DNA of 64,000 bases, taken from the NCBI GenBank assembly GCA_002221725.1, contig NJFT01000102.1, positions 1 through 64,000 of the forward strand, given 5' to 3'. Under the pieces are notes generated by a model. That model saw nothing but the letters and a program-made list of their open reading frames with translations, was not told where the DNA came from and did not search any database. The DNA comes from Scedosporium boydii. Its lineage: Eukaryota; Ascomycota; Sordariomycetes; Microascales; Microascaceae. The position numbers were made by a program, and so were the translations under genes. This document shows positions 1-64,000 of this stretch, piece by piece; the first letter of the stretch is position 1, and every line of letters begins with the position of its first letter.

Positions 1-301
1 GATAGGACACCGCCGAACGCCAACTTCAGGGACCTTCCCCTCGATGGAAACTTGTAATAGCACAGCGGTTTAAACGAACGACGTGGCCCGAATCTTTTAT
101 TCCCCTTTTTCGCATTATTTCAACTTTGATGAAAGAATGGGCGGACCTGAAAAGAGCAATAAAAGAAAAAAAAAGACAAATCGAGAACCAAAAGGACAAA
201 GTCAAAAACCAAAGAGCAATAGACATTGAATAAAACCAAGAATAGAACCGGAGGTAGAAAGTCCAAAAAACGCAGAAAACTTCCATTTCCTTGCAGGTGG
301 T

Positions 302-1198
302 CTATACAACTTTGCTTCGCTTAGGTGCCTTCGTATCACAATCCCCATTGTGATCCTGCATCTCTGTAAGTTTCCGTTTCTTAGGACCCAGCCGCCCATG
401 AAACTCAGCGCTCTCTTGCGATGACTGGAAATCCTCGAGCGAGTTGTCACTCAGGAGCTCTTCCCAAGCGTCTTGATCGTGGTGCGAGTCACTTGGCCGG
501 GGGCACTCGTCTTGAAGACCGTCGTAGCGGTTGCCATCTCGGTTTTCAGCCCCGTATAACCGAGCCGTCTCAGCAGGAATCTCGTCCTCATAGTCACTGT
601 ACTCGTAGTCGTGGTCATCACTTTTGCTCGATATGGAGATCACGTCGCATTCGCGATCACTGGCCTCAGCACAAGTGTCATCCAGGAAACCAGTGGATCG
701 TGCCAGAGCTACTTCGACATCTTCAGAGTCCGCCCCGTGCAAAAGCTCAGACAGGCACCGTCCGCTCCCAATAGTGACAGAAGGGCATTGGTATAGGCGG
801 GGAACTGCCTCGTTTCTGGTTTCGTCATGCGAGTCAAGCTGTGGAACGCCCACAAACGGCCCTAGACACCCGATATTGACCCTCTGCGGGATCAAATAGG
901 AACAAAAAAGGAAGCCGCCCATGACATCACGACTTGCGTTGTGTCGACCAGCGGCATCGAAGCGGCGTTCGATGAGTGCATCCCAGAGTTCCAGAATAGA
1001 CGTTATTTGTTGCCTGACATCGTGGTAATGTTCAGGTCCAAGATTCAGTCTTTCCTGGTAAGCTGCCGACAGCCTCGAATTGTTGTACGTGGCGTGCTGG
1101 CGTACGAGGGTGATCTCATCAGGGCGTAGAATGCTTGGCCAAAGTGGGGCCTTCTCGAGGAGGGTCTTGTAATAATTGCCGAGCATTTCAGATGCCAT
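302..1198 (-). CDS. Hypothetical acidic protein with C-terminal nuclear-localisation-like motifs
   Basis: Intronless 298-residue protein starting at the ATG on the minus strand at 1198. Residues 1-150 are mixed and probably folded. From about residue 175 the chain is rich in Asp, Glu and Ser (patches such as SKSDDHDYEYSDYEDE) and looks disordered. The tail carries two basic clusters, GPKKRKL and PKRSKVV, that resemble nuclear localisation signals. I do not recognise a domain. It is divergently paired with the MADS-like gene at 1557 across a 358 bp intergenic region holding four copies of the cluster's palindrome-like repeat, so the two are probably co-regulated. A nuclear acidic accessory protein is an inference only. 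Confidence 0.6.
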   Translation of the reverse strand: MASEMLGNYYKTLLEKAPLWPSILRPDEITLVRQHATYNNSRLSAAYQERLNLGPEHYHDVRQQITSILELWDALIERRFDAAGRHNASRDVMGGFLFCSYLIPQRVNIGCLGPFVGVPQLDSHDETRNEAVPRLYQCPSVTIGSGRCLSELLHGADSEDVEVALARSTGFLDDTCAEASDRECDVISISSKSDDHDYEYSDYEDEIPAETARLYGAENRDGNRYDGLQDECPRPSDSHHDQDAWEELLSDNSLEDFQSSQESAEFHGRLGPKKRKLTEMQDHNGDCDTKAPKRSKVV

Positions 1199-1320
1199 GT
1201 TGTACTGAGAACAGTATGAAGTGAGGTTTTTGGAGGTGATAGAAGTGTTTGAATAAAGGGTGAATTGATAGGCTGAGGTGCTAGTTTATATGTATTTCAC
1301 GGTTTCCGAGAATTTGCTGT

Positions 1321-1470
1321 TAAGGATGGGCCCCTGGTTTCTAATTTTGGTGTTAAAGGTTGGCCGCCTGGTTTCCCGGGAATTATGGTGTTAAGGGTCT
1401 GCCCCAGGATTCAGGGAATGACGGTGTTAGCGGTGGCCTCCTGGAACCTAGGTATTAGGGAGGTGCAGGC
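1321..1470. promoter_or_regulatory. Divergent promoter with four copies of a CCTGGTTTC...GGTGTTAA repeat
   Basis: Between the minus-strand gene ending its promoter at 1198 and the plus-strand gene at 1557. Four successive units of roughly 35-45 bp each begin CCTGGTTTC, CCTGGTTTCCCGGG, CCAGGATTCAGGG or CCTGGAACCTAGG, and three of them continue with GGTGTTA. These are variants of the motif that recurs in five other intergenic regions up to 12 kb. Confidence 0.5.
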
Positions 1471-1556
1471 GTGCTTAAAATAGGCACTCCTCTCCCCCAA
1501 GGATTAGACTTGTTACAGAGTGGCCATCCACTCTTGAATCTTCCTTTTCATGCAAA

Positions 1557-1894
1557 ATGAATAGTCCAGGATGCCAATCGACGACATTCCGAACCCCTGC
1601 CCAAAGGGACGCAAAACGGCGGTCTGCGAAAGCTTTTAAGCGACGTAAGACAATGCTGAAGAAGGCAGACGAATTCTACCAAGATTTTGGGTATGATACA
1701 TTCCTACTACTGAAGGGCAGTCGTTCCTACATCTACACCTCAATGGACTTGGAATACTTACGTTCGATTATAGACGAGCTTGTAAGTTAGTACATCACCT
1801 ACTACTATAAAATAAGCTAACTTAAATACAGATAGACGGATATCCACTTCCAAAGATCTTTACTCCGACAACAACGGCGAAAACAGGAAACTAG
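1557..1894 (+). CDS. Short MADS-box-like protein
   Basis: Exons 1557-1781 and 1832-1894 are joined over a 50 bp intron (GTAAGT donor, GCTAAC branch site, CAG acceptor), giving 95 residues. Residues 14-60 follow the MADS (SRF-TF) layout: basic AKRRSAKAFKRRKTMLKKA, then an acidic/aromatic helix, then a beta-like LLLKGSRSYIYTS segment. The family normally reads RRNGLLKKAYELS..EVALIIFSS.G. The second exon adds a proline-rich tail. It is far shorter than typical fungal MADS factors (RlmA, McmA) and may be an orphan offshoot. A second MADS-like protein lies at 6904-7551 in the same cluster. Similarity was judged by eye; a profile search could reject it. Confidence 0.55.
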
Positions 1895-2537
1895 GCATAC
1901 ATGCATACAAAGCTGTCGGGGTTGGGATGATCGAAGCGACGGATGAATATAGGCTTTACCATAGCTTACTTGCACTCAATTTATCTATGTATTAATTGCT
2001 TCTCATTGCTGTTGTATTAGGGTATAAGTACAACTTACTTAGATCCAATGTACTCTGTAGTACGGTGAAGTGAGAGCACAGGTATTCTCATTACCAGGTA
2101 TTACATATAGCTAGCAGGTGCGAGTGTGGCCCAAGCATCGAATAGAACAGAAGGACGCTCCGTTGATGAACTGCTATAAGCCTTCGGATCCAGTTGGTCG
2201 AGGAAGAAACAAAAAATGACAAGCAAACAACATTTCCCACGAGTCTTGGAGCAGATAAATGGCTGCAAGCAAAGGAGATGTACCGATTAATGTAAAAACT
2301 AAAAACTGGCTAGAGCGGTAGCCAAGAGACCAGTAATGATACTGACTTGAGGACTTGGTGCAAAGGGAAAGGTGAAGAAATGAACTACTATACTCACTTC
2401 CTTACTACTCGGCGGATCTCTGTAGCCACTCTTCCCAGGAGCCATTTCACACCGCCTTAGTAGCGTCAAAAGCCAATTTGAAAAAGACTAAAACTAGCTA
2501 AAAGTGCTTCTCTCAGATAAGACCACAGAACACTCTT
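1895..2537. other. Intergenic, no gene seen
   Basis: Between the MADS-like gene and the 3' end of the minus-strand secreted-protein gene. AT-rich. I see no convincing coding exon or repeat. Confidence 0.5.
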
Positions 2538-3300
2538 TCACGACATAGAAATGAATGTGGTAGTCATCAATGACGTCACAGTTTGCGTAACAGTAAAGAT
2601 TGACCAAGATATAGCTGGTGAAGGTGACAGCCGATTGGCGTCGCTGACTGTGATGCCGGCCGTGGGCTGTGGCTGCTGTAAGGTGGCATTGACGCTCCAT
2701 TGGTTGCCATTGCCAGAAGGCTGGTGCGGTAAGTTCGTGGGTTTCGATGATGCATCGATTGGTGGCGCAGCTCCGGCGTCCGGCGCTAAACTAGCTGCCA
2801 TGCACTCAACCGTTCCATTTTGTTCCGGCGCAAGCGACTGATCTCCTAGTCCGCCCGAGATATCGGCGAAGCTGCAGGTTGCCGATTCACCGCACTGCCT
2901 GCAACAAATTTAGTTTGGTGTCATCCAGGAAGGGAATATTTTTAGTATACCAGATTACCCGCGCGCTTCCATTGGGCGCATTTTGCGGGACAAGCAAGCT
3001 TGCAACCTGGGGGCCAGAACAGGGAATGGTCTGATTAAAACTGTACGTGATTGGCGTAACATCCGATTCCATAAATTGAAGGACTGCCCGGCACGTCTCT
3101 CGGAATGGATACTCGTGTCTATACATGCCGTTAATTGTTAGATGTTCCGGTGTGGGGGTAGGGCAGTGCAGCTCTTACACGACGGAGACGTTGGAGAACC
3201 CAGCCACCAACTGGAGTGGAGGGTCGGAAAAGCAGATGATCGAACCCTCACCAAGGGCGCCGGGTACTAACATCACCGGCAGGAACAAGGCAATTCTCAT
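2538..3300 (-). CDS. Small secreted Ser/Thr-rich protein
   Basis: Three exons on the minus strand: 3300-3179, 3118-2959 and 2894-2538. Introns have GTAAGA and GTAATC donors; the second acceptor used is the downstream of two tandem CAGs, because only that one keeps the long third exon open. The product has 212 residues. It begins MRIALFLPVMLVPGALG, a short signal peptide. About six Cys residues lie in the first 130 residues, with N-glycosylation sequons, and the second half is Ser/Thr/Pro-rich (wall-protein-like). No GPI hydrophobic tail is seen. No known domain recognised. It shares a divergent promoter with the gene at 3592. Secretion is inferred from the N-terminus. Confidence 0.55.
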
Positions 3301-3424
3301 GGCTCAGCCTCCGGATCCTTTCTTTTCTTAATTCTTGCTTTTTTTAGACAATGTTGTAAATTTGATGATTTCGGAGTTGATTGTAACAAGTATGAGTGAA
3401 CCAAGTCGCGCTTAAATACCTAGC

Positions 3425-3525
3425 CCTGTCCACCCTTGGGTTCAGGGTCGAGGGTTGCTTGACACCAGGTTTCCAGGTTCAAGGGTACCCTTAACACCAG
3501 GTTTCCGGGATCGCGGACGCTCACC
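3425..3525. promoter_or_regulatory. Divergent promoter with CACCAGGTTTCC repeats
   Basis: The 291 bp between divergent starts at 3300 and 3592 hold GGGTTCAGGG, then CACCAGGTTTCCAGG, then CACCAGGTTTCCGGG, with (A/T)CCCTTAACA between the last two. They are variants of the cluster palindrome, about 130-210 bp from one ATG and 70-160 bp from the other. Confidence 0.5.
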
Positions 3526-3591
3526 CCACCATTCAGATACCCCCACATACGGTCAATTTTTACGGACGTAGCGGCATAATCCACCTCTACC

Positions 3592-4081
3592 ATGGACTAC
3601 AGCCTTCCTGAACAATGGTGGGATCTCACCGATCCCAGTGTTTGGGACTTCAGTACGCCGACTTTTGCACCAGGCGAACAAGTCGAGCAAGACAATAGTA
3701 CGAATACCTTTGATTTAACTGCATCGAACCAGCATAGCGAAATTGATCTCTTCTCAAATAACATGCTGGGGGCGGATTGTTCTGATGATACGAACAGGTA
3801 AGACCTATTAATATTTACAAGCTCTTAAGCTAATACCTATCAGTCTACTTACGACGATCTGTTCGCGCCTGGGCAGTATGGAGGCTAAGATCGCAACACT
3901 TAGCGAAGAGCTCCAAGGCACAGCGAGGACTACGGATCTTGTGCTTGCCAGCACTCTCCGACTAGAGTCTGAAGTTGAAAACGTGAAAGGATTGATCGAA
4001 GTATTGCGCAAGAGTTTTGGTGAATTTGCGAGCAAGCTTTACGAGTTCTTTTTTAGTCTCGCTGGCAAGCAGGGAGGGTGA
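3592..4081 (+). CDS. Small coiled-coil protein, unknown function
   Basis: Exons 3592-3797 and 3844-4081 (46 bp intron, GTAAGA to CAG) give 147 residues. The first 70 residues are acidic and aromatic (DYSLPEQWWDLTDPSVWDF), resembling a short activation-like segment. The second exon is mainly heptad-patterned helix (MEAKIATLSEELQ ... LRLESEVENVKGLIEVLRKS), predicted to be coiled coil. No catalytic motif or signal peptide is present. The start is the first ATG after the shared divergent promoter. Dimerisation through the helix is inferred; function unknown. Confidence 0.6.
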
Positions 4082-4150
4082 TAAGGAAGCCGGGTGGACC
4101 CCAACCAATGTAGTGGGGTGTCAGGGGTGGCTTGTTAGACTTTGATATGG

Positions 4151-4172
4151 TCTGGAACCATGGTTTCTGGTG
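4151..4172. promoter_or_regulatory. Single copy of the GGAACCATGGTTTC palindrome
   Basis: CTGGAACCATGGTTTCTGG lies about 125 bp upstream of the ATG at 4293, between two plus-strand genes. It is a near-perfect member of the palindrome family in this cluster. Confidence 0.5.
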
Positions 4173-4292
4173 TGCTTATTTCGGGAAGTCTAATATAAGA
4201 TAAGGACCTGTCGTAAAATAAGACAAATCCCGCTCACACTTTAGAGTGAGCGTTCGAACTCGGCAAACGTGCTTCATCGTTGTGCACCCTCG

Positions 4293-4946
4293 ATGCCGGA
4301 ACACCTACCTACAGTGGAGATAGGAGATCCGTGCCCGAATTCACGCTGGAATCAATACCTTGTGAGGCTAACGGCGTTTCTTCTGGCAGTATTCAAGTCG
4401 TTTAGTCACAGAGCGAAAAGACGTAGGTCTACACCATCTCTCTGGGATATGGGACCCCGGGCCGAGAAAGCGCTTCCAGGACTACCCTACGTCGCCGAAG
4501 AGGCTCCCCCACCTCCGCGTCCACCGCCACCTTTAGCCGAGAGGAAACCCCTCCTACAAGCTCAATCAGGTCATATACGAAAGCCTATGAAACGATTCAC
4601 TTGGGCGGAGCAGGAAATGAACAAGCTACAGATGGATAACAAAGAACTGCGTCAGAAGATACTCGAGCAGAAGAGAATTGACATGGAGAAGGATCGCATC
4701 ATAGCAAACTTGAGGAATCAGAATACTCGGTACATCCAGGAAATCGACCGCCAAGCTGAGGCGGCGCGCTTAGCGAACAACATCATCGTAGCAGTCCAAG
4801 ACTACCACCAGTCCAAGCTACGCCTGTCAGGCTATTCCAGCGATTACGGGAAAAGCTGTACAGCCGGCAGTCGGGACGAGCAAACACTCGGCGATGCTGT
4901 TGATGATGCAATCAGTGAAATCGTGCAGATTTACAGCCAAATCTAA
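4293..4946 (+). CDS. Coiled-coil protein with proline-rich linker
   Basis: Intronless 217-residue protein from the ATG at 4293 (MPEHLPTVEIG). A hydrophobic stretch at about residues 27-37 (VRLTAFLLAVFKSF) may be a short membrane anchor or amphipathic helix. Basic KRRRS follows, then a Pro-rich linker (APPPPRPPPPLAE) at about residues 70-82. Residues 100-165 form a long charged coiled coil (EMNKLQMDNKELRQKILEQ). No known domain recognised. It is probably part of the palindrome-regulated set by position and upstream motif. Confidence 0.6.
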   Translation: MPEHLPTVEIGDPCPNSRWNQYLVRLTAFLLAVFKSFSHRAKRRRSTPSLWDMGPRAEKALPGLPYVAEEAPPPPRPPPPLAERKPLLQAQSGHIRKPMKRFTWAEQEMNKLQMDNKELRQKILEQKRIDMEKDRIIANLRNQNTRYIQEIDRQAEAARLANNIIVAVQDYHQSKLRLSGYSSDYGKSCTAGSRDEQTLGDAVDDAISEIVQIYSQI

Positions 4947-5149
4947 GTTGGCTCACCTGTATTTAACCGAGGATATTGGTAATTGAGGGGAAGTACGGCA
5001 AAAGTTCCTGGTCGAGAAAAGTGGGCCCGGACCCGACAGTCTGGTTCTAGCGTTTAATCGCGTGATTTGATTCGCTAGTGCAACCTTTGACAATCGATCT
5101 GCCTTGAAATCATCGAGCGAGAGGAACTTTTGCTCGACTGCTTCGCCTG

Positions 5150-5870
5150 TTACTGGAAATAGAACTCAGTGGTCTGATGGGGGTTCTAATCCGGGGAGGA
5201 TTCTATTTCTAGTAATAGATGCTACAGCAAGCCGTGGCGGCTGTGAAGTTTTATTTCGGATTTAAAAGTTCTATCTTGTAGTAGTGGCTGGATGAAGAGT
5301 TCTATTCCTAGGTTCTATTTCTAGTAATGGCCTGCGCCAGTGAGTCCCATTACTAGTAACATTCTCGCGGATGGGAGTTCTATTTCTAGTAACAGGTTAG
5401 TATTTGGAAGTTCTATTTCTAGTAATGGCCTGCGCCAGTGAGTCCCATTACTAGTAACATTCTCGAAGTGGCTGGATGGGGAGTTCTATTTCTAGTAACA
5501 GGTTAGTATTTGGAAGTTCTATTTCTAGTAATGGCCTGCGCCATGAGTCCCATTACTAGTAACATTCTTGAAGTGGCTGGATGGGGAGTTCTATTTCTAG
5601 TAATAGAACTTCCAAATACTAACCTGTTACTAGAAATAGAACTCCCCATCCAGCCACTTTGAGAATGTTACTAGTAATGGGACTCAAGGCGCAGGCCATT
5701 ACTAGAAATAGAACTTCCAGGCTGAGTTCTACTTCCAACGCGTTGGTTTGTGAGCCGTTCTATTTCTAGTAACGCCGTCAAGGCGAGGGTGTTGAATGTA
5801 CGCTCACGCCCGAAATAGAACCCCTAATCCAGCCACACCTGGAATAGAACCTTCCCGTCCGCGATGCGGA
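5150..5870. repeat. TTCTATTTCTAGTAA repeat tract
   Basis: About 0.7 kb with at least ten copies of TTCTATTTCTAGTAA or its complement, alternating with CATTACTAGTAA-type palindromes and a conserved GGCTGGATGGGGAG spacer. Longer units of about 100 bp are repeated head to tail between 5300 and 5600. Degenerate copies continue to 5865 and recur near 10515-10590. Not coding. It lies just upstream of the secreted-protein gene at 5984. Confidence 0.8.
5512..5718. repeat. Large inverted repeat (arms 92 bp, loop 23 bp)
   Basis: Left arm 5512-5603 is matched by the reverse complement of 5627-5718 with only a few mismatches. The 23 bp loop continues the same repeat sequence in inverted form. The arrangement could extrude a long cruciform and resembles a foldback element or head-to-head duplication. 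Confidence 0.75.
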
Positions 5871-5983
5871 AGTAATAAGAACGAGGAGAATGTCAACACT
5901 CCGGGGCTGGCTTGTGCACATCATTTTTGCATTTTTGATCCACCCTCATATCATCGCCTATCTGGAGAGCCAACATATCTACA

Positions 5984-6569
5984 ATGCTGCCTATTATCTT
6001 CTTTATCGCGGCAACGCTTGCCTGCACCGTCCTCATAGCCCCTGGGGCCACTCCAGCGGGCCTTCGGAAGGATGATTGTTGCGATTTTGAGACACCGTAC
6101 GTCACAGTCGTCACCGAACTGACTACTGCAAACCCCCCGCAGTCAAGACAGTTCAATGTGCCACTTTTTTCCATCAAATGCCCTGTTTATCACGAGTTGC
6201 CCGAGCCCATCGTCACCAACGGTTAGTATTTACTATAATTCAACACACTGGTAGCAGCTAATCATTGGCACAGGCGTATCTGTTCCTTCTACCGCAATCG
6301 GCGCATATTTAGTGCCAGTCTTTGCAGATGGGACAGGGAACCCTCTCAACACTTCCAGCCTGTCACTATTTATGACAAAAGCAAGCCTATACCTCAGATT
6401 CGTGCCGACAGAGAGAGCTCTCTTTGAGGGATATGTGGTTTGTTCTGCTAATTTGCGGGATGGTAGTCGGATTTTGTTTAAGTCTTCAGGCTTCAACGTT
6501 GGTAATACGGGACAATTGTCGGTGATCTCTTATCAGTGTTTTATTGATTGGGAAGGAGAGTATGTTTAG
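5984..6569 (+). CDS. Small secreted protein, unknown
   Basis: Exons 5984-6221 and 6274-6569 (52 bp intron, GTTAGT to CAG) give 177 residues. A signal peptide is evident (MLPIIFFIAATLACTVLIAPG), followed by CC and two or three further Cys and a beta-rich body (FVPTERALFEGYVVCSANL). No transmembrane tail or known domain recognised. It could be a secreted effector or wall-associated protein (inference). The upstream region is the large repeat tract. Confidence 0.55.
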
Positions 6570-6857
6570 AGGGCGATGCTCTTCGCTGATTGGCATGGCG
6601 ATCACTATGAAGAGCTTGGAAAGGGTATAAATTATGGATTCCACCACGTATCTAGTCTGTCTTTCCAGCTCTTCAGTAGTCAATTCAAGTACATCTACAC
6701 CCTTGAATACGCACTTCTCATTATCTTGAAGCACTACTTGCTTGTTTCGTAAACAGGCACCTACGATCCCGACACCAACCGCACACCCGAGAGCCAGTGT
6801 TAGGATCGTAACAACTACGAGATTGAAGTGAACTGATTCGAGAAGATATGGAATCAA
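6486..6857 (-). CDS. Possible membrane-protein coding segment (no ATG)
   Basis: A minus-strand open segment encodes a convincing transmembrane helix (LVVVTILTLALGCAVGVGIV) and a weaker second hydrophobic stretch, but no in-frame ATG precedes it and it overlaps the 3' end of the gene at 5984-6569. It could be a 3' exon of the MADS-like gene at 6904-7551: a weak GTCGAG donor near 6916 and a TAG acceptor near 6865 would keep frame. Otherwise it is a fragment. Real coding status is uncertain. Confidence 0.2.
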   Translation of the reverse strand: MIPYLLESVHFNLVVVTILTLALGCAVGVGIVGACLRNKQVVLQDNEKCVFKGVDVLELTTEELERQTRYVVESIIYTLSKLFIVIAMPISEEHRPLNILSFPINKTLIRDHRQLSRITNVEA

Positions 6858-6903
6858 AAGATCTATTTAGCAAACACCCTAATTATACATCATACAAGCC
6901 AAA

Positions 6904-7551
6904 TTATCCATCTCGACCGAAGAAGTCGAAATCCAGGGGCGCCAAATCATCTATAGTCCAAGGCACTGGCCATCCTGCAACGTCTGCCCGGCCAGGGCTC
7001 TGATGGGCTCCGGACCCGAACAGATCTCTGTCGACCTGAGTCGGGAGATTTAGGTGATTCGTGGACTTCTCTTCATGTAGAGAAGGTAGGATTCCCAAAT
7101 TTGTATCTGAAGATGGTGAGGATGGACGGGAAGAGGCCGGAGACGAATGAGCTGAGGATGCCGAAGACGAATGAGCTGAGGATGCCGAAGACGAATGAGA
7201 GGAAGAAGCTGGGGGCAAATGAGCTGAAGATGCCGAAGACCATTGAGAGGAAGAAGCCGAGGACGAACGAGCCGAAGATCGAGACCTTCTTGAAAACCCC
7301 AGACTATGGCGTGGTGCTTTCTTCCGCCGGCCATGGCGAAGGTCCCTTTCGCTCAGGAACATATCGAGGATCCGCCGGCTGCCATAAGTCCATCTCTCAC
7401 CAGCATAGGAGAAAATAATTGCTACCTCGCCGTCCGTAAACTCGTTGAATTCGTCAGCTTTGTTCTCGAAGGTTGTTATTCGCTGGATGGTATTCCGGTG
7501 GCGGCTTTCCGGTTCGGTCCTCGGGCATCTAGCTCTTGGGCGTCGAGGCAT
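6904..7551 (-). CDS. MADS-box-like protein with Ser-rich repeats
   Basis: A 215-residue protein read from the minus-strand ATG at 7551. Residues 16-60 match the MADS layout: RHRNTIQRITTFENKADEFNE followed by EVAIIFSYAGERWTYGS, where the family has LLKKAYELS ... EALIIFSS.G.LYEFAS. A basic segment (GRRKKAPRH, SRRSRSS) follows, then tandem SSASSAHSS-type repeats at about 100-150, and an acidic/aromatic C-terminus (DDLAPLDFDFFG). It shares the KADEF signature with the protein at 1557. DNA binding is inferred. It is divergently transcribed from 8032 across palindrome copies. Confidence 0.55.
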   Translation of the reverse strand: MPRRPRARCPRTEPESRHRNTIQRITTFENKADEFNEFTDGEVAIIFSYAGERWTYGSRRILDMFLSERDLRHGRRKKAPRHSLGFSRRSRSSARSSSASSSQWSSASSAHLPPASSSHSSSASSAHSSSASSAHSSPASSRPSSPSSDTNLGILPSLHEEKSTNHLNLPTQVDRDLFGSGAHQSPGRADVAGWPVPWTIDDLAPLDFDFFGRDG

Positions 7552-7737
7552 TGATGAAAATCTATAAAATCTTAGAATATCTAATGATAGCGCTATTTAG
7601 AAAATAAATTTGATTAAGTTGGCTATGTCGAGATTTGAGACGCGGCCGGACGACCCACCATTAATATTAGATAACCCAGGTACTGCTAGAGACTTCTGTC
7701 CTAGCTCCGCGATGTTTCATGTTAGTGTGGGGGCCGA

Positions 7738-7880
7738 ATAGCCACCCGGAACCGGGGGTTCCGGGAGGACTTAGCCCGGACACTCAGGAACCGCGGTTCT
7801 TGGGTGCCACCATCCTAACACCACGGTTCCTGGGCGCCACCAACAGATTACTCCCCTAACACCGTGGCCCTGGGTTTTGG
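7738..7880. promoter_or_regulatory. Divergent promoter with at least four palindrome copies
   Basis: Contains CCGGAACCGGGGGTTCCGGG, GGAACCGCGGTTCTTGGG, CCACGGTTCCTGGGCGCC and a degraded CCGTGGCCCTGGG copy, separated by GTGCCACCA-like spacers, between starts at 7551 (minus) and 8032 (plus). This is the clearest example of the motif family. Confidence 0.6.
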
Positions 7881-8031
7881 TGGAAAAGGTCCCCCCAATA
7901 CATGGTAGAATATGGCATCTTTTTCCTATGGCATCTGTGTGGGAATAAATGAAAAGCCTCCTGCCTAGCTACTTGGAGCGGCGGTTTGGAGCGAATACTG
8001 TCAGTTATGCTCCTGCAATTCTACCAAAGCA

Positions 8032-8625
8032 ATGTCTCGCGCCTACGGAGATCAGCCTGGGACCTCCCGACCTCCCACCCCGTACCCCTTTTCTTTCGAC
8101 CCAACTTGGGGTACTCTTGGAATCCCTCGAGATCGTTACGAGCATTTGGGTTTCAAATCAAGGGCGCCTGCTCGTAGGACTGCGACAGTCCACGAGAGAC
8201 GTCGCCGATTCTATAGGTATGCCACCCCGCATTCGACTAGGCGCCCAAGGCCATACAGAGACTATGGTCTCGCGGCCGAGCAGCAATCCAGTGCTCCAGC
8301 CAGTGTTCAAAATTCTGCTCCGGTCTCCCCCGTGCCCAGCCGCGATAGCGCGGCCCGAGTACCAGCCGAATCCTCCACCGTTCAGTCGCGGCGGATTGAC
8401 GCACAGAACGCTGAAATTGCTGCACGGCCGCCGCGTCCTCTCAAATGTGATTCCAACACTACGGATCTACGAGAGATAGAAAAACATGTCCACTTTCGGC
8501 TTCCCCGCCAAGCCGAGCTTCATCCGATAGAAGAGATCGAGGAGGAATTCGACCGGCTAAGCATTCAGGATTCGAGACGACCGGTGCCGAGATGTAGTTT
8601 GTGTGGGCAAGAGTTGAGGGGTTAG
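8032..8625 (+). CDS. Hypothetical Arg/Pro-rich protein
   Basis: Intronless, 197 residues from ATG 8032. The N-terminal half is Arg/Pro/Tyr-rich and probably disordered (ARRTATVHERRRRFYRYATP). The C-terminal part has an acidic stretch (PIEEIEEEFDRLSI) and ends in CSLCGQELRG, a single CxxC. The 176-residue overlapping frame starting at 7949 is less likely: the frame chosen starts after the usual promoter spacing and ends in an ordered motif. No family recognised. Confidence 0.45.
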   Translation: MSRAYGDQPGTSRPPTPYPFSFDPTWGTLGIPRDRYEHLGFKSRAPARRTATVHERRRRFYRYATPHSTRRPRPYRDYGLAAEQQSSAPASVQNSAPVSPVPSRDSAARVPAESSTVQSRRIDAQNAEIAARPPRPLKCDSNTTDLREIEKHVHFRLPRQAELHPIEEIEEEFDRLSIQDSRRPVPRCSLCGQELRG

Positions 8626-8822
8626 GTCATGGGGAAAAAGGCATGTTGCTCGATTTTATAGCAGTTGGCGAAGATGTCATCTAAAGCTGACAACGTTTAT
8701 TTAGGTATTAGTTGCTATCGGAAGACAATTCGATTTTATAAAGTTTATAAGCCGCATTAGCATGCCAGTACCAGACTAGTTGAGCTAAATCGAATGACTG
8801 GATTATATGATAATTTGACAGA

Positions 8823-9831
8823 TTACCGGGTGCCGTACAAGTGGAGATCATTTTCGGCCTCTTTACGTAGCGCTTGAACCCGACTCTTGAAATACGCTCT
8901 GCGACTGCCTAAAGCTTCTCTCGCGCATTTGTGCACTATGAACTTGCTTGCCTGGGTGAATGTAGCGGAGCAGGACGGACAAACTTCTTTACACTTGTAG
9001 TCTAGATGTGATAGATGTAAGTATCTGGTATGCAATTTTCCCCGAGGAAAGAGAAAAAGAGAAAAAGGGGGGGGGGGGGGGCGCTACGGGTAGTATAATG
9101 GCGCAGAAGTTCCTGTTCTCTTGCGAATGCCTTTTCCAGGCCCTTGCAATCCGGGTGTGGGCATTCAAATCTTAGATTGCAGTCTGTGCGTTTCATAGCA
9201 GAGGGGTCTGAGGCTTTGTGACATTCCTCAATACCATGGGACTCGTGGACTCCACCGGTGCTAGGGCTACGATCGTCAACCTTTGAAATTTGGCGTTCAA
9301 AGAGTGGATGGCGCAAGACCAGCTCCTGTAGCTTAGCAAGCAATATGGTAATGATAGACTAAGAGAACATTAGCACAATTCCAGAAAGAGAATTTGCATT
9401 CCTACCTGGTAAAAAGGATTGAGCCTTTTTCGCTCTTCACGTGCGGAAAAGAGGACGGAGCACATAGGACACTGCATGGGGCCCTGCTCCGTGTCTGCGG
9501 AGTCCCACTGAGAACGGTCATTCGGTGTCGACAGCCCCACCATCTCTACACAAGTTGGCTCAGGGGCTGTGGTGTTTCGTACTGCTGGCTTACTTCGGAA
9601 TCGAAATCGTGCCCGGTTACGAGATCTATCAGTTTGATAATCGCAGTTATTAAGGTGTGGGCTGTCTGTAGGTAATTCCGAGACTGTGGTATACTCTACA
9701 CCTTCCATGGGCTCTGGGTAGCTGTTCGCGGGTTGGAGATACCCGCTACTCGACGATAGACCTGGTACGTGGGATTGATTGTAATGTGCACTTGCGTGGA
9801 CCGGCCACGATTGTCTACTATCGGGGGGCAT
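8823..9831 (-). CDS. C2H2-type zinc-finger protein
   Basis: Exons 9831-9406, 9331-9088 and 9001-8823 on the minus strand give 282 residues. The second intron contains a run of at least 14 G/C. The first 140 residues are low complexity with a CPMC pair. Splicing exons 2 and 3 assembles a finger of the form C-x4-C-x15-H-x3-H (CPHPDC ... HYTTH), followed directly by CPSCSATFTQASKFIVHKC (C-x2-C-x12-H-x-C). The C-terminus is basic and helical. Probable nucleic-acid-binding regulator; it could be the local regulator of the palindrome set, but nothing proves that. The intergenic region upstream has two strong palindromes. Confidence 0.6.
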
Positions 9832-9974
9832 GTTCAGTCGAACTTTTTTCTTTTTTTACTAAGCTAGACTTTGGAAGAAATACCTCAACAACCTGCGGTC
9901 TATTGAAAATTGACTAGTACAACAATCCATGTCAAGGGAGATGGAGCGCCGTTCTTATAAATTGACCGAGCCGG

Positions 9975-10045
9975 AAGTCCCCAGCGCGGGTGGTTCTGGA
10001 ACCACGGTTCCTGGCCGGAGCGATCCTGGAACCATGGTTCCTGGC
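9975..10045. promoter_or_regulatory. Two near-perfect palindromes upstream of the C2H2 gene
   Basis: CTGGAACCACGGTTCCTGG and CCTGGAACCATGGTTCCTGG are spaced about 29 bp centre to centre, 150-200 bp upstream of the ATG at 9831. Each is dyad-symmetric around GGAACCNNGGTTCC. Confidence 0.6.
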
Positions 10046-10144
10046 GGCAGTGGAAGCGGGCGGCAGTTTTAGATGCCGGCATTATGAAACGGTAGAAAGG
10101 TAAACGCTGCCTAGAACGTGATAGGGTGGTGGTGTGGTGCGAAG

Positions 10145-10377
10145 CTGCAAAGTGCATAGTGCAAAGTGCAAAGTGCAAAGTGCAAAGTGCAAAGTGCAAA
10201 AAGGCAGTGCAATGGAGTGCGACAGTGCGCAAAGTGAGACGTACAAAACCAGGAGCGTGGCTGTGCGAGAAGGTGGTAGAGCAAAGTGCAAAGTGCAAAG
10301 TGCAAAGTGCAAAGTGCAAAGTGCAAAGTGCAAAGTGCAAAGTGCAAAGTGCAAAGTGCAAAGTGCAAAGTGCAAAC
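10145..10377. repeat. AAAGTGC 7-bp minisatellite
   Basis: Two blocks of the heptamer GCAAAGT: about seven copies at 10145-10200 and about fourteen at 10281-10377, separated by 80 bp of unrelated sequence with degenerate copies. A heptamer array stays open in several frames, so the open frames across it are not evidence of genes. A degenerate TTCTATTTCTAGTAA copy follows near 10515-10590. Confidence 0.9.
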
Positions 10378-10684
10378 ATCGGGTACCGTTTCTCTTCGAC
10401 ATAACGCTCGATAATCTAACCGGAGTTTCTCCAGAATTCAGGGCCAGCCCGAATTGTCAGCAATCCTTGTAAGGCCTCGCTACATAATCACAACTCCCCA
10501 AAAAAGAACCCAACATCTGTTACTAGAAACAGAATTCCCAAGCCACACCCGGAATAGGACTGCTAATCTAGCCCACCAAATCCAGCCAATAAAGAAAAAA
10601 AAAAAAAAAAATTTCGTTGAACGATCCGAACAAATACCTGGCACCACTCTATAACACTAGTTTAGCTCGTCTCAGGTCATGCTC

Positions 10685-11682
10685 TCAGAAACGAGTATAG
10701 TATCGTCGCTGGTTTAAAACAACCTTCCTAGCTCTTACATCCTGGCAAAATTCGTAAACCCAGTGAGCCGCAACCGCCACCATCAACGCGAAGGCTATCC
10801 AAGTAATGATAGGGAATTTCTTGCCGGTAGATGCTGACAACCCGATAGGCCGGCCCATTTCATTAATCTTATCCACGGCGGCATCTGTGCCGACAGCAAC
10901 GACGATGTTGCCGATGAGTAACATAAGCGCTGCTACCAGGGCCGTGGCCGTGTTAACCTGGGACACCAGAAGCGTATGCGGGGGCCGTAAATATTTTCGG
11001 ACGACGGAGAAGAGGAGACAGAAGCCGGAAGATATGACAGCTATAATATAGAGGGCTGCCAGCGCTCGCAGGAGACTGGGGATCTTATCTAAGCGAGTCT
11101 GGAGCTCCAGCGTGAAGCCGAGGTCGGCTAGGTTCAGCTGTAGCGGCCCTACTCCCAGATCATGATCAAGTAGTGCCGAGATATTAAGTTCGCCTACTTT
11201 TACTTAGTACGTGAGTGGAGATGAGGGAAGGAAATAAGTCGAGAAATACCTGTACGTAGAGGAGTTGTGCAACTTGTCGCATTATACCCGCCACCGGACT
11301 TGGTTGCGTTCGGGAAGGTGCCCTCGCAGATATTCATAACGTGTAACGAATACCACTGAGATATACCTAACTTCTCAGTTAATTTACCAGCGACGTCGTT
11401 TACGATGTCCGAGAGGTCTGCCATGCCAGAGTCTATGGCACCCTCCACTTCGGCAGTTGCACCTTCGCATATTCGACCCAAAGTCTCTCCGAGACGCCCA
11501 CATAACGAGGAGGAGTCATCCTCTCTTCTCTCGAATGTAGATGCAATATTTCGACCAATGTCGGAAGTGTTGAGCATGAGTATATGGTAGTCTATAAGAC
11601 GGGAGGTGCTGCCGGCTATAAGCGCTAACAGAGTGAGCACCAGACTTGCAGCCGAAGTTAGGAGTATAAGGATAGCACGCAT
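10685..11682 (-). CDS. Sur7/PalI-like four-helix plasma-membrane protein
   Basis: Exons 11682-11250 and 11193-10685 (56 bp intron, GTATTT to TAG) give 313 residues. The order is: N-terminal membrane helix (ILILLTSAASLVLTLLALIAG), long extracellular loop, the family signature WYSLHVMNICEG followed by paired Cys, then three more helices (ALAALYIIAVISSGFCLLF; TALVAALMLLIGNIVVAVG; ITWIAFALMVAVAAHWVYEF), and a short basic tail. Sur7/PalI proteins mark eisosomes or sense pH and wall status at the plasma membrane. The upstream ATG at 11760 is less likely because the signal-anchor begins at MRAIL. It is divergently paired with the chitinase gene across two palindromes. Confidence 0.75.
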
Positions 11683-11867
11683 TTTCGAGAACCTGCTCGC
11701 TAAAATAAAACCAGAGAGTACACTGTAGACAAAGAAAGGCTTACTGAAAGATGGAGACAAATCATATGAAATGAAATGAAATAAAATAAAATAATGGAAA
11801 ATTTTGTTACGCGGAAAATCTGAAAAGTTTCGTAGTGTTGAGCTGCTAAGTTAAGTAGTCCCGGACT

Positions 11868-11955
11868 ACCTGGCTCCATGGTTCCTGGCGTACGCTGACA
11901 ACCCGCCATAAAACATGGGGCGCCAGCCTACGCCCGAAACCATGGTTCACAGGTA
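11868..11955. promoter_or_regulatory. Divergent promoter with palindromes between Sur7-like and chitinase genes
   Basis: CTGGCTCCATGGTTCCTGGCG and GAAACCATGGTTCACAGG lie about 60 bp apart between starts at 11682 (minus) and 12158 (plus). They are the last copies I found in the window. Confidence 0.55.
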
Positions 11956-12157
11956 GCTAGGACTAAATACTTAAGGGCCCGCTTCGTCTAATGATCCGTT
12001 GGAGAATAATTCTACTCTATTGACAAATCCGAACCAAAGTATTTTGAGACTCCTGTAAAACGGAGAGAGACCTACTCTCATAGAACTCCGTACGCGAGTC
12101 TAAACTTATTCACACAGGAAGCGAGTCTAAACTAAACTATTCACAGGGAAGTCGAAA

Positions 12158-13607
12158 ATGGCGTACCGCTTAGTTACCTTTCTACTCCTTTGCGGGCTTG
12201 CAGTGGCCATGGCAACTACGACCACGACGACCACGACGACCACCGCGACGATCACGGCTACAATTCTAGGGAACGATCCTCAGCAGGCCCCAAGCCCCAG
12301 CCCAGCCGCCAACGCGACAGAGTCTGGGCAAAAGTTAGCTGTCTACTTCACCAATTGGTATGATGATTCGATGATGGGACGATGTCACTTATTCACAGCT
12401 AAACTAATGTTAACAGGGGTATATATGGCGCAAATTACCACGCTTACGATCTCCCAGCAGATCAACTCACGCACGTTTTTTACGCCTTTGCCGATATCAC
12501 GCCAGATGGCGAAGTGTAGGCCCCAGCCGCTCCTATCTCCTGTCCTGCATAAGCTAAACATGCCGACTTAGAATATCGTCTGACACTTGGGCAGACATTG
12601 AGAAACGATATGACAATGACTCGTGGAGCGAAACCGGCAACAATGTGTACGGCTGCGTAAAGCAGCTCAATCTTTTGAAAAGACAAAACAGAAATCTCAA
12701 ACTGCTCCTGTCCGTTGGCGGGTGGACATACTCTCCTAAATTTGCGTTGCCTGCCTCTACCGAAGCTGGCCGGCAACGCTTTGCGTCGAGTGCTGTCAAG
12801 CTGATAGCGGACTGGGGATTCGACGGGCTAGATATCGACTGGGAGTATCCCCAGAATAGTCAGGAGGCGCAGGACTATGTCTCACTGCTGCAGGCGTGCC
12901 GCGAGGCGCTGGACAGTTACGCAGCTGAGCATGCGCCGGACTACCACTTCCTGCTAACTGTCGCCAGTCCAGCTGGCCCTAATAACTATGAAATAATGAA
13001 CCTGACTGCTATGGATCCCCTTTTGGACGCCTGGAATCTAATGGCTTATGACTATGCTGGGAAATGGGATACGACGTCTGGTCATCAGGCAGCGCTCTTT
13101 CCTAGTACTGATAACCCTGAGAGTACGAAGTTTAATACTGATACTGCAGTTAAGGCATATATCGACCGCGGTATTCGACTATCAAAAATCAATCTCGGAA
13201 TTCCCCTCTATGGGCGGTCATTCCTGGACACTGACGGGCTGGGTACGCCATATAACGGCCTAGGTACTGGATCAATCCAGGAGGGTATTTGGTTGTATAA
13301 GGACCTTCCTCGGCCCGGGGCTTCAGAGCACTTCGATAACGCAACTGGCGCTGCATATAGCTACGATCCAGGAAACAGAGAGCTTGTATCTTACGACAAT
13401 ACCCAGAGCGCAGAATTCAAGGCGCAGTGGATTCAGCAAATGGGCCTCAGTGGAGCTGTATTCTGGGAGGCAAGTGGAGATCAGACTGGAAATAAGAGCC
13501 TGATAGGAGTGTTCCATAACAGCTTTAGTACTGTTGAGGAGAGCCCGAATCTCCTCTCATACCCAGCTAGTCAATACGTCAACATCCGCAACAACACAGA
13601 AGGCTAA
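12158..13607 (+). CDS. Secreted GH18 endochitinase
   Basis: Exons 12158-12357, 12417-12515 and 12572-13607 give 444 residues. The signal peptide (MAYRLVTFLLLCGLAVAMA) is followed by a Thr-rich stretch of about 16 residues, then a complete GH18 barrel: AVYFTNWGIYG at strand 1, LLLSVGGWTYS, catalytic DGLDIDWEYP (DxxDxDxE intact), MAYDYAGKWD and AVFWEASGD near the C-terminal Trp. It cleaves beta-1,4-GlcNAc linkages in chitin. Length and lack of a binding module fit the fungal subgroup A (42 kDa-type) endochitinases. No chitin-binding or killer-type domain is present. Its place in a cluster with a Sur7-like protein and two other secreted proteins suggests cell-wall remodelling or antagonism (inference). 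Confidence 0.93.
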
Positions 13608-14349
13608 TTGTCTTATTCAATTAGATTTCCGACATTCAAGATTGTTTTCAACGCTAATGAGAGCCTACCACACGGTTTTTTGTTTTCTCTCTTTTATATT
13701 CCTGAATTTGTCCGAGACAGACCTAATCCGCAGCTAGCTAAAGATTATTCCTTCTAAGAAGGCTATTGGCTTAAGATAGTAATCAAATTTTAGTAAAATT
13801 CTCTTTTGCCTATCATGCGCGCCTTTCAAAGCAACGGCTCGAAGGCGCCTCCAGGAGAGGCCGGGCGTCGACCCATTCCTCAATAAACGGCCAAAGATGG
13901 CAAAGCTGGCCAACTGCGTTGGTGGAAACGCCAGCGGGGGGCAGCACTAAAATCAAGCGGGAATAAAACTATGTGGCATAATGCTAGAGCATAGATCCGC
14001 TAATTCCAAACTCGTTATGCTGGCGCAGCAGACGTCAACATTACTTTGTCTTAGGTCGGCGAGAAGGAGTGATTAGATTGCAGTCATTTCTTAATATCAG
14101 AGGGTTCTAGAGTCTGATAGTCATTCAACCAGGTCTCTCCTTGAATGGATAGCTGAAGAATTTCTTTTCACGAGCCATGCTGGATTCCTCGGTATTAACC
14201 TCTCCATATACAAATGTTTTCAGCACAAGTCCAAGGTAACTCTATTGCAAAACAGTCGCTATATAAGAGCATAAATCCGGGCGCCGCTACAGCCATTTTG
14301 CTACTCAATTACCTCCAATACCTCCTGACACTGAGAGAGCCAGTTCCCT
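13608..14349. other. Intergenic, no gene supported
   Basis: Region downstream of the chitinase. Short open frames only, none with a convincing start, splice pattern or motif. Confidence 0.5.
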
Positions 14350-14601
14350 TTAGAATCGATCCAATAACAGGGTGCATTGATAATGACGATGACACCAGAT
14401 TGGATCTTTCTGGCACCTATCTCCCTCACAGTCCTCTTTGCATTTGTCTCCTTCGCATTTGCCTCCTTCGCAGACGCTCACTTCAAGTTGGTTCCAGAAC
14501 TGACACTAAATCTAGTTAGAAAAAAAAAAAAAGAGAAGAGGTAGATATACCTTGCAGCATGTCCAAGCAGTTGTAAATTCCGGGGGTTCAATTTCCTCCA
14601 T
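14350..14601 (-). CDS. Putative small cysteine-rich protein
   Basis: Exons 14601-14551 and 14505-14350 on the minus strand (45 bp intron with TCTAAC branch site, ATTTAG acceptor) give 68 residues. The first exon ends TAWTCCK. The second has CEGGKCEGDKCKEDCEGDRC, with Cys spaced 4-3-3-4. There is no signal peptide. The first exon resembles that of the minus-strand gene at 39292 (MEGIK...KCCK then GTAT donor), hinting at a small family. Another reading of the splice would give a different tail, so the model is tentative. Confidence 0.3.
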
Positions 14602-15250
14602 GTCAGGCCGCCTTCTTGTTTTGGTATAACTGTGTAAAGGTTTAGGTCTTGATCGAATCTTGACAAGGGAGGAGGATGTTGGTATCCAGGCGACATTCAT
14701 TCATAGGTTGCCCTTGGAGACATGAGACAAGCTGGGGAGGATTCTTCACTTATATAAATACATCAGGAGATAAGAGTATATCTGTGCATTGCTCTAGATC
14801 CAGCCACACTCCTCATCTCCCGAAAACCACCCTACTCCCTGCCAGGGTGTGGCTATCTCAGAAGTATACAGACTAACATATAGCAAGCCTAAGCGAAAGA
14901 TCTGAAGACTTCTCTAGCCTTCATTTCGGAGTAGATAGACTGCGATCTAGGCACTATTTCCTTGAGTCACACTAGAAAGCCAATAAATACGAGCCCGCCG
15001 CTATAATTAGAACTGGAATAGCATAGATAGAAGCGCGGCTGGTACGAGCTCGGGGATTAACTTTTGGCAATCAGGACAAGAGCTAGGTTCTTGCCTCGAT
15101 CGAGCTTGTCGGGGGCAAATCATCTTAGATAATAAATAGATTTAAGAGGATCTCAACAGAACGTTGGACCTGTCACTAAATGACTAACGAGATATGGGTG
15201 GCTATAAGTATCAATTCCACACACTATCCGACCCTGGGCAGTCTTGTGAT
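14602..15250. other. Intergenic, no gene supported
   Basis: AT-rich, short open frames only; nothing recognisable on either strand. Confidence 0.5.
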
Positions 15251-16213
15251 TCATTTTTTGGCCTGCTTCCCCTTCTTCCGTTCCGATTCCAAGGAAAATG
15301 TATAATATTGGTTGCCTGAATTGGCTGTCCATGAGTAACCCGGGCGGAATTGTCCCGAGATCTCGATGAGGCAATCAACCCACTCACCAACCGGTACATG
15401 GATGCGACCACCGTCGCTAAGACGGTTACATTTGTATACCTCGCCATCGAACTTATCAACTACAGCCTCGAAGCATTGAGTTGCGTCCAACACTAGACCC
15501 ATGTCCTGGGGTTGGTCTGTGGAAGTGTAGTCTGACATCTGTAGGTCTGGGCCACCCAGTGCCGGGTAATTATGTACAGGCTGTGTCGAAGTCGAGTGGA
15601 TCTGTTGGACTTCATCATCGTGCCAACCAGGAGGGAGCGTTGCGTTGGCCGGCCTCGGAGAGGGCGGGTTTTTGAAGATTCTTTTGTCCGGTATTGGATG
15701 TCGCTTAATGTGTTCAAGCATCTCGAGGATCTCGCGTCCGTGGGTGGAATAGTCGACATACTCGCTCTTATCCGAAAGCCCATCACCTGGGGGCCAGAAT
15801 GGAGTTACATAGTCTGCATCGAATTTATACGCCCAGAATCTTGTTCTGGTGCCAACGCACGTCATGGCCCAGACAGCTGGTCGGCCTGTGCTGTAGAGAT
15901 ATGCACAGCAGGCTGTGAATGCCTGATATTCAACGTCCTCGATTTGCGTGATAGTCGCATTAGCGTGCTTCGCCTCCATGAAAAGCAAAGTTATCGAGTT
16001 CAAGTTGTCGTCGTAGTTCTCCACAACAAGGTCAACGCGGCGGAGGTCGCTCTCGTCCTCTGTTGGCGGCTGCTGGGAGGATACAGCCCACTGACGGCCG
16101 GTGAAGACATGTTGCTTGAAAACATACTCCCAGAATTTCGTTGTGGCCCATTCTGGCTTGCTTTGGGCGTCTGTCCACAGCTTCTGCAGTTGAGGTGTGC
16201 TCAGGGCGGACAT
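15251..16213 (-). CDS. Fungal protein with PD-(D/E)XK nuclease-like core
   Basis: Single-exon, 320 residues from the minus-strand ATG at 16213 (MSALSTPQLQKLW). Residues 45-115 hold RRVDLVVENYDD followed about 15 residues later by LLFMEAKHA and a Tyr/Cys-rich helix (QAFTACCAYLYSTGRPAVWAMTCVGTRTRFW). The D...ExK spacing, followed by a Gln-bearing helix, is the classic layout of PD-(D/E)XK folds. Such proteins are common uncharacterised genes in Aspergillus-like genomes. The C-terminus is basic (KKGKQAKK). Nuclease activity is inferred from layout only. It stands alone, divergent from the gene at 16956. Confidence 0.6.
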   Translation of the reverse strand: MSALSTPQLQKLWTDAQSKPEWATTKFWEYVFKQHVFTGRQWAVSSQQPPTEDESDLRRVDLVVENYDDNLNSITLLFMEAKHANATITQIEDVEYQAFTACCAYLYSTGRPAVWAMTCVGTRTRFWAYKFDADYVTPFWPPGDGLSDKSEYVDYSTHGREILEMLEHIKRHPIPDKRIFKNPPSPRPANATLPPGWHDDEVQQIHSTSTQPVHNYPALGGPDLQMSDYTSTDQPQDMGLVLDATQCFEAVVDKFDGEVYKCNRLSDGGRIHVPVGEWVDCLIEISGQFRPGYSWTANSGNQYYTFSLESERKKGKQAKK

Positions 16214-16955
16214 GATTCGGCGGGAGCAAGTGCGCAAGCCGGAATGAGGTACGAGTAAGTGTGGAAGACAGTAGCAAGCACGGAAACCATGGGCAGACTC
16301 GGGATTTAAATGCATTCATCCATGTTATTATTCTACATGCTAAAGTGGATAAACTTCCCCAAGTTGACATGTACCGCATCTAGGCAGCACTCTTGCATTC
16401 CATGCCAACATGGCATGCATCAAGACGAGGCGAAAATTGGTGTCGGAGAGGAGTCTGGAAACTAAAGGGCTGCACGCCATTTAGATAAGTCGAAGAATAC
16501 ACTCGCTGGAGATTTGGGTTGTCTTCCGCCTTGCTTTCGCCTATTTCCCCGCACCGCTGCAGATGAGACTTCGCAACGGCTGCGTTAATCAGTATGGTTA
16601 GCCGAAAAGCTCAGGCAAGCGTGTGGCTCGGCCCGGGCCTACTTCCGATATTGTTTGTTGCCTCAGTGAAAAGAAGCTCTTGACCTATTACCTGAAAGCG
16701 AACACGTCACCCAGGCCCTGCCTGCAACCCTACGATTGACACGTGATAGACCTGATCCTATTGGTAGCTGAGGATCTTGATGCGGGGTTGCTAACAAAAA
16801 GGGGCTTCTCCTCGAGCTATTTCCTTCCACACCTCTTCAGTCCCTCCTTCTTTCCCTCCTTCTATCCCTCCTTCCATCCCTCCCCCAGCCCCGCCCTCAA
16901 TCCCTCCTTCAGCCTCTCTTTCAGCTTCTCCTCCTCGCTTTCCCATTGCCGCACC

Positions 16956-18054
16956 ATGCCGATAACCCCCGCCGATGTATCACTCTATGGTCTCAATGAG
17001 GACTTGAGTATCCACTTGAAAAAGCTCGAGGCAGCCAAGGCCTTCTGTCAAATACGTCAAGATATTGATCGAAACATAACTACCCTGAAAACATTAACAC
17101 CGGCCTCGTTCTCAAAACGTCGCGGGAGGGATCAGTTTAGGCGGAACGTGGAACAAGTGGTCAAAGGCGACCGCCGCGGCCAAGCCCTCTCGCACCTCCT
17201 CAATGCGATGGCTAGTAGGACTGATGACCGCTTCCTCGATTACTTCATTCTTGGGTGTTTCACTCTGACCGAGACCATGTACAAGAACCTTGCAAAGAAT
17301 GGCCTGATGGACAATTTTGCGGAATTCTTTGTGCATGTTATAAAGGAGTTTGACATTTTCCCCGATTTGAGAGAGAAGTTGCTCAATATCATGAAGGATA
17401 TATGTGAAGGAAATCATAGTGAAACCAGTAACGTATTACTTGGTATGTATCATTGTGCACAGACTGATTAATTTCTTCCCTAACAGTTCCTAGGAGTAGT
17501 AATCCAACAAATGAGAACAAAGCGACGCCGTCTGGATTCTTCTAGCTCACAGCTTAGCGATGTAATCGAAGGAGTGAGAACGAAGCGACGCCGTCTATAC
17601 CCATCCAGCTCACGGCTTAGCGATGATTCCAGTAGCGAAGATGAGGAAGGACCACTGGTTTTAGGTGGAGAAGATCATAGTGTGGAGGAAACACATTCCG
17701 ACGCACCTCCGAATCACTTCCCGAAGCGTAAGTTGCCGCCCCTGTTAAGTGGCACATGCTAATTTCATTATAGGAGTTGTATTCCAATTCCTGGCTGGTA
17801 GGATAAGTCGTTTGAAGAAGATCCTCTGGGCGTCTCCATTTTTGCAGGCTATCAAATCTAGTAAACAATGGCGCTGGGAAAGAGCGAGGGATAGACAATT
17901 GGGGTCGAAGCCGAAGCCGAGGCGAACAGACACCATCATTGCACTAATTCCCGATTCCGAGAACCAAGACATCTCTTTCGTCATTAGAGTAGGGCATCAT
18001 ATGGGAAGGGCCATAATCCGATACCTGGAGTTTCAATCGTCCGAGTCAGAATGA
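16956..18054 (+). CDS. Orphan protein with basic duplicated motif
   Basis: Exons 16956-17442, 17494-17727 and 17774-18054 give 333 residues. The second exon uses the CTAG acceptor at 17493, because the earlier CAG leads to a stop. Residues 1-160 are alpha-helical (LSIHLKKLEAAKAFCQIRQDI; FILGCFTLTETMYKNLAKNGL). The middle exon has a near-duplication, MRTKRRRLDSSSSQLSD and VRTKRRRLYPSSSRLSD, then an acidic SSSEDEEG patch. The final exon is mixed alpha/beta with basic character. KRRR motifs suggest nuclear location. A pyrimidine-rich TCCCTCC tract precedes the ATG, as often in fungal promoters. No family recognised. Confidence 0.55.
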
Positions 18055-18690
18055 TCATGCAAGTTTCTCTATTGAAGCTCCACGTCCGCGTTATATACCT
18101 CCACTCTTTCTCCACTAGATATAGCTACCCCTTCCGGACCCGTATCTTTACCATGCCATCTAGATTGAGTTTGGCCGACTCCATAGATCATAATCAGCAT
18201 ACCCTTTGCAATGACCTTGGTGTGATCCCCCACTACAAAAGTATGCCATCCACTTATATACATTTCGTGCGCTTGCGCCCGACTCGAGACATTCCGGAAG
18301 GACTTTGAAGAATTTCGTATAACCGCCGAGCTTAATCTTGATGTTCGGAATTCGTGGTAAAGTCGAGAAGAAAGCCACCCGTTGCTTTGTCGTGGTATTC
18401 TATGTAGAAAATATTAGAAATCTCCTCGTTATTCCAGGCAATGGCAACCCACTTAAATAGGCAAATTGCGAGACCGCTGGTCGCAGCCCGGAGCTGATTG
18501 TATAGAGCGCATGGGAAAAGTCGAGGATGATGAGTCGAAGCCTGAAAGAGGTATTAAAGAGTAATTTTGCAACGGGCAGGAATGGGCAGGAATGACATAC
18601 CCCGCAGGTGAATCTTAATCATGCGACCAATCACGTGATGTAACAATCCGAAATTTCACCGACTTTTATCCTGCTCAGTATGTCGCCGTT
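18055..18690 (-). pseudogene. Possible minus-strand gene remnant
   Basis: On the minus strand, roughly 18545-18325, a coding-like run reads FKWVAIAWNNEEISNIFY and then EYHDKATGGFLLDF, ending at a stop. No good start or splice set was found, so I treat it as a decayed gene fragment. Confidence 0.2.
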
Positions 18691-18693
18691 TGG

Positions 18694-18832
18694 ACCCGCC
18701 ATTAAACCAACCACTTTAGCCGCCTTGTTCCCGCCATTGAATCCGCCATTGAATCCGCCATTGAATCCGCCAGTTAGATCCGCCATTGTGAATCGCCATT
18801 AAACCCGCCATTGAACCCGCCACTCAATCCGC
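18694..18832. repeat. CCGCCATTGAAT minisatellite
   Basis: About ten copies of a 12-13 bp unit, CCGCCATT(G/A)AA(T/C), exact in the middle and degenerate at both ends. Non-coding, AT/GC mixed, in an otherwise gene-free stretch. Confidence 0.8.
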
Positions 18833-19019
18833 AATTTAACCCGGATTCAAACCGCGCCACCCTCCAGAGGGCCGAGGTGACACGTCCAAATGCTGAATAG
18901 CTTGGGTTCTTCACCTTCGTGACGAGTGATGCAGCCAGTCGAACGTTAGCCACGTAAAGCATCTCACGCCGTCTGGAGTGTAGTTGACTTGTGTGGGGTA
19001 TATCATATTGTTGTGTACT

Positions 19020-19790
19020 CTTAATATCCCTCTGTCAACACGGTCCCGGCAGCGCCAACACCGGCCTACATAAAGCCGAATGCATTGTGTAGGGTGGAAG
19101 CATCTCAGGTCATCCGCAGGTCATGGGCTAATCATTCTGTAGGGCACATTATATTACCTCAGTGGCCCATATCCTTCCTGGCAAGATTCGCAGATGAAAG
19201 ATTGGAATTGAGAGTGAGGGCTGATAGACCGGAAGGAGCCCGGAGGTCCCGGTTGCGTTAACAACGGCCTGCGTGAACTGGGAAAGTGTCTAGTCCTCAT
19301 TGTTGGACACATCCGGCGCTTGTAGTAGAGTATACGGAACCTCGAATCCAACATGTCCCTCCTAGACATGCAGGTAGATCGAGATGGGTCGGAGGCGTTG
19401 TCCTTTGGGATGAGGGGAATGCAAATAAGAGTTGACGGAGTCGGTGGAAAGGTACCGTGGCGCCCAGATACTCGGCTGCGTAAACACCGGCCCGCATGAG
19501 ACCAATGCGCCGCAGGTCTGAGTGGCCACGTCGGTGATCAATAGTCCATGTTGATTGACATTCTAACTTAAGCTAAACTACACGCCGTCTCGAGCTCGGT
19601 CCGGGAGTTCGATGTAAGGGTAGGGGTGGCCCAAATAACAGCCCCTTGCTGCGCCAACACGACCCGCATAAGATCAAGTGCGGCAGGTGTGAGTGGGAAC
19701 GTCAGCCCGCAATGGAGGGTTGTGCCCTGGAGCCAGGTGTACCCCCGCAGAGCTACCGGCCGCATAAGGCCAACTGCAGGTGGTGCTGCA
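19020..19790. repeat. Diverged dispersed repeat units
   Basis: At least four related segments, near 19045, 19465, 19640 and 19745, share GC(G)CCAACAC(C)GGCC(C/T)(G/A)CATAA(G/A) followed by GCCGCAGG-like sequence. Spacing is uneven (about 100 to 420 bp). They look like an old duplicated sequence. No gene seen from 18833 to 20412. Confidence 0.5.
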
Positions 19791-20412
19791 TATGTGTCAA
19801 TTGTATTGTTTCCATGCGTGGGTTCATTATTCGGGAGAGGAACAGAGATCGGCTGGATTGAGGAAGCTTAGGATATAAGAATCCCGTCTCCCCCAGAGGG
19901 ATTTGGATGCCGTTGATGCAGTAAGTCATTGAGGGAAGTACAGCGCGCTCTTTCAGGATCAACTGTGGTAAGTGACAGTGATTCCTTTCTTTGCAACCAC
20001 GTTCCATGATACGTTCCGTTCTCTAGTGAGTGACATGATAAGGTAAGTGACAGCTTTACCAATTGCCCATCAGACTATCTCCGAGAACTCTTCCCAAATA
20101 AGTCCCATTGAGAGTAACCATTTGGATGGACTGACTCAAGGCAGATCTCAAGGCCTTCCGTCTGATGATTTTCGCGAATTCCACGCTGATGTCTATGCGT
20201 GTATTGAAGGAAGGAAGAAAACCCTCGAGCCCAATGAGTTGAAGCCCAAGATAGCACCATCTCACTTAGGTTAGATGAATCCAGATATACGCCTCAGGGT
20301 AAGAATCTTTTCTCTCAACTTCTCTCCTAAACACTCTAATTGTGTTATTAATAATAAAAGAATTCTACTCTAGAACCGGACAATCAGCCCAATTATCTCC
20401 ACCAACAGTACA

Positions 20413-20634
20413 ATGTCCACCTCGGAGAACAAAGCAGAAGGCAACGTCCCTGAGAAAAGCCAGGACCTTACTTCGAGTGAAGAGAGTAAAGAGACTGAAG
20501 AGGAACCTCTTTGTAATGGAGGGGACGGGGAGCCGTTAGATGAGTCACAACAAGACGAGATAGACATGGCGTCTGTGGTCACCCCAGGAGATGACCAGGA
20601 CGATACTGGCGTTGAGAATTGGGTCTCGTCTTGA
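20413..20634 (+). CDS. Small acidic protein
   Basis: A 73-residue open frame from ATG 20413, strongly acidic and Ser/Thr/Glu-rich (SSEESKETEEEPL). It could be a small gene or the 5' exon of a longer one. An open frame of 75 residues lies just upstream (20047-20274) without an ATG. Function unknown and coding status uncertain. Confidence 0.3.
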   Translation: MSTSENKAEGNVPEKSQDLTSSEESKETEEEPLCNGGDGEPLDESQQDEIDMASVVTPGDDQDDTGVENWVSS

Positions 20635-20867
20635 GAGTTTGGCCAAGGGAGGTCGGATTGATTATTAAAGCGAGCGGGGATGTATAAACAATTATCCGCT
20701 CTAATGCTTTTTGGTCTTTTGGGTTCCCAAACTTACCCCTCAAATTGCATGCCCAACTGCCGTTCGACCCAGAGGTATCTCTTGGACTTATATTGAGGTC
20801 TCTGTTCTCTACCTCTTTGTTGAATTAAACCATTTTCATCCTTCCTTCTAGTTATTATGTGACAAAC

Positions 20868-21504
20868 ATGAGTCTTCCCATCGACAGCAGCAAGCAGACC
20901 ACATATGTTCCCGAAAGCGACCATCATATATTTTTACCCTGTCCAGAGGGCATAGGCGTTCCTCTTCAGGACCTTCAAAAACACATATTAAGCACAGCGC
21001 CCAAAACCATACAAGAAAAAAAGTTGTACTCGTACCAGTTTCCGGAGGCTAGCAAAAAAGTTGCGTCCCAAGTTGCGGTGTCGAGAGTAAGTCATCCTAA
21101 TAAACAACTCGCATACCCTGCTGACTGATGCTGAGGCTCGCAAGGTGCGAGAATGGGCGGAGAACAAAGGATTGCATCTGGAAAAGGACAAGACCCGATA
21201 TCCCCGCCCCGAGTTGTTTGGATGGGATAGCGGAACTTGCTGGACGCACAGAAGAATTAGTCTTTCTATCCCGGTTAATGGGGATTCGGAACAAGACTAT
21301 ATAGTGGAAATTGTCTCGACGGATCGCAAGACAACAGATCGCAATACGATATGCCGGACTACGTGGCCTCCCGATAAAATCCTTGTTCTTTACGATGCTG
21401 GGATTTCAAGGCCTTGTGGAGCTGATAATTTGGGGTTTAAGGGTTTGAAGAGAATTCATTTCTTATATATTATGCTTCCTCTTACTACAGAACACTTAGA
21501 ATAA
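20868..21504 (+). CDS. Hypothetical protein
   Basis: Exons 20868-21086 and 21136-21504 (49 bp intron, GTAAGT donor, GCTGAC branch site, GAG-flanked AG acceptor) give 195 residues. The beta-rich second exon (LSIPVNGDSEQDYIVEIVSTDRKT; DKILVLYDAG) looks globular. No known domain recognised. Its stop codon lies inside the last 9 bp of the convergent minus-strand gene. Confidence 0.5.
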
Positions 21505-24261
21505 CGAAACAAAGTCATTGAATGAATTCAGCCATCCTTCACCTTCGGCACCGGTGTCGGGTTGTAAAAATGCGGCCATGTCAAAATTGTCATTGATTGG
21601 GAGTAGACCTTCGGAAGTATTAACAGCTTCGAGAAGTGCGTCCAAGTTATTATGATGGTATTCCGGACTCGAATTATCAGCATGCAACGTTGAATCGTCG
21701 TGAGGTCCAGTATGAAGAGAGGGATCGCAAACATTCCCACCAGGGCGGGAAGAGGGAAAGTCGATTGTAGCCATACTCTCAATGAAAGATCCACCGGAAT
21801 TTCCAGACTGGTCGACTTCCCCTAGGACCATCATACCGGGTTGCGGTTCAACTTCTGTAGATTCTACCGAGAATGGAGAGCGGTCAGAATCTGGCTGCCC
21901 GAGCCCTGTGGATTCTACAGGATCGGGTCGTGAGATAATTAATTCAATATCTCCAGAAGAAAGGAGACCGGAAGAGAAAGACGGCTCCTCGTACCAATCT
22001 ACCCCGTAGCCCTGAGAAGCCGGGCTGCTCGGGCAGCCTCTGGCATCCCCGGGAGCAGTATGCTCACTAGCCTGGGGGCCCCCCGCACCAAGATTGCTTT
22101 GGTTTAGGGTCGAGATATCGAGGTCCCGAGTCGTCTCCAATGTCTCATTCGGCACACTTCCATGACTGTCTCGCACAGAATTGCTCGTGGATACGGCAGT
22201 GCTTCTGTGATATGGAGACCCCTCCGTATTTCCCCCGCGCGGCGCGTTGCCCAGCGTTTCGAACGAACAGTCCAGTTGGCCGTTAATCATGGTAACCGCT
22301 TCGACCAGCATATGGATCGGATGGGCATAGGTGTCAAGTGAACGGGCTTCTGGATCGGTCGAGGAGACTGTTTGAGCGGGTTCTCTGCAATTGGTACTCT
22401 GCTCTGTCCGCTCTGTTGCGGTGAGTGGTGTCTCGGACATATCCATATGGTCGGCCACCGCATCCGTGGACCCGCCAACGGCACCTCCTGATGTATTGCT
22501 AGTCGCGAATTGAACTCCTCGTTGAGAGGGATCTAGACAAGTCGTAGAGGGAGGTCGTCGCTTCTTGGTCGCCCCTTGATGGGCTCGATTTCTAAGGCTG
22601 TGCATTCGTGTTTTCTGGGCGGGCCCCTGCGTTGTCTCCGTCGTAAACTGTATGCCGGTCTCCGCAGACTCGGTATTCCCATTTGTGGGAGGAGTGTGAG
22701 TCGAACGAGCGGGCCGTGGTGCCTGATGTTGTGGGGATATTTGTAACGGAACACCCACCTGCAAATTCGAGTTGGCTACATCGGAATCTGGGGGGGACTG
22801 TGATTGTACGCTCTCGTTCGGACTAGGGGTACTCCGAAGTGCAGCCTCTCGTTCGCCTGGAGTGGAGCCTGTACTCTCCTGAACCTCCGGCTCCGCATAC
22901 GTCCCCATCCGCCCTCGGGAGCTCGATCTGGCCGGCCGGGTTGTTACGTTCATATCCTCGTCGGAGGTAGTGCTCAGGGGAGGCACATCATTTATTGGCC
23001 TGAATGCCGTCCCGTTAGCTGCAGTCTCCTTAGAAATCGTGCCCTTAGCACGATTCCGTTTTCGCGGCTTTTCGGTTGTCGCTCTGCGAGGGCGCTTGCG
23101 GTTTGACGATCCTGGTATTGACTTGTGGCCCCCCTCAATATGAACCGGCTCTGGGTTACTAAATTGTTGGGCATCTCGAGGTTGGCGCGATATGAATAGT
23201 TTCCATTTGTTGACCGCCAAGCCTGCCCCAAAGTCTAACAATAAGGGGGAAAGGCCAATGTCTTGGGATATTTTCTCGACGCTATTGAATTGTTAGTAGG
23301 ATAATCCTGGAGGAATGGAAAAGCCTTACTCTATCTCTGAGAAGAACCTCCTAATCAAGTTGCTAGGATGGAGAAGGAGGACGTCCTCTGCAACCTTTCT
23401 CGGATCAATGGTTTTGGCAAATTTAGCGGCGATGATGCCCACCGCTTCGCTCCTTGGTTCATCTTTCATCCCTAAGATGGGACCCAAACGGTAATTTATC
23501 TCTATAGTCAAGACTATCAGCAATAAGGCCATCCATGTCGGCTTTCTCAATTTCTCGAGAGCTTCGCTGGCTTTATTTGCAAGTTCGAGCAAAACGCGTA
23601 CGAACTTAAAATCCCGATAGCCAGACGAGCCCTGGGGGTAGTGTTTCGGATCGTCTTCCTCCGTGAAGTAGTAGCCATAGTACTGGACACAATACGCCAT
23701 GAACTTTGCGGCCCCTATGATAACCTTGGTGTCGGAATTCAACTTCGCGGCCTCCGCTAGCAACGCGTTGCTAAAGGCTGGGGTATTGGTATTGTATTTT
23801 GCGCAATAGCCGTCAATCACGCTTTCCAGCAGGTTTATATCCTTAAGGGTCGTTCTCTTGGCTACTCCCTCTAAAGGCCCAGTTAGTTTCTCGCAACATG
23901 CATTGACTGCCAGTTCAATCTCGTCGGTCGTCGCGGATGTCGAATTCTGCGTCGCCGCTGTTGTAGAATTCTGGGCCCAATCTAATGCCTCGCTAACTGC
24001 TGTCGGAACCTTTTTACTACCGAGAAGTTAGAAACGAGAAAGCGCAGCTTTGATACCTTCTTACCACGAGCAAGTTTCTATTCTACTAGACGCGACAAAA
24101 ACTCCGCCGTACGGTGGAAGAGCGTGAGGTGAGCGACGCATTCGTATCGCTGCCCAATGGTTGCCTTTTTCCGAAGCCTGGCAACTGAAGCCTTTGACAA
24201 GAACAATACACTCGGAATCCCGGCCATACTGGTTGAGCCTAGGAAACCCGTCTGCGCGCAT
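21496..24261 (-). CDS. Large protein: helical N-terminal region, long disordered tail
   Basis: Exons 24261-24065, 24016-23330 and 23281-21496 on the minus strand give 889 residues. Residues 66-330 are helical and Cys-containing (AVNACCEKLTGPLEGVAKRT; FVRVLLELANKASEALEKL) with one hydrophobic helix (WMALLLIVLTIEI). From about 350 to the end the chain is Ser/Thr/Pro/Gln-rich with NLS-like RKRPRRATTEKPRKRNR and acidic patches. This resembles a regulator with an activation domain, but no DNA-binding motif is visible. The first exon is the least certain: it begins 50 bp below a long hairpin. Confidence 0.5.
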
Positions 24262-24312
24262 CGTGAAAATTGGTTGCTTGCAGAGGTTTGGGGTTGGGCC
24301 AGAGACGAGAGT

Positions 24313-24373
24313 TCGGGGGGCGTGTGCTTATTTCCAAATTTTTGAAATTTGGAAATAAGCACACGCCCCCCGA
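24313..24373. repeat. Perfect 29-bp-arm palindrome
   Basis: Arm 24313-24341 is exactly complementary to 24345-24373, leaving a 3-base TTG loop. The arm reads TCGGGGGGCGTGTGC then TTATTTCCAAATTT. It lies 52 bp upstream of the minus-strand ATG at 24261. Confidence 0.95.
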
Positions 24374-24771
24374 CACCTTCGCCCCTTCACCTTCCTGCAA
24401 CTTACTTGAATTTGCGTACTTCTCGGGAAAATCTCGCGTTAATGCGCGCTTCCATCTACTTCTCAATCAAGGCCAGTCCAACATGAAATGAAAGTACTTG
24501 ACAAGGGCATTATCATGGCTACCAGGTCCCCTTCACCATAAAGGAGAACCCCGTTTTGTGGCTTCCGTCGTTGCCCGTCCTTTCGCGCGTCGATGGGAAG
24601 TACATATGGAACTGAAGCTGCACTTTCAACTCTCTCGCTCTATCTCCGCATCGACCAGGCTGGTAGTAGGACCAAGCAAATCATCTTTGCCTGCATCCGT
24701 CCGCCTTATTGTTCGCGCACGATTGTATCCCTGTGCTAAGCTGCACTTACAGCCCGCACTGCACACTCCCA

Positions 24772-25690
24772 ATGCTACTCCCGAGTCAAATGCACGAGCC
24801 TGTGGTGGCCTTCGTCGTTGTGCAGCTCATGGGAGCCCTCTACATTTATTTAGTAACAACCGGTCGGAAGCGGAGAATTTGGCTTCTGATACCTATCTCG
24901 CTGGTCATCGCATTCTTCATCAGTGTTGCTCTCGTCCTCGTCGTCACTCGAAAGATTAAAGATGCCATTTCTATTTGGGCTATATCTTGGCAGGCATTTA
25001 CTCTCTTGTGGCCCGCTGGAATGTCGGTAAGTGAAGGCTACGAGGCGCTTGTTGATCTCTTGTTAATGGAAGGAACCCTAGCTCCTCAGCAGCGCCTCCT
25101 CACGAAGCGCCGCGCTTAGCTTCGTCGACACTTTCTCACTGCACAACTATGGGGATGTTGGCTGTGTCGTCTTGTCGGCACTAGGCATCGCCCAAGTTAT
25201 TGCCTTTGTATTAGTCGTTTGCCTCGGCTTGGTACTACCGCCCCGCTACGCCCTCGAGCATTCTTGGTATTGGGGGCTGTTGTTCCTGCCTCACATCCAA
25301 ATAAATATGATCGCTTGGCACGGTTACACCGTCGACCGAGATGTACAAGCCGCCTCCGAAGACGATCAGTGTAGGCGTCGGCTGGGATTGAGGTTGACTA
25401 TCACTGTTATCACTGCCACAGCCATGGTTCTGTCAATTACCATGACAGGCGTCTCATCTTGGATAAGCGGCGATATTCATCACGCAGTCCAATGCACCTG
25501 CCACACGGTCGCCCTCTTCGCCGGACTCTGGTTGAGGCTGGAAACGAGCCAGAGCCAGGACCGGAGCCAGAGCTGGAATGATAGCGACCAGGCTCCGATG
25601 CCCAAAACCACTTGTTCCGCATCCGTGGAGCAAGTGTATGAGCGTGTGGACTCTGCGGTTGGCATTAGTGATGGCGTTGAGTCTCTGTAA
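24772..25690 (+). CDS. Polytopic membrane protein, splice uncertain
   Basis: The first exon from ATG 24772 carries three hydrophobic helices (VVAFVVVQLMGALYIYLV; IWLLIPISLVIAFFISVALVLVV; ISIWAISWQAFTLLWPAG). The second (about 25090-25690) carries more (VIAFVLVVCLGLVLP; LTITVITATAMVLSITMTG; CHTVALFAGLWLRL) and a Ser/Gln-rich tail. The strong GTAAGT donor at 25027 does not keep frame with any AG I see. A weaker GTCGGT donor at 25023 joined to 25090 does, giving about 283 residues. Either that site is used or the copy is frameshifted. Function unknown. It resembles the gene at 30208 in general architecture only. Confidence 0.5.
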
Positions 25691-25800
25691 GTGCATTCTT
25701 ATTACGTACCAAGGCATAAATATCTAACTTCTAAGCTAGTAGCGGTTCCTCAACTACATCGCTGCATTCAGACCTACCTAAGGTTTTTACCATAGCCGGG

Positions 25801-26706
25801 ATGTCATTTCCGGCGTCCGAGCTGAGCTAGTGAGTTCATATCGCTAATGCGAAGGAGTTGGGTATCCGGCTAACTAGAGAAGCTCACGCGTTGACAGTGA
25901 GGCCCAGTGGCAAATGCGCAAAGAGTGAGTACGGATACTCACTGGATAAAGAACCCGCTAACTTCAAAAGATATGAGCTACACTTAAGTGGGAAGGCACA
26001 TGAATTCCTTAACTATCGGCGTTTCTCAAAAATATTAGATATAGGCTCAGGTACAGGTGAATGGGCAATGTAGGTCTATAAACGAGGCGAACGTTTTCCG
26101 AGATTGCTAATATTTCGTGCCTTCAGCGATGTTGCCGAGCAGAACCATGAAGCGCACATACGCGGCATAGACCTCGTAGATATCGCGCCGGAATGGGTGC
26201 CTCAGAATGTCGAGTTTTTAGTCGACGACGCAAATAAAAACTGGGCAGATGAAGGAGAGTATGATCTAATCAACTGCCGGAATCTGGACCCAAACGAGTT
26301 GGATTGGGACGTCGTCTCCGCAGGAGCATTTCGAGCATTGCGCCCCGGTGGATGGTTCCATTACCGCAACCAGTTCCTGAGTATTAACAGCGTCAAACCC
26401 ACAGCCTGGGAGGAGTTCGTGGAACTGGCGACTGGAAAGTACGTTCTAGGCACCAGCGCTTATCTCACCTGTGAGCATAGACTCCGCAAGGCAGGGTTCG
26501 AATTCTACCGTTGCGTCTTCGAGCTTCCACAGTCAAGCCGCTCGACTTCTCAAGAAATTTCGCCTTGCGCTATTGTGATAGGAAGGTTGAAAGGGGTCTT
26601 CGCCAAGCTACTCCATAAGGCCGGAGAATCGGATGAAAGCATCTCTGTGCTGGCCAACACGTTCGAAAGCCAGCTGAAGGGAAAAGACTATCCCGTGATG
26701 GTGTAA
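25801..26706 (+). CDS. UMTA/LaeA-type SAM-dependent methyltransferase
   Basis: Exons 25801-25829, 25898-25924, 25971-26069 and 26127-26706 give 244 residues. The first two exons are only 29 and 27 bp, but each joins in frame with good GTGAGT donors. The protein reads into the family's typical start (EYELHLSGKAHEF), then SAM-binding motif I KILDIGSGTGEWAIDVAE, acidic motif II GIDLVDIAPEWVPQNVEF, and EYDLINCRNL, followed by a long helix-strand C-terminus. Fungal members methylate secondary-metabolite intermediates or, like LaeA, regulate clusters. No biosynthetic enzyme is adjacent, so the substrate cannot be inferred. Shorter than most members (about 300). Confidence 0.8.
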
Positions 26707-27941
26707 GAGGCCCCCGAGCAGTGATGGTCCTGATAAAGGCTTACGAGATTAGATACTTCATCGCCTGTCAGAAACCATGGAACCCGCAACCCCGTGCCCC
26801 CAGAGAAACACATTTTTGATCGACATCCGAGGCAGGCCAACGGTGGTTTGGTCAAGTTACACTCCTTGGTCGAGATCGGTGGATCGGCTACACTATCTTC
26901 TATTTCTGCTATTCTATTCCTAGGTCGCATTTTGAATACTACGGTGCCGAGAAGGAGACAACTCTCACTCTGAATCAACCTTAGTTTATCTCATTACCCT
27001 AGGCTGTGGTTTTAGGTTGCAGAGTGGACATTACGGACTATTGCAAGAACTTCCAGAGAGTTGAAGATGTGGAGGAAGCCGCTTCAGTGCCTTGCTTGTC
27101 AAGATATAATTAGTTGTACTTATTTTCCTTGTTTTATACTTTCCTAGAAGGTCCTTCCAGGCATTGTAACACCTTTACCCTCTATCTAGATTATATCAGT
27201 ACCAGTGTCGCGCGCGAACATCTGACGAGATTTGATCGGTCGTCTAGGGAGGGATTTAAATCAACTGTGGCATTTGATGCCCATTTCTTTCCCAGTACGT
27301 TTTTCCATAGTTCCATTCACTGCTTGACTGATAATCGTCTCAGCATCCAGCTCAGCAGTCCCGCTAACAGCTATGGTCACGGAGAGGGAGCTCTAGATAG
27401 TGAACTCGGGGAGACTGACCAGTTCAGCAGGCTCGGTTGCGGATGATCATTTGGAGTGATTGTTCTTCGGTTGAGCGTGGTCGGGAATACACCCCTAAAA
27501 AGCACCTACTTCCTGTTTAGGACTAGCCGAGCCATAATTCTTTTCATCTAAATCGGACTGACTGGTTAGTCCCCTGATTTGGACAACCGTGAGATCTTCC
27601 ACACCCCGAGATTGATCATCCAAATTAGACTGCCCAGTTGCCTACTAACGTTCGCACCTACCGAAGTTAGTAGCATCCTCCTTTGCCATAGAACCGCCAT
27701 CTTGTGAGAACAGTTTTCCGAAGGCTTAATTTCAAGGCCAGGTTGGTGTATAGAGCGGCGCATCCTCTCCTCCGGATGATCCTCTTCCTTTTCCACATCA
27801 TTCCGAAACCGTACTACAGCACTATTACCGGGCTTCTTTCTATCCATCATTCTAGTTCCGCGAACATCTTCATTTACTTCACAACCAGAGAAATATTACT
27901 TTTACTACCCCAACTTTTCTCATTCCGGAGAAGCCACCAAA
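26707..27941. other. Intergenic with one gene-family relic
   Basis: Apart from the BAH-PHD 3' fragment (27024-27125) there is no supported gene. Several open frames lack starts or splice signals. Confidence 0.45.
27024..27125 (+). pseudogene. 3' fragment of a BAH-PHD family gene
   Basis: GTGGACATTACGGACTATTGC through GTGGAGGAAGCCGCTTCAG and the following 3' sequence is about 80% identical to 33221-33345, the end of the intact BAH-PHD gene. The frame is shifted, and no upstream exons accompany it. Confidence 0.65.
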
Positions 27942-29279
27942 ATGGCTGATGTTCGTCCCAAAGTCATCAAGGAGGGCACTAGATATAGGATTGCCCAGGC
28001 CTGCGACAGATGTCGTAGTAGGAAGATTCGCTGCGATGGCAACCGCCCTTTCTGTTCCCAGTGTGCCAATGTTGGCTTCGAGTGTCGGACTACCGACAAG
28101 CTGAGCCGCCGTGCTTTTCCTCGCGGCTACACTGAGTCATTAGAAGAGCAAGTCCGACAGCTCCGGGCCGAAGTGAAGCGATTGAAAAATGCATTGGATG
28201 AGAAAGATAAAACACTTGCCGGGTATGGACACGTCTCTGAACAAAATCACGATGCTTTGGCTCCTCGAGCCAAAGAGAACACTTCCAGTATTCAAACGCC
28301 ACACTCAGATTATTACGACTCCAGCCTGAGATCGCCAGCTGGCACTGCGCCGGCCACAGTCCAACTAGCTTCCACCTCTGGAGAACTGCTGATGGCCTCG
28401 ACTCCGAAGGAGACTCTGAGGAAGCGCACCAGGCGTGTGGCGAGGGCTTGTACGTCATGCCACCGTCGCAAAGTGCGGTGCAATGTTGACGACGGCGTGC
28501 CATGCACGAAATGTAAGCGTGCTGACGTTGGCTGTATTATAAGAGAACCTAAAAAAAGGTAAGTTTAATCTCCTTGATTTCCTAATATTTTGATATGAGA
28601 GGTATTGATAGTAGGGTGGCGGTCTCTCTTTAGGAAGAAACACCGCAAGTCAGGTTCACCAACTGATACCACGCTTCCAGGCTCAATCGATATCGCTGGA
28701 GTCAAGAATGTTATTAGCGAAGTCGAAGAGGGCGACAGGAACACCGATTTCAACATATATAATCTGAAGGAAGTTAACAACACTGATGACTCTTTCATGC
28801 TGGGCAATGGTAATACTGCTCTGCAATCAGCGACTCGAAAGATACCTAAAGTGATAGTGAGCGAGAACACCGGCCATCATATCGCTGCTGCTCGTCGAGA
28901 CACCGAGGCGTTTCTTGCTGAACCCGCTTACGGGCACCCAGTTGAAGGTATCCTTTGGAGCGCAACCTCACACGTCGTAGACCTACAGCGCGAGGTCGCC
29001 AAGATAGGGGAGATGACAGCAATGAAGAAGAAGGTGGATGAGGTTAATGGTCTTCTTGATACTACGGTCTACAAGGCTTCTACGGCCACCTACCATGGCA
29101 ACCCCCAGCAGTATAGTGAGACGCCCACAGACACAGAAAACGACATCGCTCTACACTATGAAATCAGCACTGAGGACCGTTGGATCGGCGACCTAGGTAC
29201 CAATACCCTAGAGTTGATTATGGGCGTGTCCAATGATTTGGCCTGGCCGAATCTAGACAATCCTCAAGAGCATCTCTGA
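27942..29279 (+). CDS. Transcription factor with two Zn2Cys6 clusters
   Basis: Exons 27942-28558 and 28634-29279 (75 bp intron) give 420 residues. Residues 21-48 form one binuclear zinc cluster, C-x2-C-x6-C-x6-C-x2-C-x6-C ([19 protein letters not shown]...). It is followed by [20 protein letters not shown] and a coiled coil, the same arrangement as the acetate regulators FacB/Cat8. Around residues 167-195 lies a second complete cluster ([20 protein letters not shown]...) with a basic tail KKRKKHRK. The rest is mixed and mostly disordered; the large regulatory domain of FacB/Cat8 is absent. Two such clusters in one chain are unusual. It may be a truncated FacB-like copy fused to another factor, binding two half-sites (inference). 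Confidence 0.85.
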
Positions 29280-29423
29280 ACTGCAATAGAGCTTTTATTA
29301 ACTTCGAACATGACCCTCGAACAATCATGCAAGCGATATTGATTCCAGGCCTGCCATATACCTATTTGAGTAGGAAAAGCATCGTGCAGTTTCTCTAACC
29401 ATATCTGCACTAACATCTATGTT

Positions 29424-29800
29424 TAGTCAAGAAGGTACCGTACAAGATAGGAGAACTTGTCTGGCTAGAGGAGGCCAGGGATTTGGTTGCCCACATCCGT
29501 GAGATCCGTGCCCGCGATCAATGGAATATCTACCTGCGTGTCCTCTGGATGTATTGGCCGGACGAGGTACAGCATCGCAGCCTCGCCAAGGTCTGCATTG
29601 CTTCGAAATCGTCTAAGGATGAGCAGGGCAAGGAATACCTTCAAATTGCAGCCGGATTTGGTTTCGTGAACGCCATTCCCTTGTTTATGGTAAGCCTTGC
29701 TCCAGGCCAACATCATCACAAAGACGATTGCCTCGAATGACAGTAAGTTGTGCAGTTACTTTCACCTAAGATATATTTAATAATACTTTCCCTAGTGGCA
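29424..29800 (+). pseudogene. BAH-domain fragment with internal replacement
   Basis: Starts at an intron acceptor (GTTTAG) and encodes YKIGELVWLEEARDLVAHIRE through VLWMYWPDE, over 90% identical to the intact gene at 32479-32640. The next 150 bp (29571-29725) are unrelated, after which the match resumes at AATGACAGTAAGTTG. No PHD exon follows. Treated as a rearranged, probably dead copy. Confidence 0.7.
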
Positions 29801-30207
29801 ATTGTGTTTGTCAGACACTTGTTGACCACTGCCAACTGGGAGTCGTCGACTTTAGACGCTCGCTCCGGCCTTAATCCCCCTCCACTTCGACCCGTCCACT
29901 ATTTCCCTGTCACACTTGACGTCCTATTGCATGTTATATGCTCAATACCTTGAAAATCCCGCTTTTGAAATGCGGGCCAGCTCAGCTCAGCTGAGAGCAG
30001 GCCCAAATTTGATCCGAACCATGACAGTCGACGAAGCAAGCCCCTGATGATCCCACCCTCGCACAGGGATATCAGGATATTTGGGCTAAAGTACATATGT
30101 AGCAGGCCGCCCAGCCTTGCCCAAAGCGAACCTGCACTTTCCATGCAACGTGGTCGCCTTGGTCACCTTCTATCAACCCTAATTGTTGTCTCACCATTCG
30201 TTTGAAA

Positions 30208-31188
30208 ATGCAGACTGCCAGGGTAGTCTCATGTGTTGCCCTTGCAGTGAGTTTCACCGCACAACTTGCATACCTCATCAAATTTCGAGAACGAATAAAG
30301 CCACCGAACACATTGCAGAAAGATCACAATAAAGAACGAAACTGGATTTTGGCTCTTTGCATACCTTGCACGATTTGTGCCATCGTGTTTACCGTGCTCA
30401 GAAAAGATGCCGAAGACGAAACCTACCCTTATTACACCTACTCTGCAATTGGGCGGTTTGCAACACATCTGACTTCTCTCTGCATTGTAGTATGCTCTCC
30501 CTATTTCGATTGTTCTCGGTATAGTACTAATGTGTTGCAGGTCAAAGATGTTACAAGTCCCTTTCTTCTGCACCTACATGTGCGAATTACATTGGCTTAT
30601 CGGACTAGCCTCGCCATCCAACTTTGTTTGATGGTAGTAGGTATCGTTCTACTAGCTATTCCACCTGAGATACACATGACGCCTCAAATCTCCGAGGCCA
30701 TGATATGGATCGCTACCACCATCGCTCATGTTCAGGTTGCAGCAGTAGGTTGCATTTGGTTGTGGCATTGGCGAATGAGGCGATGGATGAGGCAGTGGCG
30801 GTTATACTCTCTTCTCGCAATTGGGCTGATCACGTCCACATCGTCGGTGGCACTGCTGGTAAGCGCTGTACTTCACCAGCTTCCGCAACTACATCACATA
30901 CATGGCTTGCTACTGGCATTAGATGTACTGGAGAAGCTCTGTTGGAAGTGTTGGGGGAGGGATGACCCAAGGTCCCCTTCCAGTCGGGAGTTGGGTGCTG
31001 AAAGTCAACAAAATTTAGGGCAAGCAGATGTAAATTTCAAATCTGCGAGTACCTCTCTAGATGGTCCGGGATCCAACAGTCGTCAGGGACATGAAAGAGA
31101 TGGCTCTGCTGAATCTATCGCCGGGCGGACTGTTACTCACGATCTTGTCGAGCTGGTGGGCCAGTTGCCAATCACGTCATGTGTGTGA
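30208..31188 (+). CDS. Polytopic membrane protein, unknown
   Basis: Exons 30208-30489 and 30541-31188 (51 bp intron with TACTAAT branch site; its length is a multiple of three, so it also reads open) give 309 residues. About seven hydrophobic helices are visible: VSCVALAVSFTAQLAYLI; WILALCIPCTICAIVFTVL; FATHLTSLCIVV; LAIQLCLMVVGIVLLAI; MIWIATTIAHVQVAAVGCIW; LLAIGLITSTSSVALLVSAV. The soluble Ser/Gly-rich tail is 70 residues. The layout resembles fungal rhodopsin-like or PTH11-type proteins but no CFEM or clear signature is seen. Confidence 0.6.
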   Translation: MQTARVVSCVALAVSFTAQLAYLIKFRERIKPPNTLQKDHNKERNWILALCIPCTICAIVFTVLRKDAEDETYPYYTYSAIGRFATHLTSLCIVVCSPYFDCSRYSTNVLQVKDVTSPFLLHLHVRITLAYRTSLAIQLCLMVVGIVLLAIPPEIHMTPQISEAMIWIATTIAHVQVAAVGCIWLWHWRMRRWMRQWRLYSLLAIGLITSTSSVALLVSAVLHQLPQLHHIHGLLLALDVLEKLCWKCWGRDDPRSPSSRELGAESQQNLGQADVNFKSASTSLDGPGSNSRQGHERDGSAESIAGRTVTHDLVELVGQLPITSCV

Positions 31189-31194
31189 GGAAGG

Positions 31195-31227
31195 CCCAAA
31201 AGCTCCCCTGTATTGGGGGGAGCTTTT
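31195..31227. terminator. Hairpin followed by T run, 3' of the membrane-protein gene
   Basis: CCAAAAGCTCCCC and GGGGAGCTTTTTGG form an 11-13 bp stem around a short loop, within 40 bp of the stop codon. It looks like a rho-independent terminator, but in a fungus it is better read as a chance or foldback hairpin. Confidence 0.35.
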
Positions 31228-31436
31228 TGGTATGATATGTATGTATCGGGATAAAAAGTATTCTCATGGAGCACGCAATGGAATCTCGCTTCTGCAGAAT
31301 TCGTACGGCCCGAGGGTGAGCTTGCGACTTTGCGGTTCCCCGCTCGTGGGAAATACTTTTGTTGCGGTTTACCTGTGTGTTGCCATCCTTATATATCTGC
31401 GCGGCCCCAGATGCAATTTGATTCTTCTGAGCCATT

Positions 31437-31900
31437 CTACCATGAACCCGAACATGGTGACCGTCTTACCGTCCACGCTCATAGAGCCGTCAACGTCAAA
31501 TTCTTGGAAAAAAGCATACACAGACTTTCTCGAACATCAACGCCCAAACTCTTTTTGGGAAGCAGCATACTTGGACTTTCTCAAATGCCAAAACAGACAT
31601 CCCCGACGAACATGCCTCCAAAACGACCCCAGAAGCAACAGCGAGAGCAACCCAACAACCCCAAAACCAGCCGCTCCCTGTTGACGACTGCCCATTTACC
31701 GTAATTGCATCAGTTGAGGAAACCGATCACCAAGAATCAACTCCATGGCCTTTTGGACGGTCCACTCAAGAGCCTATCTATTACTCCATCGAACCAGCAG
31801 ACGAGTGGAAGAAGATGACCCGCTACAATCGCGTCCGTGCGAGCTCAGCCAACCTTACATTACCCCGGTCCACAGCAAATGCAAAATTACTTAGTATGAT
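31437..31900 (+). pseudogene. N-terminal fragment of a BAH-PHD family gene
   Basis: Parallels 32040-32420 of the intact gene: basic MPPKRP..K start, then YYSIEPADEWKKMTRYN against YYSIKPAAKWRKMKRYH, with the same upstream sequence (CTTATATATCTGCGC). The two parts are in different frames and no BAH or PHD exon follows. Confidence 0.6.
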
Positions 31901-32154
31901 ACGGTCTAATGTCCACCCGCTCTGTGCTGCCATCTAATCCTGTCTGGCGCACCGGCCCACCGCCGCCAAGTTCATTTCCACTTATATCTGCGCATTCCCA
32001 CTTGTAGATGAAGATTTGATTCTTCCAAACCATCTCAACCATATGGATCTGAACCCGGACCCGAGGCCCGCCTTGCCATCCACGCTTATAAAGCCGTCAA
32101 AACCAAATTATGAGTGGAAAAAAACATACGCGGAGTTTCTCAAATACCACGAAC

Positions 32155-33316
32155 ATGCCTCCAAAACGACCTCGAAAGCGACCCAGAAAGCAGCCTCCGA
32201 GGCGACCCCGGAAGCGACCCCAAGAGCAACCCCGAAAGAAGCCCCTACCTGTTGTTATCAGTCCGTTTACAGCAACTGATATTTCGTCGACTAAGAGAGC
32301 CGATTACCGTGAGCCGAAATACCCCTCTTGCTGGTCAGGGGAACAAGAGTATATCTATTACTCTATCAAACCGGCAGCTAAGTGGAGGAAGATGAAGCGC
32401 TATCACAGCGCTACCTGTAAGTCTAGGCGCCAGAGATACTAAAGTGTAATTCTCTATAGCTAACATCTACTCGTTTAGTTAAGAAGGTACTGTACAAGAT
32501 AGGAGAACTTGTCTACGTGGCTAGTGAGGAGGGCAGGGATTTGGTTGCCCACATCCGTGAGATCCGTGCCCGCGATCAATGGAATATCTACCTGCGTGTC
32601 CTCTGGATGTATTGGCCCGACGAGCTTCGTGCTGGCACGAGGTACGGAAACCGAGCGATCCGCCATCGCGGCAGGCAACCCTATCACGGTAAAGGCGAAT
32701 TAATTGCTTCGAATGACAGTAAGTTGTGCATACTTTCACCTAAGAGATATTTAATAAAACTTTCCCTAGTGGCAATTATCAACATCTGCACTATCAATGG
32801 CAAAGCCTGCGTTAATAAGTGGGACGGGGAAATCCAGACTGCGCTTTACTGGAGGCAGACTTTAGATGTTTCCTATTCCCGGCCAAGGCTTTCTGTATGT
32901 GCTTCAGAAGCGAACTGGTGGTGATCTGTTACTAATCCCAGTAGGCTATCGAAAATGTCTGCATTTGCAACCAACCGCAAAACCCCGACAAGGTGCTAGT
33001 GCAGTGTGACAAATGTCGAGTGTGGCTTCACGCCGATTGTCTGGTCTACAACGTTGCGATGGAAACGTACCGCGAACTTGGGGACAAGAAGCCTTACGAT
33101 CTGCACAAACACACAGAGGCGCGGTCAATGGACACTGAGGATGACCAACCCACGTTCACAATAGAACAAGCATTGGACGCCTTTAGCATATCACTAGTGG
33201 CGAACGAAAAGCCAGCCACAGTCGACATTACTGACCATCGCAAGAACATCCAGGGAGGATTGAAAACGTGGAGGAAGCCGCTTCAGTGCCTCGATTGTCA
33301 GGGTATAATTAGCTGA
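32155..33316 (+). CDS. BAH-PHD chromatin-reader protein
   Basis: Exons 32155-32416, 32479-32718, 32770-32894 and 32945-33316 join in frame to give 332 residues. The N-terminus is very basic (MPPKRPRKRPRKQPP). Residues about 90-205 are a BAH domain: VLYKIGELVYVASEE, LVAHIREIRARDQWNIYLRV, LWMYWPDEL, QPYHGKGELIASND. Residues about 215-260 and on hold the PHD finger: CICNQPQNPDKVLVQCDKC, WLHADCL, and a distant CLDC pair. BAH modules read nucleosomes; PHD fingers read H3 tails. Similar fungal BAH-PHD proteins act in heterochromatin. It is the only intact member of a local family with four fragments nearby. The PHD spacing before the last Cys pair is unusually long. Confidence 0.8.
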
Positions 33317-33919
33317 TGTACTTATTTTCCTTGTTTTGTACTGTCTAGATACTTATGTACTTGCGAAGATACTTTAAGGAGTCGCACTCCCAATGTCCTC
33401 GAAGGCCTGCACGCTCCCAACCCTGGCCTGAAACAGGATTAGGATCTTCGTCCGAGCGTATTAGGGCAGTACTAGGGTGCAGGTACTGGAACGCTAATAA
33501 TAGACAGGTAGCTTCCATATCCCCGGAGATAAGGGGTGGAGCTCATCACTCATAGGTAGCAAGAGACCCTAGCCTTCAGACAAGGTGTATTTGAATTCGT
33601 CTTCTGCCTTTCCTTGTACCTGCATTACCCCGATTTCATCTTGAATGCCAACACCAAACGTATGATACAACTCTCTATTACCTTCTCAAGGCTTCTTTCT
33701 TACAGGAGGGCCGGATTGTATTCTTGCCCGAGAAATATGGGGAATTCTTACTCTTAACGACTTCCAGTGGATTCCCTCTTGTTTTCTACCATCTCCTGGT
33801 GCCCGCACTCCACTGTGCCTCCACCAAGAGAGCCTACAGGCCAAGCAGTTACACTCCCCATCTCTCTACCTAGCACTTCTCTAATATATAGAGTACCCGA
33901 ATACGGACTTTCCACGGAT

Positions 33920-35192
33920 ATGCCTCGAAAAAAGAGGAAGCTCCCTGCAGATACAGCGAGGGAACAAGCCTCTATAAGGCGACCCCAAAAGCCACTTATA
34001 TGCCCACACGGCTGCGGCTCGCCTATCCGCCCACGCAGCCTCCGTGATCATGAAAAGAGCAGACATGGCATGCATGGCGGCAATGAGCCCGCACCCTGTC
34101 CACACGGCTGCGGCGAGCCTATCCGCCCACTCAGCCTCTATAATCATGAAAAGAGCAGACACGGCATGCACGGCGGCAATGAGCCCACACTCTGTCCACA
34201 CGGCTGTGGTGAGCCTGTCCATCCACGCAGCCTCCGTGGGCATGAAAAGACCAGACACGGCATGCACGGCGGCAATGAGCCCACACTCTGTCCACACGGC
34301 TGCGGCGAGCCTGTCCGCCGAAATAACCTCCGTGAGCATGAAAAGAGCAGACACGGCATGCACGGCGGCAATGAGCCCACACTTTGTCCACACGGCTGTG
34401 GTGAGCCTGTCCATCCAAGCAGCCTCCATCGGCATGAAAAGACCAGACACGGCATGCACGGCGGCAATGAGCCCACACCCTGTCCACACGGCTGCGGCGA
34501 GCCTGTCCGCCGAAATAACCTCCGTCAGCATGAAAAGAGCAGACACGGCATGCATGGTGGTAACGAGCCCGCACTCTGTCCACACGGCTGCGGCTCGCCT
34601 ATCCGCCCACGCAGCCTCCGTGATCATGAAAAGAGCAGACACGGCATGCATGGCGGCAATGAGCCCGCACTCTGTCCACATGGCTGTGGTAAGCTTGTCC
34701 GTCCACTCGGCCTCCGTGACCATGAAAAGAGCATGCGGTGTCTAGCCTTCAGAAGGAAATATACTCTCCAGAGCAGGCACCAGAAGGAAGTTTACCCGGT
34801 GGGGAGCAAAGAAAATCAGGGGCTGCGGCCTCGTAGTGGTTGGCTATACTACATGCAGGAGTCGGTAGACAGCAAGTACAGGCTCGCCATGGTGCTGGAC
34901 TACGATTTAGCTGCCGCTAGACAAGAGGTTCCTGTCTTTTGGTTCTATAAAGGGTTAGTTGGTATATCAGCTGTAGCTGCTCTTTTCACTAATATCTATT
35001 AGAGCAAATGGCGAGGCGTTAACGGAAAATATTCTTGAGTTCGATTGCAGCATCTGCGATAATCCTTCCGCATGCAACGAGCTGGATAATGTTGATTTTG
35101 ATGTAAAAACTGAAGATATCGTTTGGGCCAACGAAATGCTCGACGCACGACCATTATATGGGAATGTTGGGGGCGGATATGAGTGTGACTGA
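33920..35192 (+). CDS. Tandem hypervariable zinc-finger-like repeat protein
   Basis: Exons 33920-34953 and 35003-35192 (49 bp intron) give 407 residues. NLS-like MPRKKRKL start. Residues 28-275 are eight head-to-tail 32-residue repeats, each C-x3-C-x11-H-x4-H (CPHGCG..., HEKSRH) joined by the constant linker GMHGGNEP. The DNA repeats (96 bp) span 34001-34768. Repeats differ almost only in the six or seven residues before the first His, equivalent to C2H2 helix positions -1 to 6, with Leu at +4 invariant. The C-terminal 130 residues hold a globular-looking segment (GWLYYMQESVDSKYRLAMVLDY) and an acidic tail with CSIC. Sequence-specific DNA binding is inferred; linker and spacing are not canonical. 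Confidence 0.8.
34001..34768 (+). repeat. Eight 96-bp coding tandem repeats
   Basis: Period exactly 96 bp (32 codons). Most positions are identical between units; differences cluster in one 24 bp window per unit. Because the period is a multiple of three and stops are absent, both strands and several frames stay open, giving spurious long antisense frames. Confidence 0.92.
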
Positions 35193-35454
35193 GAAAGTGT
35201 CTGCGTTGAAGTCTCAAAGGTGGTGGTAGACGGACGGTATGTGAATTTTTGCTTTATTTAGCACTTTATCTAATGCTCAGCTGAAGCGTCAAGGCAGCCT
35301 CTTCCCGAATCTCGATGGAGCCTGGTTCCGCGTCTCACGACGTCGCCCGCGGCGATCTGATACATGCCCGGGTAGATGGCTGGTTTCCGAGCGACGTTGG
35401 ACCCACTGTACACCAACTAGACAACACCGATAATCGCCGTAAGGAAGTTGGGCG

Positions 35455-35720
35455 GTGGATGAGCGCCGGCGATCCTGCAGAACTCTGTCCTTCCCTTCTT
35501 CATTTCTGGCGTGTGTCGTCATCGGGGGCGATGTTTAGTATGGGCTGGCGATTGGTCTCTTTGCGATCTTTGGTGATGCTCTGTGCCATTGGATCTTAAC
35601 CGTGTGCTTCCCAGGGAAGGCTCTCGGCCATAGGTCCGGGGATAGCGGCACATAACTTCGGGGTCCCATCAGCACCAGAGCTAGAGTTTTATCCCCCCGC
35701 TGCCGAGCTGTACCTGTTGC
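35455..35720. repeat. Degenerate duplicated segment, copy 1
   Basis: CCTGCAGAACTCTGTC through CCGAGCTGTACC is about 65-70% similar to 39435-39710 (copy 2). Shared landmarks are GTGTGCTTCCCA, GCTCTC, GGTCCGGGGAT and GCACATAACTTC. Read on the minus strand, copy 2 looks formerly coding (KLLLPGADRTLKSCAAIPG). Region 35193-36190 has no supported gene; 35805-35870 also matches a piece at 43565-43620. Confidence 0.5.
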
Positions 35721-36190
35721 ATGTGGCCCAGCAGTGGTCGAAAACTTTGCAAATGTCTATGGTAATATAGTAGTATTATTGCGGTGCTACCTAACAAGCC
35801 AATTTCGCGAAAGAATCATCAAATACCTCTTCCCTATCACACCTCAAGATTGCAGGACATTCGCCCAGGTGTTCCCGAATTTAGTTTACGTCGTGTTTAG
35901 CGCCACATCCAAACACAGCAATAGATAGCAATCCCTTCAGCAGTACCTCGGTAGGCCATCAGGTGCACTGTGAGTATATGGTGGATAGAAAAAGCTATGC
36001 CGTCCTGATGTCGTCTAGTGAGTAATTATAGATTCTAATCTATCTTAGTTGTGGGGGTCGCAATGCGGGCGCAGACACTACTTGCTTTTCTCGGCATCCA
36101 CGTCCCGTCTGTCCAGCGGGAAGCTCTTATATCGACGCACTCCTCCTCTGTTGCACGAAGTTCAAACCTTCTTTAGCAAAGCATGGAAGC

Positions 36191-37203
36191 ATGGGTTCGG
36201 ACTACGGGACATTCGGCGCAGGTACTGCTCGACACCTCACTTTTTACTCTTTCTTTTTGCTAACCACCCGTGAGTTTAGGTAGGCCTGCACGCCGCCAAG
36301 TAAATAAAGAAAACCATATTGCGCACTACGCTATTCCATACGTCACGCTGCTCCTCATATGCTCGCTATGCCCCCTCATCTCCTTTATACCTGTCGTTTA
36401 CCCAGAGCTCGACTCGCATATGCTACAGAGTTGTCTGGCCATTATCCCTAAAGAAGTGGTGGACAAGCTTTGCCCTTTTCTCGCACACCCTCTCTCCGAA
36501 GCGGGGTACATAGCTGTGTTACGGACCCCGGGGCCCAGAAAGGCAATACGGAAGACCGAGTCTGTCAAGGCGATTCTGACCAGCACATTCAGCCTGGAAA
36601 ACGGGCTGTTTACGTTTGCGGGCGTATTAATGCAGCGAGGTTGGCAGCCTATAATGGGAATGCTAGGGGCCGCCGTTGCGATCTGCATGCTAGGAGGCTT
36701 GGCGATCGTGACATCCGGGTTAGTCGCCGAGGCGATGTCCGCGAAAAGGTCGAGCCGGGATGAAAAAGTGTAAGGAGCCACCTTCCGCAGCGAACCGGGA
36801 CAGGCTAACATATACCTGAAGAGAAGGGTATGAGGAGTCTGACGAGGCACAGAGTGATTATCTAGGACTTTCCAAGCTCCTAGCCTGGATTGGGACATTA
36901 TTATTTATCCTCATCTACCTCATTGTGCCTGTCGGCTCTTATTACGACTGGGATCGAGCGGTCATGTACCTCCGGTTAAGTCACCAGATCGATTCGGTGC
37001 TTAAAACATGGGTGAAGTTTGCTAGTACTTGGCCGAGAATCAAGCCGATCCTTTTAGCTTTGCGGAGAGTTGGAGTCTTCGCGACCCTCCTCCGCTCTTG
37101 CAAACGCGCATGGCTCACACCTTGTGCGAACTTGGCCAGCATCAAACTACAGAGCACGTCCAAGAAACCGGATGAGGAAGATCCGTCGGATCCTTCGGAT
37201 TAA
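36191..37203 (+). CDS. Three-helix membrane protein, unknown
   Basis: Exons 36191-36221, 36280-36769 and 36822-37203 give 300 residues. The first exon is only 31 bp (MGSDYGTFGA), supported by GTACTG donor, GCTAAC branch site and TTTAG acceptor in matching phase. Helices: YAIPYVTLLLICSLCPLISFI; MGMLGAAVAICMLGGLAIV; LLAWIGTLLFILIYLIVPV. The loop between the first two is long (about 100 residues) and the tail is acidic (KKPDEEDPSDPSD). No family recognised. Confidence 0.6.
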
Positions 37204-37680
37204 TAAAAGAAATGCTGACGAGGGCTATGGAGGTCTTGGATTACAGTTTGAGTAAATGAAGAAGATTCTTGGATTCTCGGTTGATAGGTGTATATCAAGC
37301 ATATCACTCATTTCTTTCTCCTATTCACTCCGTCCCATGATGGACCTTAGGTGATTCATGAGTTTGCCCCGCGCATACGACTACTACTTCTCGACGTTCT
37401 CGTACGAATGGGAACGGTTCTCTGAGCCTAACTTGCTCCACGCCTCTGGCAGGCGGCATGGTTTTTGGCCAGGTTAAGAGTGTGGCATGCATCAAGGGGG
37501 ATGAGCAACGCACAGACATACTCTCATCTCTATTAGAACTTCTTTTATATCCTTCCCAGCCTGTCTCCATTTCCAGCTATCTCTACCTTACAACCTTTCC
37601 CAACTTGTTACCTCTTGCCTCCTCTCCTTCTTTCTCAAAGTACTACTCAGCTAAGGGTGAGGCCCTTATTTGATGGGGCA

Positions 37681-38266
37681 ATGGCAGCAACAATGCAACA
37701 ACAACAGAGGAGTATGTCTTATTTCAGGTTTTTAAAATGTCGAGTTATGCGTTTTTAGTATGATTAACTGACTTGCTTGGGATCTAGGGTATATTTTCCT
37801 TGATGACAGCGCTCCCAGACAACGAACAGCTACGGCATGCGAGGAGTGCCGACGCCGAAGGATGAAGTGCGACGTTCAAAATACAAGCCCATGCACACAT
37901 TGTGCTCAATCCCAGCTCCGGTGCTATGCGCCTCTATATGGACCTGAGATCCCCACCACATCTTCTTCGGAGACCCTATGTACCCGAGAAGCTCTACAAT
38001 CCACTCTAGACAACAATTCCGGTTCTAGTCTCATCCCGCCAAACACAGTGCAACTTATCCAGGAGATTGAGACTCTCAGGCAAGAATTAGGGGCTCTCAG
38101 GCAAGAAGTATGGACTCTCAGTCAAGAAGTATTGACTCTTAGGCAAGCAGGGACTCTCAGGCAAGAAGTGGGGAACCAATTACTCCTACCTGCAGACCCC
38201 TCTTCTATGTACGGGTGGCCGGGCGGTGGCGCAGTTTGGGGATTCGGGACTAGCTATTGGCAATAG
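37681..38266 (+). CDS. Small Zn2Cys6 protein with heptad repeats
   Basis: Exons 37681-37711 and 37788-38266 (76 bp intron, GTATGT to TAG) give 169 residues. MAATMQQQQRR is followed by a complete zinc cluster C-x2-C-x6-C-x7-C-x2-C-x6-C (ACEECRRRRMKC...), then a low-complexity linker and tandem LRQE(L/V) heptads at about residues 110-145 (a short coiled coil). No fungal_trans domain follows, so at 169 residues it is a minimal regulator or the N-terminal remainder of a longer one. The C-terminus ends in Gly/Trp-rich sequence. Confidence 0.65.
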
Positions 38267-38364
38267 CTAGCTGGATGCAGTAACAGTATCGTTGATTTAT
38301 TATATTAGAAGTCGATTGCCCCTGAATTCAAAGTTCACTTCCAAAATATAAGTCTTCTTCAACA

Positions 38365-38742
38365 ATGTGCGACTACATACAGGTACTAGAATCTTCCCGA
38401 TTACTGGCTGCTGTCTAATCCTCCTCCGTGTAGCGAGAACTCAAATGCGGTCACATTAAACACATCGTGCACGCATGGTGTCCAAATTACAGGAAAACAC
38501 AGAGGCCATGCCCTCCAAACGTAGTCCACTGGGAATACTGGTACGATCTATCGAGAGATTGTGTCAAGACGATACTAATAGTTAACGTTAGGGGTGACCG
38601 AGTTTGTGGTATGGCTGAACGTCCCAGCATGGCTGTGACCTCCGAGCTGACCGATATAGGCGACTGCCAACCACCGAAACTGCTGGCTCCGGCGTGGGAG
38701 TCGATGATCAAGCGAAATAAACCAACAGCTTTTGGTTCGTAA
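38365..38742 (+). CDS. Small fungal Cys/His protein
   Basis: Exons 38365-38382 and 38434-38742 give 108 residues. The first exon is just MCDYIQ. The protein then reads RELKCGHIKHIVHAWC and CPPNVVHW, the CGH...C pattern of small uncharacterised fungal proteins that may bind zinc. No signal peptide. The 18 bp first exon is supported by frame and a GTACTA donor, but could be wrong. Confidence 0.45.
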
Positions 38743-38835
38743 ATGCGGCCAATTGCCCTCCCAGGAAAATGACACGCTCAGACAAAGCATAGTAGAGTTT
38801 GCGAACCTTTAACATAGGAGCGGCCTCTTCTGCTT

Positions 38836-39292
38836 TTAGTCTAGAACTGGATATCTAACTTTGACACCCCAACCGACCAAGATCGAGTTCTCTAAGGCTA
38901 TTGGGCCACACTTGTTATCATATTCGCCTTTCAAAGCACACCTTTTATACATGAGTGCAAACTCTCCATCAAAATTTTCAAGTTCCTCGAGCTTTATATC
39001 GTCTCCTTCAACCTCGGTGAGAAGATCTTTCTTCACGGACTCATAGGGGCCACTAGAAACAATTTCGTATCCACCATTTGTTGCACCTATCATCAGTCAG
39101 CCCATCAACTCCAACCTATCCCATAGAACTTGCGTTCGATTTCCTCCATGTGTGCGTAAGTCGGAACGAGGGCGTAGGCAAATGTATTTTTCTGATGGTC
39201 CATCCGGTAAACGAACTAATCAGAATTAAAATTTGGGAATCACGAAGACATACCTTGCAGCACTTCAAAGCAGGGACTTTAATCCCCTCCAT
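38836..39292 (-). CDS. Hypothetical protein, three exons
   Basis: Minus-strand exons 39292-39254, 39215-39116 and 39086-38836 join in frame to give 129 residues (MEGIKVPALKCCKFVYRM ... FDGEFALMYKRCALKG). The second intron would be only 29 bp, below the usual fungal minimum, so that join is suspect or the gene is damaged. The first exon resembles the one at 14601-14551. Probably a small globular acidic protein; function unknown. Confidence 0.4.
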
Positions 39293-39434
39293 AGCTTTCA
39301 AGTATTTTAAGTAACCGCGTAAGTCAGGGTTGAGATTTCACAGTTGATGAAGGCAGGAGGGTAACTTTCTAAATTCCCCGTCAAAGGCCCCCGTATTTAT
39401 ACTTGTCGGCAGTCTCCTCCCAATCACGGTGGTG

Positions 39435-39710
39435 ACCCTGCAGAACTCTGTCTCTTTCCACTTCTCGGGTGCTGTTCTTGTGTCCCTTGATCACAGGCAA
39501 TGTTCATGAACTGGAGATTGATCTCATTGTAATCTTCAGTGATACTCCAGATTGTGTCATTAAAGAGCTTGAATCTGTGTGCTTCCCACGGAACGCTCTC
39601 AGCGCAGGTCCGGGGATGGCAGCACATGACTTCAGGGTCCTGTCGGCGCCAGGTAGCAGGAGTTTGTAAGTCTTATCTGTTGCTGCCAAGCTGCTTCCCC
39701 AGAAAAATCT
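39435..39710. repeat. Degenerate duplicated segment, copy 2
   Basis: Diverged partner of 35455-35720. On the minus strand a coding-like stretch (EAHRFKLFNDTIWSITEDYN) suggests both derive from one old gene. Confidence 0.5.
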
Positions 39711-39782
39711 CCAGCCCGGTCTGACGTTGCTAGTTATACCTATCCTCGATTCGAAAGCCACCGCGTCCGACCTGAGGCGGGT

Positions 39783-40737
39783 ATGGACCTGCGTACGGAG
39801 ACACGCCTATCCTTAGCTCCTGGTCCACTGGGCGGGAAACACCCCGTACATGATGACAGGCAGGTCGCATCGGAGCAGGCTAGCGGGTACCATCAACATT
39901 CGGCGTCAGCCTTCCTCAGGTCAGGCCTCTCCCAGACTACCCAATCAGCAAACTACAGTCACGATACACGACACCAGCAGGGATTCGGCACTTACAACCC
40001 TATGATGATGTATCCAGTTAGCCAGACAAGCGCCCAGAATCTCTACAATACCCAGCAATACTTTGCGTTGGATACTGGTTCAGGAGCATCCACTCTACCG
40101 GCTGCTCAGTCCTTAAGTGCATACCATCAACAACCGCGAGTACCAACTTTCTCAGGTACGCCTTCAATGTTAAGGAGCTACCAATCCCAACTGGCAACTG
40201 TAATTCAATATATTCAGAATGGATCCTTAAAAAGGGCCAGTGAGACGCTCTTGGAAGTCTCTAATGGGCTACTAACTCAAGTAGAAGATTTAGGTAAGTT
40301 GCTATTTCTGTTGCTCGCCTGCAAAATGCAGTGCCCGTTCAACTAAATTAGCCAGGATGTAACCATGATTGGCAGGCCTCGATGTTGACAACCAAACCCC
40401 ATCGGATCAGCTCAAACTGTGGAAGGACTTCAATTATGCATGGTTAGGGCTGATCCAGAAGCAGAAAGACATAACAGAGGCAGAGCAAAAGCCTTGGGGA
40501 ACTGACGGCCTAGCCAAGGACGATTTAGAAAAGATGGGAGACGAACTTGTTTCGCTCTGTGATGGAATTGAGACATATGGGCTTGTTGACTACCAGCATG
40601 GCGTTTGGGAAGAGCAAATAATTACTGGTAAGTGTTCTGCTAGCTTCAAGAGAGGGGACGGGGGGTTGACTGACACACTGTTTCCCTTAGTGCTCACTGA
40701 ATGTCTGGACCTTGGGGATGAGCACGACGATGGCTAG
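39783..40737 (+). CDS. Conserved fungal protein with Gln-rich N-terminus
   Basis: Exons 39783-40293, 40376-40627 and 40691-40737 give 269 residues. A disordered Gln/Ser/Tyr-rich half (SQTSAQNLYNTQQYFALDTG, LPAAQSLSAYHQQPRVP) is followed by a helical domain: LATVIQYIQNGSLKRASETL, LLTQVEDLGLDVDNQ, LWKDFNYAWLGLIQKQKDI, LVSLCDGIETYGLVDYQHGV. I recognise this arrangement as a widespread eurotialean protein of unknown function. The C-terminus is acidic. Intron phases match throughout, so the copy appears intact. Confidence 0.65.
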
Positions 40738-41137
40738 GTAATCCTCGATGCGGAGGTTGACCAGCAACCTTAAGGCGTCAAATGGGGCGCTGAATGGCTG
40801 CAGGTGGCCTGCCTTCTGTTTCTTTCTTTCTTTCTTCCATATCAGACTCCCTGGTGTACGCGCCCAAGCCCAACACCTGAAAAACTGCTCCAAGGCATAT
40901 TGTCATCACTCCTCAATTCGATCATGTACCCGAGTAAACTAAGGATTCTATACAAGTTGAACATCACTAATCAAAATATTAATCTCAATCAGCTTAAATA
41001 AATCCAGTGCCCGCCCTTTCTTGTGCTGCCGGAGAGAAACCACCTACCTCCTCGCTCGGTAGTATTCTATCCATCCCTGTCGATTTTCTTAGTCCATTCT
41101 TCGTGCACTTGCTAATGAACATAGTCCTTAGAAACAT

Positions 41138-41335
41138 CGGGGGCGACTGGGATTGACCTTTTTGACTTGGCCGGGAAAACTGCTGAATGTTCCCGGCACC
41201 AACACCACTTGCCTGGAACCACTAGAATTGATCCTTTATCTTGGCCGTGGGCGGGGAAAGAAAGAAAAGAAGATAGCGCGTTCTGAGGCGGCTGGAATTG
41301 ATTTTCCACTTGGCCGTGGGCGGCGAACGTATATG
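41138..41335. repeat. Three diverged copies of an AATTGAT...CTTGGCCG unit
   Basis: GGGATTGACC...GACTTGGCCGGG, AGAATTGATCC...TCTTGGCCGTGGGCGG and GGAATTGATTT...CACTTGGCCGTGGGCGG occur about 65-70 bp apart. They lie 500-650 bp upstream of the GT2 gene. The rest of 40738-41819 is AT-rich without a supported gene. Confidence 0.55.
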
Positions 41336-41819
41336 TCCGGGGCGATGGAGCCGACTTTTTGAGAAACGCGGGGCAATTCCCGAGTGCGAGTGAGGAGGGC
41401 CTCCGTGTTCCCATGAATAGTTACAGGGGGCCTGCCTTTTCTTTCCTTTTCCTTTTATATTTATATATACGTGGTGACTATGAAGAAGATTTTATAAATA
41501 GATAATTATATAAAATAAGGTAGAACTCTCTAGTAAATCTACATTTAACCTTAGTCTTGTACTACTTCTTAAAATCTGCAAGGGACCGTGTGTAATAGGC
41601 TCTAGTAAGGGTATTGTGTAAATAGCAGCCGTGTACTCTACCTTCCTTAATTACCCTAGGTTTCTACAACTGTCTAAATTCTTCTCTTTTAATAAGCTAG
41701 ACATCATCGTTGCGCTCTCGGCAACACCCTTGAGCAACTATTAGCAGTCTTATATTTCCTGACGGAAACTTACACTATTTTAGTACCTTTACTACCTCGG
41801 CTCTATTAGCCTCTCCTTA

Positions 41820-43229
41820 ATGGCAGCTATTATTGCCACGCATTGGAAACTAGCTTTCCACGCCATCCCAATTCTTCTTCTCCTTTTGGTTATTAGGGTT
41901 TCAGCTTTATTATTTGGTGATCGTGCTTCGACGTGGTTTATCGCAATCTTTGTTTGTCGTTACTCGCGCTTGGCCGTCAACATCTACTCCTTTTGGCAGT
42001 ACAAACCCATAGAACCGCCATCTGTCAGAACACTTTCCCCGGCGGACGTTTCCGTAATAATCCCTACGGTTTCAGTGCTGAAATCTAATAATCCTGATTT
42101 GGAGGAGTGTCTAACGACAACTATTCTCAACCGGCCAGCGGAGCTTATCGTCGTCACCGACACGGAAGAGCATGCCGAGGAAGTCCGTAAACTACTGCGG
42201 CGGATCCACGATGTCAACCCTGTAGAGGTTAAACCCAGTGTATATCACACCGGGGTTGCAAACAAACGTCGGCAACTGGCGCTCGGGATCCGTCAAGTTC
42301 AGACCCCGCTGATTCTGTTTCTGGACGACCATGTGTTTCTAAAAAGCCAGTTTCTCGACTCCGTCGTTCCCGTATTTGAAGAGGGAGATGTGGGCCTATG
42401 TGGAACTAAAAAGGCTGTCCGCCGAAAGAGCCCAAAAGTCGATACATCCTGGGGCTGGTGGAAGTTATTATGTTGGTATTGGAAGTTATTATGGAATTTT
42501 ATGGGGATTATCTACCTCGAACGACACAACTTCGAAACGCGAGCTACAAACGCGCGCGATGGCGGGGTGTTTGTTATTTCAGGCCGGGGATTCATCGGAA
42601 AGACCCATATCTTCCAAGACAGCGAGTTCCTGGAAAAGTTTCAAGATGAAAGGTTTTTCTTTAAGCTGTTTGGTCCATTGAACCCTGATGACGATAATTT
42701 CATCACACGTTGGGTACTCAGGAAGGGCTACAAGATCAAGGTCCAACATACGGAGGCGGCGACTATCGAGACAACTCTCGGAGAATATCCAAGGTACATC
42801 AAGCAATGCCTACGTTGGGCACGCACAACGTTCAGGTCGAACCTATGCTCTCTATTAACAGACCGCACAGTATGGAGCCGTTGGCCGTGGACTGTTTGGA
42901 CCACCTTCATTCCGAGCCTTGTCAACTTTGCATTGCTCTGGGATGGCAGCATGCTGTACATCCTCACCCAGACCAAACTATACAAGAAGTCGGACCAGCC
43001 TGTCATGCTCCTTATGTGTCTCGGCGTATTTATCTACCTCACAAAGCTCGTCAAGCTCGCTGGATATTTTCGGCGCCATCCCAAGGATTTCGCTATGTTC
43101 TTCTTGATTCCATCCTATCATCTATTTGCCTACTTCCACTCGGTCTTGAAGCTGTGGGCTGCCCTTACTTTCTTTGACTGTACCTGGACAGGTAGGGAGC
43201 TTCTAGTCAATCCAGCGACTGCAGATTGA
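41820..43229 (+). CDS. GT2 polysaccharide synthase (Cps1/hyaluronan-synthase-like)
   Basis: Single exon, 469 residues. Two N-terminal membrane helices (FHAIPILLLLLVIRVSALLF; TWFIAIFVCRYSRLAVNIYSF) lead to a cytosolic GT-A domain: VSVIIPTV nucleotide-binding strand, the acidic LILFLDDHVF (DxD-type) at about residue 165, GGVFVISGRGF, the acceptor-side DDDNFITRW and QCLRWARTTFRSN (Q-x-x-R-W). Three or four C-terminal helices follow (LVNFALLWDGSMLYIL; LLMCLGVFIYLTKLVKL; FFLIPSYHLFAYFHSVLKLW). Processive GT2s of this type make a surface glycan. Related fungal proteins are needed for normal hyphal growth on solid surfaces. Apparently intact. Confidence 0.88.
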   Translation: MAAIIATHWKLAFHAIPILLLLLVIRVSALLFGDRASTWFIAIFVCRYSRLAVNIYSFWQYKPIEPPSVRTLSPADVSVIIPTVSVLKSNNPDLEECLTTTILNRPAELIVVTDTEEHAEEVRKLLRRIHDVNPVEVKPSVYHTGVANKRRQLALGIRQVQTPLILFLDDHVFLKSQFLDSVVPVFEEGDVGLCGTKKAVRRKSPKVDTSWGWWKLLCWYWKLLWNFMGIIYLERHNFETRATNARDGGVFVISGRGFIGKTHIFQDSEFLEKFQDERFFFKLFGPLNPDDDNFITRWVLRKGYKIKVQHTEAATIETTLGEYPRYIKQCLRWARTTFRSNLCSLLTDRTVWSRWPWTVWTTFIPSLVNFALLWDGSMLYILTQTKLYKKSDQPVMLLMCLGVFIYLTKLVKLAGYFRRHPKDFAMFFLIPSYHLFAYFHSVLKLWAALTFFDCTWTGRELLVNPATAD

Positions 43230-43286
43230 TCTTACACGAGATAACTCCATCACCAACCTGGAAAATAGAAAAGTGGGGTAAGTCTA

Positions 43287-43640
43287 GGTGCTATAAACGC
43301 TAAAGTATAATTCTCTGTGCTAACATCTACTCGTTTAGTCAAGGGGGAACGGTACGAGAGAGGAGAACTTGTCTACGTGGCTAGTAAGGAGGGCAGGGAT
43401 TTGGTTGCCTACATCCGTGAGTGCCCGCGATGAATGGCATATCTACCCGCGTGTCCTCTGGATGTCGCCGGACGAGCTTCGTGCTGGCATGGGATACGGA
43501 GACCGAGCGATCCGTCGTTGTGGTACATGGTGCTTCGTCGTGAGGGAGCCTCTTGGTACAGAGGATCATCAAATACAACCTCTCTTTGTCACCCTCAGGA
43601 TTGCGGGACTTTCACCTAGGTTCACTACTTGACGCCTCAT
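43287..43640 (+). pseudogene. BAH-domain fragment, frameshifted
   Basis: From the intron tail (CTACTCGTTTAG) onward, GAGAACTTGTCTACGTGGCTAG and the following 190 bp match the BAH exon at 32495-32670 (GELVYVAS.EGRDLVA). A deletion near 43421 shifts frame, and the part that should encode QPYHGKGEL is lost. The end of the piece (43565-43620) matches 35815-35870. Confidence 0.7.
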
Positions 43641-44258
43641 TTTTTTTTCTTTTCGTATTTCTTAGTCTTTCCTCACATGTTCAGACCAGACCAATTAAAG
43701 GATCCGGACACTGCTAGTATTGCCTCCTTGAAGGCTACATTTACCACGCAACACATACATTTCCTACTCCTCAACTCACAGACATAGACCTAGGTGAGGA
43801 TGGTATACCACGTGTAGCCTTCAGAGTCGTTCAAGCCAGTTGCGTGGTGACTTTAATATTTTCACTAGTGTTTTTTTTCCATGAAACTGGCAGAGACATG
43901 CAGGCTGTTGTTACATTCTCCTCACCAAGGGCGGGGTTGGTACAAGTTGCCAGGAATTTCTACAAAAGGCCATGTTCCCCCGCCATGCGCCCACAGGAAT
44001 AGGCTCCTCTCTTCTTCTCTCTTCTTCTCCTTCTTCTTCCTCTTACAACGAGGTTCCACATCCTCTTCATCGTCTTCGATGTCGGAAGAACCGAGCTTTC
44101 GAAACAGCGTCACTTTCTCGTTCACTACCGCTCCTATCGCAACCGACATAGTTAAGGAGGCAATACTCTGTGTACAAACAATTCAGAAAGTAAGAGGCTT
44201 GCTATGAACATCTCGATAATATACTCATACTCCGAAAGCAGAACCAATCCGATTCGAC

Positions 44259-45896
44259 ATGCTGCTCCAGAAGCCACGGGACGATGATGACTGGGGATGC
44301 TATTTTGTCCCGTCAGATCAGTTCGAATGGAGCCGGATGAAGGACGTACCTAGTGTGCACTTCATTCGAAGGATAACTGAGAAAATGGTTTTTGAAATGG
44401 CCGTATGTCAACCATATGCTCAACCGCTTCGGGATAACGGCTTTCCATTGTACCTCCCAAAAGAGGCGGGCATCCGATACGACATTCCACAGCCGACACG
44501 AGGAGAGATAAGTGTATACGGTATTAGAGGAGCAGAAGAGAGGACTATTTCTCTATTCATCCAGAATGCCGTCCAAGGAATACGATCCGGACGTGGCCGA
44601 GGGCTCGACCGGTATTATCGACATCACGTAATTTACAGACAGCACAGACTGGTGTCGAGGCGAATCGAATGGGAGATATTAACACGCGATATCGAGGTAT
44701 GTTTCTTCGTTCGGAAATCCTCCCACGCAGGCCATTGACAGTATATAGAGATCCGACAAGAACATTTTCGACGGGTTTTTGTTGCGCTGTGAATTAATTA
44801 GCCTTCACTTGCTTAATAATTTCGACAGTCCAGAAGCACATGAGATTGTTAAGAGGGGAAGAGAGTCGTGGGTCAAACTCTTTCGGCGGCTACCGGAGGA
44901 CAAAACCTTAGGAATGCATGAACTGGCATTACTCCGTCGCGTACTCGAATCTGCCGGCCATACTGTTGATGTTCAGCAAAACCGATTCGAGACGAGGTGG
45001 TCAGCAAAGGAAAACCTAGCAAAGCTAGGACATATCCTTAGAGTTGACTACTACTTAGAAGTCACGGGGCCAGTTTTATTTAATAGATTCGACGCACAGG
45101 AGGCTCTCAGGAAGTTCGGTTCATTCAAGACCAGTGGACTGGAGGAACTGAGGGTGCAGATGCTTCAGCATGTGCCGATTGGGTTCTCGGAGGTTGCTCT
45201 TCCATCCCAGTTGTCCTACAGCGTTGCAGAAGGCACAATGATAAGGTTCCAACGCAGAAGGTGAGGATGAGAAAATTAAAACATATAGGAATTTTACTTA
45301 CACACAATAGAAACAAAATATACCGCAAGATACCTTGTCTCCGGAAACCCGAGAACGAGATGCCCATATTCCTTGATCACATCAGCTCCGACCCGATAAA
45401 TGAAGCAGTTTACAAGCTGGTTATATCAGAAAGCGGCAACTTCTACAAGCGAGGGATAGCAGACCTGCATAAAGTCCAGGTGCCTGAACAGACTGATCTA
45501 ATTCTCCGCGGCTTGTTCTCTTATGCGTCCCTTCTCCCCGATCAGGATGAAGTTTGCGACCCTATCAATGGCTGCTTCCTGTGGGATTATGGCCGTCATT
45601 TAGCTGGCTACAAACTTAAGAATCGGCGGGCAGTCTGGCACCGCATGCTACTATCTGTCAAGCGTGCTACTAACAAAAGGCCCATGGACATCCCACCCTT
45701 GTTCAACCAAGAGATCTCAGACCTGCCGTTCCATTGGTATGATGGGCTGTCGGACAATTACTGGCGGCTGAAACACGATGAAAAATTGACTCATAAGGAG
45801 GCCTGGGAAAAGACGCGGAAGCGATTCGAAGAGGAAATGGGATGTCTCGACAACCGCTGGGATGTAAAGAATGACGATGGCTGGGAAATCCTATAA
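44259..45896 (+). CDS. Hypothetical fungal protein
   Basis: Exons 44259-44696, 44749-45260 and 45311-45896 join in frame to give 511 residues (MLLQKPRDDDDWGCYF ... DDGWEIL). A possible upstream exon at 44079-44189 (MSEEPSFRNSVTFSF, GTAAGA donor) does not keep frame with any acceptor I see, so I start at 44259. The protein is mixed alpha/beta and charged (LFRRLPEDKTLGMHELALLRR; DEVCDPINGCFLWDYGRHLAGY). No membrane helices, and no domain recognised. A pyrimidine-rich stretch (TTTTTTCTCTTTTTC) follows the stop. Confidence 0.55.
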
Positions 45897-46836
45897 CTTT
45901 GAATGGGACGAATTGGGCCGTTGCTGCTGGTGGCCAGCTTTTTTTTTTTTTCTCTTTTTCTTTCATTTCAGACCTCTCCTACAGGCCCAACACTTCAAAA
46001 CTCTAATGTCTGTGGAAGCAACGCTCTTTCGTTACCCGGAATATAACTCAAGAATCCTATCCCCATTACGATGCAACACTCCATCAGCAGCCTGGTCAGT
46101 GCCTGGATCGTGTTGGTTTTCAGCATCCTTTTGTCTTTATTTTTTATTTTCATCGGAGACAGGCCATCAGCACAGACTCTTAAGGTGGCCCTGAGGAGGG
46201 TCCCTGACTTTCTGGTTGCCATGGCAGCCTTAGTCTATCGTCACATCCACTCTCCCTATTCTTTCCAGTTCTCCTTCTCTTTCTTTCCAGATATAGATTC
46301 TTATGCCAAGCTACATTAAAGAATATTATCTCAAAACCCTCTTCCGAATCTTCGACCGGCACTCTTTCTTGGTTCCCGCTCCCCGCCATCTTTATAGTAC
46401 CCTTGGTTATTTTGTCAAAGTATAGTACATATAAATTCCGTATGATCTTTTGGGCAATACAGTTTCAGTTGAATAGCCCTCCTCGGTCGTAATCACATCG
46501 ACGCTGAAGGTGTCGCTGCTCTTCTCTATGCTAGCCTGCATTGTTCGTGTTCGGCTAGCTTCCTTTTAGTTGGAACTATTAGCTAAGAAGTATATATGCA
46601 TATTAGACCGCGACCTTTTTTCCTCAACCTGGGGCGTAGTGTCGGTAACAGAGTAAGAGAGGGGTTCGTGGTTTGTCCGTTGGGTTGACTTCGGATAAAC
46701 ATAGAGTTAAGTGACCTGGAGTTATTCCGACTTACAATATTAGTCAGCTCTCTCAAACCCCCCTTAATAAGGAGACAGCTAGGTTCCCCTGCCACTTCGA
46801 CAGTTTTTTGGCCAGCTTCTTTCAAGTGAGATCGTC

Positions 46837-48717
46837 ATGCCGTTCTGCCTTTACCAGTCTCGTGGCCATATTAGGCCCTGGCCGTACTGCGGCCTATGTG
46901 GCAGCTCAATTGCCGTTGATGAGTTATGTGTTGCCCGTAAGTACCTACTACTTCTCCCTTCAACTAAAATATGCCAATCTGATCGCGTTAGTGCTTGGAA
47001 ACGCGGCCGCGGCCCCATCTTTGCGCCACACAGCGACCTTCAAGTTCCCCGACTACGGCCAAAGTAACCAGCGTGTTGGCGGAATGCTCCTTTGTCGGCG
47101 ACCGGGTTGCAGAAGGTGTGCCGCCTCGGCTGAATCGTCGACCGTACACTCTGGGTGTCTCGAAGTCATCGCAGAAGGGCTGGACGAAGATCGCTTGTGG
47201 GTTGCTACTGTCTGGCGGATTCCGTGGCGGCAGGCTCCCAATCTGTTCCTTGACGTAGGGGATATTACGCCAGATCTCTCGTTAGCATCTGCCTTTGGTT
47301 TAGGGAGGATGAAGAATCTCCCGCTGGAAATACTTCGTATGATCCAGGAGTATTCGTCAACAGCTCGGTTTTGGCAGTATAGTGCGGCTCTCAACGTGGC
47401 TCGACTCCTACAGGTCGCTCCATTAGACGAGCTCTCAGTTCCCTTACTCCGCGTTACAGCATGGGAACGTGGATGCCATCCAGAAATCGCAGGAATTTCT
47501 AGTGAACCCCACATTCTGCGGTTGACGATTGACTCATACGGGATTAGGCAGATTGACAAGCTAGCTCAAAGTCCGAGATATAAGCCACAGCGAACTGACC
47601 GCCTCGTATTCGTTATCGTAGAGGCAGATAAGATCCAAGATGTCACTGCACACTTTAAAGTAGGTCCTACTATTTAACAACTGGGAACATTCTCTCACTT
47701 TTCAAGTTTCGACGTGCGCGTTTAGAGTTGCCTTCATCCCACAGGCTTTGCTTATGGGATACCCCTTCGCCTCCTAACTTAGAGGAATGTCTCCCTTGGC
47801 CTACCGATATCGCCGGCCCGATGCGTTTCCGCAGCATTGAGCTGCGTAAGATAACTGGAATTACGTTTTTCGTCCACTCTAATGATATCTACGGCATCCA
47901 CGCTCATACATCTGTTGCTCCATGCGCCAAGGTATCAAGTTCTAAACTCTCTCGTCTACGTCAACGGTCCGCGGTCTGGGTGTATATCCCTATTCCTGAA
48001 AGTGACTCTATTGTAGCCTTTGGGGTTGGGAAAGCACGGTCTGGGGGCGAGTTCTGCTTACTTGTAGGTTTGCCCATTACCCAATAGTGAGCTGTCTTGA
48101 AGGTCTAATCTAATTCCGCTTAGTTCCGCTTGAGACTCGCTGGTGATGTCATCGTCGGCCTCGCTTCACTGTGGAATGCAAGAGACGTCGAGTTCCGAAC
48201 TAAAGTTTTGCCATTGAGCCTTTTCTACGACGCAGCCGAAGTGCGACCTATCTCTGTAATCGGAGCTTACAGCGAAATGGGTTGCGGCGCACCACTTGGT
48301 CCAGTCCATCGCCCTCCTATTGACGAACCTCCGTTTCGAAATGCATGTTTCTCCTTAGCTACCTTAGACAATGTTGACCGCGTTAGCGTTTTCTATAGTG
48401 ACCAATTGGGGCTCTGCATGGGAATATTACTTGAATACGAGAACGGCGCGCAGCGGTCGCTTGGTCAGTGCCGAATGGGCATGGACCCAGTCAAATCTTG
48501 TACGAAACCTTTGCGCATTTGCCTCCTGCAAAGGCTTTACTCTCGGGTCGGAATAGCAGTGAAGCTTCGAGCCACAACCGTTCGGGTCACGGAGCGGGAT
48601 GAGTGCGAGCATAGTCGAGACAGCGATGAAGAGGGCTGGACTTGTTTCCCAATGTGTGGCGCGCTGGAATTCTGGTTTTCGGACAGAGAAACACACCTGG
48701 CGGTAATCGTGGATTAG
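46837..48717 (+). CDS. Conserved fungal protein with N-terminal CxxC (F-box-like helix)
   Basis: Exons 46837-46936, 46992-47659, 47707-48063 and 48124-48717 give 572 residues. The start MPFCLYQSRGHIRPWPYCGLCG, then CRRPGCRRC, makes a small metal-binding head. Near residue 140 lies LPLEILRMIQEYS, an F-box-like helix. A long beta-rich region follows (LRLTIDSYGIRQI; KITGITFFVHSNDIYGIHAHT; RQRSAVWVYIPI; LAGDVIVGLASL; CFSLATLDNVDRVSVF; GILLEYENGAQRSLGQCR; ending ALEFWFSDRETHLAVIVD). I recognise this as a large uncharacterised eurotialean family, often repeated per genome. The copy appears intact. A role in substrate recognition is speculative. Confidence 0.75.
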
Positions 48718-48810
48718 CCCTTCTTGAGTATAATCTAAATTGTTCAAGGGAACCGTACACTCCGCGCCTGACCGATCATTCGACACACCGGGCTCCTCCA
48801 CTAAACGGGG

Positions 48811-49332
48811 ATGCCCAGTCCACGGAAACCGAGATGCCCCTCAGAGCAGAGCCAACGGCACAGAGCCCCCAGAGTACACGGATGCCTGCACCGGTCGTTC
48901 AGCACCACTCGGGATCAAGGGATGCAATGTGACGAGGAGGTCGACTGGAGTCGAAGGCAATTAACTCCCGGCGTTCATAGTGCGGATACAAATCCCCCTC
49001 TCCCCGAACCTAGTCGGAATAACGATGATTCCGAACCCGCACCCGCTCCCTATTTGGAATACCATCCGCCAGCTTCTGTAGCTGATAACTCAATACGTAC
49101 GATTACTGCGGCCGCGCGGGTTGGGTCCAGCGATATGAGAACGAATACGAACTTTGCAGAAAGCCATACACAGTCCACTCATGATACCTCCATGCTAGGC
49201 CTGGATCTGCTTGCTGCTGCCGCCAGACAACCTCGAGCAAGCGCCCCAACCCCAGTGTCATCACAGACTCACTCAAGCAGACTCCCCAGCCATCAGTGGG
49301 AGATGAAGGTGATCCGTGGGACCCCGTCATAG
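48811..49332 (+). CDS. Doubtful disordered open frame
   Basis: 173 codons from ATG 48811 encoding Ser/Pro/Arg-rich sequence without a recognisable domain. It lies directly downstream of the conserved gene and could be 3' sequence. Low confidence. Confidence 0.15.
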   Translation: MPSPRKPRCPSEQSQRHRAPRVHGCLHRSFSTTRDQGMQCDEEVDWSRRQLTPGVHSADTNPPLPEPSRNNDDSEPAPAPYLEYHPPASVADNSIRTITAAARVGSSDMRTNTNFAESHTQSTHDTSMLGLDLLAAAARQPRASAPTPVSSQTHSSRLPSHQWEMKVIRGTPS

Positions 49333-50392
49333 ATTCTGACCCAGATCCAGAAAGTCTGGCGTTCCTGAGGGAGCTTACCGATCCCTAGCTCTTTATCGCC
49401 AGTCCGAGCGACGGAAGACGACTATTATTTCAAAGGCAGGGGCAAAGTTTAACACCAGAAATATTTATATATTCTCAACTTGAGTCGAGGTATGTACAAC
49501 AAGTGGTTGAAACGACGGACTGTGGCTGAGCAAAATAACAGGACGGTCGTGAACACTATTACATCCCCTCCAACGTCGTCGGTGCTATTTTGGTTGTCTA
49601 GCAAAGGAGCGAAGGTATGATAGGGAGTACATTCCTCGAGGGAATTGTTAGTGGTTTTTCGATTTGCTTTGCACGAATTGCATGGGGGTGATTTGGAATT
49701 AAAAATTGCATACCGCAGTGAAATGAAGAACTTCGTTACTAACGTGAGGCCGCAATATCCACGTGACTTAGACAATTCTCGCGTTGTGATCACGTGACCC
49801 TTCCCTCCTCCAATTATTGTCTGTTGGTCGAGTCCATCAGGCATGTACAGGCTACAAGAGTCTCGAGGGTGGACGAGTGTAGGAAAAGGGAGTTCTTGAA
49901 ATGTAGAGCGGCATTTACCCCTCCGATCGGCACCCTCAGTATTACATGCGACAGCTACCGCCATCGCGTTGGGAGTCCGAGGTCTTATCCAGTGATACGT
50001 TGTGGAGGAGACGTTCATCGTGGTCACGGTTACCTCTGAGCGTAATTATGCACAATCCGTATGGTATATATAAATAAAAGAAAAAATATTTTGAAAACCC
50101 TGGCCGGTCGGAGGAGCATGGGCTTGCCTGTGTCTCGACATGCGGAGTAATGATGTGGCTGCTTTTCATTGGTCTCCGCGAGTGATCTCACCTTCTCCTA
50201 TGCTGAGTCTCCATCTTATCTGGAACCACATCAAAACACGAATGAATTTTTAGCCAGCCCATAAAGAGCCCAATCCCCATGCTCTTCGCCGCCCGTAGAA
50301 GCCAAAAGGTTACTTGCTTCATTCCATTCTTCCTTCCAAGAAGCCCTAGGCTCTGACTATTTTTTGCATTCTATTATCGGTTCTTCAATACA
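49333..50392. other. Intergenic, no gene supported
   Basis: Contains two CACGTG boxes (around 49758 and 49791), which suit bHLH regulators, but no convincing exon. Confidence 0.4.
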
Positions 50393-50899
50393 ATGATGAA
50401 TACCCAAAATCAAAACAACTCTGCTCGCACCACTAGTGGCAGCACCAGCACTCAGACTAAATCTGGCAACCCCACCGCATCCAGATGGAGTGAGGGTACC
50501 TTTGGCCCCGCCAAAAGCGACGCCTCTTCTATGATCGAAACGACTACCAGCGGCGAAGGCTCCTCAACCGCGGCCTACAGTGGCGTCTCTGAGGAGGCAA
50601 CAGGCGTCACGGCCGCGAAAGCCAATATAATCAGTATCTCGGGTCGTGGGGCGGGAAATACACAAGCACATGGTTCCACCATGACGGCTCTGACCTCCCC
50701 CGATACCAAGCAACAAGGCGAAGACGACGTTAAGATCGATGAGCTGTTCTCTGGGGTCGAACCAGGTGTTCTGCAGGTCCTGATCTCGTCGGGAAGGGGA
50801 GCCAAGAAATCCCGTGGCGAAGATTCACTTCCAGCGCTGCCTGAAGATGGGGAAAGTGTCCAAGAGGAGCCAGCCGAGCCGAGGGCCGCAGAAACCTAA
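50393..50899 (+). CDS. Small disordered protein
   Basis: Intronless, 168 residues from ATG 50393 (second Met follows at once). Rich in Ser, Thr, Gly and Gln; two ISSGRGA/ISGRGAG motifs (about residues 84 and 131) and an acidic tail. No folded domain. The stop codon overlaps the last 4 bp of the convergent APH-like gene. Confidence 0.5.
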   Translation: MMNTQNQNNSARTTSGSTSTQTKSGNPTASRWSEGTFGPAKSDASSMIETTTSGEGSSTAAYSGVSEEATGVTAAKANIISISGRGAGNTQAHGSTMTALTSPDTKQQGEDDVKIDELFSGVEPGVLQVLISSGRGAKKSRGEDSLPALPEDGESVQEEPAEPRAAET

Positions 50900-52747
50900 C
50901 TTGAAGCGACTCTCTTTCCAGCCATCCAGTCCACGTACTTTCTTATCAACTTAACAGCCGAACGCTGCTCTCCATCTATCTCATCTTGTTTCACCGGTGG
51001 GGCTTTCTCTCCAAACACTTCTGCCAACTGAGCCATATAGTTGCTGCGGTCTTGGAGCTTGGTTGTGATAACTTCCTGTGTATTCGGAGACCATAAAAGT
51101 GAAACTGGATAGATGGTTGCAGGCATCTGAGGGAAGTCGAACAGAGGACTCAAGCGGTGTCTCGTGAGCCGATACATAGCATTTTTCGAAGCTAAGCAAC
51201 AGTTAAACCATACGCGTTGAGAGCTCCAGGTCTCATGTATGATGCTGCTCAATTTTGTGCCACTCAGTAAAGCCGTCAGAGGAGACATATCCATGTCACG
51301 TTCCTCTTTTTCGAAAACATTCATAAAATCTTTATAGATCATCTCATACTTAGTGCCATCTTCTGCGATCTCATCGATAGCTTCTTTAGAGAGCCACATA
51401 GGCGGATCCAGCATATCAACCGGGAGGGAAACCACCCATTCGAGGTCCAGGATTGCTGCAATGGTTCCATCATCCTCAACGAAAATATTACTCTGATGTA
51501 GATCAGTGAACTGGAGAACGAATGGTCCATAGCGGCGTTTTCTGCATATGAAATGATGGGCAGTAGTGCGAAGAAATGACTTGGTGAACATCTGCATCCG
51601 ACAGTCCGATTCGCTAAACGTGGCGTTGGGTTCTTGGAGAAAACGATTATCGTGGAAGGTGATCATGTCAGAGATATACGGCTCAACGCACGGATATGTT
51701 TCATCGCGGGCCATTGTCTGGGGGGCGCCGTTGCTCTCGAGGATCATCATGTCGCTCGTTATGGGACGATTAGTTAAGGATATTGTGCTATCATCATTGA
51801 AACGTAGGCAGCCGATTCTCTGTTGAGGAAAGCGATAAAGGGCAAGCAGGATGCGCGAAAGGCTGCTGAATAGGTTCTGCCTCTTGTTCGAGTCGGCCAT
51901 GACAGAGTCCTCGACAGATGACAACATCTTGCCGACGGATGGCTCGATGTAATCCAAGATCATATACCCGCAGGAAAGGTTATGCAGGGGGTTGGTTTGG
52001 GTATAAAATGACGGCACCGGCCGTCGAAACATTGTGCTAACGAGCCTCCGAATAGAAAGGCCGAAGCGGGTGAGGAGTGGCAATTGGCTAGCATGTGTGA
52101 ACTAGAGAAGAGTTAGCTCGTATGCACATCTAGGAAGGAAATAACAATCATACATGGAGGCCACCGTTTGGAAACCCGAATCCGTATAAATGAGGGATAG
52201 GGATAGATGAGCAGTATTCCTGAATCCAGACATAGCTCGCAGTTTCGCATGCTAATTTCTCGTGAATAGAGCCAGGGTGTGAAGACTCAGCCAGCTTTGG
52301 CGGTATGGGGCAGCGGATAGCTACTCGGGTCTCGGGACCAGTTCTGACGGGGATGACGACGTTGAAACCTCCTGTAATCCACTTTATTGGAGGCTGGACA
52401 GTACATGTGCTCGGGTCTAGGCGGAGGTGGTGGGCGACAAGAGATTCGAGTGTCGGTATCTGGCGGAAGAGAGACTTTTTAAAATCTAGGATATCTCTGG
52501 CGCAGTCCTTGCGGTTGAGAACATTGAATTCAGCATCCAACGCTTCTTGGAAAGTAAGGTGCCTACCATCATCGAGCTGAACCCGATGCCTGGGCATTTT
52601 GTAGGAATCTAAGGGTGGGCGGAGACTTGCGAGAAATGAAGCAATAAAAGTTTCTGGAAGAGAGTCTAGAAGCCTCTGAGTTTGCTCAGTCAAGCTGGTG
52701 CTGCTGTCAGATTTGATATTTGAGGCATGGGACTGGGGTTGACGCAT
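50896..52747 (-). CDS. APH-family kinase-like protein
   Basis: Exons 52747-52154 and 52101-50896 (52 bp intron) on the minus strand give 599 residues. Features: ATP-site-like WITGGFNVVIPVRT and VAIRCPIPP (beta strands with the small-residue loop), hinge-like YMILDYIEPSVGKML, catalytic-loop LQFTDLHQSNIFV (Asp and Asn present, but Thr where the family's upstream His normally lies), and ILDLEWVVSLP (metal-site LDxE). Fungal APH-like proteins are abundant and mostly of unknown substrate. The GTTTTCCC... N-terminus to residue 80 is disordered. Apparently intact; activity plausible but unproven. Confidence 0.75.
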
Positions 52748-52905
52748 CAAACTTGAGCCGAATATTTACCGACCACCACAATATAAGCCACGAAAATAAA
52801 GCAAATATGCGTAAACCACGTGATAGCGCCACATCTCTCACGTGTCGGATGGGTGAGGCAGGTGGGGCCTACAACTTCTGGGATCCGAGCACCCAATGCA
52901 GACGA

Positions 52906-53350
52906 CCACGGCCTTCCGACTTTTACGTTGAACATTCCTGGAAGCGAAATCCCGCTGCTTGACATTCGAACCCAGCAAGTAGCCACACGATCATCTCGAC
53001 ATCGACGTGGATTCATGTCTCGACCCTGCGTCCTGGACCAAACGATCCCAGGGCCGGTCCTGAGAGCAACTTTCCCCATCTTTCGGTTCTTACGCCATTG
53101 GCCCGTCGGTCCGTAATTTTTTTCTGCAGACTGACCGCCCGGTCGTTTACAGGCGAAGAAGAAAAGAATGATATAAGTTACGATGTTTCCTCAGTATCTA
53201 GTGTGTTCTTCTAGACTCTTCAGTAGTCAGCAAGTCACTACACTACACGTCACTACACCCTACACTATTAAACAGCCCCCGCGACCCTATCCAAGAACAT
53301 CCATCGGTAGGATCGTAAAAGCACGGTAGTCCGCCCATACGATAGCGAGG
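52906..53350. repeat. Inverted repeat, left arm
   Basis: The reverse complement of 55215-55620 matches this stretch at 75-85% over most of its length. Landmarks: TTACGTTGAACATTCCTGG, ATCTAGTGTGTTCTTCTA, GATCGTAAAAGCACGGTAG. Its outer end is a copy, in reverse orientation, of the last codons of the gene at 55542. Confidence 0.75.
53037..53152. repeat. Oppositely oriented core inside the left arm
   Basis: About 115 bp (GGGCCGGTCCTGA ... GCCCGGTCGTTTACAGG) matches 55369-55472 in direct orientation, although the flanking arms match in inverted orientation. The core ends are themselves roughly inverted (AAACGATC... and ...GGTCGTTT). Confidence 0.6.
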
Positions 53351-53702
53351 TCAGAAATTACCATTTCTCGCTGTGGCCTGAGTACGACTCGGAACCCCAG
53401 ATAACTTTCGCTAACCGAGACCTCGATTCACGCTACCGCGTCCCTGCGTTGTAAGTTTAAGCTCTTCGGTTCCCCCTTATATATATATTTTTTTTATATT
53501 TTGATAGTTTTCTCTCGAGCCGCTTCCAGATACGCAGGTCAATAATTCACAGGAATATTATGTTTAGCAGGCAAGATCCTAGGAACAGTTGCCGTTGTAA
53601 ACGGAACAGCAGACTAGCTTTATGACAATAGCAACAACGATGCCCAAGAGCCCTCATCACTCCCTAGAACCCGAAGCTCATCCTACAGTGAACCCACCAG
53701 CC

Positions 53703-54694
53703 CTAAACCCTCTCTTCTCCATCGCAGTCTTCACACCTTCTCACCCTAATTTGAGCAGACCTCCTTGGATTCCTTCTTCTAGTGATATCTGCAGAGAGCG
53801 TATTGTTTCGTGCCTTGATCCGAGCTGACCGCCTGGGCTCTGTGGCTGTTGGCTTAGTACTGGCCTGTGCTCGGCCAGCGCCGGCTCCTTGCACGGGTCC
53901 TTGGCCCCCCCTTTTCTCTGCATTAGCCAGTGTGGTGTGCAGCCGCCCAAAAGCCGGGCGACCATCGTCCAAAAGTCCATAGAAGGCTACATTGAAATCG
54001 GGAGTGTCCAGGCGGCGACCTGCCCCTTGCTGCTGCTCAAGTCTGGACTCTGTAGCACTTCCCCGTAAGGTTGCTGTCTCTTGGTCTTCTTCAGATACCG
54101 CACCAGATAGCCTATCACCGCCATCACCACATCCTCCATCATAGTTGTGGCTCATTGCCAACTTTAGAGCTTTGTTCTCAGCTGTTATCTTGTCAAGTGT
54201 AACTTGAAGCTGAGCTTTGTTGGGTAGTCTGCTTATTACTTCAGAGTCCCTCTGCAATGACAATGAAGAACGTTGCTCTAGACGCTGTCTCATGCTCTTG
54301 AGCTCCTCGACCCTAGTATTTGGTAAGTACCTAAATTTGCAGAAAGAGGAGCTGGAACTTACGGGATGGCATGCGTCGACACCATCGTATCTTGGCAGAA
54401 ATCGAGCCATCTCTCCACTATTCCCTCCTTGAAAATGATCATAATATCCTTGCCTCCCTGCTGCTGTATATATACCTCCGAATGACCGGGGCAGTACAGA
54501 CAGTTAATGTTCCTCAACGATGTGCGAAAGAAGCTGCTCCAGCCTCCATCCCAGATCAACACCTTCATAACTCCTTCGCAATAGCCCCAGCACGGCCATA
54601 CATCATCCGGAAACCCCATAGAAAATATTTTCGTAAAGACCGCTATTATGGGGAAGTGAGCAAGGTTGCTATCAGGGGAGTTATCAGGGTTCAT
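53703..54694 (-). CDS. Hypothetical coiled-coil protein with basic tail
   Basis: Exons 54694-54363 and 54312-53703 on the minus strand (50 bp intron) give 313 residues. The first exon is globular, with Trp/Cys and aromatic residues (DDVWPCWGYCEGVMKVLIWDG). The second begins with a coiled coil (VEELKSMRQRLEQRSSLSL; QVTLDKITAENKALKLAM), then Gly/Gln-rich sequence and a basic C-terminus (PRRSARIKARNN, RRRNPRRSAQIRVRR) of the kind that contacts DNA. It is the only gene inside the 52.9-55.6 kb inverted repeats. No family recognised. Confidence 0.5.
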
Positions 54695-55214
54695 AGTTTG
54701 TGGGGTGTATGATCAAGGAGTAGGAGGGTTGTTAGTTAGGTGGGGAGAAAAAGGAGGGAAGGTTTGTCTCATCCGTGGGAGGGGAGCAGCGCAGTTTATA
54801 TATTTGACTTGCCCCGGTTCTAGAAGCGTGCTTACACAGCCACGGGGCAAGCCGTGGCTAGAATCTTTTCCCAACGGGATCGGGCTCATATGACTTAGGC
54901 CATTCTTAAACCGAGTGGTTCGGGAAGGCGGGTGGATGACAAGGAGAAGAGGTGGCCATGGCTGGGAGAGAATTAGCTGGGTGCCGCATTGCAGTTCTCC
55001 ATTGCAGCTGAGTTTCCCGAGCAGTCAGTCGCGAACTCTGCTGACGGACCTTCGGTTTCGGGGGTAGTCGACATGCGCCACGGATCGACGAGGGCCTTGG
55101 CGGAGGTGGTGCGAAAGAGGGGAAGCCTGTCTTGTCCTTGAGAGGGCTCATGTGTCCAGGTCCCGTGCTTGCATAAGCTTGGAGAGAGCCGTCGTTTAAG
55201 TGTTTTGTCTACGT

Positions 55215-55620
55215 GGGTATGGGCGGTCGACTACCGTGCTTTTACGATCCACCGATGGATGGTCAGGGATAGGGTCGGGGGCGGTTTGTGTAAGTGACTT
55301 GCTAACCACTAAATAGAAGAACACACTAGATACTTGAAGCAATCGTTCTTTCCTTCCAGCACTTCCGATCGCAGGGTCGGTCCTGAAAGCGACCTTCCCA
55401 TTCTTCTTATGCCATTGGTCCGTCAGTCCGTTATTGTTTTCTGCTGGGACTGATCGCCCGGTTGTTTACAGGCCACGCAAGGTCGCGCATGAATCCATGT
55501 CGATGCCTGATCCTCTCTCCGCTCGCGACATGATCGTGTCGCTACTCGCTGGGTTCGAATGTCAACGGCAGCGGGGTTTCGCATTTCCAGGAATGTTCAA
55601 CGTAAATGTCGGAAGGCAGT
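55215..55620. repeat. Inverted repeat, right arm
   Basis: Partner of 52906-53350; contains its core at about 55369-55472. The outer end overlaps the 3' end of the coding region at 55542. Confidence 0.75.
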
Positions 55621-55970
55621 GGTTCTCTGCATTTTGGGCAGTTGACTCCTACCACTTTTATCGCTCGAGTGCTGCGATCCCATGAACCGAAGTAATAGTA
55701 CCAAGCATGGCTACAGGAAGACTCCGAGCGATTGAGCTTATTCCCAATTTGTTTGAAGGTACGGCCAGCAGCCCGATGATATATCATTTTATCTAGTAGC
55801 TCTGGCCAACTTCGTTTATTAGGACGGGAAGTTAGATGCTTCGATTGGGGTGCGGCCTCTTGGTGAGTTTCTAAGGGCTCTGGTGCTGATCGGGGGGTAT
55901 TGGTGCTGGCCCTGCGGGATCGCTCCCGAGAATTTGGTGCTATGGCTCGCTGATTGAAATGGCCAAACAT
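55542..55970 (-). CDS. Myb/SANT-like protein with C-terminal Cys finger
   Basis: 142 residues from the minus-strand ATG at 55970 (MFGHFNQRAIAP). After a basic, Ser/Pro-rich lead, residues about 55-95 read SWPELLDKMIYHRAAGRTFKQIGNKLNRSESSCSHAWYYYF, i.e. three short helices with spaced aromatics like a Myb/SANT domain (shown in fragments: RSWPELLDKMIYHR, TFKQIGNKLNRS). Near the end, NCPKCREPLP then EHSWKCET supply a CxxC and a later Cys. An open reading upstream lacks an ATG. DNA binding is inferred; a copy of its last codons sits in the left inverted-repeat arm. Confidence 0.5.
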   Translation of the reverse strand: MFGHFNQRAIAPNSRERSRRASTNTPRSAPEPLETHQEAAPQSKHLTSRPNKRSWPELLDKMIYHRAAGRTFKQIGNKLNRSESSCSHAWYYYFGSWDRSTRAIKVVGVNCPKCREPLPSDIYVEHSWKCETPLPLTFEPSE

Positions 55971-56704
55971 GGGCGGCGGGTTATCTGGTCGGAGCTCTGG
56001 ATACTGAAGGCTGCACAAGATCCAGGCAGAGACTGCTTTTGCAGGTAGTCTTATGTCTACGCAGTCTGGGCTTCTGTGTGGAGGCTTTGATCGGGGAGAG
56101 GAGAAGATAGGTTCAAGCAAAAGTGGTCGGCGGAGTCTGTGGCTGGCCAGGTTGCTAACCTATTGGCTGGAAAAGAACGGAGAATAAATGAGTTGAATGA
56201 GAGGAAGAAGGGAGAAGATGGGTCGAGGAGGATGGAGGGGGAGGGATGGCCTTAAGTAGCAAACGCCCGGCTAACTATCAGACCTGTTCACATGAACAAG
56301 GGAGAGAGGGTGGGGGTTGCTCAAGCAATGGGAAGGCCAACTAGAGGTAGCTCGCTGGTGTCTCACGCTCGGCGGGCGTCCTTCCGATCCGGAAGAGTTC
56401 AAGGTTAACGCATTTGACGGGTACACTGGGGTATCGTGGCAGTGCTGTATTCCTAGCCGTCCACGAGGTGAAGGCCAGTCCCGAATCCATTGATCTTGAT
56501 CCCATACGGAGAGAAGAGGAGTTGGTTGCCTTGGTGGAACGTAATGTGGGGAAGAGTGCCCGGCTGCGGCCAGGGGGTACCTCTTTCATTTAGTTTCTTT
56601 CTTTTTAATAAGTTCCCCTTAAGCACGACTGTCCTTCCTCACAGATCCGCAATACCTGAAGCGATCTATATAGCGTTGTAGAGATACCTGTCGGATAGGA
56701 CTAT

Positions 56705-57601
56705 CTAATGAAGGCATATTGCCCTATTCTCTACACACATGACAGCATCTTCCGAAACGTCCTGACTGCGTCGGTGTCTTACCCATCGGAGCACGGGGAT
56801 ATCAGCCCGATATACTTGGTCCGGGGAAGGATATGGGCGAAGTGAAGCATCAAAAGTAACTCTGAAGGGATGGAACCTACTGTCCATCGCTATACCTTCG
56901 ATGTTTCCGAAACGATATTTCCAGTCGCAGGCTGGGCAGGGTTTGCGACGATCTAGGCTAACTATAGCGCTGCGGTACTCAGATGGGAATACCTCGTGGT
57001 GATGGAGAGGGCACTGGCGCTGAAATTTCGAAGTCGGTACCGGACAAAATTCGTATCCATGCCTGAAAAGCACCCATAACTCGTTGAGCTCTCCGAGTTG
57101 AATAATGTCCCAGATGCCGCGGCAAGAGAACTCGGGGGGTAAAACGACTTTTTTTAATCGTCTGAGAGACTTCTCTTGTGGCTGTGCTAACTGGGACCCG
57201 TGATCTAGACCGGTAATGAAGAAAAAGTCGTAGTCAAAATTGGTAGCGATCTCAAACCCTTTCTTTGTAGAGAACTTGTCGCTGTTGTGTCTCAAATATG
57301 ACTCGGAACTCTCACGGCATGCCCTCCTCAGCCCTTCCGTGGCAGTGGAAATTGCAGAAACTGCAGAAACTGCACTGTTGTCTAAATGAATGTTGATGAC
57401 TCTAGGAATAGCTGCTGAGAACTCCCATATCATCTCGCGAAGTTCAGCTGGAAGTAGAGGAAAACATTCGAACCGCGTTGGTGGCGTGGGCCTTTGGCCT
57501 TTAGCCCCCGGGTTTTCATCGGCGTGATCTCGACTTTCCTGATCCTGTCTACCAGGTGACCGAGCCTGGTGCTGCATTTTCAAAATGTTATCCGCATGCA
57601 T
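56705..57601 (-). CDS. 2EXR domain protein
   Basis: Single exon, 298 residues from the minus-strand ATG at 57601. After a charged lead, residues 43-70 read FECFPLLPAELREMIWEFS, the 2EXR signature (FxxFxxLPxELRxxIWxxa...PR), followed by VINIHLDN, a helix with RRACRESSESYL, and LRRLKKVVLP. A C-terminal CPACDW pair is present. Function of 2EXR proteins is unknown; they are abundant and variable in ascomycetes. The 4.7 kb element begins 30 bp upstream of this ATG, so its native promoter has been displaced or replaced. Confidence 0.85.
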   Translation of the reverse strand: MHADNILKMQHQARSPGRQDQESRDHADENPGAKGQRPTPPTRFECFPLLPAELREMIWEFSAAIPRVINIHLDNSAVSAVSAISTATEGLRRACRESSESYLRHNSDKFSTKKGFEIATNFDYDFFFITGLDHGSQLAQPQEKSLRRLKKVVLPPEFSCRGIWDIIQLGELNELWVLFRHGYEFCPVPTSKFQRQCPLHHHEVFPSEYRSAIVSLDRRKPCPACDWKYRFGNIEGIAMDSRFHPFRVTFDASLRPYPSPDQVYRADIPVLRWVRHRRSQDVSEDAVMCVENRAICLH

Positions 57602-57630
57602 ACCAAAAGTTGGTCACGATTTACGAAGAT

Positions 57631-57750
57631 CGGTTAGATGGTTCTGAAGTTGGTAGATTTGTGCTTACTTATAAATGGTAGTTTTGGACCCGAATTGTGG
57701 TGGCCCCAGTGAATCGGGTTCCACGGCGACACGGCGAAGGGTTACCAATG
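57631..57750 (+). repeat. Left terminal inverted repeat of the DUF3435 element
   Basis: Matches the reverse complement of about 62240-62367 at roughly 80%, with an 8-10 bp indel in the middle and more divergence at the inner end. Confidence 0.75.
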
Positions 57751-58058
57751 GGACCCGGCTTGGCGCTGGGTCGATTCTCATTGGATACGTCTATCCCCCC
57801 TTTTGGAATGTGAAACCAACCGACAGTGGCTCGAGAAAATGGGGTTGAGGCAGTGTCATCTTCTCTTAGCTTCTAATAATAACTCAGTAACTGTACCCCT
57901 ATTAGATGTTGGGCCGCCTAATCTCCACTGTTTTCTACTCGGCCTCCATTTCTCAAGCTTACCTAATATAAGTCACTAATAGTACTGTTGTTAACAATTT
58001 TCAAGTAAAGAAACCCTAGATCATCTCATTCTAGTACCAAATGCTCTCCTCATCGATA

Positions 58059-61000
58059 CTAAGATAATTCTTCTCGCGCTTCGTATTCCTTAATCCGCTC
58101 TTCACTTATCGTAGTTTCCTTCTGCCAACAACTCTCCTTCTTAGGGCGTCCCTTCCACCTTACAAAGTACTCCGCTTTCCGACGACGTATTCGCTTTTCT
58201 ACCAGTTCCACTCCTCGATGGTTGCCTCCATGGTTAGAGTAGGCCTTTTCGAACTCGTGAACTAACACTGGGTCTATATTATGACGTTCTACCCAGGAGG
58301 TCTCTTCATCCTCGAAGCCTTTCCACTCCACAAGATAAAAGGTTTGTCTTCCGTTGCTCCATTTAGCTAGCAACTCTTTAACCTCCCATATGTTATCATC
58401 TTCGTCGATTGCGGTAGGCTTATCGGGTTCCTTCTCACTGTCGCTGACGCTTCGGACGCAGGAGTGTGCCTCTGCTACTATGCCTTCCCCCTTCTCGATG
58501 GAGGATACGTCGGTTTGAGGCTCTGAATCATCTATGATGCTACCCTCTCGGGGACCGGAGGGCGTTTCAGCGGCCACCTCAAGTGGGAGTGGGGACCTGC
58601 CATCGAAAGAGGATAGCGGCGTCTCAAGTACGGATCTGTCTCCATACATACTAGTAGGAGAACTCGTGGACGACAGATCACTATTCGAGAGTAACGTAAG
58701 TGGATACATGTGGACCGAGCTGGGCTCCGAGATGCTCGGGGTCCTAATGGTGTTCTGGGACGGTTCCACACAGGGAGGATAACAGCTTTCCGTATTATCG
58801 GCCACAGGGATATCCGGTCGAGGTAGCGGCTCGGAACAAGTGTTCGAGCCGCTTCGTTTGTCCCAAGATCTACTGTTCTCATCGACACCGCACGGGAAAG
58901 CCTCGCCTATTGACGTAGATGTTCCTGCGAAAGATTCTGAGCTCGGCTCTGGGGTCAGAGTTAAATCAATGATTATCGGGTTCCGGGGATGGCTGGAAGA
59001 GTCCAACCGCTCCACTGTTTGGAGTTGAGATGATCCTCCTAGACCATCAGCTGCCACGTCCTTCTCCTCGCAGCTTAACCCAGGCTTCTTCAGTCGTGGA
59101 TCTATCCGATCTAAAAATGATAGAATTTCCGTATCGATAGGCGACTGGTCAGGAAGGATTATAGGAGAGATGTCACTGCGACTCTTTTCTTCGGTGCTAT
59201 CATTCCACCTTTTTGACACTTGCACGAGAGATTCCTGCGACCGCAACTCAAGAGTATGGCTCAACTTCCTTCTCTTTAGAACGGGCTCTTTTGGACTGGT
59301 GGAATGTGGCGTTTCGATATGTGTATGGCCAGGGGAAAACGCAGACTTGTCATCACTGCTCTTTCTGGTTCCTTCACCCCTCTGCTTTCTTTTTCGCCGG
59401 CTACCAGGGGGAGTCGGCAGTATTTCTTGGCTGGTCTGGCCGTTGAGGTGGTGCGCTTCTGACATGTGTATTAGCCACTGGCAATAGCCGTTGATGGTGG
59501 TCTCGGTGTTTTGCTTTTGGCATTCCGGGCATGCAAATGGGCTATTGAACTGGCCTCTATCCTTGTGCTCCCGATTCATATGACGTGAGAAACCACTCCC
59601 AGCATTATACTTGGCAGCACAGAAAAAACAGCAAATAGGTATGCCCTTCAAGCGCGACGCACGCGTGACGGGGTTGACGGGGTCGTTCGTTGGGTACGCC
59701 TGGCCTGATGGTAGTATCGGCGCATCATTCTTTCCGTGACACTTCTCGACATGATTGGCCCATTCTGGAGGGCTCCTAATGACATAGCGTCCCAGCTGTA
59801 GGCGCTCACATTCCGGACACGGGAAAGGTTTCTGGAATGTGGTTTCGTTCTTAATGTGGACACGCTTAGTATGTCGAGTCAGATTTTGCCGACTTGAAAA
59901 TTTGCAACCGCACAGACGACAAGTCGAACCCGTAGTTCGAATCCCCATTTCGGTTAAGCACTTATGGGCATCTGGCGTCGGACCGTCCCTTAAGCTACTC
60001 GCTGGTTCTGGGAGGATGCAACGCCTGTGCGTCAAGTAGTTGCAGAGCAGGTCTGCGAATAGTATCGATCGCTGCTCTTCATCGATGTTCTCCTGTTGGA
60101 CGAACTGTCCAATCACTTCTGCGTCTGTGGCGCCATGTGAACGGCGTTTCGGCTTAACGAATTTTGCGTCAGCTAACGTATCTGCAGACTTGCTGGAAGT
60201 CCTCAGGTTATCTGCTGCCTTAAAGTATTCTTTTCGCCCCTTCTCCACCGCTAGTTCCGATAGCTTTAATATAAGATTGTTGATCCTCCCAGCTGCTGCT
60301 TTAGCAATCGGATGAGATGATCCAAAATGCTCGGAGAGTTCGTGATATTCCTTCCTGAGCTTAGATATGTCGTTACGCTTTTCGAAATCGCGGAGGTCAT
60401 CCTCGGTTGGGTAGATTGGGGCCTTTTCGTCTCTCTGGAGCAGTGAATCTCGTAGTAATTTATAGAGTTTCTCGGCGCCTGCTCCGGCGCGGTCGCCGAA
60501 AGCAATTTTGATAAGATTTTCTGCGACACAACTCGGTTGGTAGCTATGCCGGAAGACAGATTCTGTGTTCCCTTGGATATAGCTACGTAGTGCCTTATGT
60601 AGAGCTCCTGTTTCTGTTAATAGGTGCCTAGGTTTGTGTAGCGGAAATCGGCTTACCGGCAAGCCTGCCTCCCGCCCCTATTCGCATAGAGTATGGACGT
60701 ATTGGCTCTCGTGCGCCAGCCACCTCTAACGTCCGGTGCCATATGGCTAGATATTGATTATATGATAATGGAAAGATCTCTTGCTCTAAAAAGCTGTCTT
60801 TCCATCTCAACGGGACGTAATTTGTGTTCTCTAAGATTGGTCGATGGAGTATCTCCTCAAAGGATTCGAAGGGGGTCTCGAAAGCATCGTCACAACGTGC
60901 TTGTACCGCAACAAAGGTTATGAGGCAGAGAAGCGGGAAGGGAACTTTAGTGGCTTTCCAGGATACTCTAAGTCAGTGTCAGCAAACAAGAATTGATTAT

Positions 61001-62027
61001 AAGAAGGCTGCAAGAAAGTACATTTCCATCTTAGAGTAAATCGATTAGTGGAAGGGACATACTTACTTCTCATCTTGAGTCTTGCGAATTATCTTGTCTC
61101 TTCTCTTATTATGTTGTATTGTCGGTACGGCGACAAGCTTTGTTTTCTCTGGATTTTCCGGATCCCGAGCAACTCCTAGTTGGAACTGCTTATATTTGAG
61201 GTTAACCAAACAACCCAGCCTGAAACCACAGATTCCGTCGATGAGGGTGATAGCGTGAAAAGCAACACGTGCTCGGGGTTCACAAGGGATATCTGTAGCG
61301 CGAGTCCAGAGTGTAGTTAATAACAGAACAATATCACTATCGGTCATCTCCTTCTTCTCGAATTGTTGTTCGCGTTTCAATCCTAATATATCTGGGAGTT
61401 TTTCGTGTATCCACTATGTTTGTTAGCGTAGGTTGATGGCGAAGGAATTGGAACTCCTACCTTGGTGATCTCATGTACTGGACCGTCCCCCATTTGTTTC
61501 AGTTCGGTATACTTGAGCGTCCACAAGAGTCTGTCCGCTGGATTTTGTCTTCTCTTTTCCTGCAAGATTGTAGAGTCGGCCATTCCAACTAGTGACTTCC
61601 ACACATTCAGAATTGCGGAAGCCTGAGCGATACCTCGTTTCCACACATATTCCTCTGGCCCTAGAGTTGGGCAGAGGTATCTGGAGTCTTCGGCGTACAT
61701 CTCAAGGAATGTTCGACAATATGCCTTTGCGTCCTCGTCATTTCGACAGAAGTCATACCAAATACTGTTGGGGTCTCTCCCAATGACGTCCGTGAAGTAT
61801 CTATTTATATTAGTGAAATATAACAGAGTAATAGCCTTCCGTGTTGGCAACACTTACGCATTCCAGGAATTCCATGCTCTCTGCCGATGGTACATAGTAT
61901 CGTCGCCGACTTCATATCTATCCGTTGCAAGGTTTGTTCTATTCTGCTGGAACAGCTCTTGTGCCCTTTGTTTCTTTAGGGCTCTATGATTAGGAGGATG
62001 GTCCACGAGAGGTTGGATTTCTTCCAT
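58059..62027 (-). CDS. DUF3435 tyrosine recombinase fused to C2H2 fingers and two chromodomains
   Basis: Five minus-strand exons (62027-61858, 61800-61461, 61413-61067, 60967-60657, 60613-58059) join in frame to give 1240 residues. Residues 1-500 are DUF3435: RTNLATDRYEVGDDTMYHRQ, GICGFRLGCLVNLKYKQ, RPYSMRIGAGGRLA, SVFRHSYQPS, APIYPTEDDLRDFEKRND. The four expected catalytic positions are present (Arg235, Tyr378, Arg381, Tyr414, i.e. R-Y-R-Y). Residues about 617-775 carry Cys/His fingers (CRLCGCKFSSRQNLTRHTKR; CFFCAAKYNAGSGFSRHMNR and two CPEC...H..CH types). Residues about 1128-1175 and 1188-1230 are two chromodomains (TFYLVEWKGFEDEETSW; EYFVRWKGRPKKESCW). The recombinase would move the element; fingers and chromodomains would steer it to sites or methylated histone chromatin (inference). 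No internal stop; apparently active. Confidence 0.88.
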
Positions 62028-62239
62028 GGCTGCGCTGGGGAACGAAGGACCATAAGAGCGCGCGAGAGGCTAAGTTGAGTGAATGGTAGAATTTAGGATC
62101 TAGGAGAATATCAGTTTGAAACTTGAAAGGGCGAGCTGGCTGAATTTATCTCCAAATATGAAGGCTTGGTGCTTGTCTTTATTCTAAACGCCCTGGGGTG
62201 GGCTTTGCAGTTACGTTAATTGTTTAAAACGGCATTGGA

Positions 62240-62367
62240 AACGGATGGTGGGGGCCGGCGCGGCGTGCCGCCATGGAACCCGGTTGACTGGGGCCACCAC
62301 ATTTCGGGATTCAAGGCTGCCATTTATGGTTGGCACAAATCTGCCAACTTCAGGACCATCTAATCCG
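62240..62367 (-). repeat. Right terminal inverted repeat of the DUF3435 element
   Basis: Begins (reading inward) CGGATTAGATGGTCCTGAAG and ends about 210 bp upstream of the recombinase ATG, so it should contain or abut the recombinase promoter. Confidence 0.75.
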
Positions 62368-62468
62368 AGATACGTGAATTAAAGGGAAATAAGTGGGATC
62401 AAATTGAGAGTCCTAATCGCTTGGGGGAATTTTAAGCTACACACCATACTCGTACCAAATAAATCTGT

Positions 62469-64000
62469 TTACATGTTCCTCGCCTTCCTGGACCTGGACG
62501 GGATGGGGGAGTATCGCCACTGCTTCGTCACAGGGTCCAAGCATTCCTTCTCAGCTTCCTTCCACTCCTTCGTCACCCGATCCGCCTTGGCCTGTGTCCT
62601 GGGAGTGAACTTGGCCGGGAAAGGCTCGGGCATGCAGACGAATCCCTGAGTGAGCTTGTTGTGATCAGGGATAATCGGCTTGCCGTTCTTGTCCAGAGCA
62701 GGCTCAATCTTGAAGGCCCACAAAATGCGGGACATGCCGAGGAAAAGACTTCGCTCCGCAACGTGGATACCAGGGCAAATGCGGCGTCCAGCTCCGAAAG
62801 TAAACTGATCACGCTTGCTAGCATCGGGGTTGGCTGCGGCATCCGCCAAGCTCTGGTGGTCGTCCTTGTACCTGTCCGGGTTGAATGTTCGGGGGTCGGG
62901 GTGGCGGACAGGATCCATGTGGATAGCCCAAACGTTGTTCATAACGCCAGCGTTCTTAGGGATAAGGTATCCATCATAATAGTCATCCTCGGTAACAGCA
63001 TGGGGCACGGCTCCAAGAATGGTTGTCGGCATCCAGCGAAGCGATTCCTTGATGCAGGCCCGGATGTATGGGAGATTCGGCTCATCTTCCATCGTTGGCA
63101 TGCGATCTGATCCAATCACACGCTCAATCTCGTCGTATGCCTTCTGCTGGACTTCTGGGAAGATGAGCATTGCCTGGACAAACCCGTACAAGGTGCTAGA
63201 AGTCGTGTCGGATCCAGCCTCGAGCAGGGTTCCGGAAATGTAGGCTGCTTGATCATCATCGAAGCCCTCGGACTTCTGCACATCTACCAACTCCTCGCAG
63301 AAGCAAGGCTTGACGGTGCCATTCTCAACCTCCTCCTTGACCTTGAGCCAGTGGCTAAGGTAAAGGGCCTTCTCTTCCTTGTGAAGCATCTTAGCCGTCT
63401 TCTTCAGAGGGAGGATGAAGTCGGGAAGCATCCTCAAGATTGGAAAGGAGTCAAGGATGGCCGCTACACCAGTTTGGTTGATGTCGGCAAAGGCGGAGAA
63501 GCCTTCAAACAGCTGCTTCATCTTCTCATCCTCGTAGGTTGGCGTCCTCCAGCCAAAGACCATTGTAGTGGTCAAGGCATTGGAATATCGCCGAATGTGG
63601 TAAAGGAATCGGTCCGGGTCGACCAGTAGATCATGAAGCATCTGCTTGTTCTCCAAGACCTGGTACGGCACGTACGACTTTGCGGCCGAAACGTTGAGGA
63701 GACCGTGGATCATCTTACGAGACTAGTTCAGACAGTTAGCAGCCGCACATTGCGCAAAGAGTGGGAAATGCACGGTTCACATGCCGTTCGCCATCGGTTG
63801 CCATATCCCTGAGTCAAAAGTCAGCACAATCATTCTTCATAGCACGCTTGCCGAGGGAGGTGGAACGAACCATCATCAGCACCCTGAGCCCGCCGCTGCA
63901 CAATTCTTGACCGACATACATCTCTTGTCGGTGAGAGTATTTTCCACTTTTCTTATCAAGGAGATCCTTGACTGCCCTGTCGCTTGAAAGCACGACCAAT
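62469..64000 (-). CDS. Cytochrome P450, N-terminus beyond the window
   Basis: Exons at least 64000-63871, 63808-63785 and 63722-62469 on the minus strand. The middle exon is 24 bp. The visible part has SSDRAVKDLLDKKSGKYS, GYGNRWRT then SRKMIHGLLN, the I-helix AGSDTTSS, K-helix KESLRWMP (ExxR), and the heme-binding FGAGRRICPG. The second intron fits only with a GC donor (GCATGT, 63784) and AG acceptor: no GT donor keeps frame. It is probably a microsomal monooxygenase of the fungal CYP2-like group; substrate unknown. The 3' end lies 102 bp from the DUF3435 element. The 5' signal anchor is outside the window. Confidence 0.9.

Follow-up and report, generated by a model that had tools for sequence, protein, structure and literature searches.

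The window, that is, the whole stretch of 64,000 nucleotides analysed here, carries on its minus strand a gene for a predicted tyrosine recombinase that is flanked by two inverted arms. The gene model gives 1240 amino acids and a stop codon from five exons running from 62027 to 58059, with all introns bounded by GT and AG. The features of the locus are as follows.

57611..62390, minus strand: proposed element of about 4.78 kb, comprising 5' arm, recombinase gene and 3' arm, as delimited by the arms
62391..62394, partner at 57607-57610, minus strand: candidate direct repeat ACTT, expected about 1 in 20 times by chance
62255..62390, minus strand: 5' arm, a terminal inverted repeat starting with ATTTCC, at least 10 other genomic copies
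61858..62027, minus strand: exon 1 of the gene model, start codon at 62027 in GCCATGG context, with the copy on contig C322 similar across the start codon
61461..61800, minus strand: exon 2, from gene model and homology alignment
61067..61413, minus strand: exon 3 of the gene model, holds Arg235 (GFRLG)
60657..60967, minus strand: exon 4 of the gene model, holds Tyr378 and Arg381 (RPYSMR)
58059..60613, minus strand: exon 5, 850 open codons
59451..59921, minus strand: four Cys/His fingers, ligands invariant among relatives, Pfam finger matches below cut-off
58239..58394, minus strand: chromodomain 1 (CD1), residues about 1130-1181, from profile match and CBX5 alignment
58074..58214, minus strand: chromodomain 2 (CD2), residues about 1190-1236, from profile match and alignment
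57619..57736, plus strand: 3' arm, the 5' arm in inverted form, identical to it in 98 of 120 aligned columns

The assignment to the DUF3435 recombinases made in the first-pass annotation is upheld by a match to PF11917 over residues 197-507 (E 2.8e-18; 66.5 bits against a curated cut-off of 25.8). In the Pfam search of the 1240-residue protein the recombinase part matched DUF3435 alone, and no reverse transcriptase, protease or integrase domain was found. R235, Y378, R381 and Y414 are present at the residue numbers first proposed and at the expected motif positions, where they align with the GFR, PYSLR and SYQ motifs of P0002, a DUF3435 protein of Rhypophila. We take them to be the catalytic Arg, the Tyr/His..Arg pair and the Tyr nucleophile of tyrosine recombinases; the catalytic set expected of the predicted recombinase is thus in place. 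Homology to P0002 spans all four exon junctions, in an alignment judged by eye. The protein had also been described as an uninterrupted frame of 1240 residues: the length is correct, while the frame is uninterrupted only once spliced. Exon 5 alone contains, in this order, Tyr414 (HSYQ), a conserved region, the four fingers, a linker, both chromodomains and the stop codon.

The four fingers stand as far as their ligands are concerned. Indeed, all 16 (C621/C624/H637/H642, C655/C658/H677/H682, C718/C721/H734/H739 and C751/C754/H772/H777) are invariant in an alignment of the window protein with P0002 and P0003, a predicted protein from another source, and remain so in a further alignment with P0004 included, whereas the Pfam finger models match the window protein at E 0.0015-0.008, every one under its cut-off. 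The two C-terminal chromodomains are borne out by a significant Chromo match (PF00385; E 2.5e-12, 46.9 bits) in two stretches of the whole protein, in the region of residues 1128-1230 where they had been placed. In a six-frame scan of the genome they score 30.9 bits (CD1, at 58245-58388) and 33.3 bits (CD2, at 58074-58205) against a Pfam cut-off of 25.1. The genome holds 44 other Chromo matches; eight stretches covering nine of these were compared with CD1 and CD2, and no clear nearest relative of either was found among them. CD1 aligns with HP1-alpha (CBX5) through W1132, W1153 and F1156, against Y, W and F, at what are presumably the aromatic cage positions for methyl-lysine, and the corresponding positions of CD2 are R1189, W1209 and R1212. 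By this alignment CD1 keeps the three-residue aromatic cage of methyl-lysine readers, and the predicted cage of CD2 is incomplete, two of three aromatic residues being lost in the window protein and in P0003 alike. Histone binding by CD1 is putative and is inferred from three residues.

P0003 is a single predicted protein in which the fingers are followed by both chromodomains, the order seen in the window protein. Identity to the window protein is 33/52 (63%) in CD1, where the cage is also kept, 32/47 (68%) in CD2, 84/165 in the fingers and 69/302 (23%) in the linker. The Rhypophila proteins P0002 and P0004, with 36-37% identity over the aligned part, share the same four fingers, but a C-terminal Zn2Cys6 cluster replaces the chromodomains of the window protein. 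The predicted C-terminus thus varies among relatives of the window recombinase. A region search with the chromodomain tail returned no match, P0003 itself being missed, and an alignment search had P0002 and P0004 among the matches listed and P0003 absent; both searches depended on shared words and, as they missed P0003, they allow no inference on rarity.

The variable protein end, the inverted repeats around the gene and the further copies of the arm are new in this follow-up. The arms, of about 120 bp, flank the gene in inverted orientation and diverge by 18%; the insertion, if real, may thus not be recent, or the arms were never identical. The gene is transcribed inward, its start codon lying 363 bp from the 5' end of the element. 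This end was set from nine aligned arms. The 3' end, placed to within about 10 bp, was set from the homology of its arm, which reaches 57619, together with the candidate direct repeat, which at 4 bp is short enough to arise by chance (about 5% by estimate) and is no more than suggestive. Provided that the element really ends at the 3' arm, a single gene and no cargo lie within the 4.78 kb between the ends. Across 135,120 bases from ten sources, a model built from nine arms (Model R1) gave no further match with an E value of 1 or less; the window arms match it by construction, since both were among the arms from which it was built. No Rfam match at gathering score was found in 50000-64000.

The 5' arm recurs at no fewer than ten other loci of the genome (8 + 1 + 1 from successive searches), as solo 5' ends only. 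No second whole copy or 3'-specific match was found, although the contig on the inner side of the arm extends for only about 6 kb at C92 and for less than 1 kb at C322. The window 5' arm and eight others, but not C176, C255 or the 3' arm, were aligned on one anchor. Across these nine 5' arms, majorities are 4-9 of 9 (mean 6.8) in the 27 columns inside the edge and 3-5 of 9 (mean 3.9) in the 33 columns outside it; compared with the window arm, each of the eight others agrees at 16-22 of the 27 positions inside the edge and at 4-10 of 27 beyond it. At independent sites the arms thus break off at one and the same 5' edge, with unrelated sequence beyond. The outermost end is less clear in some copies than in others: six of the eight other arms retain the terminal hexamer ATTTCC, with 5 or all 6 letters matching within one base, C322 and C23 do not, and the C176 arm lacks its outer part entirely. 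In C322 a similarity of 67% over 414 bp extends through the promoter and beyond the start codon, the protein-level match to the first 19 residues being weak (13/19, E 0.16), and the C92 copy also extends into the upstream region of the recombinase gene. An unrelated dispersed repeat flanking the gene by chance is disfavoured by this continuation of the C92 and C322 copies.

Apart from the window gene, whose frame is intact, the recombinase copies detected in the genome are fragments. A remnant on C87 holds both chromodomains in order and shows RIP-type decay; no second complete copy was found there: in an alignment tolerant of RIP, 2 of 17 segments, covering window positions 58564-58029, scored above shuffled controls and the others did not. 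No arms were found near other recombinase fragments in the stretches of C21, C199, C86 and C87 examined. A scan of viral contigs gave eight pattern matches, none of them confirmed.

We consider it probable that the locus is a compact DUF3435 tyrosine-recombinase transposon, in which two inverted arms and a single gene make up about 4.78 kb. In such an element, the 5' arm would drive expression of the recombinase, the fingers would bind the arms, and Tyr414 would cut and rejoin the element ends, so that the element would move by excision and reinsertion in a captain-like manner. CD1 may bind a methylated histone tail of the H3K9 or H3K27 type and thereby retain either the recombinase or the element, once excised, on chromatin in a particular state, while CD2, given its incomplete cage, would most likely serve protein contact or shape.

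Chromoviruses (Ty3/gypsy) carry a C-terminal chromodomain on the integrase that joins the element to the genome. The window protein would likewise place such a domain at the C-terminus of the joining enzyme, but this enzyme is a tyrosine recombinase, without reverse transcriptase, protease or DDE integrase. Cryptons are likewise tyrosine-recombinase DNA transposons, first found in fungi. According to the available text of PMC12134995, their recombinases are very distant from captains, and inverted repeats are an occasional feature of Starships but not of Cryptons. Cryptons are not known to carry terminal inverted repeats, whereas the window element has them and its only recombinase match is DUF3435. 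The first-pass annotation knew of no described fusion of DUF3435 with chromodomains, and none was found in print in the literature searched.

Whether the chromodomains guide insertion is a separate matter. Insertion into AT-rich heterochromatin finds no support in the flanks: the outer 2 kb are 47.5-53.6% GC at nine solo 5' ends (the tenth, C255, left out) and 51-53% GC at the window copy, and the only element trace in AT-rich DNA is the decayed C87 remnant. As the surviving 5' ends lie in ordinary DNA of about 50% GC, heterochromatin targeting is as yet without support. Copies landing in RIP-type heterochromatin would decay and escape detection. Chromatin-guided insertion by the window recombinase is plausible, and it would act via CD1, whose cage is kept, and not via CD2. 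The chromodomains may instead serve silencing of the element itself, nuclear tethering or contact with a partner, a reading that we regard as possible, if short of an even chance: the loss of cage residues from CD2 in both the window protein and P0003 fits it, as do insertion contexts that are not AT-rich, whereas, against it, neither protein has lost the cage of CD1, a domain in which they are 63% identical, and chromodomains on retroelement integrases reportedly guide insertion, as Gao and colleagues are said to have found in 2008. The most specific version of targeting, a cargo-free Starship relative whose recombinase picks its landing site via histone methylation and evolved separately from chromoviruses, is put forward tentatively and is rather doubtful.

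With Starship captains the gene shares the PF11917 match, the R-Y..R-Y residues, an inward position at the 5' end and terminal inverted repeats, which are frequent but not required in Starships; it differs from them in its four fingers and two C-terminal chromodomains. The first-pass annotation had it as the captain of a giant Starship. This is not borne out: the gene's own inverted repeats enclose the recombinase gene only. Of the 32 window frames of at least 200 amino acids, 28 were searched as unspliced single frames, the recombinase exon being among the other four, and none of the accessory families (DUF3723, patatin, ferric reductase, NLR-type) matched at E up to 0.01. An element reaching from 62390 leftwards past 57619, with the 3' arm internal and the true 3' end elsewhere, is unlikely in our view. 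It would account for the captain-like layout, the 363 bp to the 5' end resembling the approximately 350 bp between captain and element edge in Sanctuary (PMC12506042, text available in part), and for size, as the DUF3435 elements in the available part of PMC12134995 are at least 15 kb and Starships in print span 15-700 kb, against about 4.78 kb without cargo here; but the only further arm match on the contig is the inverted one at 57619, and no accessory family was detected in those single frames.

In the accessible parts of PMC12506042 and PMC11857905, a chromodomain gene lies at the edge opposite the captain in both Sanctuary (Bipolaris sorokiniana) and Frontier (Alternaria ventricosa). There the chromodomain gene (ROU50 in Sanctuary) is separate from the captain and lies tens of kb or farther away, whereas in the window one protein holds both; the likeness is one of layout and domain type. 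The locus links to these elements, with their chromodomain gene at the far edge, and bears on how captains choose insertion sites. It also bears on whether solo DUF3435 genes are dead captains or independent small elements. In PMC12134995, as far as its text is available, such genes are commoner than captains, and it is left undecided whether they reflect missed boundaries or pseudogenes. A DUF3435 gene that stands alone between inverted ends and has a histone-reader-like domain built in is a minimal testable unit from which the chromodomain can be removed.

Less likely than a larger Starship is a settled host gene, that is, an old recombinase retained for a chromatin task such as silencing or genome defence, immobile and with decayed ends. 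The intact frame and catalytic residues, while the other detected copies are fragmentary, would suit it, as would arms 18% apart; a purely structural role, however, would not require catalytic residues, and P0003 and the Rhypophila relatives form a family with changing C-termini. Finally, a chimeric gene model, in which chromodomains of a separate gene were joined to a model predicted from sequence, is highly improbable, since exon 5 is one open frame of 850 codons without a stop and P0003 combines fingers and both chromodomains in a single predicted protein.

The recombinase gene is read on the minus strand from position 62027 in five exons with GT..AG introns and encodes 1240 residues, and homology to P0002, a DUF3435 protein of Rhypophila, spans every exon junction in an alignment judged by eye. 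In a Pfam search of the protein, DUF3435 is matched at residues 197-507 (E 2.8e-18) and is the sole recombinase family found at E up to 1, Chromo is matched in two stretches (E 2.5e-12), and the finger models give matches below their own cut-offs. The last exon has 850 open codons, which run from Tyr414 via a conserved region, four Cys/His fingers and a long variable linker to both chromodomains. The 16 Cys/His ligands of the fingers are all shared by the recombinase, P0002 and P0003, a homologue from another source with fingers and both chromodomains, and adding a second Rhypophila protein, P0004, to the alignment leaves them invariant. The first-pass annotation had described a DUF3435 recombinase with zinc fingers and two chromodomains, an observation that these results confirm, and the residues that it named (Arg235, Tyr378, Arg381 and Tyr414) are all found at those positions.

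The sequence of P0003 starts downstream of the recombinase part, so that comparison with it covers the tail only. Here the chromodomains are the best-conserved part: the first, CD1, is identical at 33 of 52 residues (63%) and the second, CD2, at 32 of 47 (68%), compared with 84/165 (51%) in the fingers, 66/153 (43%) in the region that follows the recombinase and 69/302 (23%) in the linker. Since theirs is the highest identity in the tail, it can be argued that the chromodomains are in use. The solved structure closest to CD1 is that of CBX5/HP1-alpha (E 1.2e-6), in which a Y, W and F, taken as the methyl-lysine cage residues, align with W1132, W1153 and F1156 of CD1. The best matches of CD2 are CBX7 and HP1; as it has R, W and R at the cage positions (L, W and R in P0003), no more than one chromodomain is predicted to read a methylated tail.

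Among the matches listed, the relatives are P0002, P0003 and P0004, and the closest named ones are from Rhypophila (Sordariales). Given this kinship and the presence of genes for 2EXR, HET and Zn2Cys6 proteins, the source is probably a filamentous ascomycete. At the place of the chromodomains, P0002 and P0004 carry a Zn2Cys6 cluster. In the genome of the window, a degraded DUF3435 paralogue (L040, C199:49000-58900), 27-30% identical, shows an array of five to six motifs that resemble fingers by eye, and its 530-residue frame is without a Chromo match. Judged from these four relatives, the fingers seem to be ancient and the final domain to be exchangeable. A different DUF3435 gene lies near a contig end (L039, C21:1-10000) in a RIP-affected stretch (TpA/ApT 1.4, 40% GC).

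In the passages available from the literature on DUF3435, captains, tyrosine recombinases and Cryptons with chromodomains, mostly from non-subscription papers, we found no description of a DUF3435-chromodomain fusion. Published Starships measure 15-700 kb (PMC12134995, PMC12289983), and one survey reports inverted repeats in 18 and direct repeats of 2-12 bp in 19 of 20 (PMC12153272). In Sanctuary, conservation between haplotypes is largely confined to 3.8 kb at the start of the element, where the captain lies, and 3.1 kb at its end, where a chromodomain gene lies (PMC12506042); Frontier is described as extending from captain to chromodomain gene (PMC11857905). Compared with these, the window recombinase looks like both element ends joined in one chain.

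Inverted repeats of about 120 bp lie on both sides of the gene, with 98 of 120 aligned columns identical:

57611-62390: proposed element, about 4.78 kb
62255-62390: 5' arm
57619-57736: 3' arm

Between 57619-57736 and 62261-62379, 22 columns differ, and in 9 of them a C of the 5' arm corresponds to a T of the 3' arm, against a single T to C, a single G to A and a single A to G; this excess is a one-strand bias, RIP-like or deamination-like. In the genome (42.9 Mb, 442 contigs, with the window on C102), the 5' arm recurs at at least ten other loci, on C92, C207, C1, C3, C284, C38, C176, C322, C23 and C255. Within 135,120 bases from ten sources, a model built from nine arms, including both window arms, found these two and no others at E up to 1.

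The arms share a common 5' edge. When the window 5' arm and eight others are placed without gaps on the anchor TTAGATGG (the 3' arm, C176 and C255 being excluded), the majority base is held by 4-9 of 9 arms in the 27 columns inside the edge (mean 6.8) and by 3-5 of 9 in the 33 columns outside (mean 3.9). Taken one by one, the eight agree with the window arm at 16-22 of the 27 positions inside the edge and at 4-10 of 27 beyond it. Six of these arms retain the terminal hexamer ATTTCC (at 5 or 6 of its 6 bases, within one base); C322 and C23 do not. Such a shared edge amid unrelated flanks is the expected trace of a mobile element. A candidate direct repeat, ACTT, borders the 5' end on its outer side and recurs where the 3' end is expected, a match that by our own estimate would arise by chance about once in 20 cases.

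On C322 the similarity (67% over 414 bp) continues via the promoter beyond the start codon, with a weak protein-level match of 13/19 residues (E 0.16), and on C92 it extends 255 bp (83%); because it goes beyond the arm in both, the arm belongs to the recombinase gene. Of other traces, C86 has a 53-codon piece of the linker (64%), and C87 has, in DNA of 24% GC, a decayed copy of 58564-58029 that preserves the order of the two chromodomains and contains RIP-type stops. Genome searches and the surrounding stretches of nine arms gave no second arm for the at least ten others, within bounds set by contig ends (inward of the arm, about 6 kb at C92 and less than 1 kb at C322), and neither a 3'-specific match elsewhere in the genome nor a recombinase match near these solo arms was detected. 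Their inner ends lie at differing lengths. The solo arms may be truncated remains, one-ended insertions or the product of another process.

The window copy and the solo arms do not lie in an AT-rich, RIP-marked compartment. The outer 2-kb flanks have 51-53% GC at the window copy and 47.5-53.6% at nine solo arms (C255 excluded), and the inner flanks 47.6-52.7%, except for C322 (39.8% over 888 bp). Of ten frames chosen beside solo arms, seven have Pfam matches (Na/H exchanger, HET, ankyrin, MYST acetyltransferase, NmrA and fungal transcription factor, with F-box below cut-off) and three do not; P450 and 2EXR genes adjoin the window copy. Copies landing in AT-rich, RIP-marked DNA would decay, as seen on C87.

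With domains, residues, arms, common 5' edge and conservation established, the most likely mechanism is one in which the fingers would bind the arms, Tyr414 would recombine the element ends, and the element would excise and reinsert as captains do. CD1 would tether this complex to chromatin that carries methylated H3, a link that might bear on the choice of insertion sites. Facultative H3K27-methylated gene regions are a speculative landing zone, proposed because they are compatible with both the cage and the surroundings. The earlier suggestion that the recombinase chooses chromatin targets is supported in part: its domain basis stands, and a cargo-free element guided by chromatin is a stronger claim, beyond the confirmed observation, that we consider rather unlikely.

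Other features of the window are:

56705-57613, minus strand: frame of the 2EXR gene (PF20150, Pfam E 3.4e-12)
52895-53308 and 55251-55633: further inverted repeats (49 nt 92%, 40 nt 93%, 46 nt 76%), accompanied by direct repeats
33758-35002: 96-bp tandem repeat, 7.6 copies, open in three frames

The first ATG of the 2EXR gene, at 57601, is about 10 bp beyond the proposed 3' end of the element, and the gene may therefore now use the 3' arm as promoter. The further inverted repeats are perhaps another element, and the tandem repeat encodes a repeated finger-like unit, CPHGCG...H.
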